The position numbers and the translations under genes are program-made. Under the pieces are notes generated by a model. It made no database searches. It was not told where the DNA came from and was given only the letters and a program-made list of their open reading frames with translations. Positions 1 through 64,000 of a DNA stretch of 64,000 nt are shown one piece after another. The stretch comes from Kiritimatiellia bacterium. GTDB taxonomy: Bacteria; Verrucomicrobiota; Kiritimatiellia; UBA8416; YA12-FULL-48-11. Each line of letters starts with the position of its first letter. Positions within the stretch are counted from its first letter, which is position 1. The stretch lies in the NCBI GenBank assembly GCA_028716365.1, contig JAQUPZ010000004.1, positions 372,001-436,000 on the forward strand, written 5' to 3'.

Positions 1-587
1 GCGACATGGGCAGTCATATGATGGATATGTGCTATTACCTGCTCGATTTTGGAGGCCCGACATCTTGCGAAGCACAGGGCTCTCCGGTAAACACGGACAC
101 CTGTCCTGAATGGCTGACAGCCACCTGGCAGTTCCCAGCCAATGACTGGCGGCCTGCCATGAAATTGCAGTGGTACGATGGCGGAAAGAAACCTGGAATG
201 CCTTCACCTGTATTCGACAGGGAAAAAGCATTCAAGGGAATTATCATTTATGGTGACAAGGGAATATTAATGGGCGATTATGATTATAGGATTCTCGTAC
301 TGAAGAGCGATATGACTCAATACACGCCTACACCGAAGGAAAAGCTTATTCCTCCTTCGCTCGGGCACCAGAAAGACTGGATCCTTGCCGCAAAGACCGA
401 CAAGAAAACAATGTGTAACTTCGAGTTCTCCGGCAATCTTGTTGAAAACAACCAGGTTGCGCTTGTCGCGTACAGGGCAGGCAAAAAGCTTCAATGGGAT
501 GCTAAGAACATAAAAGCCACGAACTGCCCAGAGGCAGACCAGTTCATTACTAAGAAATACCGTGATGGCTGGACATTGAACGGTTAA
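1..587 (+). CDS. Gfo/Idh/MocA family oxidoreductase, C-terminal part (5' end outside window)
   Basis: The reading frame is already open at the first base, so only the last 195 or so residues are visible. The fragment opens with a DMGSHMMD motif, the 'DMGxH..D' signature of the C-terminal substrate domain of Gfo/Idh/MocA oxidoreductases. The NAD-binding Rossmann half must lie upstream of the window. By analogy with the two Tat-type relatives in this window it probably acts on sugars or their derivatives, but the substrate cannot be read from the sequence. A strong terminator follows 57 bases after the stop, so it ends its own transcription unit. Family assignment is firm, function is not. Confidence 0.85.
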   Translation, partial: DMGSHMMDMCYYLLDFGGPTSCEAQGSPVNTDTCPEWLTATWQFPANDWRPAMKLQWYDGGKKPGMPSPVFDREKAFKGIIIYGDKGILMGDYDYRILVLKSDMTQYTPTPKEKLIPPSLGHQKDWILAAKTDKKTMCNFEFSGNLVENNQVALVAYRAGKKLQWDAKNIKATNCPEADQFITKKYRDGWTLNG

Positions 588-643
588 GATTCGAAACGAA
601 CACTGTGCAGGCTCCAAGTGGTGCCTTTACATTTCGATATGGT

Positions 644-690
644 CATTTTCTACTGCCCATTCAACGGGCAGTAGAAAATGATTTTTTGTT
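644..690 (+). terminator. Rho-independent terminator
   Basis: A perfect 15-base-pair inverted repeat (644-658 with 666-680, arm CATTTTCTACTGCCC) encloses a 7-base loop and is followed at once by ATTTTTTG. It lies between the first oxidoreductase and the next gene on the same strand, and is the only textbook stem-plus-U-tract terminator I found in the window. Confidence 0.92.
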
Positions 691-723
691 AATTGGTCAA
701 GAAACTTACGGAGGTACATCTGT

Positions 724-1986
724 ATGAAAACAAGAATAACCAGGCGTAATTTCCTCTCTACTGCGGCAAACGCTGCATTGTTTACAATCATACCCCGGTA
801 TGTACTTGGGGGACAGGGGTTTACGGTACCTAGCGAACAGCTTACCAAGGCGGTAATTGGCGTGGGCGGTATGGGCAGAGGTCATTTGACCATGGGCAAT
901 GCCAAACTGCTGGCAGTATGCGATACGGATGAAGACCGTATGAAATTTGCCATGGAAAAAGGCGGCAAGGACGTAAAAGGTTACCGGGACTTCCTCGAGG
1001 TATTGGCCAGACCGGACATCGATATAATTCACATAGCAACACCTCCGCACTGGCACGGATTGATTTCCGCCATGGCTGCCGAAGCAGGCAAAGACATCTG
1101 GTGTGAAAAACCAATGACCCGCACAATCGGTGAAGGTAAAAAAGTGGTGGAAATTGTCAATCGATGTGGCCGCATCTTTCGAATCAACACCTGGTTTCGT
1201 TTTCAATCCACCTTCTACGGCTTTGGGACAAACGTTGTTCCCATTAAAAAAATCGTTTTAAGTGGTATGCTTGGCTGGCCCCTAAAAGTAATTGTAAATG
1301 CCGGCACGGGTTTTAACTGGAAATTCGGATGGAGTGGCCTTATTGATGCCAAGCCTGAACCAGTTCCGCCTCAATTGGATTACGACTTATGGCTGGGGCC
1401 CGCGCCATTTAAACCGTACCATCATCATCGCGTACATGGAACTTTCCGCGGTTACTGGGATTATGATGCAGGTGGTCTTGGCGATATGGGCCAGCATTAT
1501 CTTGATCCAGTGCAATATATTCTGGGGAAAGACGATACCAGCCCTGTAGAAGTTGATGTCGATGCCCCACCCCAGCATCCCGATGCCGCCAGTTCATGGA
1601 GACGAATCACCATGAAATATGCGGATGGGTGCACGATCATACTCGACGGCGAAAACCGTGATAAAGATGCGCCTTTCATCGAGGGACCAAATGGCCAGGT
1701 ATATCCCCAACTGCGTTCCAACATACCAAACCTGTTGCAGCGCCTGCGGGAATTGCCTGATCCTGAACCGCAAGCCACAGATTTCGAGGATTGTGTGTTA
1801 AAGCGTCGTAAATTCGCTTTAAACGAAATAAATGCTCACCGTTCTTGTACATTAGTCAATATTGCTAGCTCCGCAGTCAGGTTGGGACGAAGCTTGCGAT
1901 TTGATCCGGTAGCCCAGCAGTTCATAGATGATGAAGAGGCAAACCGGCTTGTGGATCAACCAATGCGTGCACCCTGGCACTTCTAA
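724..1986 (+). CDS. Tat-exported Gfo/Idh/MocA family oxidoreductase
   Basis: A 420-residue NAD(P)-dependent sugar-type oxidoreductase. The N-terminus carries a twin-arginine signal (TRRNFLS followed by a hydrophobic stretch), so a folded cofactor-bearing enzyme is probably exported. The Rossmann motif is VIGVGGMGRGHL, the catalytic-loop motif CEKPMT (about residue 135), and the C-terminal motif GGLGDMGQHYLD. The start is fixed by GGAGG at 710-714, nine bases upstream of the ATG. It is followed 20 bases later by the HEAT/DUF1080 gene; pairing of Tat-type Gfo/Idh/MocA proteins with DUF1080 proteins is common in planctomycetes and verrucomicrobia, where DUF1080 members are linked to 3-keto-glycoside chemistry. 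A role in oxidising or isomerising sugars in the periplasm is inferred. Confidence 0.88.
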   Translation: MKTRITRRNFLSTAANAALFTIIPRYVLGGQGFTVPSEQLTKAVIGVGGMGRGHLTMGNAKLLAVCDTDEDRMKFAMEKGGKDVKGYRDFLEVLARPDIDIIHIATPPHWHGLISAMAAEAGKDIWCEKPMTRTIGEGKKVVEIVNRCGRIFRINTWFRFQSTFYGFGTNVVPIKKIVLSGMLGWPLKVIVNAGTGFNWKFGWSGLIDAKPEPVPPQLDYDLWLGPAPFKPYHHHRVHGTFRGYWDYDAGGLGDMGQHYLDPVQYILGKDDTSPVEVDVDAPPQHPDAASSWRRITMKYADGCTIILDGENRDKDAPFIEGPNGQVYPQLRSNIPNLLQRLRELPDPEPQATDFEDCVLKRRKFALNEINAHRSCTLVNIASSAVRLGRSLRFDPVAQQFIDDEEANRLVDQPMRAPWHF

Positions 1987-2006
1987 TATACGAAAGGTAA
2001 ATAATT

Positions 2007-4859
2007 ATGTGTAAATCTCAAAAGGCACTGATATATCATTTATCGGTCACTGTTACTATGCTGGCTTTTGCGTTTAATATTATTTATGCACAGCAGGATG
2101 CCAATGTTTCATCTCAACTCGACACAATTCTGACTTCGTTTCCCGTTCAAACCAGCGATAAGGCAGAAGAATTGTATAAACAAATTATCCGGGGTGGCAG
2201 TGATACAGTGAAAGCGCTGTGTTCTCGATTGAATCCGCCATCAACCGGAAACGATATCTCTGTTCGTTTTGCAATTCACGGAGTTGTACATTATACCGCC
2301 CGACCCGGGGCAGACAGACAACGCCGGCTGGTTTCCCAGGCATTGGCGGAATCCATCAACATTGCAACGGACGAAGAAATACAGGACTTTCTGATGGAAC
2401 AATTATGTTTTGTTGCCGACAAATCAACACTGCCTGCAATAAGCAAGTTCTTACTGAATGACCGGTTGGCGTATCGCGTCATAAGAATCGCTTTAAATGT
2501 TGGCGGTCGTAGTGCGGAACGTATGCTGATTGATGCTCTACCCCGTACCGAAGGCGCTCGTGCAATTCCAATAATTAAAGCACTCGGTGACCTCGGTTCA
2601 ACTGCCGGTTTAGAAGAATACGTACGTCGCATAAATACAACCGACAAGAACATTCAGCGGATAATTCTTTATGCATTATCGCGCACAGGTTCAGTAAAAG
2701 CCGGGGATATTTTAAAGACCTGGATGCAGACACCTCCAACAGGGATAAAGTCAGAAGAGATCGTGGCGACATACCTGAGCCATGCCGAGTATCTTGCCGA
2801 AAAAGGCAAAGAAAAAATCGCCACAGGAGTTGCCAACGATATACTGACTGCAAAGAATCAGGCCAATGCAGCTGTCCGTTGCAGGGCTTTGGCTCTTCTT
2901 GGAATGACGAAAGATCCATCCACTCTTCCATCCCTGATTTCGGCGTTGAGCGATACCGATCCTTCGATTCGGCAGCAGGCCATCAACCAAATTGCCGGAT
3001 TAAAGGGTAAAAAGGTCACGTCTGATTTGATGACTGTCGCCAAAACATCAAAAGATGAACTTCGCGCCACCATGCTCAATGCGTTATCACATCGCCCTGA
3101 TTTCAAGGACACAGCACTTTTTGAAGAAAGCCTGGGTACCGGAAATACCGCCCTGCAAAACGCTGCTTTGGAAGGCTTGTGCCGTATCGGAACTCCGGAC
3201 GCCGCACGAGTCCTATTTTCTGCCATAGAAAAAGCAGGAGAACAGGATCGTCCAGCGCTATTGGCTGCCATCAAGACCTTGTCAGGCAAGGAAGTACTTG
3301 CAGAAATCGCCGGGAAATTGAATTCGACGTCACCGGTGGTACGTGAGGCAGCAGTAATAACACTGAACGAACAACGGGGCAGTGCTTATTCGAAAGACAT
3401 ATTCAAGCTGATACATGATTCGGAACCCAAGGTTGCTCGTGCTGCATTTAATGCGCTTGGTGTACTGGCTGATGAGTCTGAAATATCAGAATTAATCGGA
3501 TCAGCCCTTGTTTCAACGAACAGCGATTACCGGAAATTCACTTCTGAAACCATATCGTCGGCGCTTCCACGTTTTACAGAACGGAAAAAGTTTGCCGACC
3601 AACTCCTGACGGCAGAAAAGAAAGCTGATCCAGAACTGCGTCACTGGATATTTTCATTGTTGCCTTCTTGTGGAGGAGCCCAGGCTCTGGAAGTTTTAAG
3701 CAAAGCAATCACCCAACCTGATGTAAAAGTTCGCGAATCAGCGATCAGGGCACTTTCCGCCTGGCCTGATGCCGCAGCATTGCCAATTCTAGTGGAAACT
3801 GTTCAAAAAGGTGATCCGGCCATGCACCGTGTTCTCGCGCTGAGAGGAACGGTTCGACTGCTTAGAGAAACAGATATGTCATCCGAACGTCGGCTGGATA
3901 TTTACGGGCAGGCGCTTAAGGCTACGCCAGGTGCCAATGAAATCAGGCTTCTGTTGTCCGGCTTGTCCGAAGTCAATGAAACAGGTACAATTGATTTGAT
4001 AGTTCCTCTCCTTGAAAGGGACGATGTTAGACCGGAATGTGCGCTGGCACTTGCGCGTATTGCCTGTCCGGAAAAGAAAACTCCTCCATCCATTCAACCC
4101 CAGCATGCAGATGCCCTGAACAAGGCACTGGAACTGGTCAAAGACGAGAAACTCCGCAAAGCCCTTGCCGAGCGTTTGAAAAAGTTTCCGCCGCCAAAAA
4201 CCACAACCACGGCGGTATCAAAATCAGTTGTAAATACAGATGGTTTTGTTCAGCTCTTTAATGGAAAAGATCTGACCGGGTGGAAAGGGCTACTTGCCGG
4301 TCCAAATGATAATCCAATAAAACGCGCCGCACTGTCGCCACAGGACTTTGCAAAGGCACAGGCAATTGCCGATGAAAATATGCGTGCCCACTGGAAAGCG
4401 GATAATGGAATACTGGTTTTTGACGGGAAAGGCCGTTCGATCTGTACAGCAAAGGATTATAAGGACTTTGAAATGCTGGTGGACTGGAAGATTCTCCCAA
4501 GCGGCGACAGCGGGATTTATCTCCGTGGTTCACCTCAGGTCCAGATATGGGACGCTACAAAATGCCGCGACGGATCAGGCGGATTATACAACAACAAGAA
4601 AAATCCCAGCAAACCTCTTGTTTGTGCCGATAAACCGATAGGCGAATGGAACTCTTTTCGAATCAAGATGGTTGGTGAGCGCGTAACGGTCCACCTGAAT
4701 GGCAAACTTGTGGTGGATAATGTGATCATGGAAAACTACTGGGACAGGAACCAGCCGATCTTCCGGACGGGACAAATTGAGCTGCAGAATCACGGTAATA
4801 CCTTGTATTTCAGGAATATATACATCAAGGAACTTACCGAGGCAGATGGGAAGAAATAA
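2007..4859 (+). CDS. Secreted HEAT-repeat protein with C-terminal DUF1080 (3-keto-disaccharide hydrolase-like) domain
   Basis: A 950-residue protein. Residues 1-28 form a signal peptide ending near IIYAQQ. Residues about 90-700 are helical HEAT-like repeats ('DPSIRQQAINQIAGL', 'DVKVRESAIRALSAW'), a binding or scaffold solenoid. From about residue 745 comes a DUF1080 domain: it starts FVQLFNGKDLTGWKG, contains the SGDSGIYLRG core and ends with an NTLYFRNIYIKEL strand. DUF1080 domains have a LamG/concanavalin-like fold, and some are reported as 3-keto-disaccharide hydrolases; activity here is inferred. The solenoid may present the domain to a polymer or to a partner such as the exported oxidoreductase just upstream, with which it probably forms an operon. 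Confidence 0.85.
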   Translation: MCKSQKALIYHLSVTVTMLAFAFNIIYAQQDANVSSQLDTILTSFPVQTSDKAEELYKQIIRGGSDTVKALCSRLNPPSTGNDISVRFAIHGVVHYTARPGADRQRRLVSQALAESINIATDEEIQDFLMEQLCFVADKSTLPAISKFLLNDRLAYRVIRIALNVGGRSAERMLIDALPRTEGARAIPIIKALGDLGSTAGLEEYVRRINTTDKNIQRIILYALSRTGSVKAGDILKTWMQTPPTGIKSEEIVATYLSHAEYLAEKGKEKIATGVANDILTAKNQANAAVRCRALALLGMTKDPSTLPSLISALSDTDPSIRQQAINQIAGLKGKKVTSDLMTVAKTSKDELRATMLNALSHRPDFKDTALFEESLGTGNTALQNAALEGLCRIGTPDAARVLFSAIEKAGEQDRPALLAAIKTLSGKEVLAEIAGKLNSTSPVVREAAVITLNEQRGSAYSKDIFKLIHDSEPKVARAAFNALGVLADESEISELIGSALVSTNSDYRKFTSETISSALPRFTERKKFADQLLTAEKKADPELRHWIFSLLPSCGGAQALEVLSKAITQPDVKVRESAIRALSAWPDAAALPILVETVQKGDPAMHRVLALRGTVRLLRETDMSSERRLDIYGQALKATPGANEIRLLLSGLSEVNETGTIDLIVPLLERDDVRPECALALARIACPEKKTPPSIQPQHADALNKALELVKDEKLRKALAERLKKFPPPKTTTTAVSKSVVNTDGFVQLFNGKDLTGWKGLLAGPNDNPIKRAALSPQDFAKAQAIADENMRAHWKADNGILVFDGKGRSICTAKDYKDFEMLVDWKILPSGDSGIYLRGSPQVQIWDATKCRDGSGGLYNNKKNPSKPLVCADKPIGEWNSFRIKMVGERVTVHLNGKLVVDNVIMENYWDRNQPIFRTGQIELQNHGNTLYFRNIYIKELTEADGKK

Positions 4860-4906
4860 CTCACCGGAGACGGTTCATTTAGCTGTCGTTGCACAGATTA
4901 CTCTGC

Positions 4907-4944
4907 CTGATGATTTGGCTAGAGATATCTCGCCAAATCATCAG
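4907..4944. other. Long hairpin between convergent genes
   Basis: A 13-base-pair perfect inverted repeat (4907-4919 with 4932-4944, arm CTGATGATTTGGC) whose loop is itself the palindrome GAGATATCTC. It lies between the stops of the convergent HEAT/DUF1080 and MFS genes. There is no U-tract on either side, so it is at best a bidirectional stabilising or Rho-assisted end structure. Confidence 0.6.
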
Positions 4945-4974
4945 ACTTCCATGAACTAATGCAGAGATAGCTGA

Positions 4975-6183
4975 TTACTTCGCTATTACACCACTGAAGA
5001 AGCAAAGTAATACAATGACACACACAAATGTCAACGTACACGGCGTCAGGTAAATTGGGCGCCACTGGAACTTTTCGTCCTTCCTGAATTTATCCATGAT
5101 AATCCCTGTGAATTGTGTTCCAAGAAGGAACCCAAGGCCCATGGCAACAACAGAAAGAAGTGCCTGCGCAGAACCCGAAATATCCGCCGGGGCGACAGCA
5201 TTGACATAAATCTGGCCACCGATAATGAAAAGCACATATGCAATACCATGAAAACCCATGGACAAGATAACAAGCCATTTCGGCTTTGTTGCCGCATATG
5301 CCAGATACATCAGTAACCATGATATTACGCCTATTGTAAGCGTCCATCGGAACCCGAGTACATTAATACAATAACCCAATGCCAACGGCGTGGCAATCGT
5401 CTGGACAACCTGTGCCCAGGACATTACTGCCGGAATATTTTTTGATTCTACACCGATGTCTCCAAGGAACTGGGCAGTACCCAGATAGTAGAACTGCAAT
5501 TGTGAAGCGAGAACAAAGGATACAATAAGAAACACCAGGAAATCCGGTTTCTTAATCAACGAGAAAGCCTTCAGGAAAGGCAATGCATCGCTTCCGGTAC
5601 CGGGAGGAGGAGTATTCGGAAGGAAACAACAAAAAACGCCCATGATTATAGATATAATTCCGGCAAATTTAAGACAATCGCTACCATCCCCTGTTCCCTT
5701 TATCTGCCTCCAGCCGGTCAATAACAAACCAGCAAGTACCCATGCTATTGGAGCCCACAGGAAAATCTTTCCGGATGCGGCACCGACACCGGCGGCATCA
5801 GGATAAACCTTGCCCAATTGAGTGAACATCAAAGAGTTGACGAGAGGAACTGTGGCTGCAAAAAACAGCGAATACACAAACATTACACCAAAGAGACTGC
5901 CAAATGTCGTTTTACGGGCGGCAACAAACAAAAGAATTCCTCCTAGAATTGAAGAAACGGCAAGTACCCACTGTGTTGCAATCCATCGATCAGCAATTTG
6001 TCCGGCAATTAATGGCGAGACAATGAATGCCAGGAAAAGAGTCCCATATATCCAACCAGTCTGTTTACCTGTCATTTTCAAGGGGCCCAACAGCCGGGCG
6101 GCCAGTACCGGTGACCACGCGCCCCACGCAGCATACTCAAGAAACATCATTACGCTTAAAAGAATATACAGTTCCCAACTCAT
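4975..6183 (-). CDS. MFS transporter, nucleoside:H+ symporter-like (NupG/XapB type)
   Basis: A 402-residue integral membrane protein with about twelve hydrophobic segments. The start (MSWELYILLSVMMFLEYAAWG) and the loop LIAGQIADRWIATQWVL after the second membrane segment are typical of the Nuc_H_symport branch of the major facilitator superfamily. PVC genomes carry many such permeases beside sugar-oxidoreductase genes, so the true substrate may be a sugar or nucleoside. A strong Shine-Dalgarno (GAGGAGG) just upstream fixes the start. It converges on the HEAT/DUF1080 gene and is transcribed alone. Confidence 0.75.
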   Translation of the reverse strand: MSWELYILLSVMMFLEYAAWGAWSPVLAARLLGPLKMTGKQTGWIYGTLFLAFIVSPLIAGQIADRWIATQWVLAVSSILGGILLFVAARKTTFGSLFGVMFVYSLFFAATVPLVNSLMFTQLGKVYPDAAGVGAASGKIFLWAPIAWVLAGLLLTGWRQIKGTGDGSDCLKFAGIISIIMGVFCCFLPNTPPPGTGSDALPFLKAFSLIKKPDFLVFLIVSFVLASQLQFYYLGTAQFLGDIGVESKNIPAVMSWAQVVQTIATPLALGYCINVLGFRWTLTIGVISWLLMYLAYAATKPKWLVILSMGFHGIAYVLFIIGGQIYVNAVAPADISGSAQALLSVVAMGLGFLLGTQFTGIIMDKFRKDEKFQWRPIYLTPCTLTFVCVIVLLCFFSGVIAK

Positions 6184-6363
6184 GCTATTTCCTCCTCATA
6201 GTTAATTTACCCGATAATAGTTAGCTATAATCCCTTTCTTTTCCTTTCTGTCAATTATTTAATTTACAACCAAGTCTATTTCTAACGGAATAACAGGTCT
6301 TATTGATTTTTTTAACAGATCTGACTGCAACTGACCGCAAATAAAACATATAAAGGCCAAAGT

Positions 6364-7368
6364 CTAAAATGCGCCAAAGAAAATACTGGAAAACGTTGTA
6401 ATCGGAGCGGTTTCACGAAAATCATCAATCGTAGCCCTGGCTTCACTAACAATACTTTGTATGTCTTTGTAAAGTTTTTCATCCTTGAGCAGTTTACCGA
6501 GAACACCATCTCCCTTTTCTAACCCTGTAGTTATATTCTTCAACGAAGCAACCGATTCCGAAAGGTCTTTATAGAGTTTATCGTCAGGCGACATCAGTTT
6601 GCCTATCGTCCCCTCGCCTTTTTCAAGCCTGGCCGTTATGGCCTTCAAAGACGCAACCGATTCTGATAAATTGTTATAAAACTTGTCATCGGAAGATAAC
6701 AATTTACCCAGCGTTCCTTCACCTTTTTCGAGCCTTCCAGTCACAGCCTTCAGAGACGCAACTGTATCTTCCAAGTCACGGTAAAGTTTATCATCCTCGG
6801 AAAGAAGTTTACCCAGTGTACCCTTGCCGGTATTAAGGCGATTCGCTATCTCCTTTATCGAAGTCATGGTTTCCTTGAGATTATCGATCACTCCTCCCTC
6901 AGTAAGTCCTTTCTTTAACGAATTGATCATTACTGCGGCATCAGCAACAAGATCGAATGGGTCCTGTCCCTTCAGGATTATTCCTTCTGGAATCGGGTGC
7001 TCCTTATCGATTCCTTCGTTAATCTCCAGATATCTGCCACCAAGAATGGAAGCTGTGACAACCGAGATGGTATAGTCTTTATTCAGGCTTACTGGTTCTT
7101 CAAGAATAGCATGTACGTGTACACCATCCTGCTGCAGATCAAACTTTTTCACTTTTCCTATAGCCATTCCGCGAACCACAACCCGGTCTCCTTTGCTCAG
7201 GCCCATTATGTTTTTGAATACTACCTCAAGTCTGTGCTTGTCGCGGGTAAAGATGTTTTCCTTGGACAGTATGATAGTGAAATAACCCATTCCAAGGAGA
7301 ACCATTACCATAAAGGCCCCAACGACAACTTCCATCGTAAGTTCACTGGCAACCCATTCTTTTTTCAT
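6364..7368 (-). CDS. mlaD: MlaD-like MCE-domain lipid-binding protein of an ABC transporter
   Basis: A 334-residue protein with one N-terminal membrane helix (residues about 12-34) followed by an MCE domain (about 42-125), the periplasmic lipid-carrying ring subunit of Mla-type phospholipid transporters. The C-terminal part holds four repeats of about 35 residues starting at residues 181, 216, 251 and 286 (pattern GxGTLGKLL..DDKLY.DL..SVASLK..T.RLEK), probably helical. I chose the start at 7368, not an in-frame ATG 18 bases upstream, because it overlaps the mlaF stop as ATGA and has GGAAAGGAA correctly spaced. It is the last gene of the mlaE-F-D series. Confidence 0.88.
   Translation of the reverse strand: MKKEWVASELTMEVVVGAFMVMVLLGMGYFTIILSKENIFTRDKHRLEVVFKNIMGLSKGDRVVVRGMAIGKVKKFDLQQDGVHVHAILEEPVSLNKDYTISVVTASILGGRYLEINEGIDKEHPIPEGIILKGQDPFDLVADAAVMINSLKKGLTEGGVIDNLKETMTSIKEIANRLNTGKGTLGKLLSEDDKLYRDLEDTVASLKAVTGRLEKGEGTLGKLLSSDDKFYNNLSESVASLKAITARLEKGEGTIGKLMSPDDKLYKDLSESVASLKNITTGLEKGDGVLGKLLKDEKLYKDIQSIVSEARATIDDFRETAPITTFSSIFFGAF
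6409..6828 (-). repeat. Tandem repeats of about 105 bp inside mlaD
   Basis: Four consecutive in-frame units encode residues 181 to about 320 of the MlaD-like protein. The first three are exactly 35 codons; the last is one codon shorter and more diverged. The two middle units are nearly identical in protein sequence (LSESVASLK, LEKGEGT), which points to recent duplication or homogenisation. Extension by whole units would lengthen the C-terminal helix region. Confidence 0.85.
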
Positions 7369-8126
7369 TTCATATTCCTTTCCCAAGATCCCGCCTTGGT
7401 TATAAACTGTGATTCAAGAAATCCCTGAACTTCAGGCACATCCGAGTTAACAAATTCAGCAGGAGCGCAAAGTTCCACAATTTTCCCGCCATGAAGCATC
7501 GCTATCTTAGTTCCTATTGAAAGAGCGCTATGTAAATCGTGGGTTACCACAACACTGGTAATCCCAGTCGCTTTTCTCATCTGCTCGATCAAGGAATCGA
7601 TTGTACGGGATGTCACCGGATCCAGTCCCGAAGTCGGTTCATCATAAAGAACTATTTCAGGGTTCCTGATGATGGCCCTGGCAAGCCCGGCACGTTTCCT
7701 CATCCCGCCGGATATCTCGGACGGATACTTATCGACCGCTTCCTCAAGGCCCACCTTTCCAAGAGTTTCCATCACTCGCTTTTCTATCTCTTCTCCCTGC
7801 ATATTTGTCTTTTCCCGGAGAGGCAAAGCAACATTTTCACCGACACTCAACCATGCCAGCAGCGCACCACCCTGAAAAAGGAATCCGAACCGTTCCCTGA
7901 TCTTCTCGAGTTCTTCACCAACGGCACTGCTTACAATGCTGTCACCAACCATGACCTGGCCATCGTCAGGCGTGAGCAAACGTACCATGTGCTTCAACGT
8001 AACACTTTTCCCGACACCGGACGGACCAACTATACAGAAAGTCTCACCCTTCACGATCTCGAAACTGACGTCATCGAGAACCGGATTCCCCGCGAGCATC
8101 TTTTTAACATGTTGAAACTTAATCAA
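7365..8126 (-). CDS. mlaF: MlaF-like ABC transporter ATP-binding protein
   Basis: A 253-residue ATPase that powers lipid transport through MlaE. Walker A is GPSGVGKS (about residue 34), the ABC signature ISGGMRKRAGLARAI, and Walker B plus D-loop IVLYDEPTSGLDP, followed by the switch histidine in VVVTHDLHS. The GGMRKR form of the signature is typical of the Mla/Ttg2 subfamily. The start overlaps the mlaE stop by four bases and the end overlaps the mlaD start by four bases, so the three subunits are translationally coupled. Confidence 0.95.
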   Translation of the reverse strand: MIKFQHVKKMLAGNPVLDDVSFEIVKGETFCIVGPSGVGKSVTLKHMVRLLTPDDGQVMVGDSIVSSAVGEELEKIRERFGFLFQGGALLAWLSVGENVALPLREKTNMQGEEIEKRVMETLGKVGLEEAVDKYPSEISGGMRKRAGLARAIIRNPEIVLYDEPTSGLDPVTSRTIDSLIEQMRKATGITSVVVTHDLHSALSIGTKIAMLHGGKIVELCAPAEFVNSDVPEVQGFLESQFITKAGSWERNMK

Positions 8127-8932
8127 TAGAACATCCTGGTTACTATGTATCCAACGATAAGAATAAGGAGAAATGATATAATCACCGATCGTCGTGTCGC
8201 CATTCCAACACCAACCGCACCCTGACTTGTCGAGAAGCCTTCATGACACGAAACGGTTGTAATAATGATTCCGAAGAGCAACGCCTTTAAAAGGCCGACA
8301 TATAGATCCTTCAACTCTGCATACTTGGTGGCATTTTCCATGTATGCGGCCCAGGACACATTAAGTTGAGTAATGCCCACCAGCCCGCCTCCAATTAAGC
8401 CCATGACACACGTATAGAATGACAGTAATGGAGTCATGACACACATGGCAACAAGCCTGGGAGTGACAAGGAAACGGATGGGATCAATTGACATTATCTC
8501 AAGTGCAGCTATTTCCTCTGATACAACCATTGTTCCCAGCTGTGCTGCAATTGCAGAACCAACACAGGCGGCCAGGATAAGACCCGTCATGAATGGCCCC
8601 ATTTCACGGAGCATGGAAACCATAACAGCAGTACCGATATTCACTTCCTGGTTGAACCTGCGCAACTCAATTCCGGTCTGCAGGGCCAGAATCATGCCGG
8701 TAAATACAGCCACAATAGTGATGACCCCAAGGCTTTTAATACCAGAAGCAAACATTTTGGAAAGAACTTCCCGCCGGTTACGTTCACCGTACATGTACCT
8801 GACCGCAATAAAAGCACGGAGAAGCATGAGGCCGGCCCTTCCTACGTCACGGCATGCGAAAACACCATGTCGCCCCAGTCTCCCTACGGTATTCTGGGAT
8901 GGCGGGTAATATTCTGGTTCACGCGTAATTAT
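8123..8932 (-). CDS. mlaE: MlaE-like lipid ABC transporter permease; probable non-ATG start (ATA or ATT)
   Basis: A polytopic permease of the MlaE/Ttg2B family (motifs GPFMTGLILAACVGSAIAAQLGTM and ALEIMSIDPIRFLVTPR). The first ATG, at 8827, gives only 234 residues. The open frame continues upstream through a family-like amphipathic N-terminus (NTVGRLGRHGVFACRDVGRAGL) to a codon ATA at 8932-8930 that overlaps the previous gene's stop as ATAA. A strong Shine-Dalgarno AAGGAG (8941-8946) sits eight bases before it. From there the protein is 269 residues, close to E. coli MlaE. ATT at 8929 is the next option. The family call is firm; the start codon is an inference. Confidence 0.85.
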   Translation of the reverse strand: MITREPEYYPPSQNTVGRLGRHGVFACRDVGRAGLMLLRAFIAVRYMYGERNRREVLSKMFASGIKSLGVITIVAVFTGMILALQTGIELRRFNQEVNIGTAVMVSMLREMGPFMTGLILAACVGSAIAAQLGTMVVSEEIAALEIMSIDPIRFLVTPRLVAMCVMTPLLSFYTCVMGLIGGGLVGITQLNVSWAAYMENATKYAELKDLYVGLLKALLFGIIITTVSCHEGFSTSQGAVGVGMATRRSVIISFLLILIVGYIVTRMFY

Positions 8933-10449
8933 GGCTTAGACTCCTTTTCCTTACTGTTGAATTTCAGGAAGTATAGCAAACGGTAACTTTTAAGCAAATC
9001 GTCACGTTTGTATCCAAATAACCCCATAAGAAAATTCCATTCTTTTTTGCCGCATCCAGCCGAATCCGTGTTCCATGAAAATATGGGGAAAAGAGACCAA
9101 TTTCTTGCATTTTCGCCCTTATTCACACGGTGATAAATACCCCAAAACAATTCATCCTCGCTGTTTTCACCGACCTTATTATGGGAATAAAGAGTCCATA
9201 GCGGGGCCCAATTTCTTTCTATGCCCTGCATCTGTTTTGTCGGCCAAAGGTCAAGTATACGGAAACGATACGAATCGCCTTCCCTGCGATATGACCCCAA
9301 TGGCCATAGTTTGAAATACCTTGCCGTTATATTTTCCTTCACATCACTATCGTTGGGGTTCTTTTCCGTAACTACCTGACTTTCATAAGAAATTACAGGC
9401 AAGATCATGAATCTATTCATTTCCCTCTCACGATCCTTGATAGTTTCTGAATGTACAATCGGCCACAGGAAAAATGACGTTTTTATTCCCTGGAAATCCT
9501 TGTAACCCCATAACGGCCAGATATAAAACTTTTCGGGATTGGCGGAACTGTACTGGATCAATGGCCAGGGGAAATTACCCGACTTCCCCTTTTTGCCGCT
9601 GGTGTATCGGAAAAAAGGCGGTAAATACAGCCAGCTCTCCGCACTGGTAGATTTCATATGGCCGTAAAACGGAAACAAAATGAATCCCTTACCTTCAGAA
9701 CCGGGATAATCATATTTAGTAGAAGTCCAGATTGGCCACATCACCGACTCGCTTCTGGCCCTGTCACCTGTCACCGATCGCATATAGAAAGGGAAAATCC
9801 TGAAACGGCTGATATCTTTACCTGTCGTTTTCGAAAAGAACGGAAAGAGGACATCCGTGGTTTCTACACCATTGACAGATGAAAAGAGGTATAGAGGAAA
9901 TAATGCGAATACTATTTTATCCCTTCCAAGAAACTCGTTGACTTTTCCCCCAATCGGAAATACGGCAAAGTACTTTTCGTGATTAATATCAGTACCATTA
10001 AACAAGAACGGTAAAATCCATAATCGTTTTCTTGAATCCGGATTTGCTTTTTCAAAATTATGACCGAAAGCCAGAATAAACCGCCAATCCAATTCCCCTT
10101 GAAATTCTTTTATCATCCCCAGTGGCCAGACAAATTCACTCAGTTTACGTTTCTTCACAAGATCATTGGTACGGCTATAAAATGGCCTTACAGCCATGAA
10201 TGACATGCCGTTTGTATCTGTCTGCTTTTCAAAGAACGGCCCCATGGCTCTGGTACGGTCACTACTGTCGGGAGATACATCATGACTGACAACAGGACCA
10301 GCATCGTAAAAAGGTACGCTCCCGCTAGATACTGACACACAGGATAATGACATCAAAATCAGCGGAACCAGGAAAAGTCCAGCAGGCCTTCCACATGATA
10401 ATGTGCGGAAAAATTGCGAACCTATTAAACTCGGGCATGCGGTTGCCAT
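8929..10449 (-). CDS. Exported protein of repeated aromatic-Pro motifs, joined to the mla operon; unknown function
   Basis: A 506-residue protein that I cannot assign to a named family. The N-terminus has a hydrophobic segment (GLFLVPLILMSLSCVSVSSG) that could be a signal or imperfect lipoprotein signal. The rest is some 17 copies of a short motif, roughly [hydrophobic]-[W/F]-P-[L/F/I]-[aromatic], about 20-30 residues apart: FVWPLGM, FALFPLYLF, VLFPFFSK, FRIFPFYMR, VMWPIWTS, FILFPFYGH, FYIWPLWGY, FFLWPIVHS, FKLWPLGSY, WSLFPIFSW. Such a pattern suggests repeated beta strands, possibly a barrel or propeller. It starts eight bases after the pyrB stop and its end overlaps the mlaE start, so it is cotranscribed with the lipid transporter. 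A role in the outer membrane or in lipid handling is speculation. Confidence 0.75.
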   Translation of the reverse strand: MATACPSLIGSQFFRTLSCGRPAGLFLVPLILMSLSCVSVSSGSVPFYDAGPVVSHDVSPDSSDRTRAMGPFFEKQTDTNGMSFMAVRPFYSRTNDLVKKRKLSEFVWPLGMIKEFQGELDWRFILAFGHNFEKANPDSRKRLWILPFLFNGTDINHEKYFAVFPIGGKVNEFLGRDKIVFALFPLYLFSSVNGVETTDVLFPFFSKTTGKDISRFRIFPFYMRSVTGDRARSESVMWPIWTSTKYDYPGSEGKGFILFPFYGHMKSTSAESWLYLPPFFRYTSGKKGKSGNFPWPLIQYSSANPEKFYIWPLWGYKDFQGIKTSFFLWPIVHSETIKDREREMNRFMILPVISYESQVVTEKNPNDSDVKENITARYFKLWPLGSYRREGDSYRFRILDLWPTKQMQGIERNWAPLWTLYSHNKVGENSEDELFWGIYHRVNKGENARNWSLFPIFSWNTDSAGCGKKEWNFLMGLFGYKRDDLLKSYRLLYFLKFNSKEKESKP

Positions 10450-10457
10450 GATTTCAG

Positions 10458-11537
10458 TTAAATGTTTTTCCGGCTGTAATGACGAATTTTATCATCGCTG
10501 GCGAAAATGGTTGCGATCAAAGCTGCCCTTATCCACATACCATTTCGCATCTGGCGCCAGTAAACAGCCCGCGGATCATCATCAACGTCGTGAGATATTT
10601 CATTTCTCCTGGGAAAAGGATGCATTATAACCGCGTCCTTTTTTAACAGCACCAGATGACCTACCGTAAAACAGTATTTTGACGTGTCAATTTTCGTGCT
10701 GTCACCTTTTTTGACATCCCACTCATCCTGCACCCGCGTCATGTAAATCGCATCAGCCGACGGGATTGAGCTTTCGAAATCCTCAGATACTTCGTACTTA
10801 ACTCCTGCCGCCTTGAGCATGGCCAGCACATCTTCGCCGATCTGCAGTTGTTTTGGCGCAACAAAGCACTGTTCGACATCGTTATACCTGGTGAGTAATG
10901 ATGCCAGAGATCTTACCGTTCTGCCGCGTGCCAGATCGCCAACAAAAACAATCTTTTTACCGTCAATACCGCCACGTTGTTCGAAACTTCTCTGGAGGGT
11001 GTAAATATCAAGCAACGCCTGGGTCGGATGCTGATCCTTTCCTGAACCCGCGTTGATTATCGGTACCGGCCGGTCGGTATTTGAAAGCACCCATGCCATT
11101 CTCTCTGCAAGACCACCAATCTCGCTTCTCATGATGATAAGGTCAAAATACGAACTGAATGTTCTTACCGAATCTTCACGCGATTCGCCCTTGAACTCGC
11201 TTGAAGTTGCGGTATCCCTTACTTCACCGATACTCATACCGAGGATTTCACAGGCCGAACAGAATGAAAGGAATGTCCTGGTACTCGGCTGACTGAAGTA
11301 AAGCATTGCCCTCTTGTGAGATAAAAGATCACGTAAAAATTTCATTCCAGTTTTTGTCTTTGCAATAAATCTTACCTGCGTGGCAAGGGCTCCAAGCATA
11401 TCAAGCTGTTCCCTGTTAAATTGCTGAGCCGTAAGGACATGCGCAGGACGCTCATTTTCGACGAGATACGGAGCCTTGTCTGCAGGGGCAATTTTATTGA
11501 ATTCATCCCACGAGATTTCACTCAAACGCCTGCTCAT
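10458..11537 (-). CDS. pyrB: Aspartate carbamoyltransferase, catalytic chain
   Basis: A 359-residue enzyme joining carbamoyl phosphate to aspartate in pyrimidine synthesis. Carbamoyl-phosphate motifs are FSQPSTRT and HPTQALLD; the aspartate-side motifs RVQDEW and HPFPRRNEI are of the ATCase rather than OTCase type. It is about 50 residues longer than E. coli PyrB, mostly as an N-terminal extension. Two deviations stand out: the usual acidic residue before (P/A)STRT is Gln, and the Arg after STRT is Phe. The start overlaps the argF stop as ATGA. No pyrI regulatory chain is nearby. Confidence 0.88.
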   Translation of the reverse strand: MSRRLSEISWDEFNKIAPADKAPYLVENERPAHVLTAQQFNREQLDMLGALATQVRFIAKTKTGMKFLRDLLSHKRAMLYFSQPSTRTFLSFCSACEILGMSIGEVRDTATSSEFKGESREDSVRTFSSYFDLIIMRSEIGGLAERMAWVLSNTDRPVPIINAGSGKDQHPTQALLDIYTLQRSFEQRGGIDGKKIVFVGDLARGRTVRSLASLLTRYNDVEQCFVAPKQLQIGEDVLAMLKAAGVKYEVSEDFESSIPSADAIYMTRVQDEWDVKKGDSTKIDTSKYCFTVGHLVLLKKDAVIMHPFPRRNEISHDVDDDPRAVYWRQMRNGMWIRAALIATIFASDDKIRHYSRKNI

Positions 11538-12577
11538 TTACGTTTCACCGCCTTTCTTACAATCGACGACTTTACCACATTCTTGGCAGGTCCGAGCGCT
11601 GCCACAAACAAGGCCTTTATTGTATGAACCCTGTTCTCGGCTTCGTCAAAGACCTTCGAAAACGGGGCCTCAAACACGTCGTTTGTAACCTCCAAGGCAC
11701 CTATGTCGCTTGTAATCTCGGTGTTTTTGTCATGAAATGCAGGCAGACAATGGAGGAAAATAATTTTATTTTTCTCAAGATTGCCTGTTTTCTGCATCAC
11801 TTTCATATTCACCTGATATGGCCTGAGAAGCTTCAACCTCTCGGCAAATTTTGACTCTTCCCCCATTGACACCCATACATCGGTGTAAATAACATTTGCC
11901 CCGGCAACTGCAGTTTCAATATTATGAACAATAGAGATCGTACACTTGTTGCGTGCAGCGATTTCTTCAGCCCCATCTATCAAATCCTGCTGGGGTGACA
12001 GTTCTGGCGGTGTACAGTTGACAAAGTGCACTCCTGCCTTGGCACAACCCACCATAAGCGAATTCGCCACGTTGTTGCGACCATCTCCGGCATAGACAAG
12101 TTTCAATCCTTTCAACCTGCCGAATGCCTCCCGTACGGTCATAAGATCTGCCAATACCTGTGTGGGATGCGACTCATCAGTCAGTCCATTCCATACCGGT
12201 ACTCCTGAATATTTCTGAAGCTTCTCAACTGTCTCATGCTTGTAACCACGGAATAGAATACCATCAAACATTCTTCCCAAAACTCGGGCTGTATCTGCAA
12301 CTGATTCCTTACCACCGAGATGTATTTCCCTTGAAGAGAGATACTCTGCGCGCCCTCCCTCGTCAGCCGCCGCAACTCCCGCCGCACATCGTGTCCTCGT
12401 AGACATCTTTTCGAATACAAGAGCGATATTTTTTCGCTCAAGAAGGTTTCCTTTTATTCCTGCTTTCTTTTTCTTTTTCAATTCGTCGGCAAGATCTATC
12501 AGGTAAATGAACTCTTCGTCTGTAATATCATAGAGCTTCATCAATCCCTTGCCATGCATATCTATTCTGGTTTTCAT
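11534..12577 (-). CDS. argF: Ornithine carbamoyltransferase
   Basis: A 347-residue enzyme making citrulline from ornithine and carbamoyl phosphate (arginine synthesis, or the reverse in arginine breakdown). Diagnostic motifs are EKMSTRTR (carbamoyl phosphate), HPTQVLADL and the OTC-specific HCLPAFHD. I chose the ATG at 12577 because GGGAGAAG precedes it at good spacing and the protein then begins MKTRIDMHGKGLMKLYDIT; two upstream ATGs are possible but less likely. It heads a minus-strand series with pyrB, two carbamoyl-phosphate users translated in tandem. Confidence 0.92.
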   Translation of the reverse strand: MKTRIDMHGKGLMKLYDITDEEFIYLIDLADELKKKKKAGIKGNLLERKNIALVFEKMSTRTRCAAGVAAADEGGRAEYLSSREIHLGGKESVADTARVLGRMFDGILFRGYKHETVEKLQKYSGVPVWNGLTDESHPTQVLADLMTVREAFGRLKGLKLVYAGDGRNNVANSLMVGCAKAGVHFVNCTPPELSPQQDLIDGAEEIAARNKCTISIVHNIETAVAGANVIYTDVWVSMGEESKFAERLKLLRPYQVNMKVMQKTGNLEKNKIIFLHCLPAFHDKNTEITSDIGALEVTNDVFEAPFSKVFDEAENRVHTIKALFVAALGPAKNVVKSSIVRKAVKRK

Positions 12578-12728
12578 CTCTTCTCCCATGATCGGACCAC
12601 ACAATTATCAAATCAGGATATTACCGACTGATCAGCCGGAAAGGCAAAACAAATATGACGCTTTGAGGACTGCCACCCACCGTTTCTTTGAGAAATAACG
12701 ACTACGGTTGCCCTGGCTTATTCAGAAT

Positions 12729-13292
12729 TCAAGATTTTTTTGATGCCTGCAAACGCCTTTCAGACATAAAATCCCATACAATAAATAAAACCGCTGTCAC
12801 CAGCGCAACAACCATAACTACTCGCCCTGATGCCAGTATAACGCGCGCAATCTTAACATCCATTGAAAGAATGTGTAATTGATCCAGAATATACATCCAG
12901 TCGTGTCCCTCAATATCCGTCCCGGTCGCCCCTCCCAGAAGAATTAAACGCGATGCCCTTGCATCATTTATATAAGGAGCCACATCAACAAGACTCTGAC
13001 CGAACCACCACAGGCAGATAGCCGCCGAAAAACGATCACGGTTTTTGACAAGGAAAGCAATGGATAGTGCCATTGGAACCGCAAGCTGACCGATGGTGCC
13101 CCCTAGATAATGTATCATCTCTGGAGTCCACGCTAACAGGACATGGCCCGCCTCGTGGAATACGGTATGAATCAAGTGTATAAAACCCGGTTTGTCACCA
13201 AGTTCAAGCATGGTAGCGGTAAGGAAATACCAACTATACGATGAAAGACCTGCAACCAGCAAAGCTCTGAATATCAATTTTGCCATTTCCAT
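12729..13292 (-). CDS. Small M50-like membrane protein with an HEAGH motif
   Basis: A 187-residue protein with about five hydrophobic segments. HTVFHEAGH near residue 47 matches the HExxH zinc site of M50/M50B-like intramembrane metalloproteases, placed after the first membrane helix. A clear second motif (NPxPxxxLDG) of true site-2 proteases is not visible; a possible third ligand region is LVDVAPYIND. It may therefore be a noncatalytic or divergent M50B-like protein. A second ATG six bases in, preceded by GGGGATGGAA, is an equally good start. It stands alone, 152 bases upstream of argF and divergent from the DUF89 gene. Confidence 0.6.
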   Translation of the reverse strand: MEMAKLIFRALLVAGLSSYSWYFLTATMLELGDKPGFIHLIHTVFHEAGHVLLAWTPEMIHYLGGTIGQLAVPMALSIAFLVKNRDRFSAAICLWWFGQSLVDVAPYINDARASRLILLGGATGTDIEGHDWMYILDQLHILSMDVKIARVILASGRVVMVVALVTAVLFIVWDFMSERRLQASKKS

Positions 13293-13416
13293 CCCCGGTG
13301 TTTGTTAATGAATCGTAATTCACGTATATCCATGGTCAAGCATCAAAGATCATTTTATATCCTTGTCCTTTTTCTTCTTCCATCTATCACTTCCTTTTGT
13401 TTTCATACACCCCCTT

Positions 13417-14280
13417 ATGAAGGCTAAACCAGATTGCGTCGTATGCATGTTCCGGCAGGCCCTAAACACAGCCCGGTTACTTACCAATAACCAGGATATT
13501 CAACTCCGGATACTCGCAAAAGTTGCCGATTCAATAAAAAAAGTTTCGCTTGATAAAACGCCTGCCGCATTATGCAAGCCGGTTTATTTGACTGTCGCAG
13601 AAATCACCGGGAAAAAGGATCCATACGAGAAACTGAAACGGGAAACCAACAGGGCCGCTCTTGCATTACTGCCGGAACTCAGGAAATTCGTTAGAAAATC
13701 ACCGGATCCGCTGGATGCCGCGATTCATGTTGCTGTTGCAGGAAATATAATCGACCTGGGCATCGGTCATTCTTTTGACTTCACCAGAGATATCAAAGAA
13801 ATACTGGAGATCATGAAACAGAAATTCGCCATTTCCGCACTGGATGATTTCCGAAATGAACTGGGCCGCAATCGAAAACTCCTGTATCTCGGTGACAATG
13901 CCGGAGAAATTATTTTCGATTGCATACTGGTTGAACAACTTATTAAAACGGACACCGAAGTGACTTTTGCCGTAAAATCCAGCCCAATCATCAATGACGC
14001 CACCATGAAGGACGCTCGAACTGCCGGCTTGACAAAACTTGTCCGGGTAATTGAAACAGGCGGAAATGACGTCGGAATCGACTGGGACAATGTGTCCAAA
14101 GAATTCATGCAAACAGTCAAACAAGCCGACATAATCCTGGCAAAAGGACACGGTAACTTTGAAACCTGCGATGATCGTCCTGAAAACTTTTATTTCCTGT
14201 TAAAATCCAAGTGTGACATCGTAACCAACGAGCTAGGTATAGAACTGGGCGATCTGGTCTTCAAACGCACCCATTGTTAA
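13417..14280 (+). CDS. DUF89 / ARMT1-like damage-control phosphatase family protein
   Basis: A 287-residue protein. The N-terminus KPDCVVCMFRQALNTAR carries the CxxC motif of the archaeal/bacterial DUF89 branch, and the core motifs LGDNAGEIIFD and AKGHGNFET are those of the metal-dependent DUF89 phosphatase fold. Family members remove damaged phosphometabolites; the substrate here is unknown. I prefer the ATG at 13417 (MKAKPDC) over an upstream one at 13363 that would add a non-homologous hydrophobic leader. No clear Shine-Dalgarno is visible. Confidence 0.8.
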   Translation: MKAKPDCVVCMFRQALNTARLLTNNQDIQLRILAKVADSIKKVSLDKTPAALCKPVYLTVAEITGKKDPYEKLKRETNRAALALLPELRKFVRKSPDPLDAAIHVAVAGNIIDLGIGHSFDFTRDIKEILEIMKQKFAISALDDFRNELGRNRKLLYLGDNAGEIIFDCILVEQLIKTDTEVTFAVKSSPIINDATMKDARTAGLTKLVRVIETGGNDVGIDWDNVSKEFMQTVKQADIILAKGHGNFETCDDRPENFYFLLKSKCDIVTNELGIELGDLVFKRTHC

Positions 14281-14304
14281 GAATCAGTTTTCCGCTCTTT
14301 TTCC

Positions 14305-14333
14305 TTTTTGAATCATTCCCGTCCGTTTATAAT
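14305..14333 (+). promoter_or_regulatory. Candidate promoter of lpxI with possible leaderless start
   Basis: A perfect TATAAT at 14328-14333 ends six bases before the lpxI ATG at 14340. A poor -35 candidate TTTTTG (14305-14310) lies 17 bases upstream. No Shine-Dalgarno precedes the ATG, so transcription starting at or next to the A of the start codon would give a leaderless mRNA. Prediction from sequence only. Confidence 0.4.
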
Positions 14334-14339
14334 GCATAT

Positions 14340-15182
14340 ATGAATAGTTCTGCCCCGGATGTCTTAGGTCTTATAGCAGGTAAAGGTGTTTATCCTCTCC
14401 TGCTGGCCGAATCCGCCAAAAAACAGGGAATAAAACACGTTTTCGCCGTGGCTTTTAAAGGCGAAACCGAACGCGCAATCGAAAAATACGCCGATGAAGT
14501 TCAATGGATACATCTCGGCATGCTCGAAAAAATGCTAGACGCACTTTCCACAAGCGGAGTCAAGCATGCCGTCATGGCAGGCCAAATCACGCCAACCCAT
14601 CTTTTCAACCTGCGAATGGATTCAAAAATGTTGTCTCTCCTGAAGAACTTGCCCGTGCGAAATGCTGAAACGATTTTCGGAGCTGTTGCAGGCGAACTTA
14701 AATCCATTGGCATCGAGCTGATGCCGGCATCAATGTTCATGGAATCACATATGCCGGAAGCAGGCCTGCTTTCACGGAGGGAACCTACAGAAGTCGAAAA
14801 GAACGATATTGAAATCGGGCTAAAGGTTGCAAGGACAACCAGCGGGCTGGACATCGGCCAGACGGTAGTTATTAAACAAGGTACCATACTGGCTGTTGAG
14901 GCATTTGAAGGAACCGACGAGACAATTGAACGCGCAGGCAGGCTTGGCGGACAGGATGCGGTTGTAATCAAGGTGGCCAAGCAGGGACACGACATGCGTT
15001 TCGATATACCGGTAATTGGCCTGCATACAATGAAACTACTAAAACAGATCAGGGCCGGCACTCTTGCAGTTGAAGCTGGCCGTGCAATCCTTCTTGAACG
15101 TGAAAAAATTATTGAACAAATCAACAGAATGAATATGTGCCTCATAGCAGTTAAAATCCAATCGACGATAGAGGAATTATGA
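14340..15182 (+). CDS. lpxI: UDP-2,3-diacylglucosamine pyrophosphatase LpxI (DUF1009 family)
   Basis: A 280-residue enzyme that makes lipid X from UDP-2,3-diacylglucosamine, the step before LpxB in lipid A synthesis; it replaces LpxH. The protein starts APDVLGLIAGKGVYPLLLAE, and the family's motifs ARTTSGLDIGQTVVIK, AVEAFEGTDETIERAG and DMRFDIPVIGLHT are present. I prefer the ATG at 14340; starting at 14274 would overlap the previous gene and add an unrelated 22-residue leader. The stop overlaps the next start as ATGA. Confidence 0.93.
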   Translation: MNSSAPDVLGLIAGKGVYPLLLAESAKKQGIKHVFAVAFKGETERAIEKYADEVQWIHLGMLEKMLDALSTSGVKHAVMAGQITPTHLFNLRMDSKMLSLLKNLPVRNAETIFGAVAGELKSIGIELMPASMFMESHMPEAGLLSRREPTEVEKNDIEIGLKVARTTSGLDIGQTVVIKQGTILAVEAFEGTDETIERAGRLGGQDAVVIKVAKQGHDMRFDIPVIGLHTMKLLKQIRAGTLAVEAGRAILLEREKIIEQINRMNMCLIAVKIQSTIEEL

Positions 15183-16138
15183 TACACGACAGCAGAAAGA
15201 AAATAAGGGTCGGGGTATTCGGAGTCGGCAGCCTGGGACAACATCATGCCCGCATTTACTCATCACTGGAAAATGCCGAGCTTATCGGCGTTTACGATGT
15301 TGATAAAGACCGCGCAATTCAGATCGCACAGGCACATGGCACAAAACCTTTTGAATCATTCGATGAACTGGCCGCGAGGGTAGAGGCCGCCAGCGTTGCA
15401 GTTCCGACGGATCATCATTTCGACGTTGCTTCAAAACTTATGGACCGGAATATTCATCTTCTGGTTGAGAAACCAATCGCGGTTACAACGTCCGAGGCTG
15501 AAAAAATGGTGGCGCTGGCGCGCCAGAAGGAAATAATCCTGCAGGTCGGACATATAGAACGATTCAATCCTGTAATGAAATTTCTCGAACACAATCTGTC
15601 AGCACCGCGATTCATAGAGGCAATCAGGCTAGCACCCTACCCACCGCCACGGGAAACCGGTATGCCGCGGGGAACGGAGGTCAGCGTTATTCTTGACCTG
15701 ATGATACACGATCTGGACATCATCCTCCATCTCGTCCGTTCACCGGTTAAGGAAATACACGCCGTCGGAGTACCTGTACTAAGTCCCACCGAGGACATTG
15801 CCAACGTACGGCTTCTCTTTGAAAGCGGTTGCGTCGCCAATATCACCGCCAGCCGTATCAGCCAGGAGCGTATGCGTAAAATCAGGGTATTCCAGCAGGA
15901 TACTTATGTTTCGCTGGACTACATGAACCAGACTGGACAGCTCTGCAGGAAAGTCGGGAAAGGGATAGAAGCCATGACTGTGCCGATTGAAAAAGGTGAA
16001 CCGCTCGCAAGGGAACTTGATTCGTTCCTGAAGTGCGTTCTCACGCGCGGAACACCGATTGTCACAGGTATACATGCATCGGAAGCATTGAAACTGGCGG
16101 TGATGATTCGCCATCAAATGACAGAATCCCCATCATGA
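15179..16138 (+). CDS. Gfo/Idh/MocA family oxidoreductase within the lipid A gene block
   Basis: A 319-residue cytoplasmic oxidoreductase without signal peptide. It shows the NAD-binding GVFGVGSLGQHHARIY, the lysine motif LLVEKPIAV and the active-site-like DLMIHDLDIILHL. It is translationally coupled to lpxI and followed 36 bases later by lpxB, so it very likely acts on a lipid A or UDP-sugar intermediate. GnnA, the UDP-GlcNAc 3-dehydrogenase for 3-amino lipid A, is a member of the same broad superfamily, but its aminotransferase partner GnnB is not in the window, so that function is only a hypothesis. This gene order between lpxI and lpxB is, as I recall, seen in other phyla too. Confidence 0.85.
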   Translation: MIHDSRKKIRVGVFGVGSLGQHHARIYSSLENAELIGVYDVDKDRAIQIAQAHGTKPFESFDELAARVEAASVAVPTDHHFDVASKLMDRNIHLLVEKPIAVTTSEAEKMVALARQKEIILQVGHIERFNPVMKFLEHNLSAPRFIEAIRLAPYPPPRETGMPRGTEVSVILDLMIHDLDIILHLVRSPVKEIHAVGVPVLSPTEDIANVRLLFESGCVANITASRISQERMRKIRVFQQDTYVSLDYMNQTGQLCRKVGKGIEAMTVPIEKGEPLARELDSFLKCVLTRGTPIVTGIHASEALKLAVMIRHQMTESPS

Positions 16139-16174
16139 TAAATTCGACAGAGAACAACAAAGGTACAAAGAGAA

Positions 16175-17338
16175 ATGAATGAGCAAAATACTAATGACCT
16201 GAAAAGTCCATCAATCATGATCATCGCCGGTGAAATATCCGGTGACATGCATGCTTCTATGCTCGTCCGGGCAATAAAAGAACGTAAACCAGAGACCGTC
16301 ATATACGGTATTGGAGGGGAACGCATGCGAACGGAAGGCGTCGAAACTTTCTACGATATAGAAGACATGGCTGTCATGGGTTTTTGGGAAGTGTTTAAAC
16401 GATTCTTCTTCTTCAGCCGTGTTTTTAATCAAATGCTGAAAGTCGCATGCGAACGGAAACCGGACGCCGTTATTCTGGTTGATTATCCGGGTTTCAATCT
16501 TCGGTTTGCTGAAAAAGTTCACGCCATGGGAATCAAAACCATTTATTACATATGCCCGCAGGTCTGGGCATGGAACCAGTCGCGCATACCGAAGATGGTA
16601 CAATTCGTGGATCGCCTGATTTCGATCTTTCCATTTGAGGCAGAATATTTTGATGGAACAAAACTGAAGGTTGATTATGTCGGACATCCGCTGGTTGATG
16701 AAGTCATCCCGTACCTGACCGGTGACACCCTTAAACTACCATGGCAGGACGGTAAACCACGTGTTGCCATTCTTCCCGGTAGTCGCAAGAATGAAATAGA
16801 ACGAATCCTTCCTGTAATGTGGAAAACCATGGTAGAGGTTGAGAAACAACACCCCAATGCCAGTTTTATTATAGCCACACCTTCTGAGGAAATCGCAGAG
16901 TTCATTCGAAATAAACTGGCGACACTTTCACGAGGACCCGACCGCTGTGAAATAGTTGTCGACCAGACAAGGCATGTCTTACGGCAGGCCACTGCGGCGA
17001 TGGTGGCATCAGGTACAGCAACAATCGAGACTGCGCTCATGCAATGTCCGATGGTGATTATATACGTTGTATCCCGCCTCACTTATTTCTTCGCAAAGAG
17101 GCTCATCAAGGTAAAGAACATAGGCATGGTCAATATCGTGGCGGGAACTCGACTCTGTCCTGAGTTCATACAGAATAAGGCAAAACCGGTCGATATAGCC
17201 AAAGCGATGAATTCTCTGCTCGTTGATACCCCTGACAGGGGCTTCATGGTGATAAAACTTAAGGAAGTCTCGGACGCTCTCGGTGAAGGCGGTGCCGCTG
17301 AACGCGCTGCAGATATCATTGTTGATGAAATAAGCTGA
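16175..17338 (+). CDS. lpxB: Lipid-A-disaccharide synthase
   Basis: A 387-residue GT19 glycosyltransferase joining UDP-2,3-diacylglucosamine and lipid X into the lipid A disaccharide. Characteristic segments are MIIAGEISGDMHASMLV, AVMGFWEVFKRF, YYICPQVWAWNQSRI, VGHPLVDE and LPGSRKNEI. Length is normal for LpxB. It closes the lpxI - oxidoreductase - lpxB block, acting at the inner face of the cytoplasmic membrane. Confidence 0.96.
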   Translation: MNEQNTNDLKSPSIMIIAGEISGDMHASMLVRAIKERKPETVIYGIGGERMRTEGVETFYDIEDMAVMGFWEVFKRFFFFSRVFNQMLKVACERKPDAVILVDYPGFNLRFAEKVHAMGIKTIYYICPQVWAWNQSRIPKMVQFVDRLISIFPFEAEYFDGTKLKVDYVGHPLVDEVIPYLTGDTLKLPWQDGKPRVAILPGSRKNEIERILPVMWKTMVEVEKQHPNASFIIATPSEEIAEFIRNKLATLSRGPDRCEIVVDQTRHVLRQATAAMVASGTATIETALMQCPMVIIYVVSRLTYFFAKRLIKVKNIGMVNIVAGTRLCPEFIQNKAKPVDIAKAMNSLLVDTPDRGFMVIKLKEVSDALGEGGAAERAADIIVDEIS

Positions 17339-17423
17339 TCCCATCAGAATCAATTCAAGAGGATCACCGGAACGACACCAGCCAAGGCATGGGAAAAATA
17401 TGTCGCTTCAACCATTAGTGGTG

Positions 17424-17429
17424 TATAAT
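17424..17429 (+). promoter_or_regulatory. Candidate -10 element upstream of the Tat-type oxidoreductase
   Basis: A perfect TATAAT 43 bases before the start codon at 17473, in the 134-base gap after lpxB. I see no good -35 at 17 bases, so this is only a candidate. It would give a leader of about 37 bases that includes the GGAGG site at 17460-17464. Confidence 0.35.
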
Positions 17430-17472
17430 ATTTAATCAGCCAAAGAAAAACCAGTTATTGGAGGTCAACACG

Positions 17473-18822
17473 ATGAAGACATCTTATAAAATCAATTACC
17501 CCCTAACCCGCCGGCAGTTTCTGAAAAGTTCAGCTGTTCTTGCCGCTTTCCCTTTTATCATCCCCTCTTCCGTACTTGGCGCTGATGGGCAGATCGCGCC
17601 GAGCAACAGGATCAACCTGGGATTCATTGGAGTCGGCGGACAGGGTACCGGTCACCTCAGCAATACATTCCGTGACGATATACAAACTATGGCCATATGT
17701 GATGTGGATGCTGATCACAGGGCAAGAGCGCTTGACAAGGTAACCAAGATATATGCCGAAAAAAAGACCAGTGGTAAATATAAAGGTTGTGACACATACA
17801 GCGATTTTCGCGAATTGCTTGCAAGGGATGATATTGATGCCGTGCTTATTGCGGCACCTGATCACTGGCATGCACTGCTTTCCATTGCGGCCATGAAATC
17901 AGGAAAAGACGTCTACTGTGAAAAGCCGCATTCTCATATTATTGGCGATGGACGGGTTGTTTGCGAAACGGCAGAACATTATGGACGGGTGTTCCAGACC
18001 GGCAGTCAGGAACGTTCGGGAACAGGTCGCATCGGGTGCGAACTTGTTAGAAATGGTTTCATCGGGAAAGTACATACAATTCGAACCTGGCTACCAACGA
18101 ATAATCATGAAGGCGGACCTAAAAATGCAATACCCGAACCAATACCGGAAGGCTTCAATTACGATATGTGGCTCGGACCAGCGCCATGGGCCCCCTATCA
18201 TTCTGCGCGTTGTCATCGTAACTTCCGGTGGCATACGGATTATTCCGACGGCGAAATAACTGACCGTGGAGCCCATGTCAACGATTTGGCGATGTGGGGT
18301 AATGGCACCGATAGAACAGGTCCCATCGAAATTGAAGCAAGCGGCGAAATTCCACCTGACGGACTGTACAATACCCCGGTAAAATTCAACATCAATTACA
18401 AATTTGCAAATGGTGTACGAATGATTTGTACCAGCGACGACGCAAGGGATGAGGGCATGGCAGGCCAACGTGGAATCAAGTTCGAGGGTAACAAAGGATG
18501 GTTATTTATCGAAGTCCATGGAGGCACCCTGACGGCAAGTAATCCTTCAATTCTCAGGGAGAGCATTCCTGCCGATGGAATTCATCTGCACAAAAGCGTT
18601 GGCACTCATTTTGGCGACTGGCTTAACAGTATCCGGACAAGAACAGAAACAGTTGCACACGCAGAAGCCGGTCACAGGACAAGCAGTTTATGCCACCTGG
18701 CTCTGATAGCAATACTTCTGGGAAGAAAACTTAAGTGGGATCCGGACCGGGAGATATTCCTGAACGATTACTCAGCCAATCAGATGGTTTCCCGTCCTTC
18801 CCGCAGTCCATGGAAAATCTGA
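17473..18822 (+). CDS. Tat-exported Gfo/Idh/MocA family oxidoreductase
   Basis: A 449-residue protein. The Tat signal is TRRQFLKSSAVLAAFPFIIPS. Then come the Rossmann motif GFIGVGGQGTGHL, a CEKPHSH catalytic loop, and a C-terminal motif DRGAHVND in place of the usual DMGxH..D. The NYDMWLGPAPWAPYH segment is shared with the 724-1986 protein, so both belong to the secreted PVC-type subgroup. The ATG at 17473 follows GGAGGT at eight bases; a TTG 15 bases upstream is not needed. Substrate unknown, probably a sugar or glycoside. The gene converges on the next with only 12 bases between stops. Confidence 0.88.
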   Translation: MKTSYKINYPLTRRQFLKSSAVLAAFPFIIPSSVLGADGQIAPSNRINLGFIGVGGQGTGHLSNTFRDDIQTMAICDVDADHRARALDKVTKIYAEKKTSGKYKGCDTYSDFRELLARDDIDAVLIAAPDHWHALLSIAAMKSGKDVYCEKPHSHIIGDGRVVCETAEHYGRVFQTGSQERSGTGRIGCELVRNGFIGKVHTIRTWLPTNNHEGGPKNAIPEPIPEGFNYDMWLGPAPWAPYHSARCHRNFRWHTDYSDGEITDRGAHVNDLAMWGNGTDRTGPIEIEASGEIPPDGLYNTPVKFNINYKFANGVRMICTSDDARDEGMAGQRGIKFEGNKGWLFIEVHGGTLTASNPSILRESIPADGIHLHKSVGTHFGDWLNSIRTRTETVAHAEAGHRTSSLCHLALIAILLGRKLKWDPDREIFLNDYSANQMVSRPSRSPWKI

Positions 18823-18834
18823 TTACAGGATCAA

Positions 18835-19443
18835 TTATCTGGCCTGTTTAGAAGGGGTAACACCCATCCCTCGCAGAATCTTTTCCATTAACTTGAGATT
18901 GTCGGGTGAATTAACGACAAGCATCTTGCCTGTGGCGCCAACATATGTAGCAGAAGAGCCTTCGGGGAATTTTACGCCGAGTTCTTCCAGAAATTTTTTT
19001 GCGCCTTTCTTCCTGATATCACCGGATATTGTGAGGGGTATGCCATAGCTTCTGGCAATTCTTTCCGTTTCGCCGGACACCTCCTGTCCGCCAACCATTA
19101 CTACACTGCCTGTTACCGTATACCTGGTTCCGGTGCTTTTTGTAACAATATTCAACAGTTGAAAAAGTAGTATATTCTTGGCAGATAGATTAACCTTTTT
19201 TTCTTTCTCCTCTGGCGTCAGGCTGATAACCAGATTAATCCCTTTTACACCTGAAGCATGTGTAGCGTCATTCTTTCTGCTGGAATCAGCAATGGTATTA
19301 TAGACATCTTCCAATCGCATATTCCTGAAATCGACTTCCGGAATAACGATATTTTTAAGTTTGGACCATATAACATCTTCATCGGCCGTAAATGCTAGAA
19401 TTGATGAAAATAGAAACACAAACAATAAAGATATTATTTTCAT
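18835..19443 (-). CDS. Small exported protein with secretin N-domain-like (STN-like) segments
   Basis: A 202-residue protein with a signal peptide (MKIISLLFVFLFSSILAFTA). The mature part shows IPEVDFRNMRLEDVYNTIADSSRK, the beta-alpha pattern of short secretin/TonB N-terminal domains, a second stretch GINLVISL...VNLSAKNILLFQLLNIVTKSTG, and a C-terminal KMLVVNSPDNLKLMEKIL that resembles N-domain repeats of GspD/PilQ. No secretin barrel follows. It may be a periplasmic adaptor or a stand-alone N-domain protein of the kind common in PVC genomes. AAAGG lies seven bases before the ATG. Confidence 0.65.
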   Translation of the reverse strand: MKIISLLFVFLFSSILAFTADEDVIWSKLKNIVIPEVDFRNMRLEDVYNTIADSSRKNDATHASGVKGINLVISLTPEEKEKKVNLSAKNILLFQLLNIVTKSTGTRYTVTGSVVMVGGQEVSGETERIARSYGIPLTISGDIRKKGAKKFLEELGVKFPEGSSATYVGATGKMLVVNSPDNLKLMEKILRGMGVTPSKQAR

Positions 19444-19554
19444 GACTGACCTTTCAATTAGTTTAGCAGATATTCAGCTTTCTTGTCACAGCCAAACATA
19501 CTTATCGCATTAGAAAGTTTCATTAAGACCATCCCAATCCGACGGGAACCATAA

Positions 19555-20337
19555 TCAGCATTCAACAAGATCGCTTGCCCTGTCGCTGTATGCAAGCTTG
19601 ACATCAATTCCGGGAAAACCACGATTGGCCAGTATTGCCCGGGCAGACTTGAGCGCAAGGTCCGGTTTATTACATTCACTACTGAGGTGGGCAAGGATTA
19701 CCGTCTTAAGTGACGGTCCGGCAATATCTGACAGGAGTTGACATGCCTGTTCATTGGAAAGATGCCCCTGCCATCCGGTAATCCGCTGTTTTAATGACCA
19801 TGGACGGGCGGAATCTTTTAATAACGGTTCATCATGGTTGGATTCTATGATTACAACCTGGCAGTTCTTCAGTTTCGTCCTAATAAGTTCAGTAGGCATA
19901 CCCATATCAGTGACAATTCCGACACGTGAATTACCAGAGGAAATCACAAATCCCACGGGATCATAAGCATCATGCGGAACGGAAAAAGGTTCAATTTTCA
20001 AATCTCCGATTAAGAACGGTTCACCTGTACTGAATACTTTCCATGGCAGATCCTTCAGTTTATCATTCCTGCTTATTCCATCGACCGTTCCCGAGTTCGC
20101 ATACAGATCTGCGCCAAGCCGGCGATGCATTGCCCCAAGCGATGAAACATGGTCATCATGTTCATGAGTAATGCAAATAGCTTTAACGTTTTTCACATCA
20201 GCGCCAATTGCCTCTAGGCGGTTTAATGTTTCACGACAGCTAAGCCCTGCATCCACAAGTATTGCAGTCTGGCGTGAAGCAACATAGGCGCAGTTGCCGG
20301 AACTTCCGCTGACAATAACACAAATCTTCAAGCTCAT
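19555..20337 (-). CDS. MBL-fold metallo-hydrolase, WalJ/YycJ-like
   Basis: A 260-residue metallo-beta-lactamase-fold protein. The N-terminus CVIVSGSSGNCAYVAS and the metal motif THEHDDHVSSLGAMHRRLG match the WalJ/YycJ branch, thought to be a nuclease-type hydrolase. Further metal-ligand regions are VGIVTDMGMPTE and SNHDE. Usual length for the family. It is divergent from rpoN (86 bases between starts) and lacks an obvious Shine-Dalgarno. Confidence 0.85.
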   Translation of the reverse strand: MSLKICVIVSGSSGNCAYVASRQTAILVDAGLSCRETLNRLEAIGADVKNVKAICITHEHDDHVSSLGAMHRRLGADLYANSGTVDGISRNDKLKDLPWKVFSTGEPFLIGDLKIEPFSVPHDAYDPVGFVISSGNSRVGIVTDMGMPTELIRTKLKNCQVVIIESNHDEPLLKDSARPWSLKQRITGWQGHLSNEQACQLLSDIAGPSLKTVILAHLSSECNKPDLALKSARAILANRGFPGIDVKLAYSDRASDLVEC

Positions 20338-20422
20338 ATTTCAAAGACAAAACAGTGACAATTTTCTTGAGAAATCTCCCCTAACAGTTAAAGTAATTAC
20401 ATATAGATTTGGAACATATCGG

Positions 20423-21856
20423 ATGCAAAGTCAAACGCTATCACTTGCACAGCGACAACAGCTCCAGATGGTGCTGGCGCCACAACTCCGTCAGTCGCTG
20501 GAAATGCTCCAACTTCCTATTCTCGAACTGAGGGCAATGATCCAGCAGGAAATCGAAAAGAACCCGACGCTTGAGGAATCTCCAGCCGAAACTGAAGCCG
20601 ATGAGACCCCGCAAGCCACGTCCGAAAACACCAATGAAATCAAAGAACTGGACTTTGATAAAGAATTCCAGGCCCTTGCCAAACTCGACGATGAATGGCG
20701 TGACTATTTCTTTCAAGACCGCGAAAATCGGCCATATACTTCAGATGACGCTGAAAAACGCCAGTTTTTCATGGATTCCCTTCCGCAGAAGGAATCCCTT
20801 CAGGAACACCTTATCAACCAGCTTAATCTTGCCGGTTTACCCGAAAACGACAGACAGATCGGTGAATTGATTATAGGAAGCATCAACGATGACGGTTATG
20901 TGACAGGTTCGCTTGAAGAACTGGCCGTATCCGCCGGAACCGACATACATCACCTAGAGGACATTCTGTCACTCATACAGGATTTTCACCCAACAGGTAT
21001 TGCCGCAAGAGACCTGAAAGAATGCCTTCTTATCCAGCTTGAAAGAACCGGCATCAAGAAACCACTTGCCGAAACCATAGTACGTGAACATCTGGATAAA
21101 TTGGGTGGTAAAAAATTTACCGATCTCGCAAAAGCACTGAAAGTATCTGTCGAAGAGGTACAGCAAGCCGCCAAGCTCATTTCAACTTTGGATCCAAAGC
21201 CCGGCAGAATCTATAGCGGTGATGTTGCTACCTATATTCTAGCGGAAATCGTCGTTCAGAAAATCAATGGCGAGTATGTAATCGTCCTGAATGATGATCA
21301 ACTTCCCCATCTCAGGATCAGCAAGAACTACATCGACATCCTGAAGGACAAAGCAACCACGCCGGAAGTCAAGAGTTACATCCGCGAGCGCATAAGATCG
21401 AGCGCATTCATGATCAAGAGCATCCACCAGCGTCAGAAGACAATTTACAGGATCGCTGCAGAAATAGTAAAGACGCAGACAGGTTTCCTTGATCACGGTA
21501 TCTCAAGCCTGAAACCTCTCACAATGGCCGAGGTTGCATTAGTGGTGGGTGTACACGAAACCACCGTCAGTCGCGCAGTTTCAGGTAAATACATGCAGAC
21601 CCCGAACGGTATTTTTGAAATGAAATACTTCTTTACACCCGGCATAACCACAGCAGATGGCAGGGAAATATCCAATAAAACCGTAAAGGATATTATCGCC
21701 GGATTAGTGGCCAATGAAGATCCGGACAAACCGCTCTCAGATCAGGAAATCATGGAAAAACTCAAGGAACAGGGCATTAACATCGCACGCCGCACAATCG
21801 CAAAATACCGCCTGGTTCTCCGTATTCCCCCATCCCATCTGCGAAAAAGTTATTAA
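20423..21856 (+). CDS. rpoN: RNA polymerase sigma-54 factor
   Basis: A 477-residue alternative sigma factor that needs AAA+ activators and recognises -24/-12 promoters. The start MQSQTLSLAQRQQLQMVLAPQLRQSLEMLQLP is the glutamine-rich activator-interacting region I. The C-terminal DNA-binding part has the helix-turn-helix AEVALVVGVHETTVSRAV and the RpoN box ARRTIAKYR. The upstream extension to 20294 is not homologous and overlaps walJ, so I start at 20423. No sigma-54 activator gene is in the window. Confidence 0.96.
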   Translation: MQSQTLSLAQRQQLQMVLAPQLRQSLEMLQLPILELRAMIQQEIEKNPTLEESPAETEADETPQATSENTNEIKELDFDKEFQALAKLDDEWRDYFFQDRENRPYTSDDAEKRQFFMDSLPQKESLQEHLINQLNLAGLPENDRQIGELIIGSINDDGYVTGSLEELAVSAGTDIHHLEDILSLIQDFHPTGIAARDLKECLLIQLERTGIKKPLAETIVREHLDKLGGKKFTDLAKALKVSVEEVQQAAKLISTLDPKPGRIYSGDVATYILAEIVVQKINGEYVIVLNDDQLPHLRISKNYIDILKDKATTPEVKSYIRERIRSSAFMIKSIHQRQKTIYRIAAEIVKTQTGFLDHGISSLKPLTMAEVALVVGVHETTVSRAVSGKYMQTPNGIFEMKYFFTPGITTADGREISNKTVKDIIAGLVANEDPDKPLSDQEIMEKLKEQGINIARRTIAKYRLVLRIPPSHLRKSY

Positions 21857-21898
21857 TACGGCAAAATCTTTTTTGCGGAATCATAAAGGGCTTCCTGT

Positions 21899-21904
21899 TA
21901 TACT
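21899..21904 (+). promoter_or_regulatory. Candidate -10 element just before mfd
   Basis: TATACT ends eleven bases before the mfd ATG at 21916, and no Shine-Dalgarno is visible. If used, it would give a leader of about five bases, effectively leaderless. The gap to rpoN is only 59 bases, so readthrough from rpoN is the alternative. Confidence 0.3.
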
Positions 21905-21915
21905 TGAACTTTATC

Positions 21916-24900
21916 ATGGAATCAGAACTCATTGTCAAAAAATTAGCACCGTATTTCAAAGACTTATTCAAGAAGTCACAAAGGATCCACATACCATCCA
22001 TCCCCCGTGCGGGCGAAGCCGCCATGCTCTGGGCCTTGTTCAAATCATCTAAAGCGACAATTGCCTGGATCGCAGAAGGCCAGAACTCGCTTGAAATCAT
22101 GCACCGCAACATGCTGACACTTTCGCCCGGAACAGATAACAATCTTCTGTATTATCCTGCCCGCGAAATGATTTCCCACCAGAAAGCCGCAGAAGAACCC
22201 GACATATCAGGGAATCGGCTTGAAGTTCTATTGAAAATAAGTCATGCCACCTATACTGAACATAAACAAATCACACACCACCACATCATCACCACATGTA
22301 TACAGGCCTTAATGCAGAAAGTAATCGGCCCGAAAGAAATGCGATCTCATACAATCACGCTAACCGTCCAAAAAGACATGGAACTCGATGAAGTCATTGA
22401 CCTCCTCGAGAAAGCAGGTTACCGCTTCAACCCGGAGGTACAGGATAAATGTACCGCATCACTGAAAGGCGGACTGCTTGATCTCTGGCCGCCAACCGAA
22501 ACATGGCCGTTCCGCGTTGAATTTGCCGGGTCCACAGTGGAATCCATCCGGTCATTTGATCCGGTAAATCAACGATCAAGAGGCAAGATAGAAACATTAA
22601 TCATTCCACCTGCAAATGACTGGTCGCTCCCCATGAGAGGAAACAACAGTCTGCTCTCTCACATGCCAAATGATACGATCTTTGTCTGGTCCGACGCTGG
22701 TAATATCCGCGAACATGCAAAAATCTACGAAGAAACAGCAATAGAATCACACGCAAAGGACACAATCATATCATTCGATGCCATCGAAGCATCCGTGATG
22801 GACATCAAGGATGTAAGACAAATCATGGTCGGACTGGATACCGACGAAAGTGAAACTACCGCGTATACTGGACTTCCAGACTTCAGCCCTGTCGGGATAA
22901 CATACCGTTTCAGGCAGGATATTTTCCAACCGGATTTAATGGAAGAATCCAGGCGAAAACTTTTGTCCGATCTCAGCGATAAAGCTGAACATGGCTATAC
23001 CATTATTATTTATCTCGATACACCCGGTTCACTCGAACATCACAGAAAACTCATAGAGAAAAACCGTTTCTCAATGATCACCACGGAAACAGGAGTCCTC
23101 ACTGAAGGATTTATCTCTGACGCATTGAAGCTGGTTCTTGTTTCCGAATCCGACCTCTATGGTACGCACAAAACACACAGCAGACGTTATGATCCATCTT
23201 CCATACGAACCGGCCCTGAAAGAATGGCCGGCATGCGGGTCAGCGAATTGACCGATATCGAACCCGGTGACCTCGTTGTACATACCGATCACGGAATAGG
23301 AAAATATCGCGGTCTGAACGAAATACGGGTTAATGGCGAACTGCAGGAAGTACTCACCATTGAATATGCTGATAAGGCAAAACTTCATGTACCGGTTTCA
23401 CAGGCTCACCTGCTGAGCCGTTATGTGGGAATTTCACGCCGCAATGTAAAACTCCATACCCTCGGGGGGAAAGGCTGGTCACGCGAAAAGGCATCCGCTG
23501 AACACTCGATAGCTGATCTTGCAGCATCTTTACTTGAAACCCAGGCACAGAGAAGCCTGCTGGAAGGTCACGCCTTTCCGAACGATACACCGTGGCAATA
23601 CGAATTTGAAGCGTCCTTTCCATATGTTGAAACTCAAGATCAACAAAAGGTGATTTCAGACGTAAAGCAGGACATGCAGTCCAGGCGGCCAATGGACCGG
23701 CTCGTCTGCGGTGACGCAGGTTACGGTAAAACCGAAGTTGCCATGCGGGCCGCGTTCAAGGCCGTAATGGATGCGAGGCAGGTTGCCGTACTCGTTCCGA
23801 CTACCGTCCTTGCACAACAACATTTCCAGACATTCACCGAGAGAATGGCCCCTTATCCCATCCGCGTTGAGATGCTCAGCCGGTTCTGCGCCCACAACAA
23901 ACATGTCCAGATCGTCAAGGCCATTGCCGAAGGGAAAGTTGATATAGTCATAGGTACCCATTCACTTCTGCAACCGGATATCACATTCAAGAACCTTGGA
24001 CTGGTCATCGTTGACGAAGAACAGAGATTCGGGGTTGCCCACAAAGAGAAATTCAAGCAGATGAGGCGGCTGGTTGATATCCTCACGCTTACGGCCACCC
24101 CAATCCCCAGAACACTCTACATGAGCATGACCGGTGCAAGGGACATGAGCCTCCTCCAGACCCCGCCGCGCGAACGCATGGCGATCGAAACAATTCTGGC
24201 AAAGAACACAGACGAAGTAGTACGTGAAGCAATTCTTCGGGAAATAAACCGTGATGGGCAGGTCTTTTATCTTCATAACCGCGTTATGACTATTGAACAT
24301 GTGCGACAAAGACTTGAACAGATTGTACCTGAAGCACGTATTGCTGTCGCGCACGGCCAGATGGCATCGAGAGAACTCGCGTCAGTTATGCAGGCGTTTG
24401 TTGAAGGCGAAATCAATATACTTCTCTGTACCACCATAATTGAGAGCGGCATGGACATTCCCAGGGCCAATACAATCCTTATAGATCGTGCCGACCGTTT
24501 CGGGATGGCAGACCTGTACCAGCTCCGCGGACGTGTTGGACGATCAAGTCACAAGGCTTATGCCTATCTGCTTATTCCGTCCCATGGTTATATTGACTTC
24601 GATGCCAGAAAACGCATTGGCGCGGTGAAGAAATATTCAGGTTTGAGCGCCGGTTTCAATATTGCCCTGCGGGACCTTGAAATAAGAGGCGCTGGAAACC
24701 TTCTGGGCGCTGAACAGAGCGGACACATAACAGCAATAGGGTTCGGTCTTTATTGTCAGCTACTTCGCAGATCAGTTGCACAGCTCAAGAAGGAACCTGT
24801 ACCTCCTGTCATTGATGTTGACTTGCGCCTGGATTTTATTCGTCTCACCAGTGATTCGACAGTCACCGATAATTCCGCCGTAATTCCCTATGAATATATT

Positions 24901-25221
24901 GAAGATGAAAAACTGAGAATAGGTGTCTACAGAAGAATTGCAGAGACGTGTACCATCAATGAAATCACCGGTCTGCGGGAAGAATTTACCGACAGGTTTG
25001 GAGCCATTCCACCTCCCCTCAACCGGCTTCTGAAAATGGCCGCGATCAGAATTATCTGCGCCAAACACCAAATCAAATCTGCAGAAACGCGCGAAGACAA
25101 GTTAATGATGATGCGAAACAATGACTACCTGATGATCAACCACCATTTCCCGAGGCTAACTGGCGCAACTCCTGACACAAAACTGGACGAGATCATCAAT
25201 ATTATGAATTCGCTATGTTAA
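21916..25221 (+). CDS. mfd: Transcription-repair coupling factor
   Basis: A 1,101-residue superfamily-2 translocase that removes stalled RNA polymerase and recruits UvrA. The UvrB-homology region is N-terminal; the RNA polymerase interacting domain begins near ELTDIEPGDLVVHTDHGIGKYRG; the motor has Walker A CGDAGYGKTEVAMRA, the DEEQRFGV box, TATPIPRTLYMS, and the QLRGRVGR motif VI. The TRCF C-terminal domain is present. I use the ATG at 21916; a TTG start 12 bases upstream would overlap the -10-like element. Confidence 0.95.
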   Translation: MESELIVKKLAPYFKDLFKKSQRIHIPSIPRAGEAAMLWALFKSSKATIAWIAEGQNSLEIMHRNMLTLSPGTDNNLLYYPAREMISHQKAAEEPDISGNRLEVLLKISHATYTEHKQITHHHIITTCIQALMQKVIGPKEMRSHTITLTVQKDMELDEVIDLLEKAGYRFNPEVQDKCTASLKGGLLDLWPPTETWPFRVEFAGSTVESIRSFDPVNQRSRGKIETLIIPPANDWSLPMRGNNSLLSHMPNDTIFVWSDAGNIREHAKIYEETAIESHAKDTIISFDAIEASVMDIKDVRQIMVGLDTDESETTAYTGLPDFSPVGITYRFRQDIFQPDLMEESRRKLLSDLSDKAEHGYTIIIYLDTPGSLEHHRKLIEKNRFSMITTETGVLTEGFISDALKLVLVSESDLYGTHKTHSRRYDPSSIRTGPERMAGMRVSELTDIEPGDLVVHTDHGIGKYRGLNEIRVNGELQEVLTIEYADKAKLHVPVSQAHLLSRYVGISRRNVKLHTLGGKGWSREKASAEHSIADLAASLLETQAQRSLLEGHAFPNDTPWQYEFEASFPYVETQDQQKVISDVKQDMQSRRPMDRLVCGDAGYGKTEVAMRAAFKAVMDARQVAVLVPTTVLAQQHFQTFTERMAPYPIRVEMLSRFCAHNKHVQIVKAIAEGKVDIVIGTHSLLQPDITFKNLGLVIVDEEQRFGVAHKEKFKQMRRLVDILTLTATPIPRTLYMSMTGARDMSLLQTPPRERMAIETILAKNTDEVVREAILREINRDGQVFYLHNRVMTIEHVRQRLEQIVPEARIAVAHGQMASRELASVMQAFVEGEINILLCTTIIESGMDIPRANTILIDRADRFGMADLYQLRGRVGRSSHKAYAYLLIPSHGYIDFDARKRIGAVKKYSGLSAGFNIALRDLEIRGAGNLLGAEQSGHITAIGFGLYCQLLRRSVAQLKKEPVPPVIDVDLRLDFIRLTSDSTVTDNSAVIPYEYIEDEKLRIGVYRRIAETCTINEITGLREEFTDRFGAIPPPLNRLLKMAAIRIICAKHQIKSAETREDKLMMMRNNDYLMINHHFPRLTGATPDTKLDEIINIMNSLC

Positions 25222-25269
25222 TTTCCATCTTACCGCAATTAGCGTCTAAATCCCGCATGTATCGACAGA

Positions 25270-27870
25270 TTAATCAATAACCAGTTTGCCATCCTTTGAA
25301 TCGATGGTGACCGTTACACCATCTGAAACCTTACCGGATATTATAAGTCGTGCGACCGGAGTTTCAATTTCGCGCTGGATAAACCGTTTCAACGGTCTGG
25401 CACCATATACAGGGTCGTAAGCAGAATTAGCTATGAATTCACGCGCCTGTGCTGTGAGCTTCAGATTCATCCCACGTTCGCTCAAGCGCTTTCTGAAATC
25501 CTCCATCTGCAAGTCAACGATCTTTGTAATCTCCTCAAGCATTAGAGGTTTAAACAATACAACATCATCGACACGGTTCAGGAATTCGGGACGGAAGTTC
25601 GTTTTCAGTTCATCCATTATCCGCCTGCGGACATCTTCTCGAATATGTCCCTTGTTGTCTATTCCTTCGAGAAGATGCGGTGAACCTATATTGCTCGTCA
25701 TGACAACAATTGTATTTTTGAAATTAACTGTACGTCCATGAGAGTCAGTCAGCCGGCCGTCTTCCAGTATCTGCAGCAGAATATTAAAAACATCAGGATG
25801 TGCCTTCTCGATTTCATCAAAAAGGATCACACTGTAAGGCTTCCTTCGTACAGCCTCGGTTAACTGTCCGCCCTCCTCGAAACCAATATAACCAGGCGGC
25901 GCACCTACCATACGTGAAACCGTGTGTTTTTCCATGTACTCACTCATGTCAATTCGCACCATGTTCTCTTCAGAATCGAAGAGCGATGCCGCCAGGGTCC
26001 TCGCAAGTTCGGTCTTTCCGACACCGGTGGGGCCGAGGAAAATAAACGAACCTATCGGACGGTGTGGATTCTTAATTCCTGCCCTGGCGCGAAGAACGGC
26101 ATCAGCAACAGCCTGTACAGCTTCGTCCTGGCCGATAACCCGTTCGTGGAGAACCTGGTCAAGCTTCATAAGTTTTTCGCGTTCACCTTCAAGAAGCCTG
26201 GTGAGCGGAATTCCCGTCCAGCGCGAAACAACCTCGGCTATCTCTTCCTCTGAAACCTCCTCACGAAGCATCGGTGCAGATGCTTTCTTGCCTTTTGTAA
26301 CATCCTGTTGTTCCGCCAGCTTATTCTCCAATTCAGGGATCACTCCATGCCGGAGTTTTGCAACACGTTCAAGGTCATAACCGCGTTCCGCTTCTTCGCT
26401 TTCGCGACGTGCCTGTTCAAGCTTCTGCCTGATCTCGCGAACTTTCTGAATAGCTTTTTTCTCTTTCTCCCACTGGGCCTTCATGGTGTTTGCCTGGGCC
26501 TTTAGATCAGCGAGATCTTTCCGAAGGTCCTTCAATCGGTCCTTGCTTGCCTTGTCACTTTCTTTCCTAAGTGCAGTTTCCTCAATCTCCATACGCATGA
26601 CCTTGCGGGTTATCTCATCAAGTTCGGAAGGCATGGAGTCAATTTCCGTTCGGATAGACGCACAAGCCTCATCCATAAGGTCTATGGCCTTGTCCGGCAG
26701 AAAACGGTCACTGATGTAACGGTCTGACAATACGGCAGATGACACCAGTGCCGCATCCTGGATACGAACACCGTGATGCACCTCGAATCGTTCCTTAAGC
26801 CCTCGCAGAATAGAAATCGTGTCTTCAACAGATGGCGCATCTACAACAATCGGCTGAAAACGACGTTCCAGGGCCGCGTCTTTTTCAATATATTTTCTGT
26901 ATTCATCCAGTGTCGTAGCACCGATACAATGCAATTCGCCGCGGGCAAGCATCGGCTTGAGCATATTTCCGGCATCAGACGATCCTTCCGTCTTTCCTGC
27001 CCCGACAATTGTATGTACTTCATCAATAAAAAGAATGATTCTGCCTTCGGCAGATTTTATTTCCGTCAGCACAGCCTTCAACCGCTCCTCGAATTCACCC
27101 CTGTACTTTGCGCCGGCCATCAACGCAGTCATATCCAGCGCGAAAATAGTGTGATCTTTCAATCCTTCCGGCACATCACCGCGCAGAATACGGTGTGCAA
27201 GCCCTTCAACTATTGCTGTTTTGCCGACACCGGGCTCCCCTATGAGTACGGGATTGTTTTTGGTCTTGCGTGATAGAATGCGGATTACGCTTCTGATTTC
27301 AGTATCACGCCCTATGACCGGATCCAATTTCCCTGCTTTCGCCATGGCAACGAGATCCGAGCCGTATTTTTTGAGCGCTTCATACGAACCTTCAGGATTG
27401 GCGGATGTAACCCGCTGATTACCTCGAATTTCTTTCATCTCCTGGAGAATACGATTACGATCTATTGAAAATTCACTTAATAACTTTCCCGCGAAAGTAC
27501 CCTTACCTTCATCAATAATCGCAAGAAACAGATGTTCAACGGATATATAGTCGTCTTTTAACCTTGCGGCTTCATCACCGGCTTTCACGAGGAGACGATT
27601 GAAACGGTTGGTAACATAAACTTTACCAGCTTCCACAGCACCGCCGCTTACATGCGGCCGACGGTCTAGTTCTTCTTCAACCCTGGCTTTGATTGTAGCC
27701 AGGGGTGTGCCAATCCGTTCGACAAGTTGAGGGACAAGGCCGTCAGACTGCTCAAGCAGGGCAATCAGGAGATGTTCCCCATCAAGCTCCTGGTGACCAG
27801 ACCTAACCGCCTTTACTCGAGCAACTTGCAGGGCTTCCTGCGCCTTCTGTGTTAATTTACTCAAATCCAT
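25270..27870 (-). CDS. clpB: ATP-dependent chaperone ClpB
   Basis: An 866-residue disaggregase. In order: Clp_N double repeat (residues 1-150), first AAA+ module (Walker [14 protein letters not shown], Walker [12 protein letters not shown]), a long coiled-coil middle domain (about 405-530), second AAA+ module (Walker [14 protein letters not shown]) and the ClpB small domain. The ATG at 27870 follows GAGAGGAAT and gives the normal ClpB N-terminus [14 protein letters not shown]. It is convergent with mfd. I see no clear CIRCE element or heat-shock promoter upstream. Confidence 0.96.
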
Positions 27871-28069
27871 GTAATTCCTCTCATTCACCAAACATAAATA
27901 AATTGTGTTATTAAAAACAAACACCATTCAAGCATCCACTGTGCCATATGGTTTGGGTAGGATGCTAGAAGTCTTAATTTGTTGTTAAATATGAATATTT
28001 TTGACATAAGGACATGAATTTCGGATAATGTACTGAGTCATATGTATTCATAAAGAGTCATATTGTCTC
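27871..28069. other. AT-rich intergenic region upstream of clpB
   Basis: About 200 bases with no supportable gene, which with 28070-28230 forms the longest gap in the window. It holds the clpB leader and presumably its promoter; I could not pick a convincing -35/-10 pair. The only structured element is the 9-base direct repeat listed separately. Confidence 0.5.
28035..28063. repeat. Pair of 9-bp direct repeats 20 bp apart
   Basis: GAGTCATAT occurs at 28035-28043 and again at 28055-28063. The 20-base period is close to two helical turns, a spacing seen for paired activator sites. It lies about 165-195 bases upstream of the clpB start, which is far for direct promoter control, and could be chance in this AT-rich stretch. 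Confidence 0.4.
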
Positions 28070-28231
28070 TTATTTAATTAGCAGGAAAGAATATTTAAAG
28101 ATAGCGCCAGCACCAAAGTCACCGCGGAACGTTGTCAAGAGAGATGATTCGTTGTTGTTGCAAATTTCTTTCGCTAGCCGGTAGTATGAGGTAAAGTTTT
28201 TGCGTTTGTATGACTTCTGAATAGAAGTCAT
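28070..28231 (-). CDS. Possible 53-residue ORF coupled to the giant gene (TAATG)
   Basis: Directly at the end of the giant gene the sequence reads TAATGA: the stop TAA shares its last A with an ATG that opens a 53-codon frame (MTSIQKSYKRKNF... ending KYSFLLIK). The TAATG arrangement is typical of translational coupling. The peptide has a basic start and a hydrophobic end but no recognisable domain. The ATG lies inside a perfect hairpin (28210-28231). It may be a chance frame. Confidence 0.2.
   Translation of the reverse strand: MTSIQKSYKRKNFTSYYRLAKEICNNNESSLLTTFRGDFGAGAIFKYSFLLIK
28210..28231. other. Perfect hairpin at the 3' end of the giant gene
   Basis: ATGACTTCT (28210-28218) and AGAAGTCAT (28223-28231) form a 9-base-pair stem with a 4-base loop, touching the stop codon of the giant gene. 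The transcript downstream is A-rich rather than U-rich, so it is not a standard intrinsic terminator; protection of the mRNA 3' end is possible. Confidence 0.55.
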
Positions 28232-31200
28232 TACCTGACTGTAATCACGGTCCCCCTGACAAATTTCCTTATATTCCCGTAGGCATTAAACACGTCGTTT
28301 GACGCCTGGTTCATCCAGCAATTCCAGACCCAGTTGGAAGAACGCGGCACATTTTCAACCCGCACCTCATCCATTTCACCATTCAAATAGTTGGCGCCGA
28401 CTCCCATTTTCAATGCGTCAACTGTATTCACTGCGAACGTTGGCACAGAAGCGCTATTAATAAAAACACCATTGGTATAAAATTTCTGGGTAAATTCATT
28501 ATTGAAATTCATTGTAAGATAAATCCATTCCCCATCTATGATAGGGCCTGCGGGAATACTATTGAAACCACCGATATTGTTACCAACCCAAGCCTGCCAC
28601 AGGCCGTTACTACCCGCATAGAAATTGTAACCTCTTGTACCGTCTCTCGTGAACAATGGCGTCTGCCATATATTTGTTACAAAAGTATTTTCTTTTACCC
28701 AGCAACTGACCGTGAACTGCGTGGTGTTGAGCGCGGCTTGATATGGGACTTGTATGGACTGATTAAGACCATTGAAACTCTGACCATTGCCGATAATGCC
28801 ATTCACTATTTGAGTTGGAACATTTCCTACAGTTCCGTTGAACCGGTTTGCCGAACTGTCGGCAAACGGAAATGCATTCTCCTTCAGATGCCACACACCG
28901 GCAAATCCTTCTGACCAGGTCGATCCATTCGTCGTATAAACCGGCGCATTTGTTATACTCTTGTTGCCCCAGTATGCCCAGATGAAGGTGTTTGTACTGA
29001 CAAGTTCCGGTACCTGTACCCACACATAGGAATTACTGCTGGAGTCCCATTTCTCTATCTCGTAGTTCAACATCTTCGTTTCACTCGAGTTTCCAAACCG
29101 CAGGTCACCACCGCTTTCCGGCAACGCAAAGGTGGAATAGGAAAAAGCAGGTATATTAGCACCGAATTTCACCGATACTGGGAAGTTCGTCAAAATCTCA
29201 CCATCAATACTAGTGAAACCCGGGAACATTATCTTCATCCTGTAAGGCCATTCACTGCCTGCAGCGTCATGAATCGTAACAACGGCATTACTCGGAGCAC
29301 CAATCGCATAACTGCCAAATGTCAGGATCGCATTCACCGTTTCACTACCCTCAATCAGCACATCCTCAATTGGCGTTACTGTAAATATAGCATTGGTCTC
29401 TCCCGCGGGAATAACAACACTCCCGCCTAGAGTCTCATAATCAACACCATTGACCGCTGTCCCGCTCATGACATAGTTGACTATCAACGCCTCGTTCGTG
29501 AAGGAGGTCAGCCGGTATACCGTAAACATTCCGGTGCCAGGACCTATCTCTGACGCACTGGTATCATTGGCGTAAATGGTTACCTCCCCGGTGAAAAACT
29601 GGGCCGACGGCGCCGCCCAAGCGAACCTGACCGCGTTGGAGGCATAATACCGGTAGTAATAAGTCTTGTCCGCCTGCAGGGAACCTGCAGTGTGCATGAT
29701 AAGCCCCTCGGTCAAGGCGCCAAAATAGTTCGTAAACTGCCAGTTGGTCACAACCGATCCGCCATCGGTCAGCCCATAGTAGACCCAGACGTATGTTTCA
29801 ATATCATCATCCTCGTGCAGGTATCCCAGCAGATCAGCCGAACCTGCCGCAACGTTCGTGGCCCCTTCGTTCGAAATAAAGAAGGAAGGCGACACGAACG
29901 CAGCATTCGAGGCCTGGTTCATGTAACACGCCCACATCCAGTTGGACGAACGGGGCACATCAGAGACACGCACTTCATCCAATAGTCCATTCCACAATCG
30001 CGCGCCATTTTCCCCGCCAATCTGGAAATAACTGCCGTTTGACCTGATGTTGCCTGTCTTGGTAATATTGGTACCTGCTTCGGCACCATTGATATAAAAT
30101 TTTATATTTGCGCCGTCATATGAATATGCCACGTGCGACCACGCATACAACGGTGCCGTTCCAGTCGACACAAGATATCCCTCTGGAGTCGTCCCATAAT
30201 GATAGGCTCTCACCTTTTGATCACTATGGCGCTGGAAATAATATGCACCGTTCCTCGTGGCAATGGTAGCTTCGGCCACATTACCGGCTGGAGCAATCCA
30301 CGCGGATTGAGTCATCTTATTGCCATATATATCAAGACTTGAGTTGCTGTTCACCAGCATGGTGATCTGACTGTTACCGTTAAACATCTGGGCACCGCCA
30401 ATTGCACCCGGCGCATCCAGGACATAAACACTACTCGGGGCTCCATGATTGGCATTTGCTGTCGAATCTCTTGCATTACGCTGATTCATATGCCACACGC
30501 CCTTGTAGCCGGCGTCCCATGTAGAGCCATTCATTGTACAGGCCGGAGGATTGGTGTCCAAGCCACCCCAGTACGCCCAGATATAACCATTGGCCATGAA
30601 CTCAGGCACCTGTACCCAGACATACGACTGGCCGGCAGGCTGAGTATAAATTGTAGTTAACCCATACTTCTGCGTCAGATACCAGCCCACACGGTTTTGT
30701 TCAGATTGGGTCAATACCCGGTTGTAAACAATCACCTCGGCATAATCACCGCCAAACTCACGCCCACCATAGTAACCGCCGATCGAATCAACATTGTATG
30801 TTCCGCCGCCCCTGACCGCCGCAACAATATGCCATGTATCCTCTGCAACTGTCATTATGCCATAACCGTTAATCCTGAATGCACTATCGCTCGGATTAGA
30901 GAAATCGCCATAATTTCCCGACCACCAGCCGCCAGGATGATACCAGGTTGTGGAATTTATACGCCGTATCCCGACATCATAGTTGTTCAAGCCAATCAAT
31001 CCCGCATACGGTTTCGTACCAACAGCCACACGGTTGACCACGAAAATTGTCTGCGCAGGCAATGCGGACCATGTCATCTGGTCGTTTATACCGTCAAACC
31101 GGATCGCCGGTTGACCATTGATCGCGCCTTCCACGTAAAGCGGCTGGTTGTCCGTTGTACTCTGCGAAGCAATCACGTTGCTACCCGATTGATCAGTCCA

Positions 31201-34200
31201 ACTGGTGACATACCCATCGACGTTAGTCTGTATACCTGCATCAGCCTTGAGCCACAATACCAGGCCGGTAACATTGGTCGGATTTGAATCAAAACATGGA
31301 TCCCACTGTTCAATCTCGTAGTTAAGCGCAACAGTCTCGTTCGAATTCACAAACCGCAAGTCACCGCCGACTGGTGACGACATCTGGCTATACGAGAAAC
31401 CATTAGTCCCCTCGCCGAAGACAACCAGTATGGGGAAGTTGGTAAGCGTCTCATCCCTGTTGTATCCGCTGAATCTTATCTGCATCTGGTATTTGTGCGG
31501 CGAAAATGCCGTCGAGGATGGCGCCCAGCTCTCGCCAAATGAATTCGTCGCATAGTAACGGTAGTAGTAGGTGGTACCATTCGAGAGCCCTGTCACATTC
31601 GTGCTCAGCGGACCGGCGCTTGATACACCAAAGTTTATCACATTACCCCAGCCCGCTATGTTCGTCCCGCCATCAGTTGTGCCCCAGTAAACAGAAACAG
31701 AAGTCGAAGCGCCGCCGGTGGACGAGAGATACCCGTCAATATATGCCGAGCTCATTGTAACACTGTTCGTACTGCCGGAATTGATAATTACAGGCAAGCT
31801 TGCACTCTCGACAGGAGTAATCGTATTGAACAGGCCATTTGAAGCCTGGTTCATATAACATGCCCATACCCAATTCGATGAACGCGTTACAGTCGCTATC
31901 TGGAACTCATCCATCATACCGTCATAATGGGCGCCGGACACGTTCCACTGATCAGATCCAATCTTGGCAGTCCCGCCAATCTTGGCAGGTACATACGTAA
32001 TTCCACTACCGACAAGAACTCCATCCAGATATATCGAACCTGCGGCCGGCGCATCTCCTTTAAACACAAATACCACATGACGCCACTGTCCGTTGTTTAC
32101 ACCCATACCCGCGGTAGAACGCCAGTTATTCGAATAATCATAATAGCGCAACGTGCCGCCCGTAATTTCAGTAATCAAGCGGCCACTGCCTATATCTATA
32201 AAGCGGCCATCGCCACTGGTCGTAGTAGTCTTAATCCAGCAGTGGAAAGTATAGTTGGTGCAAGTACTGCCTATACCTCCAACATCAATACACTTCGGCG
32301 CAAGGCCAAGATTCACTGCCCCGGCAATCTGTCCCTGAATGGTATCACACCCGTAATTCACACCGTCAAACCGGGATGCCGTGGAATCTGGATATCTGGA
32401 ATAAATATTCGTCGAGTTAAAGTGCCAGACAGCCATATAATTCTGAGACCATGTCGCACCATTGGTCGTATATGCCGGCGCCGTGGCGTCAGACCCGCCC
32501 CAGTACGCCCAGACCCACCCGTTACTCACCAGTTCCGGTACCTGTACCCAGACATACGAACTGCCATTCAAATCCCATTTCTCAATCTCATGGTTTAGCA
32601 CCACAGTCTCGTTTGAATTCGCAAATCGCAGATCACCGCCGTTAGTCGTAGTGCACTGGCCATAAGTGAACCCGTTTAATCCATCCGCAAACGTCACCAG
32701 CGCAGGGAAGTTCGTCAGTGTCTCATCCTTGTCATATCCGCTAAACTGTACCTTCATCCTGTAGCGCGGCAATGAGAAATTAGTCGTCGACGGCGCCCAG
32801 CATTCACCCAGTGCATTGCTCGCATAAAACCGGTAGTAATATTTCGATCCGCTTACAAGCCCGGTAATATTGGTCGTCAAAGGCCCTGCCCCTGTCACCA
32901 CAAAATCATTCGTATTTGCCCAGGCCGACTTGCTCACACCGCCATCCGTCGTACCCCAGTAAACCGAAACTGCGGTTGTGGCACCGCCCGTGGTAACAAG
33001 ATAACCATTAAGATTAGCCGAGTTAAGCATTACACATGAAGCGCCATCATGATTGTTGACAGACGGCAGGGATATTCCTTCCACACCACCCGCAGGATTG
33101 AACATGCCGTTCGAAACCTGGTTCATATAACACGCCCAGATCCAGTTCGAGGAACGGGACACATTCGATATCTCAATTTCGTCCATTCGGCCGTTGAGAT
33201 AATTTTGAAATTTCTGAAGATGACCGAATGCTATCCTACTCACTGTGTTCCATAAGTTGGTATTTGCTGTCACGGCATTAGTGCACAGAATCCCATCAAC
33301 ATATATAATCTTATTACTGATTACCCCGTCGCACCTCACTCTCGTGACCGCAATATGATGCCACTGCTTGTCATTGACCTGTGTCCCAGAGTAAATCGTA
33401 TGGTCTGGACCATCATTTCCAAACGCCACCTGGTTGTAGTCGTATGACACACCAAAATCATTCAACACTCCCACGACTTCCGAGTCAACCAGCCCGGTAC
33501 CGTTCGTCCAATGTGATCCACTGTAACTGTTAACATTCGCATTCATCCAGAATGCAATCGTAAAGTTTTCACTGATCATCCGGTCAACCCTGATTCCATT
33601 ATCCACACCATCAAAGTTCCATGCGCTCCCGATCAATCCGTTCGTCGGCACGGAATTTATTCCGCCATATACTATTCCATCATAACGGTTGGCCGTGGAA
33701 TCATGTGCATTAGCATGCAGATGCCATACACCCTTGAAATCCGTGTTCCATGTCGCACCATTCGTCAGATACGCAGGAACCGCCGCATCCATATTCCCCC
33801 AGTACGCCCAGATGAAACGGTTAGTCGTCAACTGTGGAATATTTACCCAGACATAGGAATTACCGTTTGTGTCCCATGACTCAATCTCGTAGTTCAATTC
33901 GTTCGTCGCCTCATCGGTAAAACGAAGATCCGTTCCGTCGGATTTCAACTGGTTGTACAGGAACCCGTTCGTACCCTCGTTCAGAACCACCAAGGCCGGG
34001 AAATTCGTAAGAACCTCAACAGGCTCGGTATACCCGCTGAACGTAATCTGCATCCTGTACGGATATGCTCCCATCGTATCCGGCGACAACAGCGTCCTGA
34101 AATCAAGTACATCCGGGGCCAGGAAACTGTTCACCTCATTCGTGGCGCTGAATCGATAGTAATACCGGGTATCAGAAACAAGTCCCGTCACCAGGCAGGA

Positions 34201-37200
34201 AATGTTCGTGGAAGCAACATTCGTATACGAGCCGAAAGAGTTGGTATTGGCCCACAATGTAATATTCGTACCCCAGTTGTTCGTGTCCCAGTATACAGAC
34301 GCACCTAACGTTGTGTTCGATGCATACAGCGTGGCATTCATGACTGCCGACGTTGTCGTAATATCTGAAGCGAAAACATTCCTGATCCCGCCCATGGCGG
34401 AACAAGTACTGAAAAAGCTGTTCGATGCCTGGTTCAGCCAGCACGCCCACATCCAGTTACTCGAACGGGCCGCATTCTCTATACGCACCTCATCTATAAG
34501 TCCTCTATGAGAGTATCCCGTAGTATTCTCGGACCCTATTCTTACAACATCATTATCAAGACTGATGTTCCCTGTATCGGCAAGATTAATGTCACTAATA
34601 CCATCTATGTACAAACACCTCGTTACTCCGTCAAATACACCAAAAAGATAATGCCATTGACCATCATTCAAATTCGCCACACCGATTGGATTGTCGTTCC
34701 CACTGGTATTACGCATTGTAAATGACGCAGAATCATAGTTACTATATCTTCGAAGAGCCCACCCTGCACCTTCAGCATTTTTACTTACAAAAGATTGCCA
34801 GATGGTACGCCAGTCATTATCCACTCTCACCCACGCCGAAACAGTCAGCTTGTCGTTAATATCGAAATTATTCTCATTCGCGATCTGGATGAAGTTACCG
34901 TTAAAACCCTGTCCGTCTCCTATCTTGGAGCCAACAACATTCGTGTTCCCATTGCCAGTTCCGTTATTCTTCAACCAAGTGGAATCTACTGCGTTCGGTT
35001 CCTTCATGTGCCAGACACCACGGTAGTTGGAGTCCCAGGTGGAACCATTGGTCGTATAGGCAGGTGCAACCGTAGCGCCCAGATTACCCCAGTACGCCCA
35101 TACCGAGCAATTGCTTGTGAATGTGGGAACCTGTACCCAGACATATGAACTGCCATTGGTATTCCACGAATCCATCTCGTAGTTCAGCTCGCTGGTCTCC
35201 CCTTCATCAACGAACCGTAAGTCGGTCGCTCCGGCCTGGAACTGACTGTAAAGGAAACTTGGTAAACCTTCGTTGAAGGTCACCAGCGCCGGGAAGTTCG
35301 TCAGGGTCTCAGCTTTGTCATATCCGCTGAACGTGATCTTCATCTTGTACGGGAACCCAGATAACCCGGCCAGCGTTCTGAAACTCTCCGAACTCGATGC
35401 CCAGGGACTGGCCTCCGCGCTTACCGCCCGGAACGTGAAGTAATAATCAACTCCGGACAACAAGCTTGTCACCACGCAGCTGATGTTCGTGGAAATCTCA
35501 CTATAGGAACCCACAAGATTACTGCTCGCCCATGCTGCGGGATTGGTTCCGCCGTCACTTACACCCCAGTACGCCACAACATCAGTTACCAGGCCGGTGG
35601 TGTAAAGCGTCGCGTTCAATACCGCAGAGGTAGACGTTATGTTCGTCGCCTCGGAATTCACTATCCCAACCGCAGGCTGGCAGATACCGAAGATATTGTT
35701 CGATGCCACGTTCATCCAGCTCGCCCACAGCCAGTTTGATGAACGCACAACACTGGACAGCCTTACCTCATCAATCAAACCTTTAAAGTAGTAACCGCCG
35801 TTATAACGTCCTATATCCACAGAAGAGCTTCCGTCAGCTATCGCCCCAATCGTACCCGATGATCCCAGTACACCATTAGTATATAATGACGCCTCATTCC
35901 CGCTCTGCACCGCAGCAAAATAATGCCAGTTGTTACTGGAAGGCACCGATACAGTCACATCACCTCCGGTCGCCCGCCATTTCAACGATGAACCTTCAAA
36001 GAACAACTGCCACCGCGTGTTCACAGGATTCTTACCGAGAATAATCGCATTCTGGGTGAAATTGGTCGCGTAAGCCCACGCCTCTACACTTATGTCCGAC
36101 GCAACCCTTATGGTCCCCAACCCTGCATAGGAATCAATCCCGTTAAAGCTACGTGCCATTCCGACGAGACCCGTTGACATAATCACAGAACTTCTCAACG
36201 CCTCATTGTAATGATTCGATGAAGAATCCATCAGATTCGTCCCATTCATATGCCATACGCCCAGGTATCCTTCCGACCACACCGATCCATTCGTGGTATA
36301 AGCAGGCGCAACCGCGGCGTTGGTATTGCCCCAGTACGCCCAGATGGCACAGTTGTTCGTAAATTCAGGTACCTTGACCCAGACATAGGATTGACCCGTC
36401 GTAGGGGAATAAGTCGTGGATAAGTTGTACTTCTGCGAAAGGTAACCACCCACCAGGTTAAGTTCATTCGACGTCAGTACACGATCAAAGATGATCAGTT
36501 CAGCAATTTCACATTTCGACGCTTCGTACAGGGCATTTGGGGAATAATAGGCACCAAGCTCTACGCGCCCCGGCTTAAAATAATTGTCGGATGAACCGAT
36601 AGAGTTAAATGCCAGTTGATTGCCTTCTTTCCAGCAATTGCCCTTCGGATCAGAATCGTTGTTTATTGTACCGGCATGCAGGTGCCAGTTGGTATTCGCG
36701 GTACCTGACTGTTGTACCCAGCCATCGTAATGCCACTTTTCATCACCATTATTATGGAAACCAAAAATCCAGTTACGGCCGTAAGCAGAACTTATGACAC
36801 GATTGTAATAATCCGGACCCGTATACCGGGCAACCGAAAAGACCGTGTACTGCTGCAGATAGTCAAAATTAAACGAGGTATACAGCGCATCATTGCCGTC
36901 AAAGTTGACCACAGGCTTGCCCCCGAGTTTGTTGGTAATGACCGCCGGATCACTGACAATATTTGTCGCGTTACGACCCCACCCCGATTGATCCACCCAG
37001 TTGGTGACATTCCCGCTGGTGTTCGTCATTACACCATCATCCGCCTTGAGCCATAGCGCCATGCCGGACGGTAAACCGGTAAAACAACCCGGATTCCACT
37101 GTTCAATTTCGTAGCTCAGCTCATTTGTCTGCGCCTCATCCGTAAACCGCAGATCGGCACCCAAACCTGAAGCAAACTGACTGTACAGGAAATTAGTCAT

Positions 37201-40200
37201 GCTCTCACTCAATACAACCAGTACAGGGAAGTTCGTCAGCGTCTCTCCCTTGTTATACCCGCCGAATGTGATCTTCGTCCGGAAGGGACTTGCCAGGCCA
37301 GCTTCAACCGAGGGCTGATACACCGTCCTGAAACTCCTGACATCACTCCACGTAGTGGACAAAACATTCGTGGCGCTGAATCGAACATAATACGGAGTAT
37401 CAGGCATGAGCCCCGTCGCCGTGTAATTTAGATTGGTGATGACGTTTGTAAATGAACCCACATACGCAGAATTTGCCCACAGAGAAGCAAAATTCGTACA
37501 ATCAACCGGCCCCCAGTATGCCCACACTTCACTAACTGTCCCGGAAGAAGACAACACCGCATTAAAGACGGCAGAAGTTGTCCCGATACTCGAAGGTACA
37601 TCGTTGCTAACCTCGCTACCGCCCAGGCAATACTTCCACATCCCCGCTTGGAGTGTGGTATTAACAACCGCTTCAGCCTGCCCGGGCTCTGTAATATAGA
37701 AGGTATAAGGTCCCCCTGAAGCGCCATTCCAAGACATGAACATAACATTATATGGTTGGTCGGCCGTCAGTGTCACACTATTGGCACCATTCCACGCAGG
37801 TATACCGGCCAGATTTCCTTCGTTGAGTTGGAAAATACCGTCGTCGTTAAGGTCAATATACATCATTCCCAAGTCATCACAGCTCCACCGGAAGTTATGA
37901 GTACCCGAAGTCCTGGGAATAAATTGCCCGCTGAACGCCACCACCGATGGTACCTGCGCAACATCACTGTATCCTGGGAACATGCTAAAGCCGGATATCT
38001 GACCATTGACAATCACGTTCCATTGCGATGCTTCGGTCATCGCCGGGATAGTTCCTGCCTGGAAACCGGTAAATACCCTGTAAGAAGATACATTATACGA
38101 ACTATTAACCAGATTAAGAGCTGTAGAACCAGAAGAAACACGGAGAAACACCGAACCGCGAAGACCGTCAACAAGAATGCCCGGCATGCGAGTCTTGAAA
38201 CTGCTCGTGACGTGACTCCAGCATTCACCTACAGCATTCGACGCATAACAGCGGTAATAGTAACGGAAACCATAATAAAGATCCGAAACAAAATTTGAGA
38301 ATGCGCCATAGCTGGTTACACCATTCGTATAAACCCACTGCCAGTTAGCTTTGTTCGTACCCCCATCAGATGTACCCCAGTATATGTAAACCTCAGCCGT
38401 TGCTCCCGTGGCCGTATAGTTCCCGTTCAAGACCGCCGTGTTGGTGAGAACACTGCTCGCGCCAGCACCATTATCCACCGCCGGAAATCCAGCCGCTGGG
38501 AAGGTAATAAGTATCCGGTCAGTCACCGTATCCATGGTGACCTGCGGCATGGCCCAGCCTTCTGCTCCACCCCCGGCAGGTTTCTCGACAATCCAGGTTA
38601 TATTCGTGTCAGGATCAGTAACACTCGCAGGCCAAGTCATGATCACAAACTGCTGACCAACCGGCTCAGCCAACCCACCAGGATTGTAAAGTCTCAGCGT
38701 ATACGTTCCACCGGAAGTAAGCGTTACCTGGTTCGAAACTGCAACACTGCCGGGTGTCGAATCATACCGCCAGCCGTAAACTGCCCCGGAATTCATGGTC
38801 AAGGTATTGTTTAGAACCAGAGCCCCTCCGCTGTTCGTACCACCCGGCATCAGACCAGACCCGGAAAAGACATTTACCGGCCCATTCACCACACCAGTCC
38901 CGCCAATGAAACTCGTGTTGGTCACTGTAACAACACTGTCGATACACAAAGAACCATTGACCACCATTGTTCCATTACTGATGATCGTAGGTCCGGCATA
39001 CGTATTCTCATTCAACAACACCACTTGACCGCTGCCGGCCTTGCAAAGGCCACCCTGTCCATTAATAACTCCTGCAATGGTCATGACATAGTTGCTCGAG
39101 TCCAATGTACCGTAATAGATAGTGCCCTGATAACTGCCCAGTAAAATGTTGCGTGTACTGCCAAGCACAAGATCAGCGCCTGCCTGCAGGACTGCCGGCA
39201 CGGTTGTGGGAACCCAAATGAAAGTAATGTTATTTGCCGGTGCAGACGGCGCTGTGCCAAGCCCGGCATCAAAACTGATATTTATTGTACCCTGTTCAAT
39301 CTGGGTACCGCGGAGATTACCGCCGTAAGTGTTTGTGGCCGCCATAATCAGTGTACCCGGCGCACTCTTGATCAATAGACAATCAGGCCCAGAAATAACA
39401 CCCTGCATAATCGCTGTACCTCGCACATTAATACGCCTGTCAGCCATAATATTATTCAAGTTTATGGGATTGACCCATGTAACAGGATGAGTACTCCGGT
39501 AACCGCCAAAATTAAGAAAGGCATTGGGATTGAAGTAATTCTGCCCCCAGACAAGATTTGAACCGTGACCTCCTATGTTGACCGTCAATGGCCCGCCTAC
39601 AGCCGCAAAACCGCCGCTACGGTAACCACTACTCCAAAGAGTACTCATCCAAGCTACCTGGTTGGAACCAAATCCGAGATCACGCGTGAATGTTCCGTTC
39701 ATTTCCACAATTCCCTGGTCCCCACCCCAATCAGACCCAGCTATTCGCAAATTCGCGGTTGGAGGTAGGCTGGCTGTATTCGTCAGTCGTAGACCGTAAT
39801 TGTTGGCCTCAATGGTGCCAGTAATGGTATTCGAACCATTCAGGACCATGTAGCCGCCGACCCATGAAGCACCCAGGAGAACACCACTCCCCGTAATTTC
39901 ACCATTGATTATAAAATTGTTGTTGTTCGCATCTTGAATAACAAGATATGCATTCGTATTGATGTTTATTATGCGATTTTCACTCAACGTATTATTGGCC
40001 GTTCCCGACTTCAGCCAGTTGATCCCGCTCACTGCCGTAATGTTCGTCTGCGGTGAAGCAGGCACTTTACCCAACCCGCCATCACCATAGAAATACACGC
40101 CACCACCATAGAGGTAAGTACCGCCGGAATACGTGTTGTTCGTTCTCGCAAATGCGGTCAAACCCCCATTCACCGCACCAAGAGCACTGGAATAAGATAC

Positions 40201-41385
40201 TACTCTCACGGCAACAGACGTTGTCCCCCTGTCAGTAATTACTGTATCCAAGTTTGTGTTGTTGCTTGAGGTGGTTCTTCGATCAGCTCCTCTATGGTTG
40301 TCAATGATTATCAGTTCGTTCGTACCAGATGTCAGCCAACCACCCGCTATTCTCAACGAAATGGGCGAATTGGTCGTAAACAAGATGCCACCGGCAGCTA
40401 CGGTATTTGTTCCACTGAGCGTGAGCGTTAAAACCGCGTTATTGTTAAACCGCACGCTGTTGACTGTCGCATTCGTCATCGTACAGTTGGTAGCTATTAT
40501 CGTATTAAACCCCGGCAGGAAAGTATTGGTCGCATATGCATTATAGACGACAATAGTATTGGCGCCGTTGTTGGCCGCCCAGTCATTTGTATATATCGTT
40601 GCATAACAGCCGAGTATCCCGTCCGTATTCGGCGTCACCGTAATTATTCCGCCTTTACCCGGCGCCGGCGGACAGAAATCCACGAAGCCGGTGTTTCGAG
40701 TGATTGCTCCAAGATTAAGGGTAACTGTTCCTCCGGAACCATTGGTGAGACTTATCACATTATTGCCATCGCGCAGCTCCAGGCCGTTGAAAGTCTGACT
40801 ATTATCAATGGTATTAGCACCCTGAAGCCTGAGAATGGCGCCGTCCATGGTCAACGTTGAGCCGGCGTCTATGATGTTATCGACCGGAGACAAGGTCCCA
40901 CTGAAATCAAGAGTTACCTGACCACGCTGTAAAACCACCGGACCCGTGAAAATATTCGTAGCGGCAAGAAGCAGGATGCCGTTCCCTTGTTTCTCAAACC
41001 CTTGAGTACCGGCTATCACCGCCGTGTTCGTCATTGAACGATTCACTACGTTAATAACCGGTATGCCGCTGGTTACCTCCAGCGTCAAGGTACCAGGACG
41101 TCGAAACGTCCTTTCGCGATCCGGCCACATGAAGTCGCCAACAATGATGGTTCCTATCGTACGGTCTCCGTTCAGGGTCACAAACCTGGAAGGACCGATA
41201 TCTACCTGGGAAAAATCAGCTACACCGTCAATACCACCAGCAATCTGGCCACCCACCCAGCGGGCACTATCCGTCCAATTATAATCCCCGTTAACATTCC
41301 ATACACCGTTAGTGGCAAAGCCGGACAACGGCAAAAGCGCAACCATGATAACACACAAAAGTGTTCGTCTGCTCATCTCTCTCAT
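28231..41385 (-). CDS. Giant secreted modular surface protein (beta-strand repeats, PA14-like, six DUF2341+LamG modules, Calx-beta)
   Basis: About 4,384 residues. A signal peptide (RRTLLCVIMVALLPLSGFAT) is followed to about residue 925 by autotransporter-associated beta-strand repeats (NTYSGGTYLYGG, ENTYAGPTIISNG), then a PA14-like domain at about 1080-1245 (SGTHNFRWSCDDLGMMYIDLNDDG). From about 1375 to the end there are six modules, each a DUF2341 domain (PYKMKITFSGYDKAETLTNFP... SYVWVQVP... WAYWG), a LamG-like lectin fold and the closing motif RSSNWxWACxMNQ, joined by FN3-like linkers (YYYRYYASN). Modules 1 and 5 have an extra LamG-like domain inside DUF2341. A Calx-beta domain lies near 3950-4050. 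There is no outer-membrane barrel or recognisable C-terminal sorting signal. It is probably an adhesin or glycan-binding surface protein. I start at 41385; MSRR at 41376 is also possible. Confidence 0.9.
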   Translation of the reverse strand: MREMSRRTLLCVIMVALLPLSGFATNGVWNVNGDYNWTDSARWVGGQIAGGIDGVADFSQVDIGPSRFVTLNGDRTIGTIIVGDFMWPDRERTFRRPGTLTLEVTSGIPVINVVNRSMTNTAVIAGTQGFEKQGNGILLLAATNIFTGPVVLQRGQVTLDFSGTLSPVDNIIDAGSTLTMDGAILRLQGANTIDNSQTFNGLELRDGNNVISLTNGSGGTVTLNLGAITRNTGFVDFCPPAPGKGGIITVTPNTDGILGCYATIYTNDWAANNGANTIVVYNAYATNTFLPGFNTIIATNCTMTNATVNSVRFNNNAVLTLTLSGTNTVAAGGILFTTNSPISLRIAGGWLTSGTNELIIIDNHRGADRRTTSSNNTNLDTVITDRGTTSVAVRVVSYSSALGAVNGGLTAFARTNNTYSGGTYLYGGGVYFYGDGGLGKVPASPQTNITAVSGINWLKSGTANNTLSENRIININTNAYLVIQDANNNNFIINGEITGSGVLLGASWVGGYMVLNGSNTITGTIEANNYGLRLTNTASLPPTANLRIAGSDWGGDQGIVEMNGTFTRDLGFGSNQVAWMSTLWSSGYRSGGFAAVGGPLTVNIGGHGSNLVWGQNYFNPNAFLNFGGYRSTHPVTWVNPINLNNIMADRRINVRGTAIMQGVISGPDCLLIKSAPGTLIMAATNTYGGNLRGTQIEQGTINISFDAGLGTAPSAPANNITFIWVPTTVPAVLQAGADLVLGSTRNILLGSYQGTIYYGTLDSSNYVMTIAGVINGQGGLCKAGSGQVVLLNENTYAGPTIISNGTMVVNGSLCIDSVVTVTNTSFIGGTGVVNGPVNVFSGSGLMPGGTNSGGALVLNNTLTMNSGAVYGWRYDSTPGSVAVSNQVTLTSGGTYTLRLYNPGGLAEPVGQQFVIMTWPASVTDPDTNITWIVEKPAGGGAEGWAMPQVTMDTVTDRILITFPAAGFPAVDNGAGASSVLTNTAVLNGNYTATGATAEVYIYWGTSDGGTNKANWQWVYTNGVTSYGAFSNFVSDLYYGFRYYYRCYASNAVGECWSHVTSSFKTRMPGILVDGLRGSVFLRVSSGSTALNLVNSSYNVSSYRVFTGFQAGTIPAMTEASQWNVIVNGQISGFSMFPGYSDVAQVPSVVAFSGQFIPRTSGTHNFRWSCDDLGMMYIDLNDDGIFQLNEGNLAGIPAWNGANSVTLTADQPYNVMFMSWNGASGGPYTFYITEPGQAEAVVNTTLQAGMWKYCLGGSEVSNDVPSSIGTTSAVFNAVLSSSGTVSEVWAYWGPVDCTNFASLWANSAYVGSFTNVITNLNYTATGLMPDTPYYVRFSATNVLSTTWSDVRSFRTVYQPSVEAGLASPFRTKITFGGYNKGETLTNFPVLVVLSESMTNFLYSQFASGLGADLRFTDEAQTNELSYEIEQWNPGCFTGLPSGMALWLKADDGVMTNTSGNVTNWVDQSGWGRNATNIVSDPAVITNKLGGKPVVNFDGNDALYTSFNFDYLQQYTVFSVARYTGPDYYNRVISSAYGRNWIFGFHNNGDEKWHYDGWVQQSGTANTNWHLHAGTINNDSDPKGNCWKEGNQLAFNSIGSSDNYFKPGRVELGAYYSPNALYEASKCEIAELIIFDRVLTSNELNLVGGYLSQKYNLSTTYSPTTGQSYVWVKVPEFTNNCAIWAYWGNTNAAVAPAYTTNGSVWSEGYLGVWHMNGTNLMDSSSNHYNEALRSSVIMSTGLVGMARSFNGIDSYAGLGTIRVASDISVEAWAYATNFTQNAIILGKNPVNTRWQLFFEGSSLKWRATGGDVTVSVPSSNNWHYFAAVQSGNEASLYTNGVLGSSGTIGAIADGSSSVDIGRYNGGYYFKGLIDEVRLSSVVRSSNWLWASWMNVASNNIFGICQPAVGIVNSEATNITSTSAVLNATLYTTGLVTDVVAYWGVSDGGTNPAAWASSNLVGSYSEISTNISCVVTSLLSGVDYYFTFRAVSAEASPWASSSESFRTLAGLSGFPYKMKITFSGYDKAETLTNFPALVTFNEGLPSFLYSQFQAGATDLRFVDEGETSELNYEMDSWNTNGSSYVWVQVPTFTSNCSVWAYWGNLGATVAPAYTTNGSTWDSNYRGVWHMKEPNAVDSTWLKNNGTGNGNTNVVGSKIGDGQGFNGNFIQIANENNFDINDKLTVSAWVRVDNDWRTIWQSFVSKNAEGAGWALRRYSNYDSASFTMRNTSGNDNPIGVANLNDGQWHYLFGVFDGVTRCLYIDGISDINLADTGNISLDNDVVRIGSENTTGYSHRGLIDEVRIENAARSSNWMWACWLNQASNSFFSTCSAMGGIRNVFASDITTTSAVMNATLYASNTTLGASVYWDTNNWGTNITLWANTNSFGSYTNVASTNISCLVTGLVSDTRYYYRFSATNEVNSFLAPDVLDFRTLLSPDTMGAYPYRMQITFSGYTEPVEVLTNFPALVVLNEGTNGFLYNQLKSDGTDLRFTDEATNELNYEIESWDTNGNSYVWVNIPQLTTNRFIWAYWGNMDAAVPAYLTNGATWNTDFKGVWHLHANAHDSTANRYDGIVYGGINSVPTNGLIGSAWNFDGVDNGIRVDRMISENFTIAFWMNANVNSYSGSHWTNGTGLVDSEVVGVLNDFGVSYDYNQVAFGNDGPDHTIYSGTQVNDKQWHHIAVTRVRCDGVISNKIIYVDGILCTNAVTANTNLWNTVSRIAFGHLQKFQNYLNGRMDEIEISNVSRSSNWIWACYMNQVSNGMFNPAGGVEGISLPSVNNHDGASCVMLNSANLNGYLVTTGGATTAVSVYWGTTDGGVSKSAWANTNDFVVTGAGPLTTNITGLVSGSKYYYRFYASNALGECWAPSTTNFSLPRYRMKVQFSGYDKDETLTNFPALVTFADGLNGFTYGQCTTTNGGDLRFANSNETVVLNHEIEKWDLNGSSYVWVQVPELVSNGWVWAYWGGSDATAPAYTTNGATWSQNYMAVWHFNSTNIYSRYPDSTASRFDGVNYGCDTIQGQIAGAVNLGLAPKCIDVGGIGSTCTNYTFHCWIKTTTTSGDGRFIDIGSGRLITEITGGTLRYYDYSNNWRSTAGMGVNNGQWRHVVFVFKGDAPAAGSIYLDGVLVGSGITYVPAKIGGTAKIGSDQWNVSGAHYDGMMDEFQIATVTRSSNWVWACYMNQASNGLFNTITPVESASLPVIINSGSTNSVTMSSAYIDGYLSSTGGASTSVSVYWGTTDGGTNIAGWGNVINFGVSSAGPLSTNVTGLSNGTTYYYRYYATNSFGESWAPSSTAFSPHKYQMQIRFSGYNRDETLTNFPILVVFGEGTNGFSYSQMSSPVGGDLRFVNSNETVALNYEIEQWDPCFDSNPTNVTGLVLWLKADAGIQTNVDGYVTSWTDQSGSNVIASQSTTDNQPLYVEGAINGQPAIRFDGINDQMTWSALPAQTIFVVNRVAVGTKPYAGLIGLNNYDVGIRRINSTTWYHPGGWWSGNYGDFSNPSDSAFRINGYGIMTVAEDTWHIVAAVRGGGTYNVDSIGGYYGGREFGGDYAEVIVYNRVLTQSEQNRVGWYLTQKYGLTTIYTQPAGQSYVWVQVPEFMANGYIWAYWGGLDTNPPACTMNGSTWDAGYKGVWHMNQRNARDSTANANHGAPSSVYVLDAPGAIGGAQMFNGNSQITMLVNSNSSLDIYGNKMTQSAWIAPAGNVAEATIATRNGAYYFQRHSDQKVRAYHYGTTPEGYLVSTGTAPLYAWSHVAYSYDGANIKFYINGAEAGTNITKTGNIRSNGSYFQIGGENGARLWNGLLDEVRVSDVPRSSNWMWACYMNQASNAAFVSPSFFISNEGATNVAAGSADLLGYLHEDDDIETYVWVYYGLTDGGSVVTNWQFTNYFGALTEGLIMHTAGSLQADKTYYYRYYASNAVRFAWAAPSAQFFTGEVTIYANDTSASEIGPGTGMFTVYRLTSFTNEALIVNYVMSGTAVNGVDYETLGGSVVIPAGETNAIFTVTPIEDVLIEGSETVNAILTFGSYAIGAPSNAVVTIHDAAGSEWPYRMKIMFPGFTSIDGEILTNFPVSVKFGANIPAFSYSTFALPESGGDLRFGNSSETKMLNYEIEKWDSSSNSYVWVQVPELVSTNTFIWAYWGNKSITNAPVYTTNGSTWSEGFAGVWHLKENAFPFADSSANRFNGTVGNVPTQIVNGIIGNGQSFNGLNQSIQVPYQAALNTTQFTVSCWVKENTFVTNIWQTPLFTRDGTRGYNFYAGSNGLWQAWVGNNIGGFNSIPAGPIIDGEWIYLTMNFNNEFTQKFYTNGVFINSASVPTFAVNTVDALKMGVGANYLNGEMDEVRVENVPRSSNWVWNCWMNQASNDVFNAYGNIRKFVRGTVITVR
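28320..37300 (-). repeat. Six long DUF2341+LamG coding repeats in the giant gene
   Basis: Module starts (the [YF]xMxIxFSGY motif) lie near 37,280, 35,350, 34,055, 32,760, 31,490 and 29,245, each ending at an RSSNW motif. Four modules are about 1.2-1.3 kb to the next start; modules 1 and 5 are longer (about 1.9 and 2.2 kb), each carrying an extra internal LamG-like domain, with the Calx-beta region adding further to module 5. Similarity at the RSSNW and SYVWV boundaries is high enough that recombination between units is plausible. Confidence 0.8.
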
Positions 41386-41638
41386 TCCGGCCCCATCACC
41401 AGATAACAACAAATACACAAACGTCCTGAAGTAAACAATTCAAGCTACAGGAAACTCAGTTTTCCATGCAAAACCAATACGCCACTGCGGATTTATGCTA
41501 CAATAAAATGTCCAGTCATCAAAGATAAAAAATGATAAAATTGCTCAAATTATGCGGAAATATTTCAAGGACAGTAATTACCCCATATAATACGCAAACC
41601 TCAGATATTTTGCATCATACCGCTCTAACTCACAATCG

Positions 41639-42832
41639 TTACTTTTTCGGCAGGATTAACCCGGATATTGTATTCGTGTTTTCAATAGAGGTAAGACCGG
41701 AAATGGCGGCTTTTACAAAACCAAAACCGATATTGGGAAGCCAGTGTTCGTTAATTTCAATAACTACAGCATCTCTGGCCAATAATTCCTTTTCCCAGTC
41801 GATAGCGGAACTATCTATGACATTGGACTTCTTCCTGTTCATAAACGTAAAATGCCTTTTAAAATAGTAAAAGATATCACAACGACTGCAGAGTTTCTTC
41901 CTGCATATAATATCAGTAAGGGTAAATACAAAACTATCACCTATAAAAAGTAAATTCGGCAGATATTCGCCATCCTGCCTGTCAAATACAGGATGAATTT
42001 GCGGGCCTGTTATTGATTTCGGGAACCAGATATTAAGGAGATCACAAAGATCGTTATCAGTCCCAAATGGTTTACGATCAATATTTACAGATCTGCATTT
42101 GATACCCGGGAGCTTCCTGCCCAGCCCCTGTCCCAGTTTTGCCATTATCAGTTCAACAATCATACCTGCACCATAATAGTTCCAATGTGTTCCTCCCATA
42201 GCGAAAAGTGAATAAGGCTGGGATTCTTTTTTTTCCATGAAGATCTTTCTGACATCAAGGTAATTGACACCGTATTCATCAAGTAACGGTAACATCCTGT
42301 CATATTCAGTTTTCCTTGCTTGCCGGTCAGATTCGAGCATACCGTCAGGCACAAATTCCGGATATATCTCGACTTTACTTGGCGCAATGACCAGGAGAAG
42401 AACCTTTTGCCTTATTTTCATCTTATCCTGCAGGGTTTTTAAATCAGATACAATTGTCCTCAATTTCTCCAGAGGTGTTTTGCCATTACGATTATACGTT
42501 CTGATATACGGAGATTCATACAACCAGAAATCCTTCCCTATTATAACCTGTGTACCTTTTCCTGCTGGTAATTGCCGGAACAGCGAAAGATAGATCTGGT
42601 TATAAGTTCTTACGAAATAGCTTCTAAGTCCTATTCGCTCGCTCAACCACTTTTCATACTTTCTCTGGAACTTGCCATTGAACCAATTTGCAGTATTAAA
42701 AACCGGAGGTGCAACCTTGAGCTCAACACCATTAAGGGCAGCATTTGGTAACAAATGAAATGCCGACTGGAGTATTGGCAACCACAGCATCAAAAAGAAC
42801 ACAACCACAAAAGTTCTGTTTATTATCTTCAT
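41639..42832 (-). CDS. AlgJ/AlgX-like (DHHW/SGNH family) polysaccharide O-acetylation protein
   Basis: A 397-residue protein anchored by an N-terminal hydrophobic segment (TFVVVFFLMLWLPILQ). It has the family's early motif WLSERIGLRSYFVR, the GGTHWNYYG block matching the 'DTHW' catalytic region of AlgJ/AlgX, and LLFIGDSFVFTL, a GDS-type nucleophile motif. Such proteins receive acetyl groups from the membrane O-acyltransferase AlgI and pass them to an exopolysaccharide in the periplasm. It starts four bases after the MBOAT stop, so the two are one operon. Which polymer is acetylated cannot be told. Confidence 0.82.
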   Translation of the reverse strand: MKIINRTFVVVFFLMLWLPILQSAFHLLPNAALNGVELKVAPPVFNTANWFNGKFQRKYEKWLSERIGLRSYFVRTYNQIYLSLFRQLPAGKGTQVIIGKDFWLYESPYIRTYNRNGKTPLEKLRTIVSDLKTLQDKMKIRQKVLLLVIAPSKVEIYPEFVPDGMLESDRQARKTEYDRMLPLLDEYGVNYLDVRKIFMEKKESQPYSLFAMGGTHWNYYGAGMIVELIMAKLGQGLGRKLPGIKCRSVNIDRKPFGTDNDLCDLLNIWFPKSITGPQIHPVFDRQDGEYLPNLLFIGDSFVFTLTDIICRKKLCSRCDIFYYFKRHFTFMNRKKSNVIDSSAIDWEKELLARDAVVIEINEHWLPNIGFGFVKAAISGLTSIENTNTISGLILPKK

Positions 42833-42836
42833 ATAA

Positions 42837-44267
42837 CTAAAACCTGAAATAGATGAATGGATTGAACCCGCTCACAGCCAGACTGCTTGCCGCAAGAAAG
42901 AAAAGAACGGCCGCACAGGCAAACTGTAAAATCAACCATGATGTTTTTTGTCTTCGCCCTTCTTCTCCACTCAACCAAGACTCAATACCCGGCAACGCCG
43001 GAACGAATACAGCTAATATTGCTATCCCAAGGATAAACATACTGTGCGAATTCATCAGTGGCCCTGAAGATGAGGTTACCGTTCCGGCTCCAAGCATCCG
43101 GTAAATATAGTCAACGGCATGGTTCAGGTTGTCAGCCCGGAAGAAAACCCAGCTGAACATGATAATCACAAAATTAAACGGAGCGGCTACGAACCTTGGC
43201 ACGCGGTTAATCCAGGCAGATGGAACCAACTTGTCCAGACTCAGAAAAAAACCATGATACGCGCCCCAAACAATAAAATTCCAGCTTGCACCATGCCAGA
43301 AACCGGACAGAAGGAATACAATCCAGAGGTTCAAAAACATACGCCATCTCGCCACCCTGTTGCCGCCCAGCGGTACATAGAGATATTCCCGCATAAAATT
43401 CGACAACGAGATATGCCAGCGCCGCCAGAATTCAGTAAAATTACGCGCAATATATGGAAAGTTGAAATTCTCAAGAAACTGGAAGCCAAGCATCCGCCCC
43501 AAGCCGATGGCCATATCCGAATAACCTGAGAAATCAAAATATATCTGGAATGAATAACACAAGACACCCACCCATGCGAGTGACAACGATAAATCGCCTG
43601 TCTTCATCGCGAATGAATTATCGGCAACTTCGCCCAGCACGTTGGCAATCAGGACCTTCTTCCCCAGCCCGGCACAAAAACGAAGAACGCCGGAAATAAA
43701 TCTGGCAGATACAAACTCCCTATTCCTTATCTGATCTGCAATATCATGATACCTTATTATCGGTCCGGCAATAAGCTGTGGGAAAAATATAATATATAGA
43801 AAATAATCCACAAACCGGTTGGCGGGCTGTACAATCCCGCGGTAAACATCAACCAGATAACTGATCATATGAAATGTGAAAAATGAAATGCCTATCGGCA
43901 AAAGCACCTCAGTCCATTTTAAAGTCCTGAATCCAGCCTTTGCAAAAAGTATATTAACCTCTGCCACGAAAAAATTTGCATATTTGAAATAGAAGAGGAG
44001 ACACAGGTTCAGACATAGCGTAACAGCGAGTAATCGTCTCCTTCTGGAAACATCCGTCTTTTTGGTCCTGAATATTGCGCCACCCATCAGATAGTTGAGA
44101 AGGCACATTAACGCTAATACAAAAAGGAACCTTGGGGCACCCCACGCATAGAAAACACAGCTCCCCACCAATGCTGTATAGTTCCTGTATTTGGCCGGTG
44201 TGAGATAATAAACCACCAGAAATACAGGCAAAAATATAAAAAGGAATACGAACGAACTGAAAACCAT
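42837..44267 (-). CDS. MBOAT family membrane O-acyltransferase, AlgI-like
   Basis: A 476-residue polytopic membrane protein. FWRRWHISLSNFMREYLYVPLGGNR and the invariant histidine in SGFWHGASWNFIVWG are the active-site hallmarks of the AlgI/DltB family. It should carry acetyl groups across the membrane for the AlgJ-like partner encoded just downstream. The ATG at 44267 (MVFSSFVFLFIF) follows GGGGAT; the earlier ATG at 44297 adds ten unrelated residues. No alginate synthesis genes are nearby, so a different polymer is likely. Confidence 0.9.
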   Translation of the reverse strand: MVFSSFVFLFIFLPVFLVVYYLTPAKYRNYTALVGSCVFYAWGAPRFLFVLALMCLLNYLMGGAIFRTKKTDVSRRRRLLAVTLCLNLCLLFYFKYANFFVAEVNILFAKAGFRTLKWTEVLLPIGISFFTFHMISYLVDVYRGIVQPANRFVDYFLYIIFFPQLIAGPIIRYHDIADQIRNREFVSARFISGVLRFCAGLGKKVLIANVLGEVADNSFAMKTGDLSLSLAWVGVLCYSFQIYFDFSGYSDMAIGLGRMLGFQFLENFNFPYIARNFTEFWRRWHISLSNFMREYLYVPLGGNRVARWRMFLNLWIVFLLSGFWHGASWNFIVWGAYHGFFLSLDKLVPSAWINRVPRFVAAPFNFVIIMFSWVFFRADNLNHAVDYIYRMLGAGTVTSSSGPLMNSHSMFILGIAILAVFVPALPGIESWLSGEEGRRQKTSWLILQFACAAVLFFLAASSLAVSGFNPFIYFRF

Positions 44268-44430
44268 ATATTTATCCCCTGCAAAATAAAGGCGCAAAGT
44301 ATATGTTTTCCCGTATAATGTAAATATTTATAGAATACAGGTAGATCATATACACGTATTTGCATTTACAATTATTTCATCGGATGGTAATTCTCGCACA
44401 AGAATTGGCGTATTAATTTAGGAGGAAGTT

Positions 44431-45432
44431 ATGATCACAAGACAATTCTTACCCACAATTCTATCTGTTCCATATGTTATACGGGTTTTCTTTTTCATAC
44501 TCTTGATCACAGGATTTGAAACAACTGCACTGGCGCAGATTGAAGAAGCACAGAGAATCATTTACCTCGCCAAGGCAATAAAAAGAATAGCCATTAAACA
44601 ACTTAACTTCCCGGATCCAACCGGATTCAAACAGCCAAACACATCCATTGCATTCGAGGTCACCGCATATGACGATAAGGGGGAACCTGTCAATCTCTCA
44701 AAAAAAAATGCTGACGAATTATTGAAAGTCAAGGTCAAGAATCCACTTGGTTCACGTGTTATAAATAAAGATAAAGTAGATTTTTCAACAAACGAATTAC
44801 CCGGCAACAATAATAAATTCCAACAGATAGTAAAAATACTCACCGATAAAGGTGAAGGGGCCGCAAAACTCGAAGTCCGTATAGCCGATAAATACAGCAA
44901 ATACAGCAAAGCTGTCGGGAGACAACTCATTTCAACCGGTGGAAATGCTGTCAAACAATCGGCTATTAAAGTTTTAGCTAAAAATACAAAGAATTGGATT
45001 GTCAAACATCCTTATATATCAACCGGCGCCGGTGTTGTGGCGGTCGGCGGTGTTGCCGCAGCCGCAGGAGGCGGTGGTGGTGGAGGTGGTGGGAGTTCAA
45101 CAACATCCACCACCGGTGGAGTTGTTCCCGTGGGTACTTCTGCCTATCAAGGTTCAATGTCAGGGAGGTGGAGTGGCAGTGTAGATGGCATGTCAACCAG
45201 CGGATCGTTCACTATCAATATCGCACCGTGTGGCACAGTTTCTGGATCATACTCCGGGGATCAGTCGTCCGGAAGCATTTCAGGGTCGGTGTCCGGGACT
45301 GGGGTACTAAGAGCACAGGGTTCAGCAGGTGAATCATCGTGGTCGGGACAGCTTAACAATTCGGGCGGTAATTTATCAGGCAGCGGTTCATGGTCTACCG
45401 ATGGTGGTGGTGGTTCATGGAGTGGCAGTTGA
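44431..45432 (+). CDS. Exported protein with Gly-run and Gly/Ser/Trp-rich C-terminal repeats; unknown function
   Basis: A 333-residue protein, not recognised. A signal peptide ends near TTALAQIEE (about residue 35). Residues 35-185 are a charged domain of mixed structure (ending KNTKNWIVKHPYI), then an Ala/Gly-rich hydrophobic segment that could be a membrane helix leads into an uninterrupted run of nine Gly and a Ser/Thr linker. The final 90 residues are low-complexity repeats such as GRWSGS, GSYSGDQSSGSISGS and GSWSGS, with one Cys. GGAGGAAGTT gives a strong start. It is divergent from the AlgI-like gene. A surface or cell-wall-associated role is a guess. Confidence 0.7.
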   Translation: MITRQFLPTILSVPYVIRVFFFILLITGFETTALAQIEEAQRIIYLAKAIKRIAIKQLNFPDPTGFKQPNTSIAFEVTAYDDKGEPVNLSKKNADELLKVKVKNPLGSRVINKDKVDFSTNELPGNNNKFQQIVKILTDKGEGAAKLEVRIADKYSKYSKAVGRQLISTGGNAVKQSAIKVLAKNTKNWIVKHPYISTGAGVVAVGGVAAAAGGGGGGGGGSSTTSTTGGVVPVGTSAYQGSMSGRWSGSVDGMSTSGSFTINIAPCGTVSGSYSGDQSSGSISGSVSGTGVLRAQGSAGESSWSGQLNNSGGNLSGSGSWSTDGGGGSWSGS

Positions 45433-45452
45433 TTGTATTAAAATACAATCAA
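45429..45452. other. Hairpin between convergent genes
   Basis: TTGATTGTATT (45429-45439) and AATACAATCAA (45442-45452) form an 11-base inverted repeat with a minimal loop, overlapping the stop of the Gly-rich gene and lying 17 bases from the end of the opposing nitrilase gene. AT-rich and symmetrical, it could act as a weak bidirectional terminator, though no long U-tract follows on either strand. Confidence 0.55.
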
Positions 45453-45468
45453 TAAAACATCAGAATAC

Positions 45469-46542
45469 TTACTGTGATAAGTATTTTTTCCGTTCTGCCC
45501 GTGCGCGATCACGATACGCATCATAAATCTCAATGTTAAATTCTTTGATCATATCTTCTACTGATTTTTCAGGATGATGGGAGGAAATGAAATAAACTGC
45601 TTCAGGACTGAATACCTCCACTTTCACAGATTCCTGGTATTTCTTTTTCAGGTCGGCAACCCTTTCGGCATTGTAATCAATATGAACAACTTTGGAATCG
45701 AGATTTATTTTTGCGAAGATGATTTTTCCGTATGCACTTGATTCCGCAAGTACACGCCCCATTGGATCCACAATAACACTGTTCTCCCCCGGAACACTGC
45801 TTGCTATGAACATCTGATTTTCAAAAGCAAGTGATCTGACGGCAAAACCGCCTCGATAAGCAGAAAGGAAACAAATCAATTCAGCGCCTTTATTTTTATA
45901 TTCAGCCATCAGTTCTCGAAAGTTCAGGTCAAAACATATCAGAGCACCAACTTTGCCAAAATCTGTCTGGAATACTTTTGCACATTCGCCAGGTAAGACG
46001 CCTCCTTCCATCTCTCCGATGGTAGGATAGACCTTATCGTACGCACCAACCACCCTGCCCTGACGGTCAAGAAGAACCGCACTATTGTATCGTCCTTTCC
46101 CTTTATCGTTTTTCCGCCAGTAGGAAGCAATAATATAGGTCTTGTGTTCACTGGCTTTCCGGGAAAGGAATCTTGTTATCGCTCCACCTTCTGGAAGAAT
46201 CTCAGATTTGCTGTCTTTTTCTTCCCGGCTGGCTGATCTTGCAGCGTTGTGAAGAAATCCTTCCGTTAAAATGATTATATCCGGCTTATCCAGTGCTGCT
46301 GTATCAATGTAACCTTCCAATATCTTGATTGCTTGTTCCATCCTTTGAGAATCCTGCCCCCCAATCCCACCCGCACTATATGAAATGGTCGAAACACCTA
46401 CCATCCTTGGGGTTTTTATTCCCCCTTTATCTTGTTGTTGTGATTTATTCTTAGCATTAACTTCGAGATCAGTAGCACTTGTCAGACTAATAGCACCTAT
46501 CAAACTGATACTGATCATGCCTATAAATACTATTTTGTTCAT
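45469..46542 (-). CDS. Exported carbon-nitrogen hydrolase (nitrilase superfamily)
   Basis: A 357-residue protein. The catalytic triad regions of the CN-hydrolase fold are visible: Glu in IIILTEGFLHN, Lys in YDKVYPTIGE and Cys in ALICFDLNFREL. Unlike most family members it begins with a signal peptide (VFIGMISISLIGAISLTSAT), so it probably acts in the periplasm or outside the cell on an amide or nitrile. I use the ATG at 46542, seven bases after GGAG; a GTG six bases upstream is also in frame. It lies 52 bases after the secreted GH36-like gene and is probably cotranscribed with it. Confidence 0.82.
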   Translation of the reverse strand: MNKIVFIGMISISLIGAISLTSATDLEVNAKNKSQQQDKGGIKTPRMVGVSTISYSAGGIGGQDSQRMEQAIKILEGYIDTAALDKPDIIILTEGFLHNAARSASREEKDSKSEILPEGGAITRFLSRKASEHKTYIIASYWRKNDKGKGRYNSAVLLDRQGRVVGAYDKVYPTIGEMEGGVLPGECAKVFQTDFGKVGALICFDLNFRELMAEYKNKGAELICFLSAYRGGFAVRSLAFENQMFIASSVPGENSVIVDPMGRVLAESSAYGKIIFAKINLDSKVVHIDYNAERVADLKKKYQESVKVEVFSPEAVYFISSHHPEKSVEDMIKEFNIEIYDAYRDRARAERKKYLSQ

Positions 46543-46594
46543 TCCCACACTCCTGAATTGATTACTCTTTCCTCATAAGATATCTGCCTGTGTT

Positions 46595-49500
46595 CTATTG
46601 TACTAACGGTAACACCATTTTTATCGGAGGAGACTTGGCCGTGAAAGCAATCCCCTCATGATGAAGCCAGCCACCGCCAGAACCACAACTGCAATAAACG
46701 GCACTGCTTTGATCACTTTCCACCCAGGTATTATCTGGCAATTGTACAGCCATAGCCACATCACGAAGTTTAAAGCAGTCACCACCACAATTTGCCACAG
46801 TAACAATATTCTCTGCAGTGATGATCCCAAGCTTCTCTTTGGGAATCTCCATTACCTGTTCCACCCATTCGTCTTGATCGCGGCCCGGCAGAATCCCTAT
46901 TTCCATCCCATTGACAGTAACAGGTTTATTAGCATAACGCGGTTGTTTATTGGCTCCGAACACACCAAAGTGAAGTCGTACGGCTTTGATTGTTTTCAAC
47001 TCGGCAGCGGAAAATTTTGACTGGTTGTCTGAGTTAGTCGTAATGATTTCCCGCTGAGGTTGAGCTAAAAGCAGATCGGTCACCTCAGCGGCAAATGGTG
47101 TCGGTAACAGGTCTGCAGCAGGTCCGGCAGGTTCCGCCAATCGTACCGTCACACGCCTTGTAGCCAGGGGTCGCTTGGCCGCAACATACGAACTGGCTGT
47201 GAATGTCCTGGTCGCAAACGGTGTCTTTGCCCGCGTACCAACTTGCACGTTCCAGGATACTGTGTTGGTCTGAGCTGAAAGCGGAACTACAAGTGTCTTC
47301 CACCTGTTACCGGTAAGGGCGGTGGTTTTTTCCGTTTTTCCATTGACGGTGATCGGATCAAGCGGAACATGCCCGCCAGTATTCGCAGAAATTAAAAAGA
47401 ATCTGCCGTCCTTTGCACCGGCAGAAAGCATAACCTTGATTCGGTTTTTAAGAGGAGAATCTGTACCGGAGATATCTTCAACTACCGGTACCGGAGGAAC
47501 GAAAGGCATGGTAACCGCAATAGTTGCCATCTTATTACCCTGTGAAGATTGTGACACGCCGTCAATCAGCACTTCGGAGATCATTTTAGGGGCCGTAATT
47601 GTCGCAGAAACTTTTGCTCCAGCTTCTCCGATCAAGTCGAATATATATTCCTTGCCCGACTGCGAAATAATTGAATATTTACAGCCATCAATAAACGGCC
47701 GCGTAACGGCTGATACCGGTAACGCCTCGACAACGATCATCTCGTTAGCCTTTAACTCAACTTGTACTGGCTTCACAGGATCTGCGCCAGTTGTCAGCAG
47801 ACGATGATACGGATAAACAATCTCAGCAATACGTGACGTTGCATCACCATCTGGCGGCGCCAGATCAAACATCGCGGTCTGAGATCGAAGCGAAGGATTC
47901 CGCACAAAAACAATTGTCCGGTTTCCAACCGCATGTTTGTAGCCGACGACGTCCCCTGCGCGCGGGTTCCCACCGATCATCTGCGTTTCGACCAACACGT
48001 CTTTATTCGCTTCAGCCCAGCGAAGGGCTTTGCCAAGGATATCCCAATGTGCATCTGTCATGATACTCGGTGTAATATATAATTCCTTCATCATAAGGCC
48101 CAGAGACATGGACCAAACAGCATTGTCGGTCCAGCTTTCTAACATTTCGCCGCGTCCACCGAGCATGTGTAATTGCCCATATACAATTCCGTGTACCATC
48201 AAAGCTGAAACAGGAAACTGATATCGATTCTTGACAAAGTTATCATATAACACAGCATCGACATAACTGATGGCCTGGCTTCGTTGATCTACAAAGGGAA
48301 ATGCCTTCTCGTAACCGGTATCATTTGCACCGCGCCAGACAGTATCACAGTACATCAGCCACCATGGACTCAGCCACATGCCACCGGTGCAATTGAGGAA
48401 TATTTTCGGATTCAGTCGTTTAAAAATTTTAAGGAACTCGATGTATGCATCTACGTTCGCTTCGAACCCATATGCGTCCTTCGACAGATGACCATGTCCT
48501 TCACCGTCGCAATTGAAACTGTTGAAATCATGTTTAAAATACGTGAGGTCCCATTCCTTCACATGGCGCGTCATCACTTCACGGAGTTGTGCATTATGTT
48601 TGGGAGCGGATAGACAAAGATGAGTGCCGGCCTTATCAGTTTCGTAACCGTGTTCCTGACACCATTTCATCACCAGATTATTTTCAACGGCAGTCAGGGG
48701 ATGCCAGAGCCCCAGCGAACTACCTCCAGCCTTCAGTCCGGCCGAGAGATCGTTGAACCCCTTTGGAAACAGCTTCGTGTTGATTTCCCAGATGGACGAT
48801 CGATCCTGCCAGCCGTCATCAGGTACAAAAGAGTCCATTCTTACACCATATTTGTCACACAGGTTTTTCTTGAACCCGGTAAAAGTCTCAAGAAATGTAT
48901 CCGTACTCATTTTGTCCTGACGGATATCGTACCAGCTGTTGTAGTGTACGTGTGTACGCGGCGGAATCCGGATTCGCCCCAGATACTTCGCGAACGTACG
49001 TTCAACAGTACCTTCCCTGCCAACGCCAAGAACTGCAGACTTTGACTCCAGAAATGATTGTGTCAACGTTTTACCAGGCAGGTGTTGAAGCGAGATGGTA
49101 AAACCAGGACAAGGTGGCTTTATTTTCGCGTTGTCCTTTACTTCATTCAACGCCGCCGGATATTCCAATCCGAGGAAAACACTCTCCTCAATAAAAACCG
49201 GCTGGCCACGTCCGCCAAGATCGCACTTCACAGCGGTGATAAAGTGTTCAACGTCAATACTGTTGAGAAGTGATACTGCTGATCCAATAACCCGTACTCC
49301 AACCACTTTTCGCATGAACATATCATTCGGTGTGATTTCATACTTGAGTTGCACTTCAATGCCGTTTTTCTCACTTCCAATCGTCAGAATCAGACATTTA
49401 CGCCCCTGGTCCAGTTCCACAATTTCTTTTTTCTTGAGGCTGAAATCTGATGTTTTAAGTATCTGTATCTCGTTAATCTTGAGAAGGAATTCATCACTTT

Positions 49501-49729
49501 CGATTGCTATCTCTTTGCCCGTAATCTTATTCCTGACTGCAATGGTACGAACTATGTCACCAGCAAGACTGATAACGCGTTCCAATGAACCATTGCCAAT
49601 CATACATTTGTCACATTCAATCCGGACATAGGCCATGTCCTGTTGAGCCATCACTTGATACGACAGGGGAAACATCAATACTAATTGTAACCACAACAAA
49701 CCTATTAATCGTATTTGCTTGATTATCAT
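46595..49729 (-). CDS. Secreted alpha-galactosidase-like glycoside hydrolase (GH36/clan GH-D type)
   Basis: A 1,044-residue protein with a signal peptide (RLIGLLWLQLVLMFPLSYQVMAQQ). A beta-sandwich N-terminal part is followed by a TIM-barrel with FVPDDGWQD, GLWHPLTAVEN and TYFKHDFNSFNCDGEGH; the Asp in KHD is where the nucleophile of clan GH-D enzymes lies. The last 350 residues form beta-rich accessory domains. The family relation is to alpha-galactosidase/raffinose-synthase-type enzymes, but exact specificity is unknown. AGAGGTGA precedes the ATG. Its surface neighbours suggest a role in degrading or remodelling extracellular glycans. Confidence 0.75.
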   Translation of the reverse strand: MIIKQIRLIGLLWLQLVLMFPLSYQVMAQQDMAYVRIECDKCMIGNGSLERVISLAGDIVRTIAVRNKITGKEIAIESDEFLLKINEIQILKTSDFSLKKKEIVELDQGRKCLILTIGSEKNGIEVQLKYEITPNDMFMRKVVGVRVIGSAVSLLNSIDVEHFITAVKCDLGGRGQPVFIEESVFLGLEYPAALNEVKDNAKIKPPCPGFTISLQHLPGKTLTQSFLESKSAVLGVGREGTVERTFAKYLGRIRIPPRTHVHYNSWYDIRQDKMSTDTFLETFTGFKKNLCDKYGVRMDSFVPDDGWQDRSSIWEINTKLFPKGFNDLSAGLKAGGSSLGLWHPLTAVENNLVMKWCQEHGYETDKAGTHLCLSAPKHNAQLREVMTRHVKEWDLTYFKHDFNSFNCDGEGHGHLSKDAYGFEANVDAYIEFLKIFKRLNPKIFLNCTGGMWLSPWWLMYCDTVWRGANDTGYEKAFPFVDQRSQAISYVDAVLYDNFVKNRYQFPVSALMVHGIVYGQLHMLGGRGEMLESWTDNAVWSMSLGLMMKELYITPSIMTDAHWDILGKALRWAEANKDVLVETQMIGGNPRAGDVVGYKHAVGNRTIVFVRNPSLRSQTAMFDLAPPDGDATSRIAEIVYPYHRLLTTGADPVKPVQVELKANEMIVVEALPVSAVTRPFIDGCKYSIISQSGKEYIFDLIGEAGAKVSATITAPKMISEVLIDGVSQSSQGNKMATIAVTMPFVPPVPVVEDISGTDSPLKNRIKVMLSAGAKDGRFFLISANTGGHVPLDPITVNGKTEKTTALTGNRWKTLVVPLSAQTNTVSWNVQVGTRAKTPFATRTFTASSYVAAKRPLATRRVTVRLAEPAGPAADLLPTPFAAEVTDLLLAQPQREIITTNSDNQSKFSAAELKTIKAVRLHFGVFGANKQPRYANKPVTVNGMEIGILPGRDQDEWVEQVMEIPKEKLGIITAENIVTVANCGGDCFKLRDVAMAVQLPDNTWVESDQSSAVYCSCGSGGGWLHHEGIAFTAKSPPIKMVLPLVQ

Positions 49730-49958
49730 TATTCACCTCTGATTTACGTGCAATTGAGACATTACCAAATATAAAAAAACTTTCAGGAAAGGACACCCGA
49801 AAGACAAGCATAAAAAGCGAACAAGTTAAGAATCTGCCGGCGATGATACTACGCCATTATGTTTCAAAGATATGGCTCTTTTCCAATTGCCCCAGCGTTT
49901 GGTATTTGTTATCACTTAAGAAAATTTCTCAATTAGTCATCATATAGGAGGGTTATAT

Positions 49959-50453
49959 ATGATTAAACGCTTTATGTTTACTGCTGGCATTCTGGTGCTA
50001 TTTGTTACCAGTAGCACATTTGCTGCAGGTAAAATAATGAGTGTTCAAATTCAAACAGGCGAAATAAGATCACTACCTTCGCCTCTTTCAACTGTCATGG
50101 CATCTGTGAAATATGGCGATAGATTAACCATCCTGGAAGAAAAAGGCATGTGGACCAAGGTGACCACAGCCGATGCAAAAATCGCCGGATGGATACATTC
50201 TTCCGCATTAACAAAACAGAAACTCACACTGGCAGCCGCCGGCAAAGATGCCCAAACTGGTGCCTCCGGTGGTGAAATGGCGCTGGCCGGCAAGGGATTT
50301 ACTCCGCAGGTAGAGGCTCAGTTTAAGGCCAAGCATTCTGATATTGATTTCACATGGATTGACAAAATGGTGAAAACAAAATTCTCTACCAAAGAGATAG
50401 TGGATTTTCTTAAAGAAGGCAGTATCAGCCTTCCGGAAGGAGGCGCGAAATGA
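49959..50453 (+). CDS. Exported SH3-like domain protein
   Basis: A 164-residue protein with a signal peptide (FMFTAGILVLFVTSSTFA). Residues 30-85 form a bacterial SH3 domain (SVQIQTGEIRSLPSPLSTVMASVKYGDRLTIL ... MWTKVTT ... GWIHSSAL), usually a peptidoglycan-binding module. The C-terminal half is charged, ending with a short helix. GGAGGG precedes the ATG. The stop overlaps the M48 peptidase start as ATGA, so the two are probably translated together and may form a cell-envelope quality-control pair. Confidence 0.8.
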   Translation: MIKRFMFTAGILVLFVTSSTFAAGKIMSVQIQTGEIRSLPSPLSTVMASVKYGDRLTILEEKGMWTKVTTADAKIAGWIHSSALTKQKLTLAAAGKDAQTGASGGEMALAGKGFTPQVEAQFKAKHSDIDFTWIDKMVKTKFSTKEIVDFLKEGSISLPEGGAK

Positions 50454-51358
50454 AACGCATTCTTCCCATGATCGTTCTCTCATGCGCATTGATGCTATTT
50501 GCCGGATGTAAAATGCTGGAAATTGCTTCAGAAGTCGGAACGGCAGTCGGCGTAGGCGTTGGAGTTATTACACCTTCGCAGGCAGATTCAATAAACAAGA
50601 CAACAACGGCTGTTGGCAAGGTATTTGAACAACTGACACCGGAAAATGAATATTATATTGGGCGTTCAGTGGGTGCCACAATCCTGCAGTCTTATAAACC
50701 GTATGACAGTCAAAACGCAAACCACTATCTGAACATTCTGGGACAAACCCTCGCCATGGCTTCTGACAGGCCCGAAACATTCGGCGGATATCATTTTCTG
50801 CTTATTGATACTGATGAAATCAATGCCTTTGCAGCACCTGGTGGTCTGATATTCGTTTCTCGAGGCCTTATAAAATGCTGCAAAAATGAAGACGCCCTTG
50901 CAGCAGTCCTTGCCCATGAAGTCGGACATGTCCAGCTTATGCACGGACTGAAAGCCATCAAAACAAGCCGGCTGAAAGATGCCGGATTAACTGCCGCACT
51001 GGAAGCTGGTAAAAATCTCGGTGGAGAACAGTTATCACAATTGACCACAGCTTTTGAGGGAACATTAACTGACATTACTTCTACGCTTGTCAACAGCGGT
51101 TATTCCCGATCGCTGGAATTTGAGGCCGATGTCGCAGCTGTGACTATTATGAAACGTGTTGGTTACAATCCCAATGGGTTGAAAGAAATGCTCGTGGAGA
51201 TGGAATCGAAACTTAAACCCGGTAAAGGCTTCGGTAAAACGCATCCTGATCCAAAGGCCAGAATTGAGGCTATCTCGTCAATGCTGAAAAGTCCGGGGGA
51301 AATGACGAACCCCGAAGCCAGGCAGGCTCGATTTCAGAAGGCCATTTCAGGAGTTTGA
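50450..51358 (+). CDS. M48 family metallopeptidase lipoprotein
   Basis: A 302-residue zinc protease. The N-terminus MKRILPMIVLSCALMLFAGC is a lipoprotein signal with lipobox LFAGC. The zinc site is AHEVGHVQLMHG with the third ligand in EFEADVAAVTIM, as in BepA/LoiP-type periplasmic M48 peptidases. No TPR region follows. It likely works on misfolded envelope proteins, beside the SH3-domain protein with which it overlaps. Confidence 0.9.
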   Translation: MKRILPMIVLSCALMLFAGCKMLEIASEVGTAVGVGVGVITPSQADSINKTTTAVGKVFEQLTPENEYYIGRSVGATILQSYKPYDSQNANHYLNILGQTLAMASDRPETFGGYHFLLIDTDEINAFAAPGGLIFVSRGLIKCCKNEDALAAVLAHEVGHVQLMHGLKAIKTSRLKDAGLTAALEAGKNLGGEQLSQLTTAFEGTLTDITSTLVNSGYSRSLEFEADVAAVTIMKRVGYNPNGLKEMLVEMESKLKPGKGFGKTHPDPKARIEAISSMLKSPGEMTNPEARQARFQKAISGV

Positions 51359-51470
51359 ACAATCTTTTATAATGCAGGTGCCGTCTTGATTGACGCGTAA
51401 TTGGAAGTTTGGATTTTTCAGTCGCGCAATACGAAGAGTTCCTGTATCTTGATTTTATTCACTGCTTACC

Positions 51471-53597
51471 ATGCTTAAAAAATTGATACACGGGATTGTT
51501 ATTGGTTTGCTCTCCTCGGCATTTGTACTTGCCGTGTGGTTTGGCGGATGGCTTAACTGGATGGAGTCCGCCTCATGGGACTTCAGGGTCAGGCAGATGG
51601 CAAAACCAAGCGGCGCAACCAGAGATATATGCATTATCGCGCTTGACCAGACAAGCCTGGACTATGCAAAAGAACAATACAAATTAAAATGGCCATGGGA
51701 AAGAAGTGTCTATACTCACATCATCGATTTTTGTAAACGAGGCGGTGCAAAGGTTATTATTTTTGATGTATTCTTTACCGAACCTTCCAGCGCCGGTATC
51801 GAAGATGATCAAAACCTCGGTAATTCGATTGCCTCTAACAAACCTTTCGTTGCCGCTGTTCTACTTAATCACGAACAGGGAGAAACTACAAAATGGCCCG
51901 AGAATATCCCGACTGGACAATTTAATATCAACGGCCTGCAGACTTATCTCGATATTGAGGCCGGAAAGCGGACTATAATCCCAAAAGCGTCTTTTTCCGT
52001 TCCCCAAATTTCGGCATCTTGCACTTTACTCGGAGGAGTACTTGGAACCCCGGACCGGGACGGTAAAGTACGCCGCGCTATTCCATTCACTATATTTGAT
52101 ACTAAATTTATTCCATCTCTAGGGTTGGGCGCTTACCTTGCAGTGAACCCAACAACAGAAATAACAATCAAAAATACAGAAATATTTGTCGGACAACATA
52201 TCATCCCTCTCGATCGCACAGGTAAAGCCATCCTGAAGTTCCGGGGCGAAATAAATGTTTACAAATTAATCAATGCAACAGCAGTCATAAATTCCGAACT
52301 TCGTATACGCGAAGGGAAAAAGCCTGAACTTGATCCCTCGGTCTTCAAAAATACCTATGTATTCTTTGCTTATACAGCACCCGGACTTTTTGATCTTAAA
52401 GCAACACCAATAAGCAAGGTTTATCCTGGCGTTGGGATACACGCGACGGTACTGGATAATCTCTTATCAGATGATTTTATAAGGCAATCCAGTACTGATT
52501 CGGTCGTATTATTTGTATTATTATTTGGTGTTTTGGCGGGAATCGCCGGACGATTCTGCCAGAATGGAATGCAGAGTTCATTTACTTTTCTTTTTTTTCT
52601 CCCTCTCCCCGTTCTTCTTGGCTTTGCCGCATATGCCAGGAATATATGGCTGCCGATCAGTGCTCAGGAAGTATCTATTGCGCTTGCACTCGTAAGTGCT
52701 GCAATTTTGAACTATGCTACTGAAGGTAAGCAGAAACGCTTCATTAAAAACGCATTTAAACAATACCTCAGCTCGGAAGTGATCGAAAAACTTGTTAACG
52801 ATCCAAGCCATCTCAAACTGGGCGGTGAAACCAGGGAATTGAGTATTTTCTTCTCAGACATAGCCGGATTCACCGGTATTTCAGAAATCCTCAATCCTGA
52901 ACAGCTCACTACCCTGTTGAACGAATATCTTACTGCCATGACGGATATCATCTACAACGAAGGCGGAACGATAGATAAGTATGAAGGTGATGCGATAATT
53001 GCTTTCTGGAATGCTCCGCTTGATCTGTCCGACCATCCCAAACACGCCGTACGTGCCGCATTGAGATGTAATCGCAAACTTGCAGAACTTCGACCGATCC
53101 TGAAAGAGAAATACGGCAAAGACCTTGTGGCCAGGATTGGAATCAATACCGGCCCGGTTGTTGTTGGCAATATGGGTTCAACTCAGCGTTTCAATTATAC
53201 ATTTCTTGGCGACGCCGGCAATCTGGCTTCACGACTGGAAGGCCTGAATAAACAGTTTGGTACCAGCATCATGATTTCGGAGTTTACATTCAGAATGCTG
53301 GGTGATGATATAGCCACACGTGAAATATCCTCCGTACAAGTTGTTGGCCGTAAAATTCCAATCCGGGTTTACGAGCCAATGTTCAAGGAAGAATTTGTGG
53401 CAAAGTCGGAAATAATGAATAACTTCGCACAGGCTCTGCAGCTCTACTATGAAGGGAAATTTAAAGATGCTCTGTTGATCTTCTCGCATCTCAGTAGTAT
53501 CGATGCACCTTCCGCATCTTATGTGAGGCGATGTAATGATCTGATTAAAAATCCGCCGAAACGATGGGATGGCGTCTGGGAAATGAAGGAAAAATAA
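51471..53597 (+). CDS. CHASE2-domain class III adenylate/guanylate cyclase
   Basis: A 708-residue sensor enzyme. A first membrane helix (residues 6-26) leads into an extracytoplasmic CHASE2 domain (about 30-335), then three hydrophobic segments (about 340-425), and a class III cyclase domain (about 455-640): [14 protein letters not shown] and [14 protein letters not shown] hold the two metal-binding Asp residues, and [34 protein letters not shown] the dimer-interface part. It converts NTP to cyclic NMP in response to an unknown outer signal. The Lys of TIDKYEGDA fits ATP preference. No clear Shine-Dalgarno. Confidence 0.92.
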
Positions 53598-53614
53598 AGT
53601 TACCTGAATATAAC

Positions 53615-54040
53615 ATGAAAAAAATAAAATCAACTTTAAGAAAACATACTAACGGGCTCACACTACTGAAGCGAAGCGTTCAGAGTTATCCTGATTCCCC
53701 CGAAAAAGCACAACTGGAAGCCTTTGAAAACATCTATCGAGCAAGAAACTACTGGATCCATTTTAATTGTCCCGAATTCACGGCCCTATGCCCCATAACT
53801 GGTCAGCCTGATTTCGGGAAAATTACCATATCATATATTCCCGCTAAGCTTTGCCTCGAAAGTAAATCTCTGAAACTCTACCTTTTCTCGTTTCGCAATC
53901 ACGGAACATTTCATGAAGAGGCCGTTAACAGGATACTTGATGACGTGGTGAAAGCCATTAAGCCGCGGAAGGCAGTAGTAAAAGGTGAATTCAATACCCG
54001 CGGCGGCATTTCAATCACAGTCGAAGCCATTTATCCCTGA
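53615..54040 (+). CDS. queF: NADPH-dependent 7-cyano-7-deazaguanine reductase (QueF, short type)
   Basis: A 141-residue enzyme reducing preQ0 to preQ1 in queuosine tRNA modification. [17 protein letters not shown] carries the nucleophilic Cys, and [20 protein letters not shown] is the family motif with the substrate-binding Glu. It belongs to the unimodular FolE-like type I group. I start at 53615; extending to 53564 would overlap the cyclase gene. It lies 17 bases after the cyclase stop and its 3' end overlaps the opposing macrodomain gene by ten bases. Other queuosine genes are not in the window. Confidence 0.94.
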
Positions 54041-54552
54041 GATATATCTTTAATTGCAGCAGTATAGATATCAAAATCCGACTTACCGAAGCATACAAAG
54101 ATCACTTTTGCAATCGTTGTATTATTTTTCAGAAATTCAATAGTCTCTTTCAGAGCTATACTGCATGCCTGATCCTTCGGGAAACGATACACACCTGTAC
54201 TTATTGATGGAAAAGCAATCGTTTTAATGCCATGTTTTTGAGCAAGTATAAGACTGTTACGGTAACAGTCAGCCAGTAATTCCGGTTCATTTTTCTTGCC
54301 GCCATGCCAGACGGGACCGACGGTATGAATTATGTACCTCGCTGGAAGATTATACCCTTTGGTAATCTTGGTCTCACCGGTACGACAACCACCCAATGTC
54401 GCACATTCCACCAGGAGCTTTGGCCCCGCTGCACGATGTATCGCTCCATCAACGCCACCGCCACCCAATAAAGTTGAATTTGCCGCATTAACAATGGCAT
54501 CCACATTCAACCCGGTGATATCGCCAAGAAATATCTCAAGTTTTTCTTTCAT
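54031..54552 (-). CDS. Macrodomain protein, O-acetyl-ADP-ribose deacetylase-like
   Basis: A 173-residue macrodomain. [61 protein letters not shown] and [12 protein letters not shown] are the ADP-ribose-binding and catalytic-loop motifs of the MacroD/YmdB type. The ATG at 54552 gives the usual N-terminus; a TTG at 54594 would overlap the DUF192 gene. It ends the long minus-strand series and overlaps queF tail to tail. Confidence 0.92.
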
Positions 54553-54568
54553 TTTCGGTGAAGGATCA

Positions 54569-54913
54569 CTATCCAATATCAACTTTATCTCCAATCTTCA
54601 ATTCATCTACAGGAAACCAGCCGGATTCCATCTCAACAACGCTCCATGCAACTGCTCCGCCAAAAACAATCCTGCCAGGAACAACATTCCTTACAATTTT
54701 TTTTACCACCATATCACGACTTACAAAAATCAGGTCAAGGCAGAATCTCATAAAAAAAGTATGTACGGAACTGCATGGCGAAAGATACATTGCACACTGT
54801 TTACCAAGAGAAGACCTTCCCAGAAGTCCAACCAACCTGCTTTTGAAGTCGACAGCCAGTTCAACGGTTCCAATAAGAATGACACCGTTTTTTCTCAACG
54901 CAGCTACATTCAT
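54569..54913 (-). CDS. DUF192 family protein
   Basis: A 114-residue protein. [19 protein letters not shown], the [20 protein letters not shown] block and a final [12 protein letters not shown] are typical of DUF192 (UPF0127), a small family of unknown function. Many members are exported; this one lacks a clear signal peptide. Its ATG overlaps the stop of the LapA-like gene as ATGA. Confidence 0.85.
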
Positions 54914-55086
54914 TTAATAAGGACACCTATGGCGACGCCAACACTTATAAAAGCAAGGAAAACTATAGATTTCATGGCACTTATATCACAAATCAACAGA
55001 TTAACATTCACATTACCTTTATTGAAAATCAAGACCAGTACCGAAAGTACCAGGATCAACATGGCCCATATCAAACCTTTTTTCAT
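54910..55086 (-). CDS. 58-residue two-helix membrane protein, LapA/DUF1049-like
   Basis: A small gene. AAGGAGGA precedes the ATG at 55086 at ideal spacing, and the stop overlaps the next start as ATGA, so it is very probably translated. The protein is MKKGLIWAMLILVLSVLVLI, then FNKGNVNVNLLI, then a second hydrophobic helix ending GVAIGVLIK. Two helices joined by an N-x-V-x-V-N-L-L strand match the LapA (DUF1049) fold, which in E. coli takes part in control of LPS synthesis. Family assignment is by pattern. Confidence 0.75.
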   Translation of the reverse strand: MKKGLIWAMLILVLSVLVLIFNKGNVNVNLLICDISAMKSIVFLAFISVGVAIGVLIK

Positions 55087-55102
55087 CGAAATCCTCCTTC
55101 GA

Positions 55103-55762
55103 CTATTTCCTTAAACAAGCCTCTACTGCAGAAACTATCTTTCCCAGCGATGCCATTCGTCCCTTCCCCTGGTAACCGCAGGCAAGATCACCCGTACCGG
55201 GTTCGACAATACTGCCTCCACGCATTTTGATAATCTTCACATTAGTCTGTGTTGCCGCGTTGTTCCACATCTTGACGTTCATTGCAGGTGCAATCACAAT
55301 CGGCGCCTCGGTTGCAAGCACGGTACAGGTAAGCAGATCATCGGCAATCCCATGTGCAATCTTCGCAATTACATTCGCCGTACAGGGCGCAATCACCATC
55401 ACATCAGCAAAATCGGCAACTGAAATATGCTCCGGCCGCCATTCTTCAGTCACACCGAACATCTCAACTCCGACCGGATGCTGCGAAAGCGTTCTGAATG
55501 TCAATTCGGTCACAAATTCCCTGGCAGACTTCGTCATCACAACATGCACATCCCAACCTTTTCCCTGCATCAGGCGAAGAAGTTCAACCGCCTTGTAGGC
55601 TGCAATTGAACCGGTAACCCCAAGAACTATTTTTTTATCCGTCTTCGCAGGAGACCCCAGACTTGGAGTCCGCGGGATTAATGCGGATTTTGCTACGCCG
55701 GATTCCGCGAAGAAACTGCGGTCTTTAGCCCGCAGTGCTTCATTTTTTATTTTCGGTTTCAT
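55103..55762 (-). CDS. coaC: Phosphopantothenoylcysteine decarboxylase (CoaC only) with repeat-derived N-terminal extension
   Basis: A 219-residue flavoprotein that decarboxylates phosphopantothenoylcysteine in coenzyme A synthesis. Motifs: VLGVTGSIAAYKAVELLR, the catalytic His in PEHISVADFAD, APCTANVIAKIAHGIADDLL, the PAMNVKMWNN substrate clamp and LACGYQGKGRM with the catalytic Cys. The CoaB synthetase half usual in bacteria is absent. The first 43 residues are unlike the family and come largely from the palindromic element at 55643-55736; no in-frame ATG, GTG or TTG lies between it and the conserved part. The ATG at 55762 lies inside the end of gmk. Confidence 0.85.
   Translation of the reverse strand: MKPKIKNEALRAKDRSFFAESGVAKSALIPRTPSLGSPAKTDKKIVLGVTGSIAAYKAVELLRLMQGKGWDVHVVMTKSAREFVTELTFRTLSQHPVGVEMFGVTEEWRPEHISVADFADVMVIAPCTANVIAKIAHGIADDLLTCTVLATEAPIVIAPAMNVKMWNNAATQTNVKIIKMRGGSIVEPGTGDLACGYQGKGRMASLGKIVSAVEACLRK
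55643..55736. repeat. Composite palindromic repeat element inside the coaC reading frame
   Basis: Within 94 bases there are an outer inverted pair CTTCGC/GCGAAG (55643-55648 with 55707-55712), an inner stem GACCCC/GGAGTC (55653-55658 with 55665-55670, one mismatch) and an adjacent hairpin ACTGCGG/CCGCAGT (55715-55721 with 55730-55736). It looks like a dispersed intergenic palindrome (REP/RPE-like) inserted at the gmk-coaC junction and now translated as part of CoaC. No second copy was noticed in this window. Confidence 0.65.
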
Positions 55763-56336
55763 TTTTTAAAACTTCTTTCAGTTCACTATAAGCTCTATCG
55801 AGGTTATCATTCACAATAACATACCGGTATTCACCCATATTCTGCATTTCTTCACCGGCATTTTTAAGACGACATTTTATTTCTCCCAATGAGTCCTCTC
55901 CGCGCTTTTCCAGCCGCTCCTTTAACACCTGAATGGACGGTGGTGAAATAAATATATCAACATATCCTGCCTTCAGCAAATCACCGTTCGGAAGTGCCCG
56001 GGTAAAGTTCCTTATTTGCCGTGCACCCTGAACATCAATATCCATAATCACACTCTTACCGGCGCACATAGCATCATTTACCATCTTACGCGGTGTACCG
56101 TATTTATGACCATGAACCACCGCATATTCAAGAAACTTTCCGGCTTTAACATCCTCATCGAACTGCTTTTCTGTGAGAAAAAAATAGTCTTTCTCATTCA
56201 TTTCATCGCCACGCGGTTTCCTGGTGGTACACGATATTGAATAAACAATATCACTACGTTCCGCGAGTAATCTGTCACACAGCGTTGATTTACCCGCACC
56301 GGATGGAGCGGAAATAACTATAAGCAATGGATGCAT
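55740..56336 (-). CDS. gmk: Guanylate kinase
   Basis: A 198-residue enzyme phosphorylating GMP to GDP. The P-loop is SAPSGAGKSTLC, with SCTTRKPRGDEMNEKDYFFL for GMP binding and VIMDIDVQGARQIR as the catalytic segment. Length is normal. It lies 11 bases after yicC, an arrangement found in many bacteria, and its last 23 bases overlap the coaC start. Confidence 0.96.
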   Translation of the reverse strand: MHPLLIVISAPSGAGKSTLCDRLLAERSDIVYSISCTTRKPRGDEMNEKDYFFLTEKQFDEDVKAGKFLEYAVVHGHKYGTPRKMVNDAMCAGKSVIMDIDVQGARQIRNFTRALPNGDLLKAGYVDIFISPPSIQVLKERLEKRGEDSLGEIKCRLKNAGEEMQNMGEYRYVIVNDNLDRAYSELKEVLKNETENKK

Positions 56337-56347
56337 AACATGTTACC

Positions 56348-57232
56348 CTATTCTACGTTTTGGACCTGTTCCCTCACGCTTTCAAGTCCGGCTTTAAACC
56401 TGACCACGGAACCGGATATAATCTCGCTATTCGCTTTCGAACCAATGGTATTGATTTCCCTGAACATTTCCTGGCACAGAAAATCAAGAGTACGCCCTAC
56501 CGGTGCAGATGATTTCATGAGCGATGAAACCTGCATGAAATGACTCTCAAGCCGGACTATTTCCTCACTAATGTCCGAGCGATCGGCAAAAATCGCCACT
56601 TCTTTTACAAGCTGTTCATTGTTCAGTCCGCCATTAATCCCTGCTTTTTCAATCCTTTCCTGTAATGTATCTCTGTATTTTCTGGCAATAACAGGCGCAA
56701 CAGTCTTGATACCTTCGAGTTCACGCTTCAGCAAAGACAAACGGCGCAATAAATCTTTTTGCAAAGACTTACCTTCTTTTACGCGCATACTTGTTAAGCG
56801 TGTCAGCGCCAGACGCAAGGCTTTATTCAATAAAGGCCAAATCTTCTCCGAATCGCCGGGCATACTTTCATACTTTATAACACCCGGCAAACTGACGAGA
56901 CACCGTGCCGTAAGATCATCCTTTAACCCGAGTTCGCGTGCTGTCTTGCGAAGAACACGGATATATGTTTTTGCAGTATCGCTCGCAACTGAAATACATT
57001 GCTCCAATGCACCGCCGGAAACTGTAACATTTACCGCACCGGCCACATTTCCGCGCGAGATGGATTTATGGATAAGATCATCCACCCTTGGCTCAAGCAT
57101 CAATAAAGCTTTAGGAAGATTTACATGCGCATCAAATTGCTTGCGATTGACCGAACTTAACTCAACATCAACCCGGACACCGCCGCCTATTGCAGAACCT
57201 CGACCACATCCTGTCATGCTTTTTAACGACAT
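56348..57232 (-). CDS. yicC: YicC family endoribonuclease
   Basis: A 294-residue protein starting LKSMTGCGRGSA, the invariant N-terminus of the YicC family, with RLESHFMQVSSLMKSSAPVGRTLDFLCQEMFREINTIGSKAN at the C-terminus, also near-invariant. E. coli YicC is reported to be an endoribonuclease. A strong GGGGGT lies before the ATG. It sits between prfB and gmk in the same series. Confidence 0.93.
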   Translation of the reverse strand: MSLKSMTGCGRGSAIGGGVRVDVELSSVNRKQFDAHVNLPKALLMLEPRVDDLIHKSISRGNVAGAVNVTVSGGALEQCISVASDTAKTYIRVLRKTARELGLKDDLTARCLVSLPGVIKYESMPGDSEKIWPLLNKALRLALTRLTSMRVKEGKSLQKDLLRRLSLLKRELEGIKTVAPVIARKYRDTLQERIEKAGINGGLNNEQLVKEVAIFADRSDISEEIVRLESHFMQVSSLMKSSAPVGRTLDFLCQEMFREINTIGSKANSEIISGSVVRFKAGLESVREQVQNVE

Positions 57233-57255
57233 ATTACCCCCTGAAATTCATACCA

Positions 57256-58378
57256 CTATTTCTTACTTTCCTGGGCCCTTTTCTTCAAATATGCCTCAAC
57301 GAATGGGTGTATCTCACCATCTAATACTGCCTGGGCATTCCCGATTTCAAGTTCTGTTCTATGATCCTTTACCATTGTATACGGCTGTAACACATAAGAT
57401 CGTATCTGATTTCCCCACGAAATATCACCTTTTTCACCATAAAATTTTTCCATGCTTTTCCGTTTCTGATCCATAATTTTTTCATATAACTGCGAACGAA
57501 GCATATTCATGGCCTTCATACGGTTCATATGCTGGGACCGTTCAGCCTGACAGGCCACGATAATACCTGATGGAATGTGCGTAATCCTGATCGCTGAATC
57601 GGTCGTATTAACATGTTGACCACCGGCACCGCTTGATCTGTAAGTGTCGACTTTCAAATCACCTTCATTGATTTCGACATCAATGTCCTCGGATATTTCC
57701 GCAACAACGTCCAGAGCAGCAAAAGAAGTGTGACGGCGCTTATTTGAGTCGAATGGACTTATTCTGACAAGCCTGTGTACACCACGTTCAGCCTTCAAAT
57801 AACCGTAGGCAAAGGCGCCGCTGACAAGAAAAGTAATCCTTTTGATTCCAGCTTCGTCACCAGGCTGATAATCCATGACTTCAATCGTGAATCCACGGTC
57901 CTCACAATAATGCCGGTACATCCGCATGAGCATCTCCGTCCAGTCACAAGATTCCGTACCACCAGCACCGGCATGAAGAGTCAGGTAGGCATTATTACCG
58001 TCAAGTTCACCATTAAGCAGAAGCTGGAATTCAAGTTTATCAAAAGTCTTTTCCGCATTAGTCAGAGTTGCATTTACTTCTGCAACAACCTGAAGTTTCT
58101 GATTCTCCTCTTCTTCCTCTTGAGCCAGCTTGAGAAGCAGTTCGGAATCCTGCAGAAAAGTTCCGATTTCAGAGAAAGGCTTGAGAATGGCCCTGCTACG
58201 GTTGGTTTTATCTATTATATTTTTCGCTTTACTCTGGTCATTCCAGAAACCGGGCGCCGTAGCCTGCTTTTCGAGTTCCGCCAGCGTCTTTTCGCGATTC
58301 TCAACGTCAAAGATAACCTCGCATCTCAGTCATTCGTACGTTGAGTTTGCCAAGTCGCGATTTAAGGTCCTCAATCAT
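57256..58378 (-). CDS. prfB: Peptide chain release factor 2, with programmed +1 frameshift
   Basis: The gene reads in two frames. From the ATG at 58378 (AAGGAG nine bases upstream) 23 codons run to CTT followed by in-frame TGA; a +1 shift at CTTTGAC (58306-58312) continues as [15 protein letters not shown]... to the stop at 57256, giving about 373 residues. The body contains the codon-recognition segment region, the peptidyl-hydrolysis motif [22 protein letters not shown] and [11 protein letters not shown]2 ends translation at UGA and UAA, so low RF2 favours the shift and restores RF2. Not a pseudogene. Confidence 0.95.
58306..58312 (-). promoter_or_regulatory. RF2 autoregulatory +1 frameshift site
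   Basis: CTT TGA C on the minus strand, at codons 23-24 of prfB, is the conserved slippery site. The upstream stimulator is CGAGGTTAT, where GAGG can pair with 16S rRNA; it is weaker than the common AGGGGG. The spacing from GAGG to CTT is as in other RF2 genes. Confidence 0.93.
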
Positions 58379-58468
58379 CGATACATACTCCTTCCACTGG
58401 CATAATTTAAATCAAAGCTTGATTAAATACCTGCTTCGGCTCAAGCCTATAATTTGCATAATTCTCGT

Positions 58469-60103
58469 TTATGGGTTGTACTGTATTTCAGCATGATTTC
58501 TTTTGCGTGTTACAAGAATTGTCCATAACAATAAAATTGTTGAGATTACTCCACATGGTAATGCGAAAGGAATATCTCCATTTCGCGTATAAAAAGTCAA
58601 AGCCATATCGTCAGGCGGCAACATCAAGGTTCCAACAGTAAATCCGGAAAAACAAGTACTACGACCACCAGATTTTAGTACGTCAATCCTGCCAAAACTG
58701 TCTATAAAACATGTTATACCTGTATTTGCAGACCGTATTGCTGGAACACGATTTTCAATACACCGGAAAACACAATGTGCCATATGCTGAATGGCCGCAG
58801 AAGAACCATCAAACCATGCATCATTGGTCTGGTTAATCAGGAGTCGGGCACCATTTTTCACCGATTCACGGGCCAATCCGGCAACTGTGTCCTCAAAACA
58901 AATCAAAGATGAAAAAGCAATAGCCGGCTTTTCCAGCCGAAATACGGTACTGAATGTTCCCGGAGTACAACTATAACCGAGCGGAGCAAGTTTCTGAATA
59001 AAAGGAAAAGTTCTTTCGAAAGGCAGATATTCACCAAACGGGACAAGATGTCGTTTATTATACTGTCCCCCTATCCTGCCTGCAGCGTCGATCAGTATCG
59101 AACTGTTAAAAAAAATGTCCGAATCACCCACGACTTCACAATCCAACGATCCAACTAGAATTGGAGACCCGCGACGCGCAAGTTCCGTTACAAAAGCAGA
59201 ACACCCAGGATCTCGTTTTATAAGCGAGGGTACTACAGTTTCGGGCCAGACGATAAGATCGGGTTTTGCCGACATTGCCAGTTCCGTCTGATCCTTGACT
59301 TTCGTGTATATTTCATTTTCATACTGAAGCGGCCATTTTTTATATTGCGGTATGTTCGGTTGAACAGAAGCAATCCTTACCGCTGTACCTTGTTTATTAA
59401 GCCTCGAAAACGCCTTCACGGCATCAAAATAACACCACATATAAATGCCCCAGATGCTGACGGCTATCATCATCTCGACATTGATTTTTCGTGCCCGCTT
59501 CCGTCGGAAAAGCGCCCAAAACCTTATTCCTGTGAGCATCAACGCAGTATTGATCAGAATAACGAACGCAGAAACCGCATAAACCCCGCCAAACTCAGCC
59601 ACCTGTATAATAGGCAACAGCCGGTACTGACTTACCCCCAGGGTATTCCATGCGAAACCGGTAAAAAGCGTGGATCTCAGGTATTCAAATCCCACCCAGA
59701 CAATTGGCGCAACAATGACCAACCCAATAGGACGCCATTCCCTTTCAGTGCCAAGAACTTGCCAACTACATGTAATAACCATTGCAAATGCACCAGTATA
59801 CAGAGCACAATACGCAGAAAGTAAAATCCAGGCAGAGATGGCAACAATGAAATTGGTGCCTGTAAAAGCAAGCCTGAGCAGCCATGAAATAGAAATCAGC
59901 CAGAAAACCATTCCGCTAAGCCAGCCCCAGCCAAATGCCTGCCTTGCCGACATATTTCTGAGAACCAGTATTAGCGGAATGAATGCAACCCATGCAATGC
60001 TACCCCATTCAAAGGGAGGAAATGCAGCTGCGAGTAGAATACCGGAACAGATTGAACCGGCAAGATACCATGAAGTATAGGTTCTCAGGAAAGCAAAAGT
60101 CAT
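58469..60103 (-). CDS. lnt: Apolipoprotein N-acyltransferase
   Basis: A 544-residue inner-membrane enzyme that adds the third acyl chain to lipoproteins. Six or so N-terminal membrane segments ([18 protein letters not shown], then [16 protein letters not shown]) are followed by a periplasmic CN-hydrolase domain with Glu in [11 protein letters not shown], Lys in [16 protein letters not shown] and Cys in SLICFEDTV. The ATG at 60103 overlaps the secA stop as ATGA; the one at 60118 is less likely. Confidence 0.94.
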
Positions 60104-63100
60104 TTTGCGCCGCAGCACTTCTTGTATTTCTTACCGCTACCGCAGGGGCATGGATCATTCCGGCCGACCTTTGGTTCTTCACGCCTTAGCGGTTCTACAA
60201 CACGATGCGCACCTTCACCAGCACCTTCGATAATATCATTAACACTCTGTCCCGGCTGGAGACCACGAGAAGCTCCACCACCGAGTATGGAAACTTCATC
60301 ATGTACCAAACGCCTTGGGAGTTCTGACAGGAAAGATTCAAACGATGTCACGGAAGTTGTCGACCTGAAGACAGCATGGGCCACATCCTGCTTGATACTT
60401 GTCATCAATTCATCGAACATATTAAAGGCTTCACGTTTATACTCAACGAGAGGATCACGCTGACCATAAGCCCTCAAGCCCACTCCCTGCCGAAGGTTAT
60501 CCATTCCCCTTAGATAATCCTGCCAATGCGAATCAATCGCATGAAGGACAATATAACGCTCCATATCGTGAACATGAGCCGGGTCCTCCATGGAAACTTT
60601 TATCTCATAAGCTTTCTTTACCTTGGCAAAAACAGCATCTGCAACCTCCTGAGCAGTCTTATCTTGAAGCTCTTCCTTCTTGATCGGTATAGGAAAAGTA
60701 CTGCGCACCCAGTCAATAAAAGCAATCACCGAATCATCATTTTTTTCTGTAAGCAGTTCTGCATGCTCATCGATGACATCGCCCAATATATCGAAGATAC
60801 GTTCCCGGACACTTTGACTCCTGACAATCTCGCCACGGAAGCCATAAATGACTTCGCGCTGCTTATTCATCACATCATCATATTCCAGTGTTCTTTTTCG
60901 AATCGAGAAATTCTGCTGTTCAACCCGTCGCTGTGCATTCTCTATGGAACGATTCAACCATCTGTGCTCTAACTGTTGGCCTTCCTCAAGACCCAGCTTA
61001 CTCATTATTCCGGCAATTCTATCCGAGCCGAAAAGGCGCATAAGATCATCTTCAAGCGAAACATAGAAACGTGACGAACCAGGATCTCCCTGACGTGCAC
61101 AGCGGCCCCTCAACTGGCGGTCTATGCGCCTGGACTCATGACGTTCCGACCCCATGACATGCAATCCGCATGGTTTCTCCGTCAGTATTTCCCGGAGCTT
61201 CTTTCCGTCAATTTTATCATCCAGACTGGTGTCGGATACAATGGTATTTCTATCAATATAAACCACTCCCTCGCCAAGTTTAATATCCGTACCGCGTCCA
61301 GCCATATTCGTAGCAATGGTAACAGCTCCAGGCTGACCTGCCCTTGTTACAATTTCAGCTTCACGCTCGTGGTTCTTGGCATTCAGGACATTATGGGGAA
61401 TATTTGCCCGTTTAAGCATGCGGCTGAGAAGCTCCGAACTATCAACAGAAATAGTTCCAACAAGTACCGGTTGGCCATTATGATGACATTCCGCTATCTC
61501 ATCAATAATGGCTTTAAGTTTTTCGCGCTGAGTCTTGTAAATAACATCATTGAAATCAACTCGCCGCACCGGCCGATTCGTCGGGATAACAACAACGTCC
61601 AGTTTATAGATTTGACGAAATTCATCGGCTTCTGTTTCCGCCGTACCAGTCATGCCGGCCAGTTTCTGGTACATCCTGAAATAATTTTGTATGGTAATTG
61701 TCGCAAGGGTCTGGGTTTCACGTTCTATTTTGACCCCTTCCTTTGCTTCGACGGCCTGATGCAAACCATCACTCCATCTGCGGCCAGGCAGTATTCGCCC
61801 GGTAAATTCATCAACGATAAGTACCTGGTTATCCTGCACAACGTACTCGACATCTTTTTCGTAAAGGCAGTAAGCGCGAATCAATTGATCAACATTGTGA
61901 ATTCTTTCACTTTTATCTGCAAAACCCTTTTGTATCTCCTGTCTCTTTTTTGTCTTTTCTTCCTCGGACAATGCAGTATCAGCATCCAGTACCGCCATAG
62001 CCGTAAGCAAATCAGGTAAAACATATGCGTCAGGATCCGTCGGATTCATGGCCTCACAACCTTTATCAGTCAGACTTGCATCATGCCCGCGCTCATCAAT
62101 TGTGAAGTATAATTCTTCACGGAGTTCCCTCGCCTGTACCTTACGCATATCGGTCAACATTGAATTATCGATCTGTTCAAGTAATTTTCTATTGGCTGGA
62201 TCTTCCTGTAAGTGCATTAATTGCTTCTGCTTGGGCATACCATGATGTACCTGGTAAAGTTTAAATTGCGCGTTTTCTATGTCACCTTTATCAAGTAAAT
62301 CCTTTGCTTCCTGCATCAATCTGTTACACAAATCCCTCTGCCTTCTCACGAGGGCATCCACTCTTGGTTTGAGTTCAAAATACTGATGAGAAGATACTGG
62401 GGCCGGGCCGGATATGATCAAGGGAGTTCTTGCCTCATCTATCAGGATGCTGTCAACCTCATCCACAATGGCAAAATAATATCCGCGCTGTACCTGAGTT
62501 TCCGGTTGATAAGACATGCCATTATCGCGCAGATAATCGAATCCGAACTCGCTGTTTGTGCCATACGTGATATCCTTGCTGTACTCTCGACGTCTTTCTT
62601 CAGAATCCATCTGATTCTGGATACAGCCGACAGAGACACCAAGATATTCATACACCGCACCCATCCACTGGGCATCACGTCTAGCCAGATAGTCATTAAC
62701 TGTAACCAAATGGACATTCTTACCGGTCAGCGCATTAAGGTATAGCGGCATTGTTGCAACAAGGGTTTTCCCTTCACCTGTAGCCATTTCAGCAATCTTA
62801 CCCCTGTGCAGAACTATGCCACCAATAATCTGACTATCAAAAGGGATCATGTCCCATATCAGTTCATGACCGCACACTTCCCGCCTGGACCCAATCAATC
62901 GCCTACACGCGTTCTTCACTGCTGCGTATGCTTCGCAGAGAATATCATCCATCACTTCACCTTCTGCCAAACGTTTTTTGAATTCAGTAGTTTTGGCCCT
63001 GAATTGTTCCTCGGAAAGCGACTGATACTGGATCTCGATGCGGTTGATTTCCTCAATAAGAGGCTTGAGTTTTTTCAAATCCTTCTGATGTTTTGTTCCA

Positions 63101-63126
63101 AACAGTTTTTTGAGTAATTGAATCAT
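60100..63126 (-). CDS. secA: Preprotein translocase ATPase SecA
   Basis: A 1,008-residue motor that drives proteins through SecYEG. Walker A is [16 protein letters not shown], with the motifs [48 protein letters not shown] and the zinc-binding tail [13 protein letters not shown] that contacts SecB and ribosomes. It is about 100 residues longer than E. coli SecA, largely through a charged helical insertion (about residues 235-335) before [14 protein letters not shown], a lengthening seen in several non-proteobacterial phyla. AGGAGAT precedes the ATG. Confidence 0.97.
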
Positions 63127-63236
63127 TTAGAGTCCCATCTCCTGGAAAATCAGTAAGTTAAGTAGATGAAGCCGTAAATGCGAGAGGAAAATCACAGGTA
63201 ATAAGCTTAAATTTCCCGAATCAGCCCGCCAATTTT

Positions 63237-64000
63237 TCAGACATTTGACGGCTTTCCGCCCATTTGTTCGTCACTAATATCAACTGCTGTATAAAACAAA
63301 TGCCCATTGTGTTTTTCTACACGTATTTTTCCCGCAACAACCATATCATCAAGAACTTTCTCAGTTTTTCCCAAATCATTCCCAAACAATACTGCAATAT
63401 CTTTTAATTCACACGGATGTCTTGAAACTAATCCAACCACGCTCTTTGCATCACCATTTTCACACGCAGATACATCAGCCGAAAATGATGAGATCACCTC
63501 AGCCACAGGTTCGAACAATCCTGTAAACCTCTGCAATACGTGAAAAGGCACCGCTCTTGCATTGCTCTCGGCAGGAGGACGAACAACGGTATTAAGATGG
63601 ATGCAGTCTGGAACTATTGTTTTCGCAAGTTTTCCGATACGGCGCATGGATATTTCGTCGTCATTAAGACCGGAAACAACAAACACTTCGAGCCACAATT
63701 CTCCCTTATAATCAGATCCGAAATCCTGCAGTCCCTGCAAGACTGATTCAAAACGCAAACCGGGGTGAGATCTATTTATCCTTTCAAATGAAGGTTGATC
63801 CCATGCACTGAGGGATATTTTCACAAGATCTGATCGTGATGCATCAGTACGTACTTCCGCCAGACGGAAAAGCGAGCCATTGGAAAGAAGAGCTGTCCTT
63901 ATTCGGCACTTTTCATGCACTGCATCAATTACACGCCCAAATTCAGAGTTAAGCGTCGGTTCCCCTGAACCTGCCAGTGTAATATAATCTGCCGATGCCC
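63237..64000 (-). CDS. Radical SAM protein (COG0731-like Fe-S oxidoreductase), N-terminal part outside window
   Basis: The frame stays open to the window edge. Visible from the edge: DYITLAGSGEPTLNSEFG, the SGEPT motif that binds S-adenosylmethionine in radical SAM proteins, followed by RTALLSNGSLF and SLSAWDQPSFERINR, as in COG0731 proteins related to TYW1. The CxxxCxxC cluster site must lie outside the window. The C-terminal 75 residues resemble a winged-helix domain (LVSRHPCELKDIAVLFGNDLGKTEKVLDDMVVAGKI). A GTG at 63920 would be an internal codon, not the start. Substrate unknown. Confidence 0.82.
   Translation of the reverse strand, partial: ASADYITLAGSGEPTLNSEFGRVIDAVHEKCRIRTALLSNGSLFRLAEVRTDASRSDLVKISLSAWDQPSFERINRSHPGLRFESVLQGLQDFGSDYKGELWLEVFVVSGLNDDEISMRRIGKLAKTIVPDCIHLNTVVRPPAESNARAVPFHVLQRFTGLFEPVAEVISSFSADVSACENGDAKSVVGLVSRHPCELKDIAVLFGNDLGKTEKVLDDMVVAGKIRVEKHNGHLFYTAVDISDEQMGGKPSNV

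Follow-up and report, generated by a model that had tools for sequence, protein, structure and literature searches.

The analysed window, a stretch of 64,000 nucleotides from a Kiritimatiellia bacterium, carries on its minus strand a gene for an aromatic-Pro repeat protein, here called REP, followed by mlaE, mlaF and mlaD. These three genes lie adjacent on one strand and carry, with PF02405, ABC_tran and PF02470, the domains of an Mla/MCE transporter. The features referred to below are:

8929-10449, minus strand: REP, aromatic-Pro repeat protein of 506 aa with a predicted export signal (ORF with ATG start)
10339-10449, minus strand: REP residues 1-37, predicted N-terminal hydrophobic export segment up to Cys37 (sequence and family pattern)
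8956-10308, minus strand: REP residues 48-498, predicted region of 46 short strands in antiparallel arrangement (model and repeat analysis)
8123-8932, minus strand: mlaE permease (PF02405, E 2.5e-68; Pfam and relatives)
7365-8126, minus strand: mlaF ATPase (ABC_tran; Pfam/NCBIfam)
6364-7386, minus strand: mlaD, long form of 340 aa (PF02470; Pfam and model)
6367-6405, minus strand: MlaD residues 328-340 (PITTFSSIFFGAF), the conserved hydrophobic end of the protein, free of charged residues (alignment of relatives)
10458-12604, minus strand: the carbamoyltransferase genes pyrB and argF (Pfam/NCBIfam), pyrB lying 8 bases before REP

The matches of MlaE in relatives reach the first codon of the query, 8929, and the first in-frame ATG follows only at 8827, downstream of this codon. 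In the relative L134, the ATG of mlaE and the stop codon of REP overlap as ATGA, and the same place in the window reads ATAA. The mlaE gene of the window likely starts at this ATA (8932-8930), overlapping the REP stop, or else at the ATG at 8827; ATA, if used, is a rare start codon. The original prediction that the 3' end of REP overlaps the mlaE start is borne out, as overlap or abutment, by the MlaE matches and by the ATGA of L134. The upstream genes pyrB and argF are probably co-transcribed with REP and are not considered part of the mechanism. Their recurrent coupling with a lipid transporter is odd.

The REP family, its repeats and its predicted fold

By sequence, no family match was found for REP in Pfam, NCBIfam and the PDB, and a profile of 81 REP sequences had no match in the PDB. 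Comparing the 81 family members with Pfam yielded two chance-level matches only, in one member each. The MlaA domain (PF04333) and the MlaC domain (PF05494) were absent both in REP (E <= 1) and in the 80 homologues scanned (E <= 0.1). The family is nevertheless large, with 1,228 relatives in the protein database at E <= 1e-3 for the single sequence and 1,274 in the profile search. Names were few among the 120 relatives listed per search, all of them 'hypothetical protein' and none functional, and the organisms given were Kiritimatiellia, Lentisphaerae or Verrucomicrobia. A search of the open-licence literature found no description of the family. These results agree with the original prediction, in which no named family with this pattern was recognized, and an unrelated cytoplasmic family, which was to count against it, did not emerge from Pfam, NCBIfam, the PDB or the family profile. 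Among the loci collected, L004, L005, L013 and L015 contain one or two in-frame stops within the aligned REP stretch.

The N-terminus of REP is a hydrophobic segment ending in LSC, and its Cys37 is a possible lipobox cysteine, judged by a weak consensus. A clear N-terminal hydrophobic segment is present in 101 of the 120 listed homologues; by a simple pattern, 65 of these 101 have a lipobox-like cysteine, 31 a loose signal-peptidase-I pattern and five neither. A stricter pattern is matched by 46 of the 120. Export is thus well predicted, as the original call of a likely signal sequence had it, and lipidation is predicted to be mixed across homologues.

The original prediction counted about 17 copies of a [W/F]-P motif in REP. 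As a count of repeats this holds, since the 81-sequence family alignment contains 18 conserved Pro-centred repeats, but the strict motif [WF]P[LFI][WFYHI] occurs only 8 times. Relaxed to [WFYLI]P[LFIVYW], the motif is counted 15 times (shuffle mean 3.1, maximum 12) and [WF]P[LFIY] 12 times (shuffle mean 1.0, maximum 6) when compared with 10,000 shuffles of REP residues 38-506, and the number of Pro-turn motifs is far above chance. In the family alignment, 14 of the 17 spacings between repeats are 16-21 residues. The commonest residues around the repeat proline are F at -4, L/V/I at -2, W/F at -1, L/F/I at +1 and Y/F/W at +2, and Gly, Asp, Asn and charged residues lie about 8-10 positions away. 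In the light of the model, the repeats read as beta hairpins whose turns are hydrophobic (W/F-P) on one edge and polar (Gly/Asn/Asp/Lys) on the other.

The AlphaFold2 model of REP (pLDDT 89.6, pTM 0.78) contains about 46 short antiparallel strands, of which 37 are 5-6 residues long, with an average of 5.9. It predicts a narrow single-layer antiparallel beta ribbon, with a predicted length of about 200 Å at about 4.8 Å per strand, which is near the width of the periplasm. The best VIA structure matches of the model are open single-layer sheets with rmsd above 10 Å. Nearest among solved folds are the single-layer sheets of the CPAP G-box/TCP10 domain (4bxr) and Borrelia OspA; both lack a sequence match to REP, have unrelated functions, differ by an rmsd above 10 Å and are shorter. 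The top Foldseek E-values belonged to LRP2, teneurin and WD-propeller structures, but with TM-scores of 0.09-0.15 and rmsd of 21-39 Å among the first 20 matches these were rejected and taken as generic beta matches. A search of BFVD gave nothing better.

The model agrees with the beta-rich protein foreseen in the original prediction but does not support the barrel or propeller that was to count in its favour, as its strands are short and its best matches are open sheets. For the same reasons, it is very improbable that REP is a porin-like transmembrane beta barrel that serves the transporter as OmpC serves MlaA. Strands of 5-6 residues, the majority here, are short for a membrane wall, polar and charged positions occur, and the better-scoring structure matches are open sheets.

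LptA, AsmA/TamB/YhdP and VPS13 are likewise elongated beta structures, and one side of them, hydrophobic in character, is proposed to guide lipids; their grooves are of jellyroll or taco form. In contrast, REP is predicted to consist of up-and-down hairpins with Pro turns. REP was compared with these proteins by Pfam/NCBIfam only, with no match. AsmA- and LptA-like folds are not among the fold matches listed, a list which excludes nothing. If confirmed, the ribbon would be a fold that is not known to occur in lipid transport so far.

Linkage to mlaEFD and exclusion of MlaA

Scanning genome contigs with the single REP protein found nothing, and the scan with the REP alignment found 89 relatives, 80 of which were kept as named loci. 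The complete order REP-mlaE-mlaF-mlaD on one strand is present in 69 of these 80. Six of the 11 incomplete loci end within 500 bases of REP (L074, L085, L102, L131, L141, L142); of the others, L134 retains just mlaE, the mlaE of L084 is divergent, and L095, L100 and L110 have none. REP was found in 50 of the 57 genomes of the order and class, the present one included, and in 35 of 36 good assemblies. In the relatives' loci from this search (L004-L032), a close mlaE follows REP in 26 of 29, the exceptions being L030, which ends at REP, L022, without mlaE within 1.5 kb, and L019, with a divergent mlaE.

Around matches from the phylum search (L145-L175), the full order is found in 25 of 31 loci. 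Here, L168, L171 and L173 have no mla gene beside REP, L169 and L175 are cut by contig ends, and L172 holds a long paralogue. Three further loci with REP and mlaE, mlaF and mlaD in this order (L182, L199, L200) were missed by the phylum-wide REP search. Two of them, L199 and L200, were among 20 MlaE loci checked in genomes for which that search had given no REP, and because REP was hidden in both, the phylum-wide search undercounts the family. The conserved linkage anticipated by the original prediction is therefore strongly confirmed by the 69 of 80 named and 25 of 31 phylum loci.

This constancy bears on whether REP is a mere hitchhiker with an unrelated envelope role that shares only the operon. 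Neighbours without an evident tie to lipids do occur, namely pyrB, which lies upstream of REP in 27 of the 80 named loci, and argF. However, the linkage of REP to mla genes is far more constant than that to pyrB, and REP co-occurs with a special form of MlaD, described below, even where the genes lie apart. We give this explanation next to no credence.

Neither MlaA nor MlaC was found in this genome; among 14 control genomes, E. coli and Caulobacter were positive for both. A Pfam search of the genome for LptD (PF04453) and LolA (PF03548) was negative as well. Omp85 was found, and because of its presence an outer membrane is likely. Compared with the E. coli MlaFEDB-MlaC-MlaA/OmpC system, MlaE, MlaF and the MCE domain of MlaD are shared; the system in the window differs in the long MlaD, in MlaA and MlaC not being found in the genome, and in having REP in their place. 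Elsewhere in the phylum, mla clusters that include MlaC and MlaA are present.

In 240 genomes of the phylum, MlaE was found in 221, MlaA in 93 and MlaC in 27. REP only was present in 98, MlaA only in 83, both in 10 and neither in 49; the REP tally comprises 105 genomes from the phylum search and three found later. Across the sampled phylum, REP and MlaA largely exclude each other. The Fisher test for this exclusion across the 240 genomes gives 1e-18, a value uncorrected for kinship. Reading it as free of kinship was rejected, and weight was put on the family f51 instead. Its 20 genomes comprise 16 with REP, four with MlaA, none with both and none with neither (Fisher 2e-4). Before G217, in which REP had been missed, was added, these counts were 15, 4, 0 and 1 (p 1e-3). 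The original suggestion that REP acts in place of MlaA/OmpC gains support on the side of MlaA, through this exclusion and the failure to find MlaA and MlaC in the genome.

In three of the genomes with both proteins (G001, G145, G243), MlaA lies beside MlaC and near another mlaE; for G001 and G145 the clusters were retrieved, and both consist of mlaE, mlaF and mlaD with no REP. MlaA adjoins MlaC in G004 and G043 as well. In the remaining five (G086, G091, G096, G133, G254), MlaA is part of a frame 684-808 aa long, and the search for MlaC in these genomes was negative. In a tree of 95 of 143 MlaE sequences, the permeases linked to MlaC/A fall on one side of a branch whose support of 66/94 is not firm, and the REP-linked MlaEs form two groups with good support, of 30 and 22 members, plus L084. 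Because of this grouping and the clusters in the double genomes, it looks as if whole cassettes were exchanged rather than single parts.

MlaA domains in long frames were also observed at L178:4876-7041, at L179:3437-5626 and in families such as f47, f53 and f59, with frames of about 600-880 aa. The long frame of L179 has weak matches to esterase/hydrolase models, and MlaC was not found in the sampled f47, f53 and f59 genomes. These frames are perhaps MlaA-lipase fusions.

MlaE is present in 39 of the 49 genomes with neither REP nor MlaA. The loci L185-L198 and L201-L203 are mostly clusters with a long MlaD but without REP or MlaA, and the MlaDs measured there end in charged tails, so that these systems would have a further partner, or none.

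The MlaD C-terminus and the proposed role of REP

The tail of MlaD after the MCE domain measures 104-253 aa in 96 REP loci, with a median of 212, the lowest value belonging to the divergent MlaD of L084. It is 32-59 aa long (median 37) in 17 measurable MlaC/A loci and is also long, 129-241 aa, in 16 loci without REP. The short MlaDs accompanied by MlaC and MlaA in this phylum (L205-L222, L176, L177, L184) stand against the restriction of short MlaD to Proteobacteria, as it is stated by Grasekamp et al. (PMC10665443).

Modelled as a monomer with AlphaFold2, the MlaD of the window comprises a TM helix, the MCE fold and, after residue 146, helices only. Its helical tail of about 200 residues has a pLDDT of 50-86, with the last residues at about 50-60, and the pTM is 0.48. 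A C-terminal barrel of the V. parvula type was not found in this monomer model. According to Grasekamp et al. 2023 (PMC10665443), V. parvula has an MlaEFD-only bridge in which a beta barrel of the outer membrane is fused to MlaD, a barrel that PVC and FCB MlaDs lack completely. As far as that account goes, the V. parvula system and the one in the window have in common the MlaEFD core, a long helical MlaD and the lack of MlaA and MlaC, which here were not found in the genome. They differ in that the V. parvula system has its outer-membrane part as the barrel at the MlaD C-terminus, and the one in the window has an MlaD with no predicted barrel and, linked to it, the separate gene REP.

The C-terminus of MlaD is strikingly conserved within the class as RETxPITTFTSIFFGAF, and reads GPITAVG...ALF or similar in f51, f64 and f69 and GSVGSAAGALSNGLF in f67. 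If a hydrophobic end is taken to require that the last residue be hydrophobic and the final 12 be uncharged, it is present in 93 of 96 REP-linked MlaDs, in none of 19 MlaC/A clusters and in none of 18 in the set without REP. The REP-linked exceptions are L153 and L155, with one charge each, and L084. When only the last residue is considered, a looser test, the counts are 96 of 96 REP-linked, 4 of 20 MlaC/A and 0 of 16 without REP. We propose that MlaD residues 328-340 contact REP or the outer membrane. The placement of REP before a divergent MlaE in L084 was considered as a switch of REP to another transporter; this was rejected, as the L084 genome keeps a hydrophobic-ended MlaD elsewhere.

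Sixteen genomes in which REP lies apart from mlaD, is weak or was not found were also checked. G142 and G174 were moved to the group without REP, and the other 14 each have exactly one hydrophobic-ended MlaD; in one of them, G171, REP was not found and the contig ends inside mlaE. In an MlaD profile search of the phylum, at least 81 genomes, by hand count, reach the end of the model, and 78 of those listed have REP. The three others are G171, G174, where a fragment at the contig start leaves the lack of REP unsure, and G130, an unexplained exception in which mlaD is separated from the other two mla genes and REP was not found. G134 is a counter-case: REP is present, but the 5.7 kb of sequence available after it contain neither mlaE nor mlaD, and the genome gave no close match to MlaD. 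The genome of the window has a second, divergent mlaE beside an MlaD-like frame of 529 aa (L181, G000:C4:126000-142000). No REP lies beside this cluster, and its MlaD-like frame lacks the hydrophobic C-terminus.

Because of the conserved gene order, the lack of MlaA and MlaC among the matches in this genome, the exclusion of MlaA, the long MlaD tail and the hydrophobic MlaD end, we hold with moderate confidence that REP serves a shuttle-free MlaEFD as its outer-membrane-side partner, in the slot of MlaC/MlaA. REP may act like the outer-membrane end of Mla, yet judging from its lack of their Pfam domains it is not a member of the MlaA or MlaC family. MlaEFD would pump phospholipid, and the long helical tail of MlaD would project into the periplasm without an MlaC shuttle, its hexamers reaching across. 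The hydrophobic MlaD end would dock on REP, or beside REP in the outer membrane, and REP would anchor or prolong the MlaD bridge there. Lipids may pass inside MlaD or along the hydrophobic W/F-P edge of REP, which would be a path or a seat for them. REP is a plausible candidate for the outer-membrane-side answer in much of one PVC phylum.

How far REP itself would handle lipid is where the readings part. A tentative possibility, which we regard as short of probable, is that REP is a bridge-like lipid carrier of a new class, in which phospholipids slide between both membranes along the W/F-P-L/F hydrophobic rail of a ribbon of about 200 Å docked on the ends of hexameric MlaD. If true, such a rail would join the MlaC/MlaA shuttle and the MlaD barrel as a third way to serve the outer-membrane end of Mla. 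REP could also be an anchor or cap only, with lipids travelling inside a helical tube of hexameric MlaD whose end is held at the outer membrane or peptidoglycan. This would fit the co-occurrence of the hydrophobic MlaD end with REP, and Grasekamp et al. (PMC10665443) regard a closed tunnel as the better supported form for long MlaD. But a conserved repeat of about 450 residues with a continuous hydrophobic edge would be left unexplained, and we consider the anchor rather unlikely. It is improbable that REP acts in the periplasm to assemble or regulate MlaEFD, with no contact to lipid: tight coupling and linkage would fit any subunit, but the exclusion of MlaA, together with the lack of MlaC, speaks for a place at the outer-membrane end.

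If the rail is real, longer REP paralogues of 820-1200 aa would be further lipid rails. One such paralogue is present in this genome (L180:3325-5832, G000:C7), an 836-aa frame with a lipobox-like N-terminus, located between an MFS-PlsC-AMP-binding (LplT-Aas-like) fusion and plsY. With at least 661 relatives at E <= 1e-3, it represents a second large unnamed family. A phospholipid-repair operon was considered for it but is not general: an LplT-like MFS is near in only 2 of 18 other loci (L239, L240) and PlsY in none, 17 of the 18 having given a REP-like frame.

Elsewhere in the window, a gene on the plus strand (2007-4859) encodes a 950-aa protein with HEAT-like repeats, whose C-terminal domain we take to resemble DUF1080.
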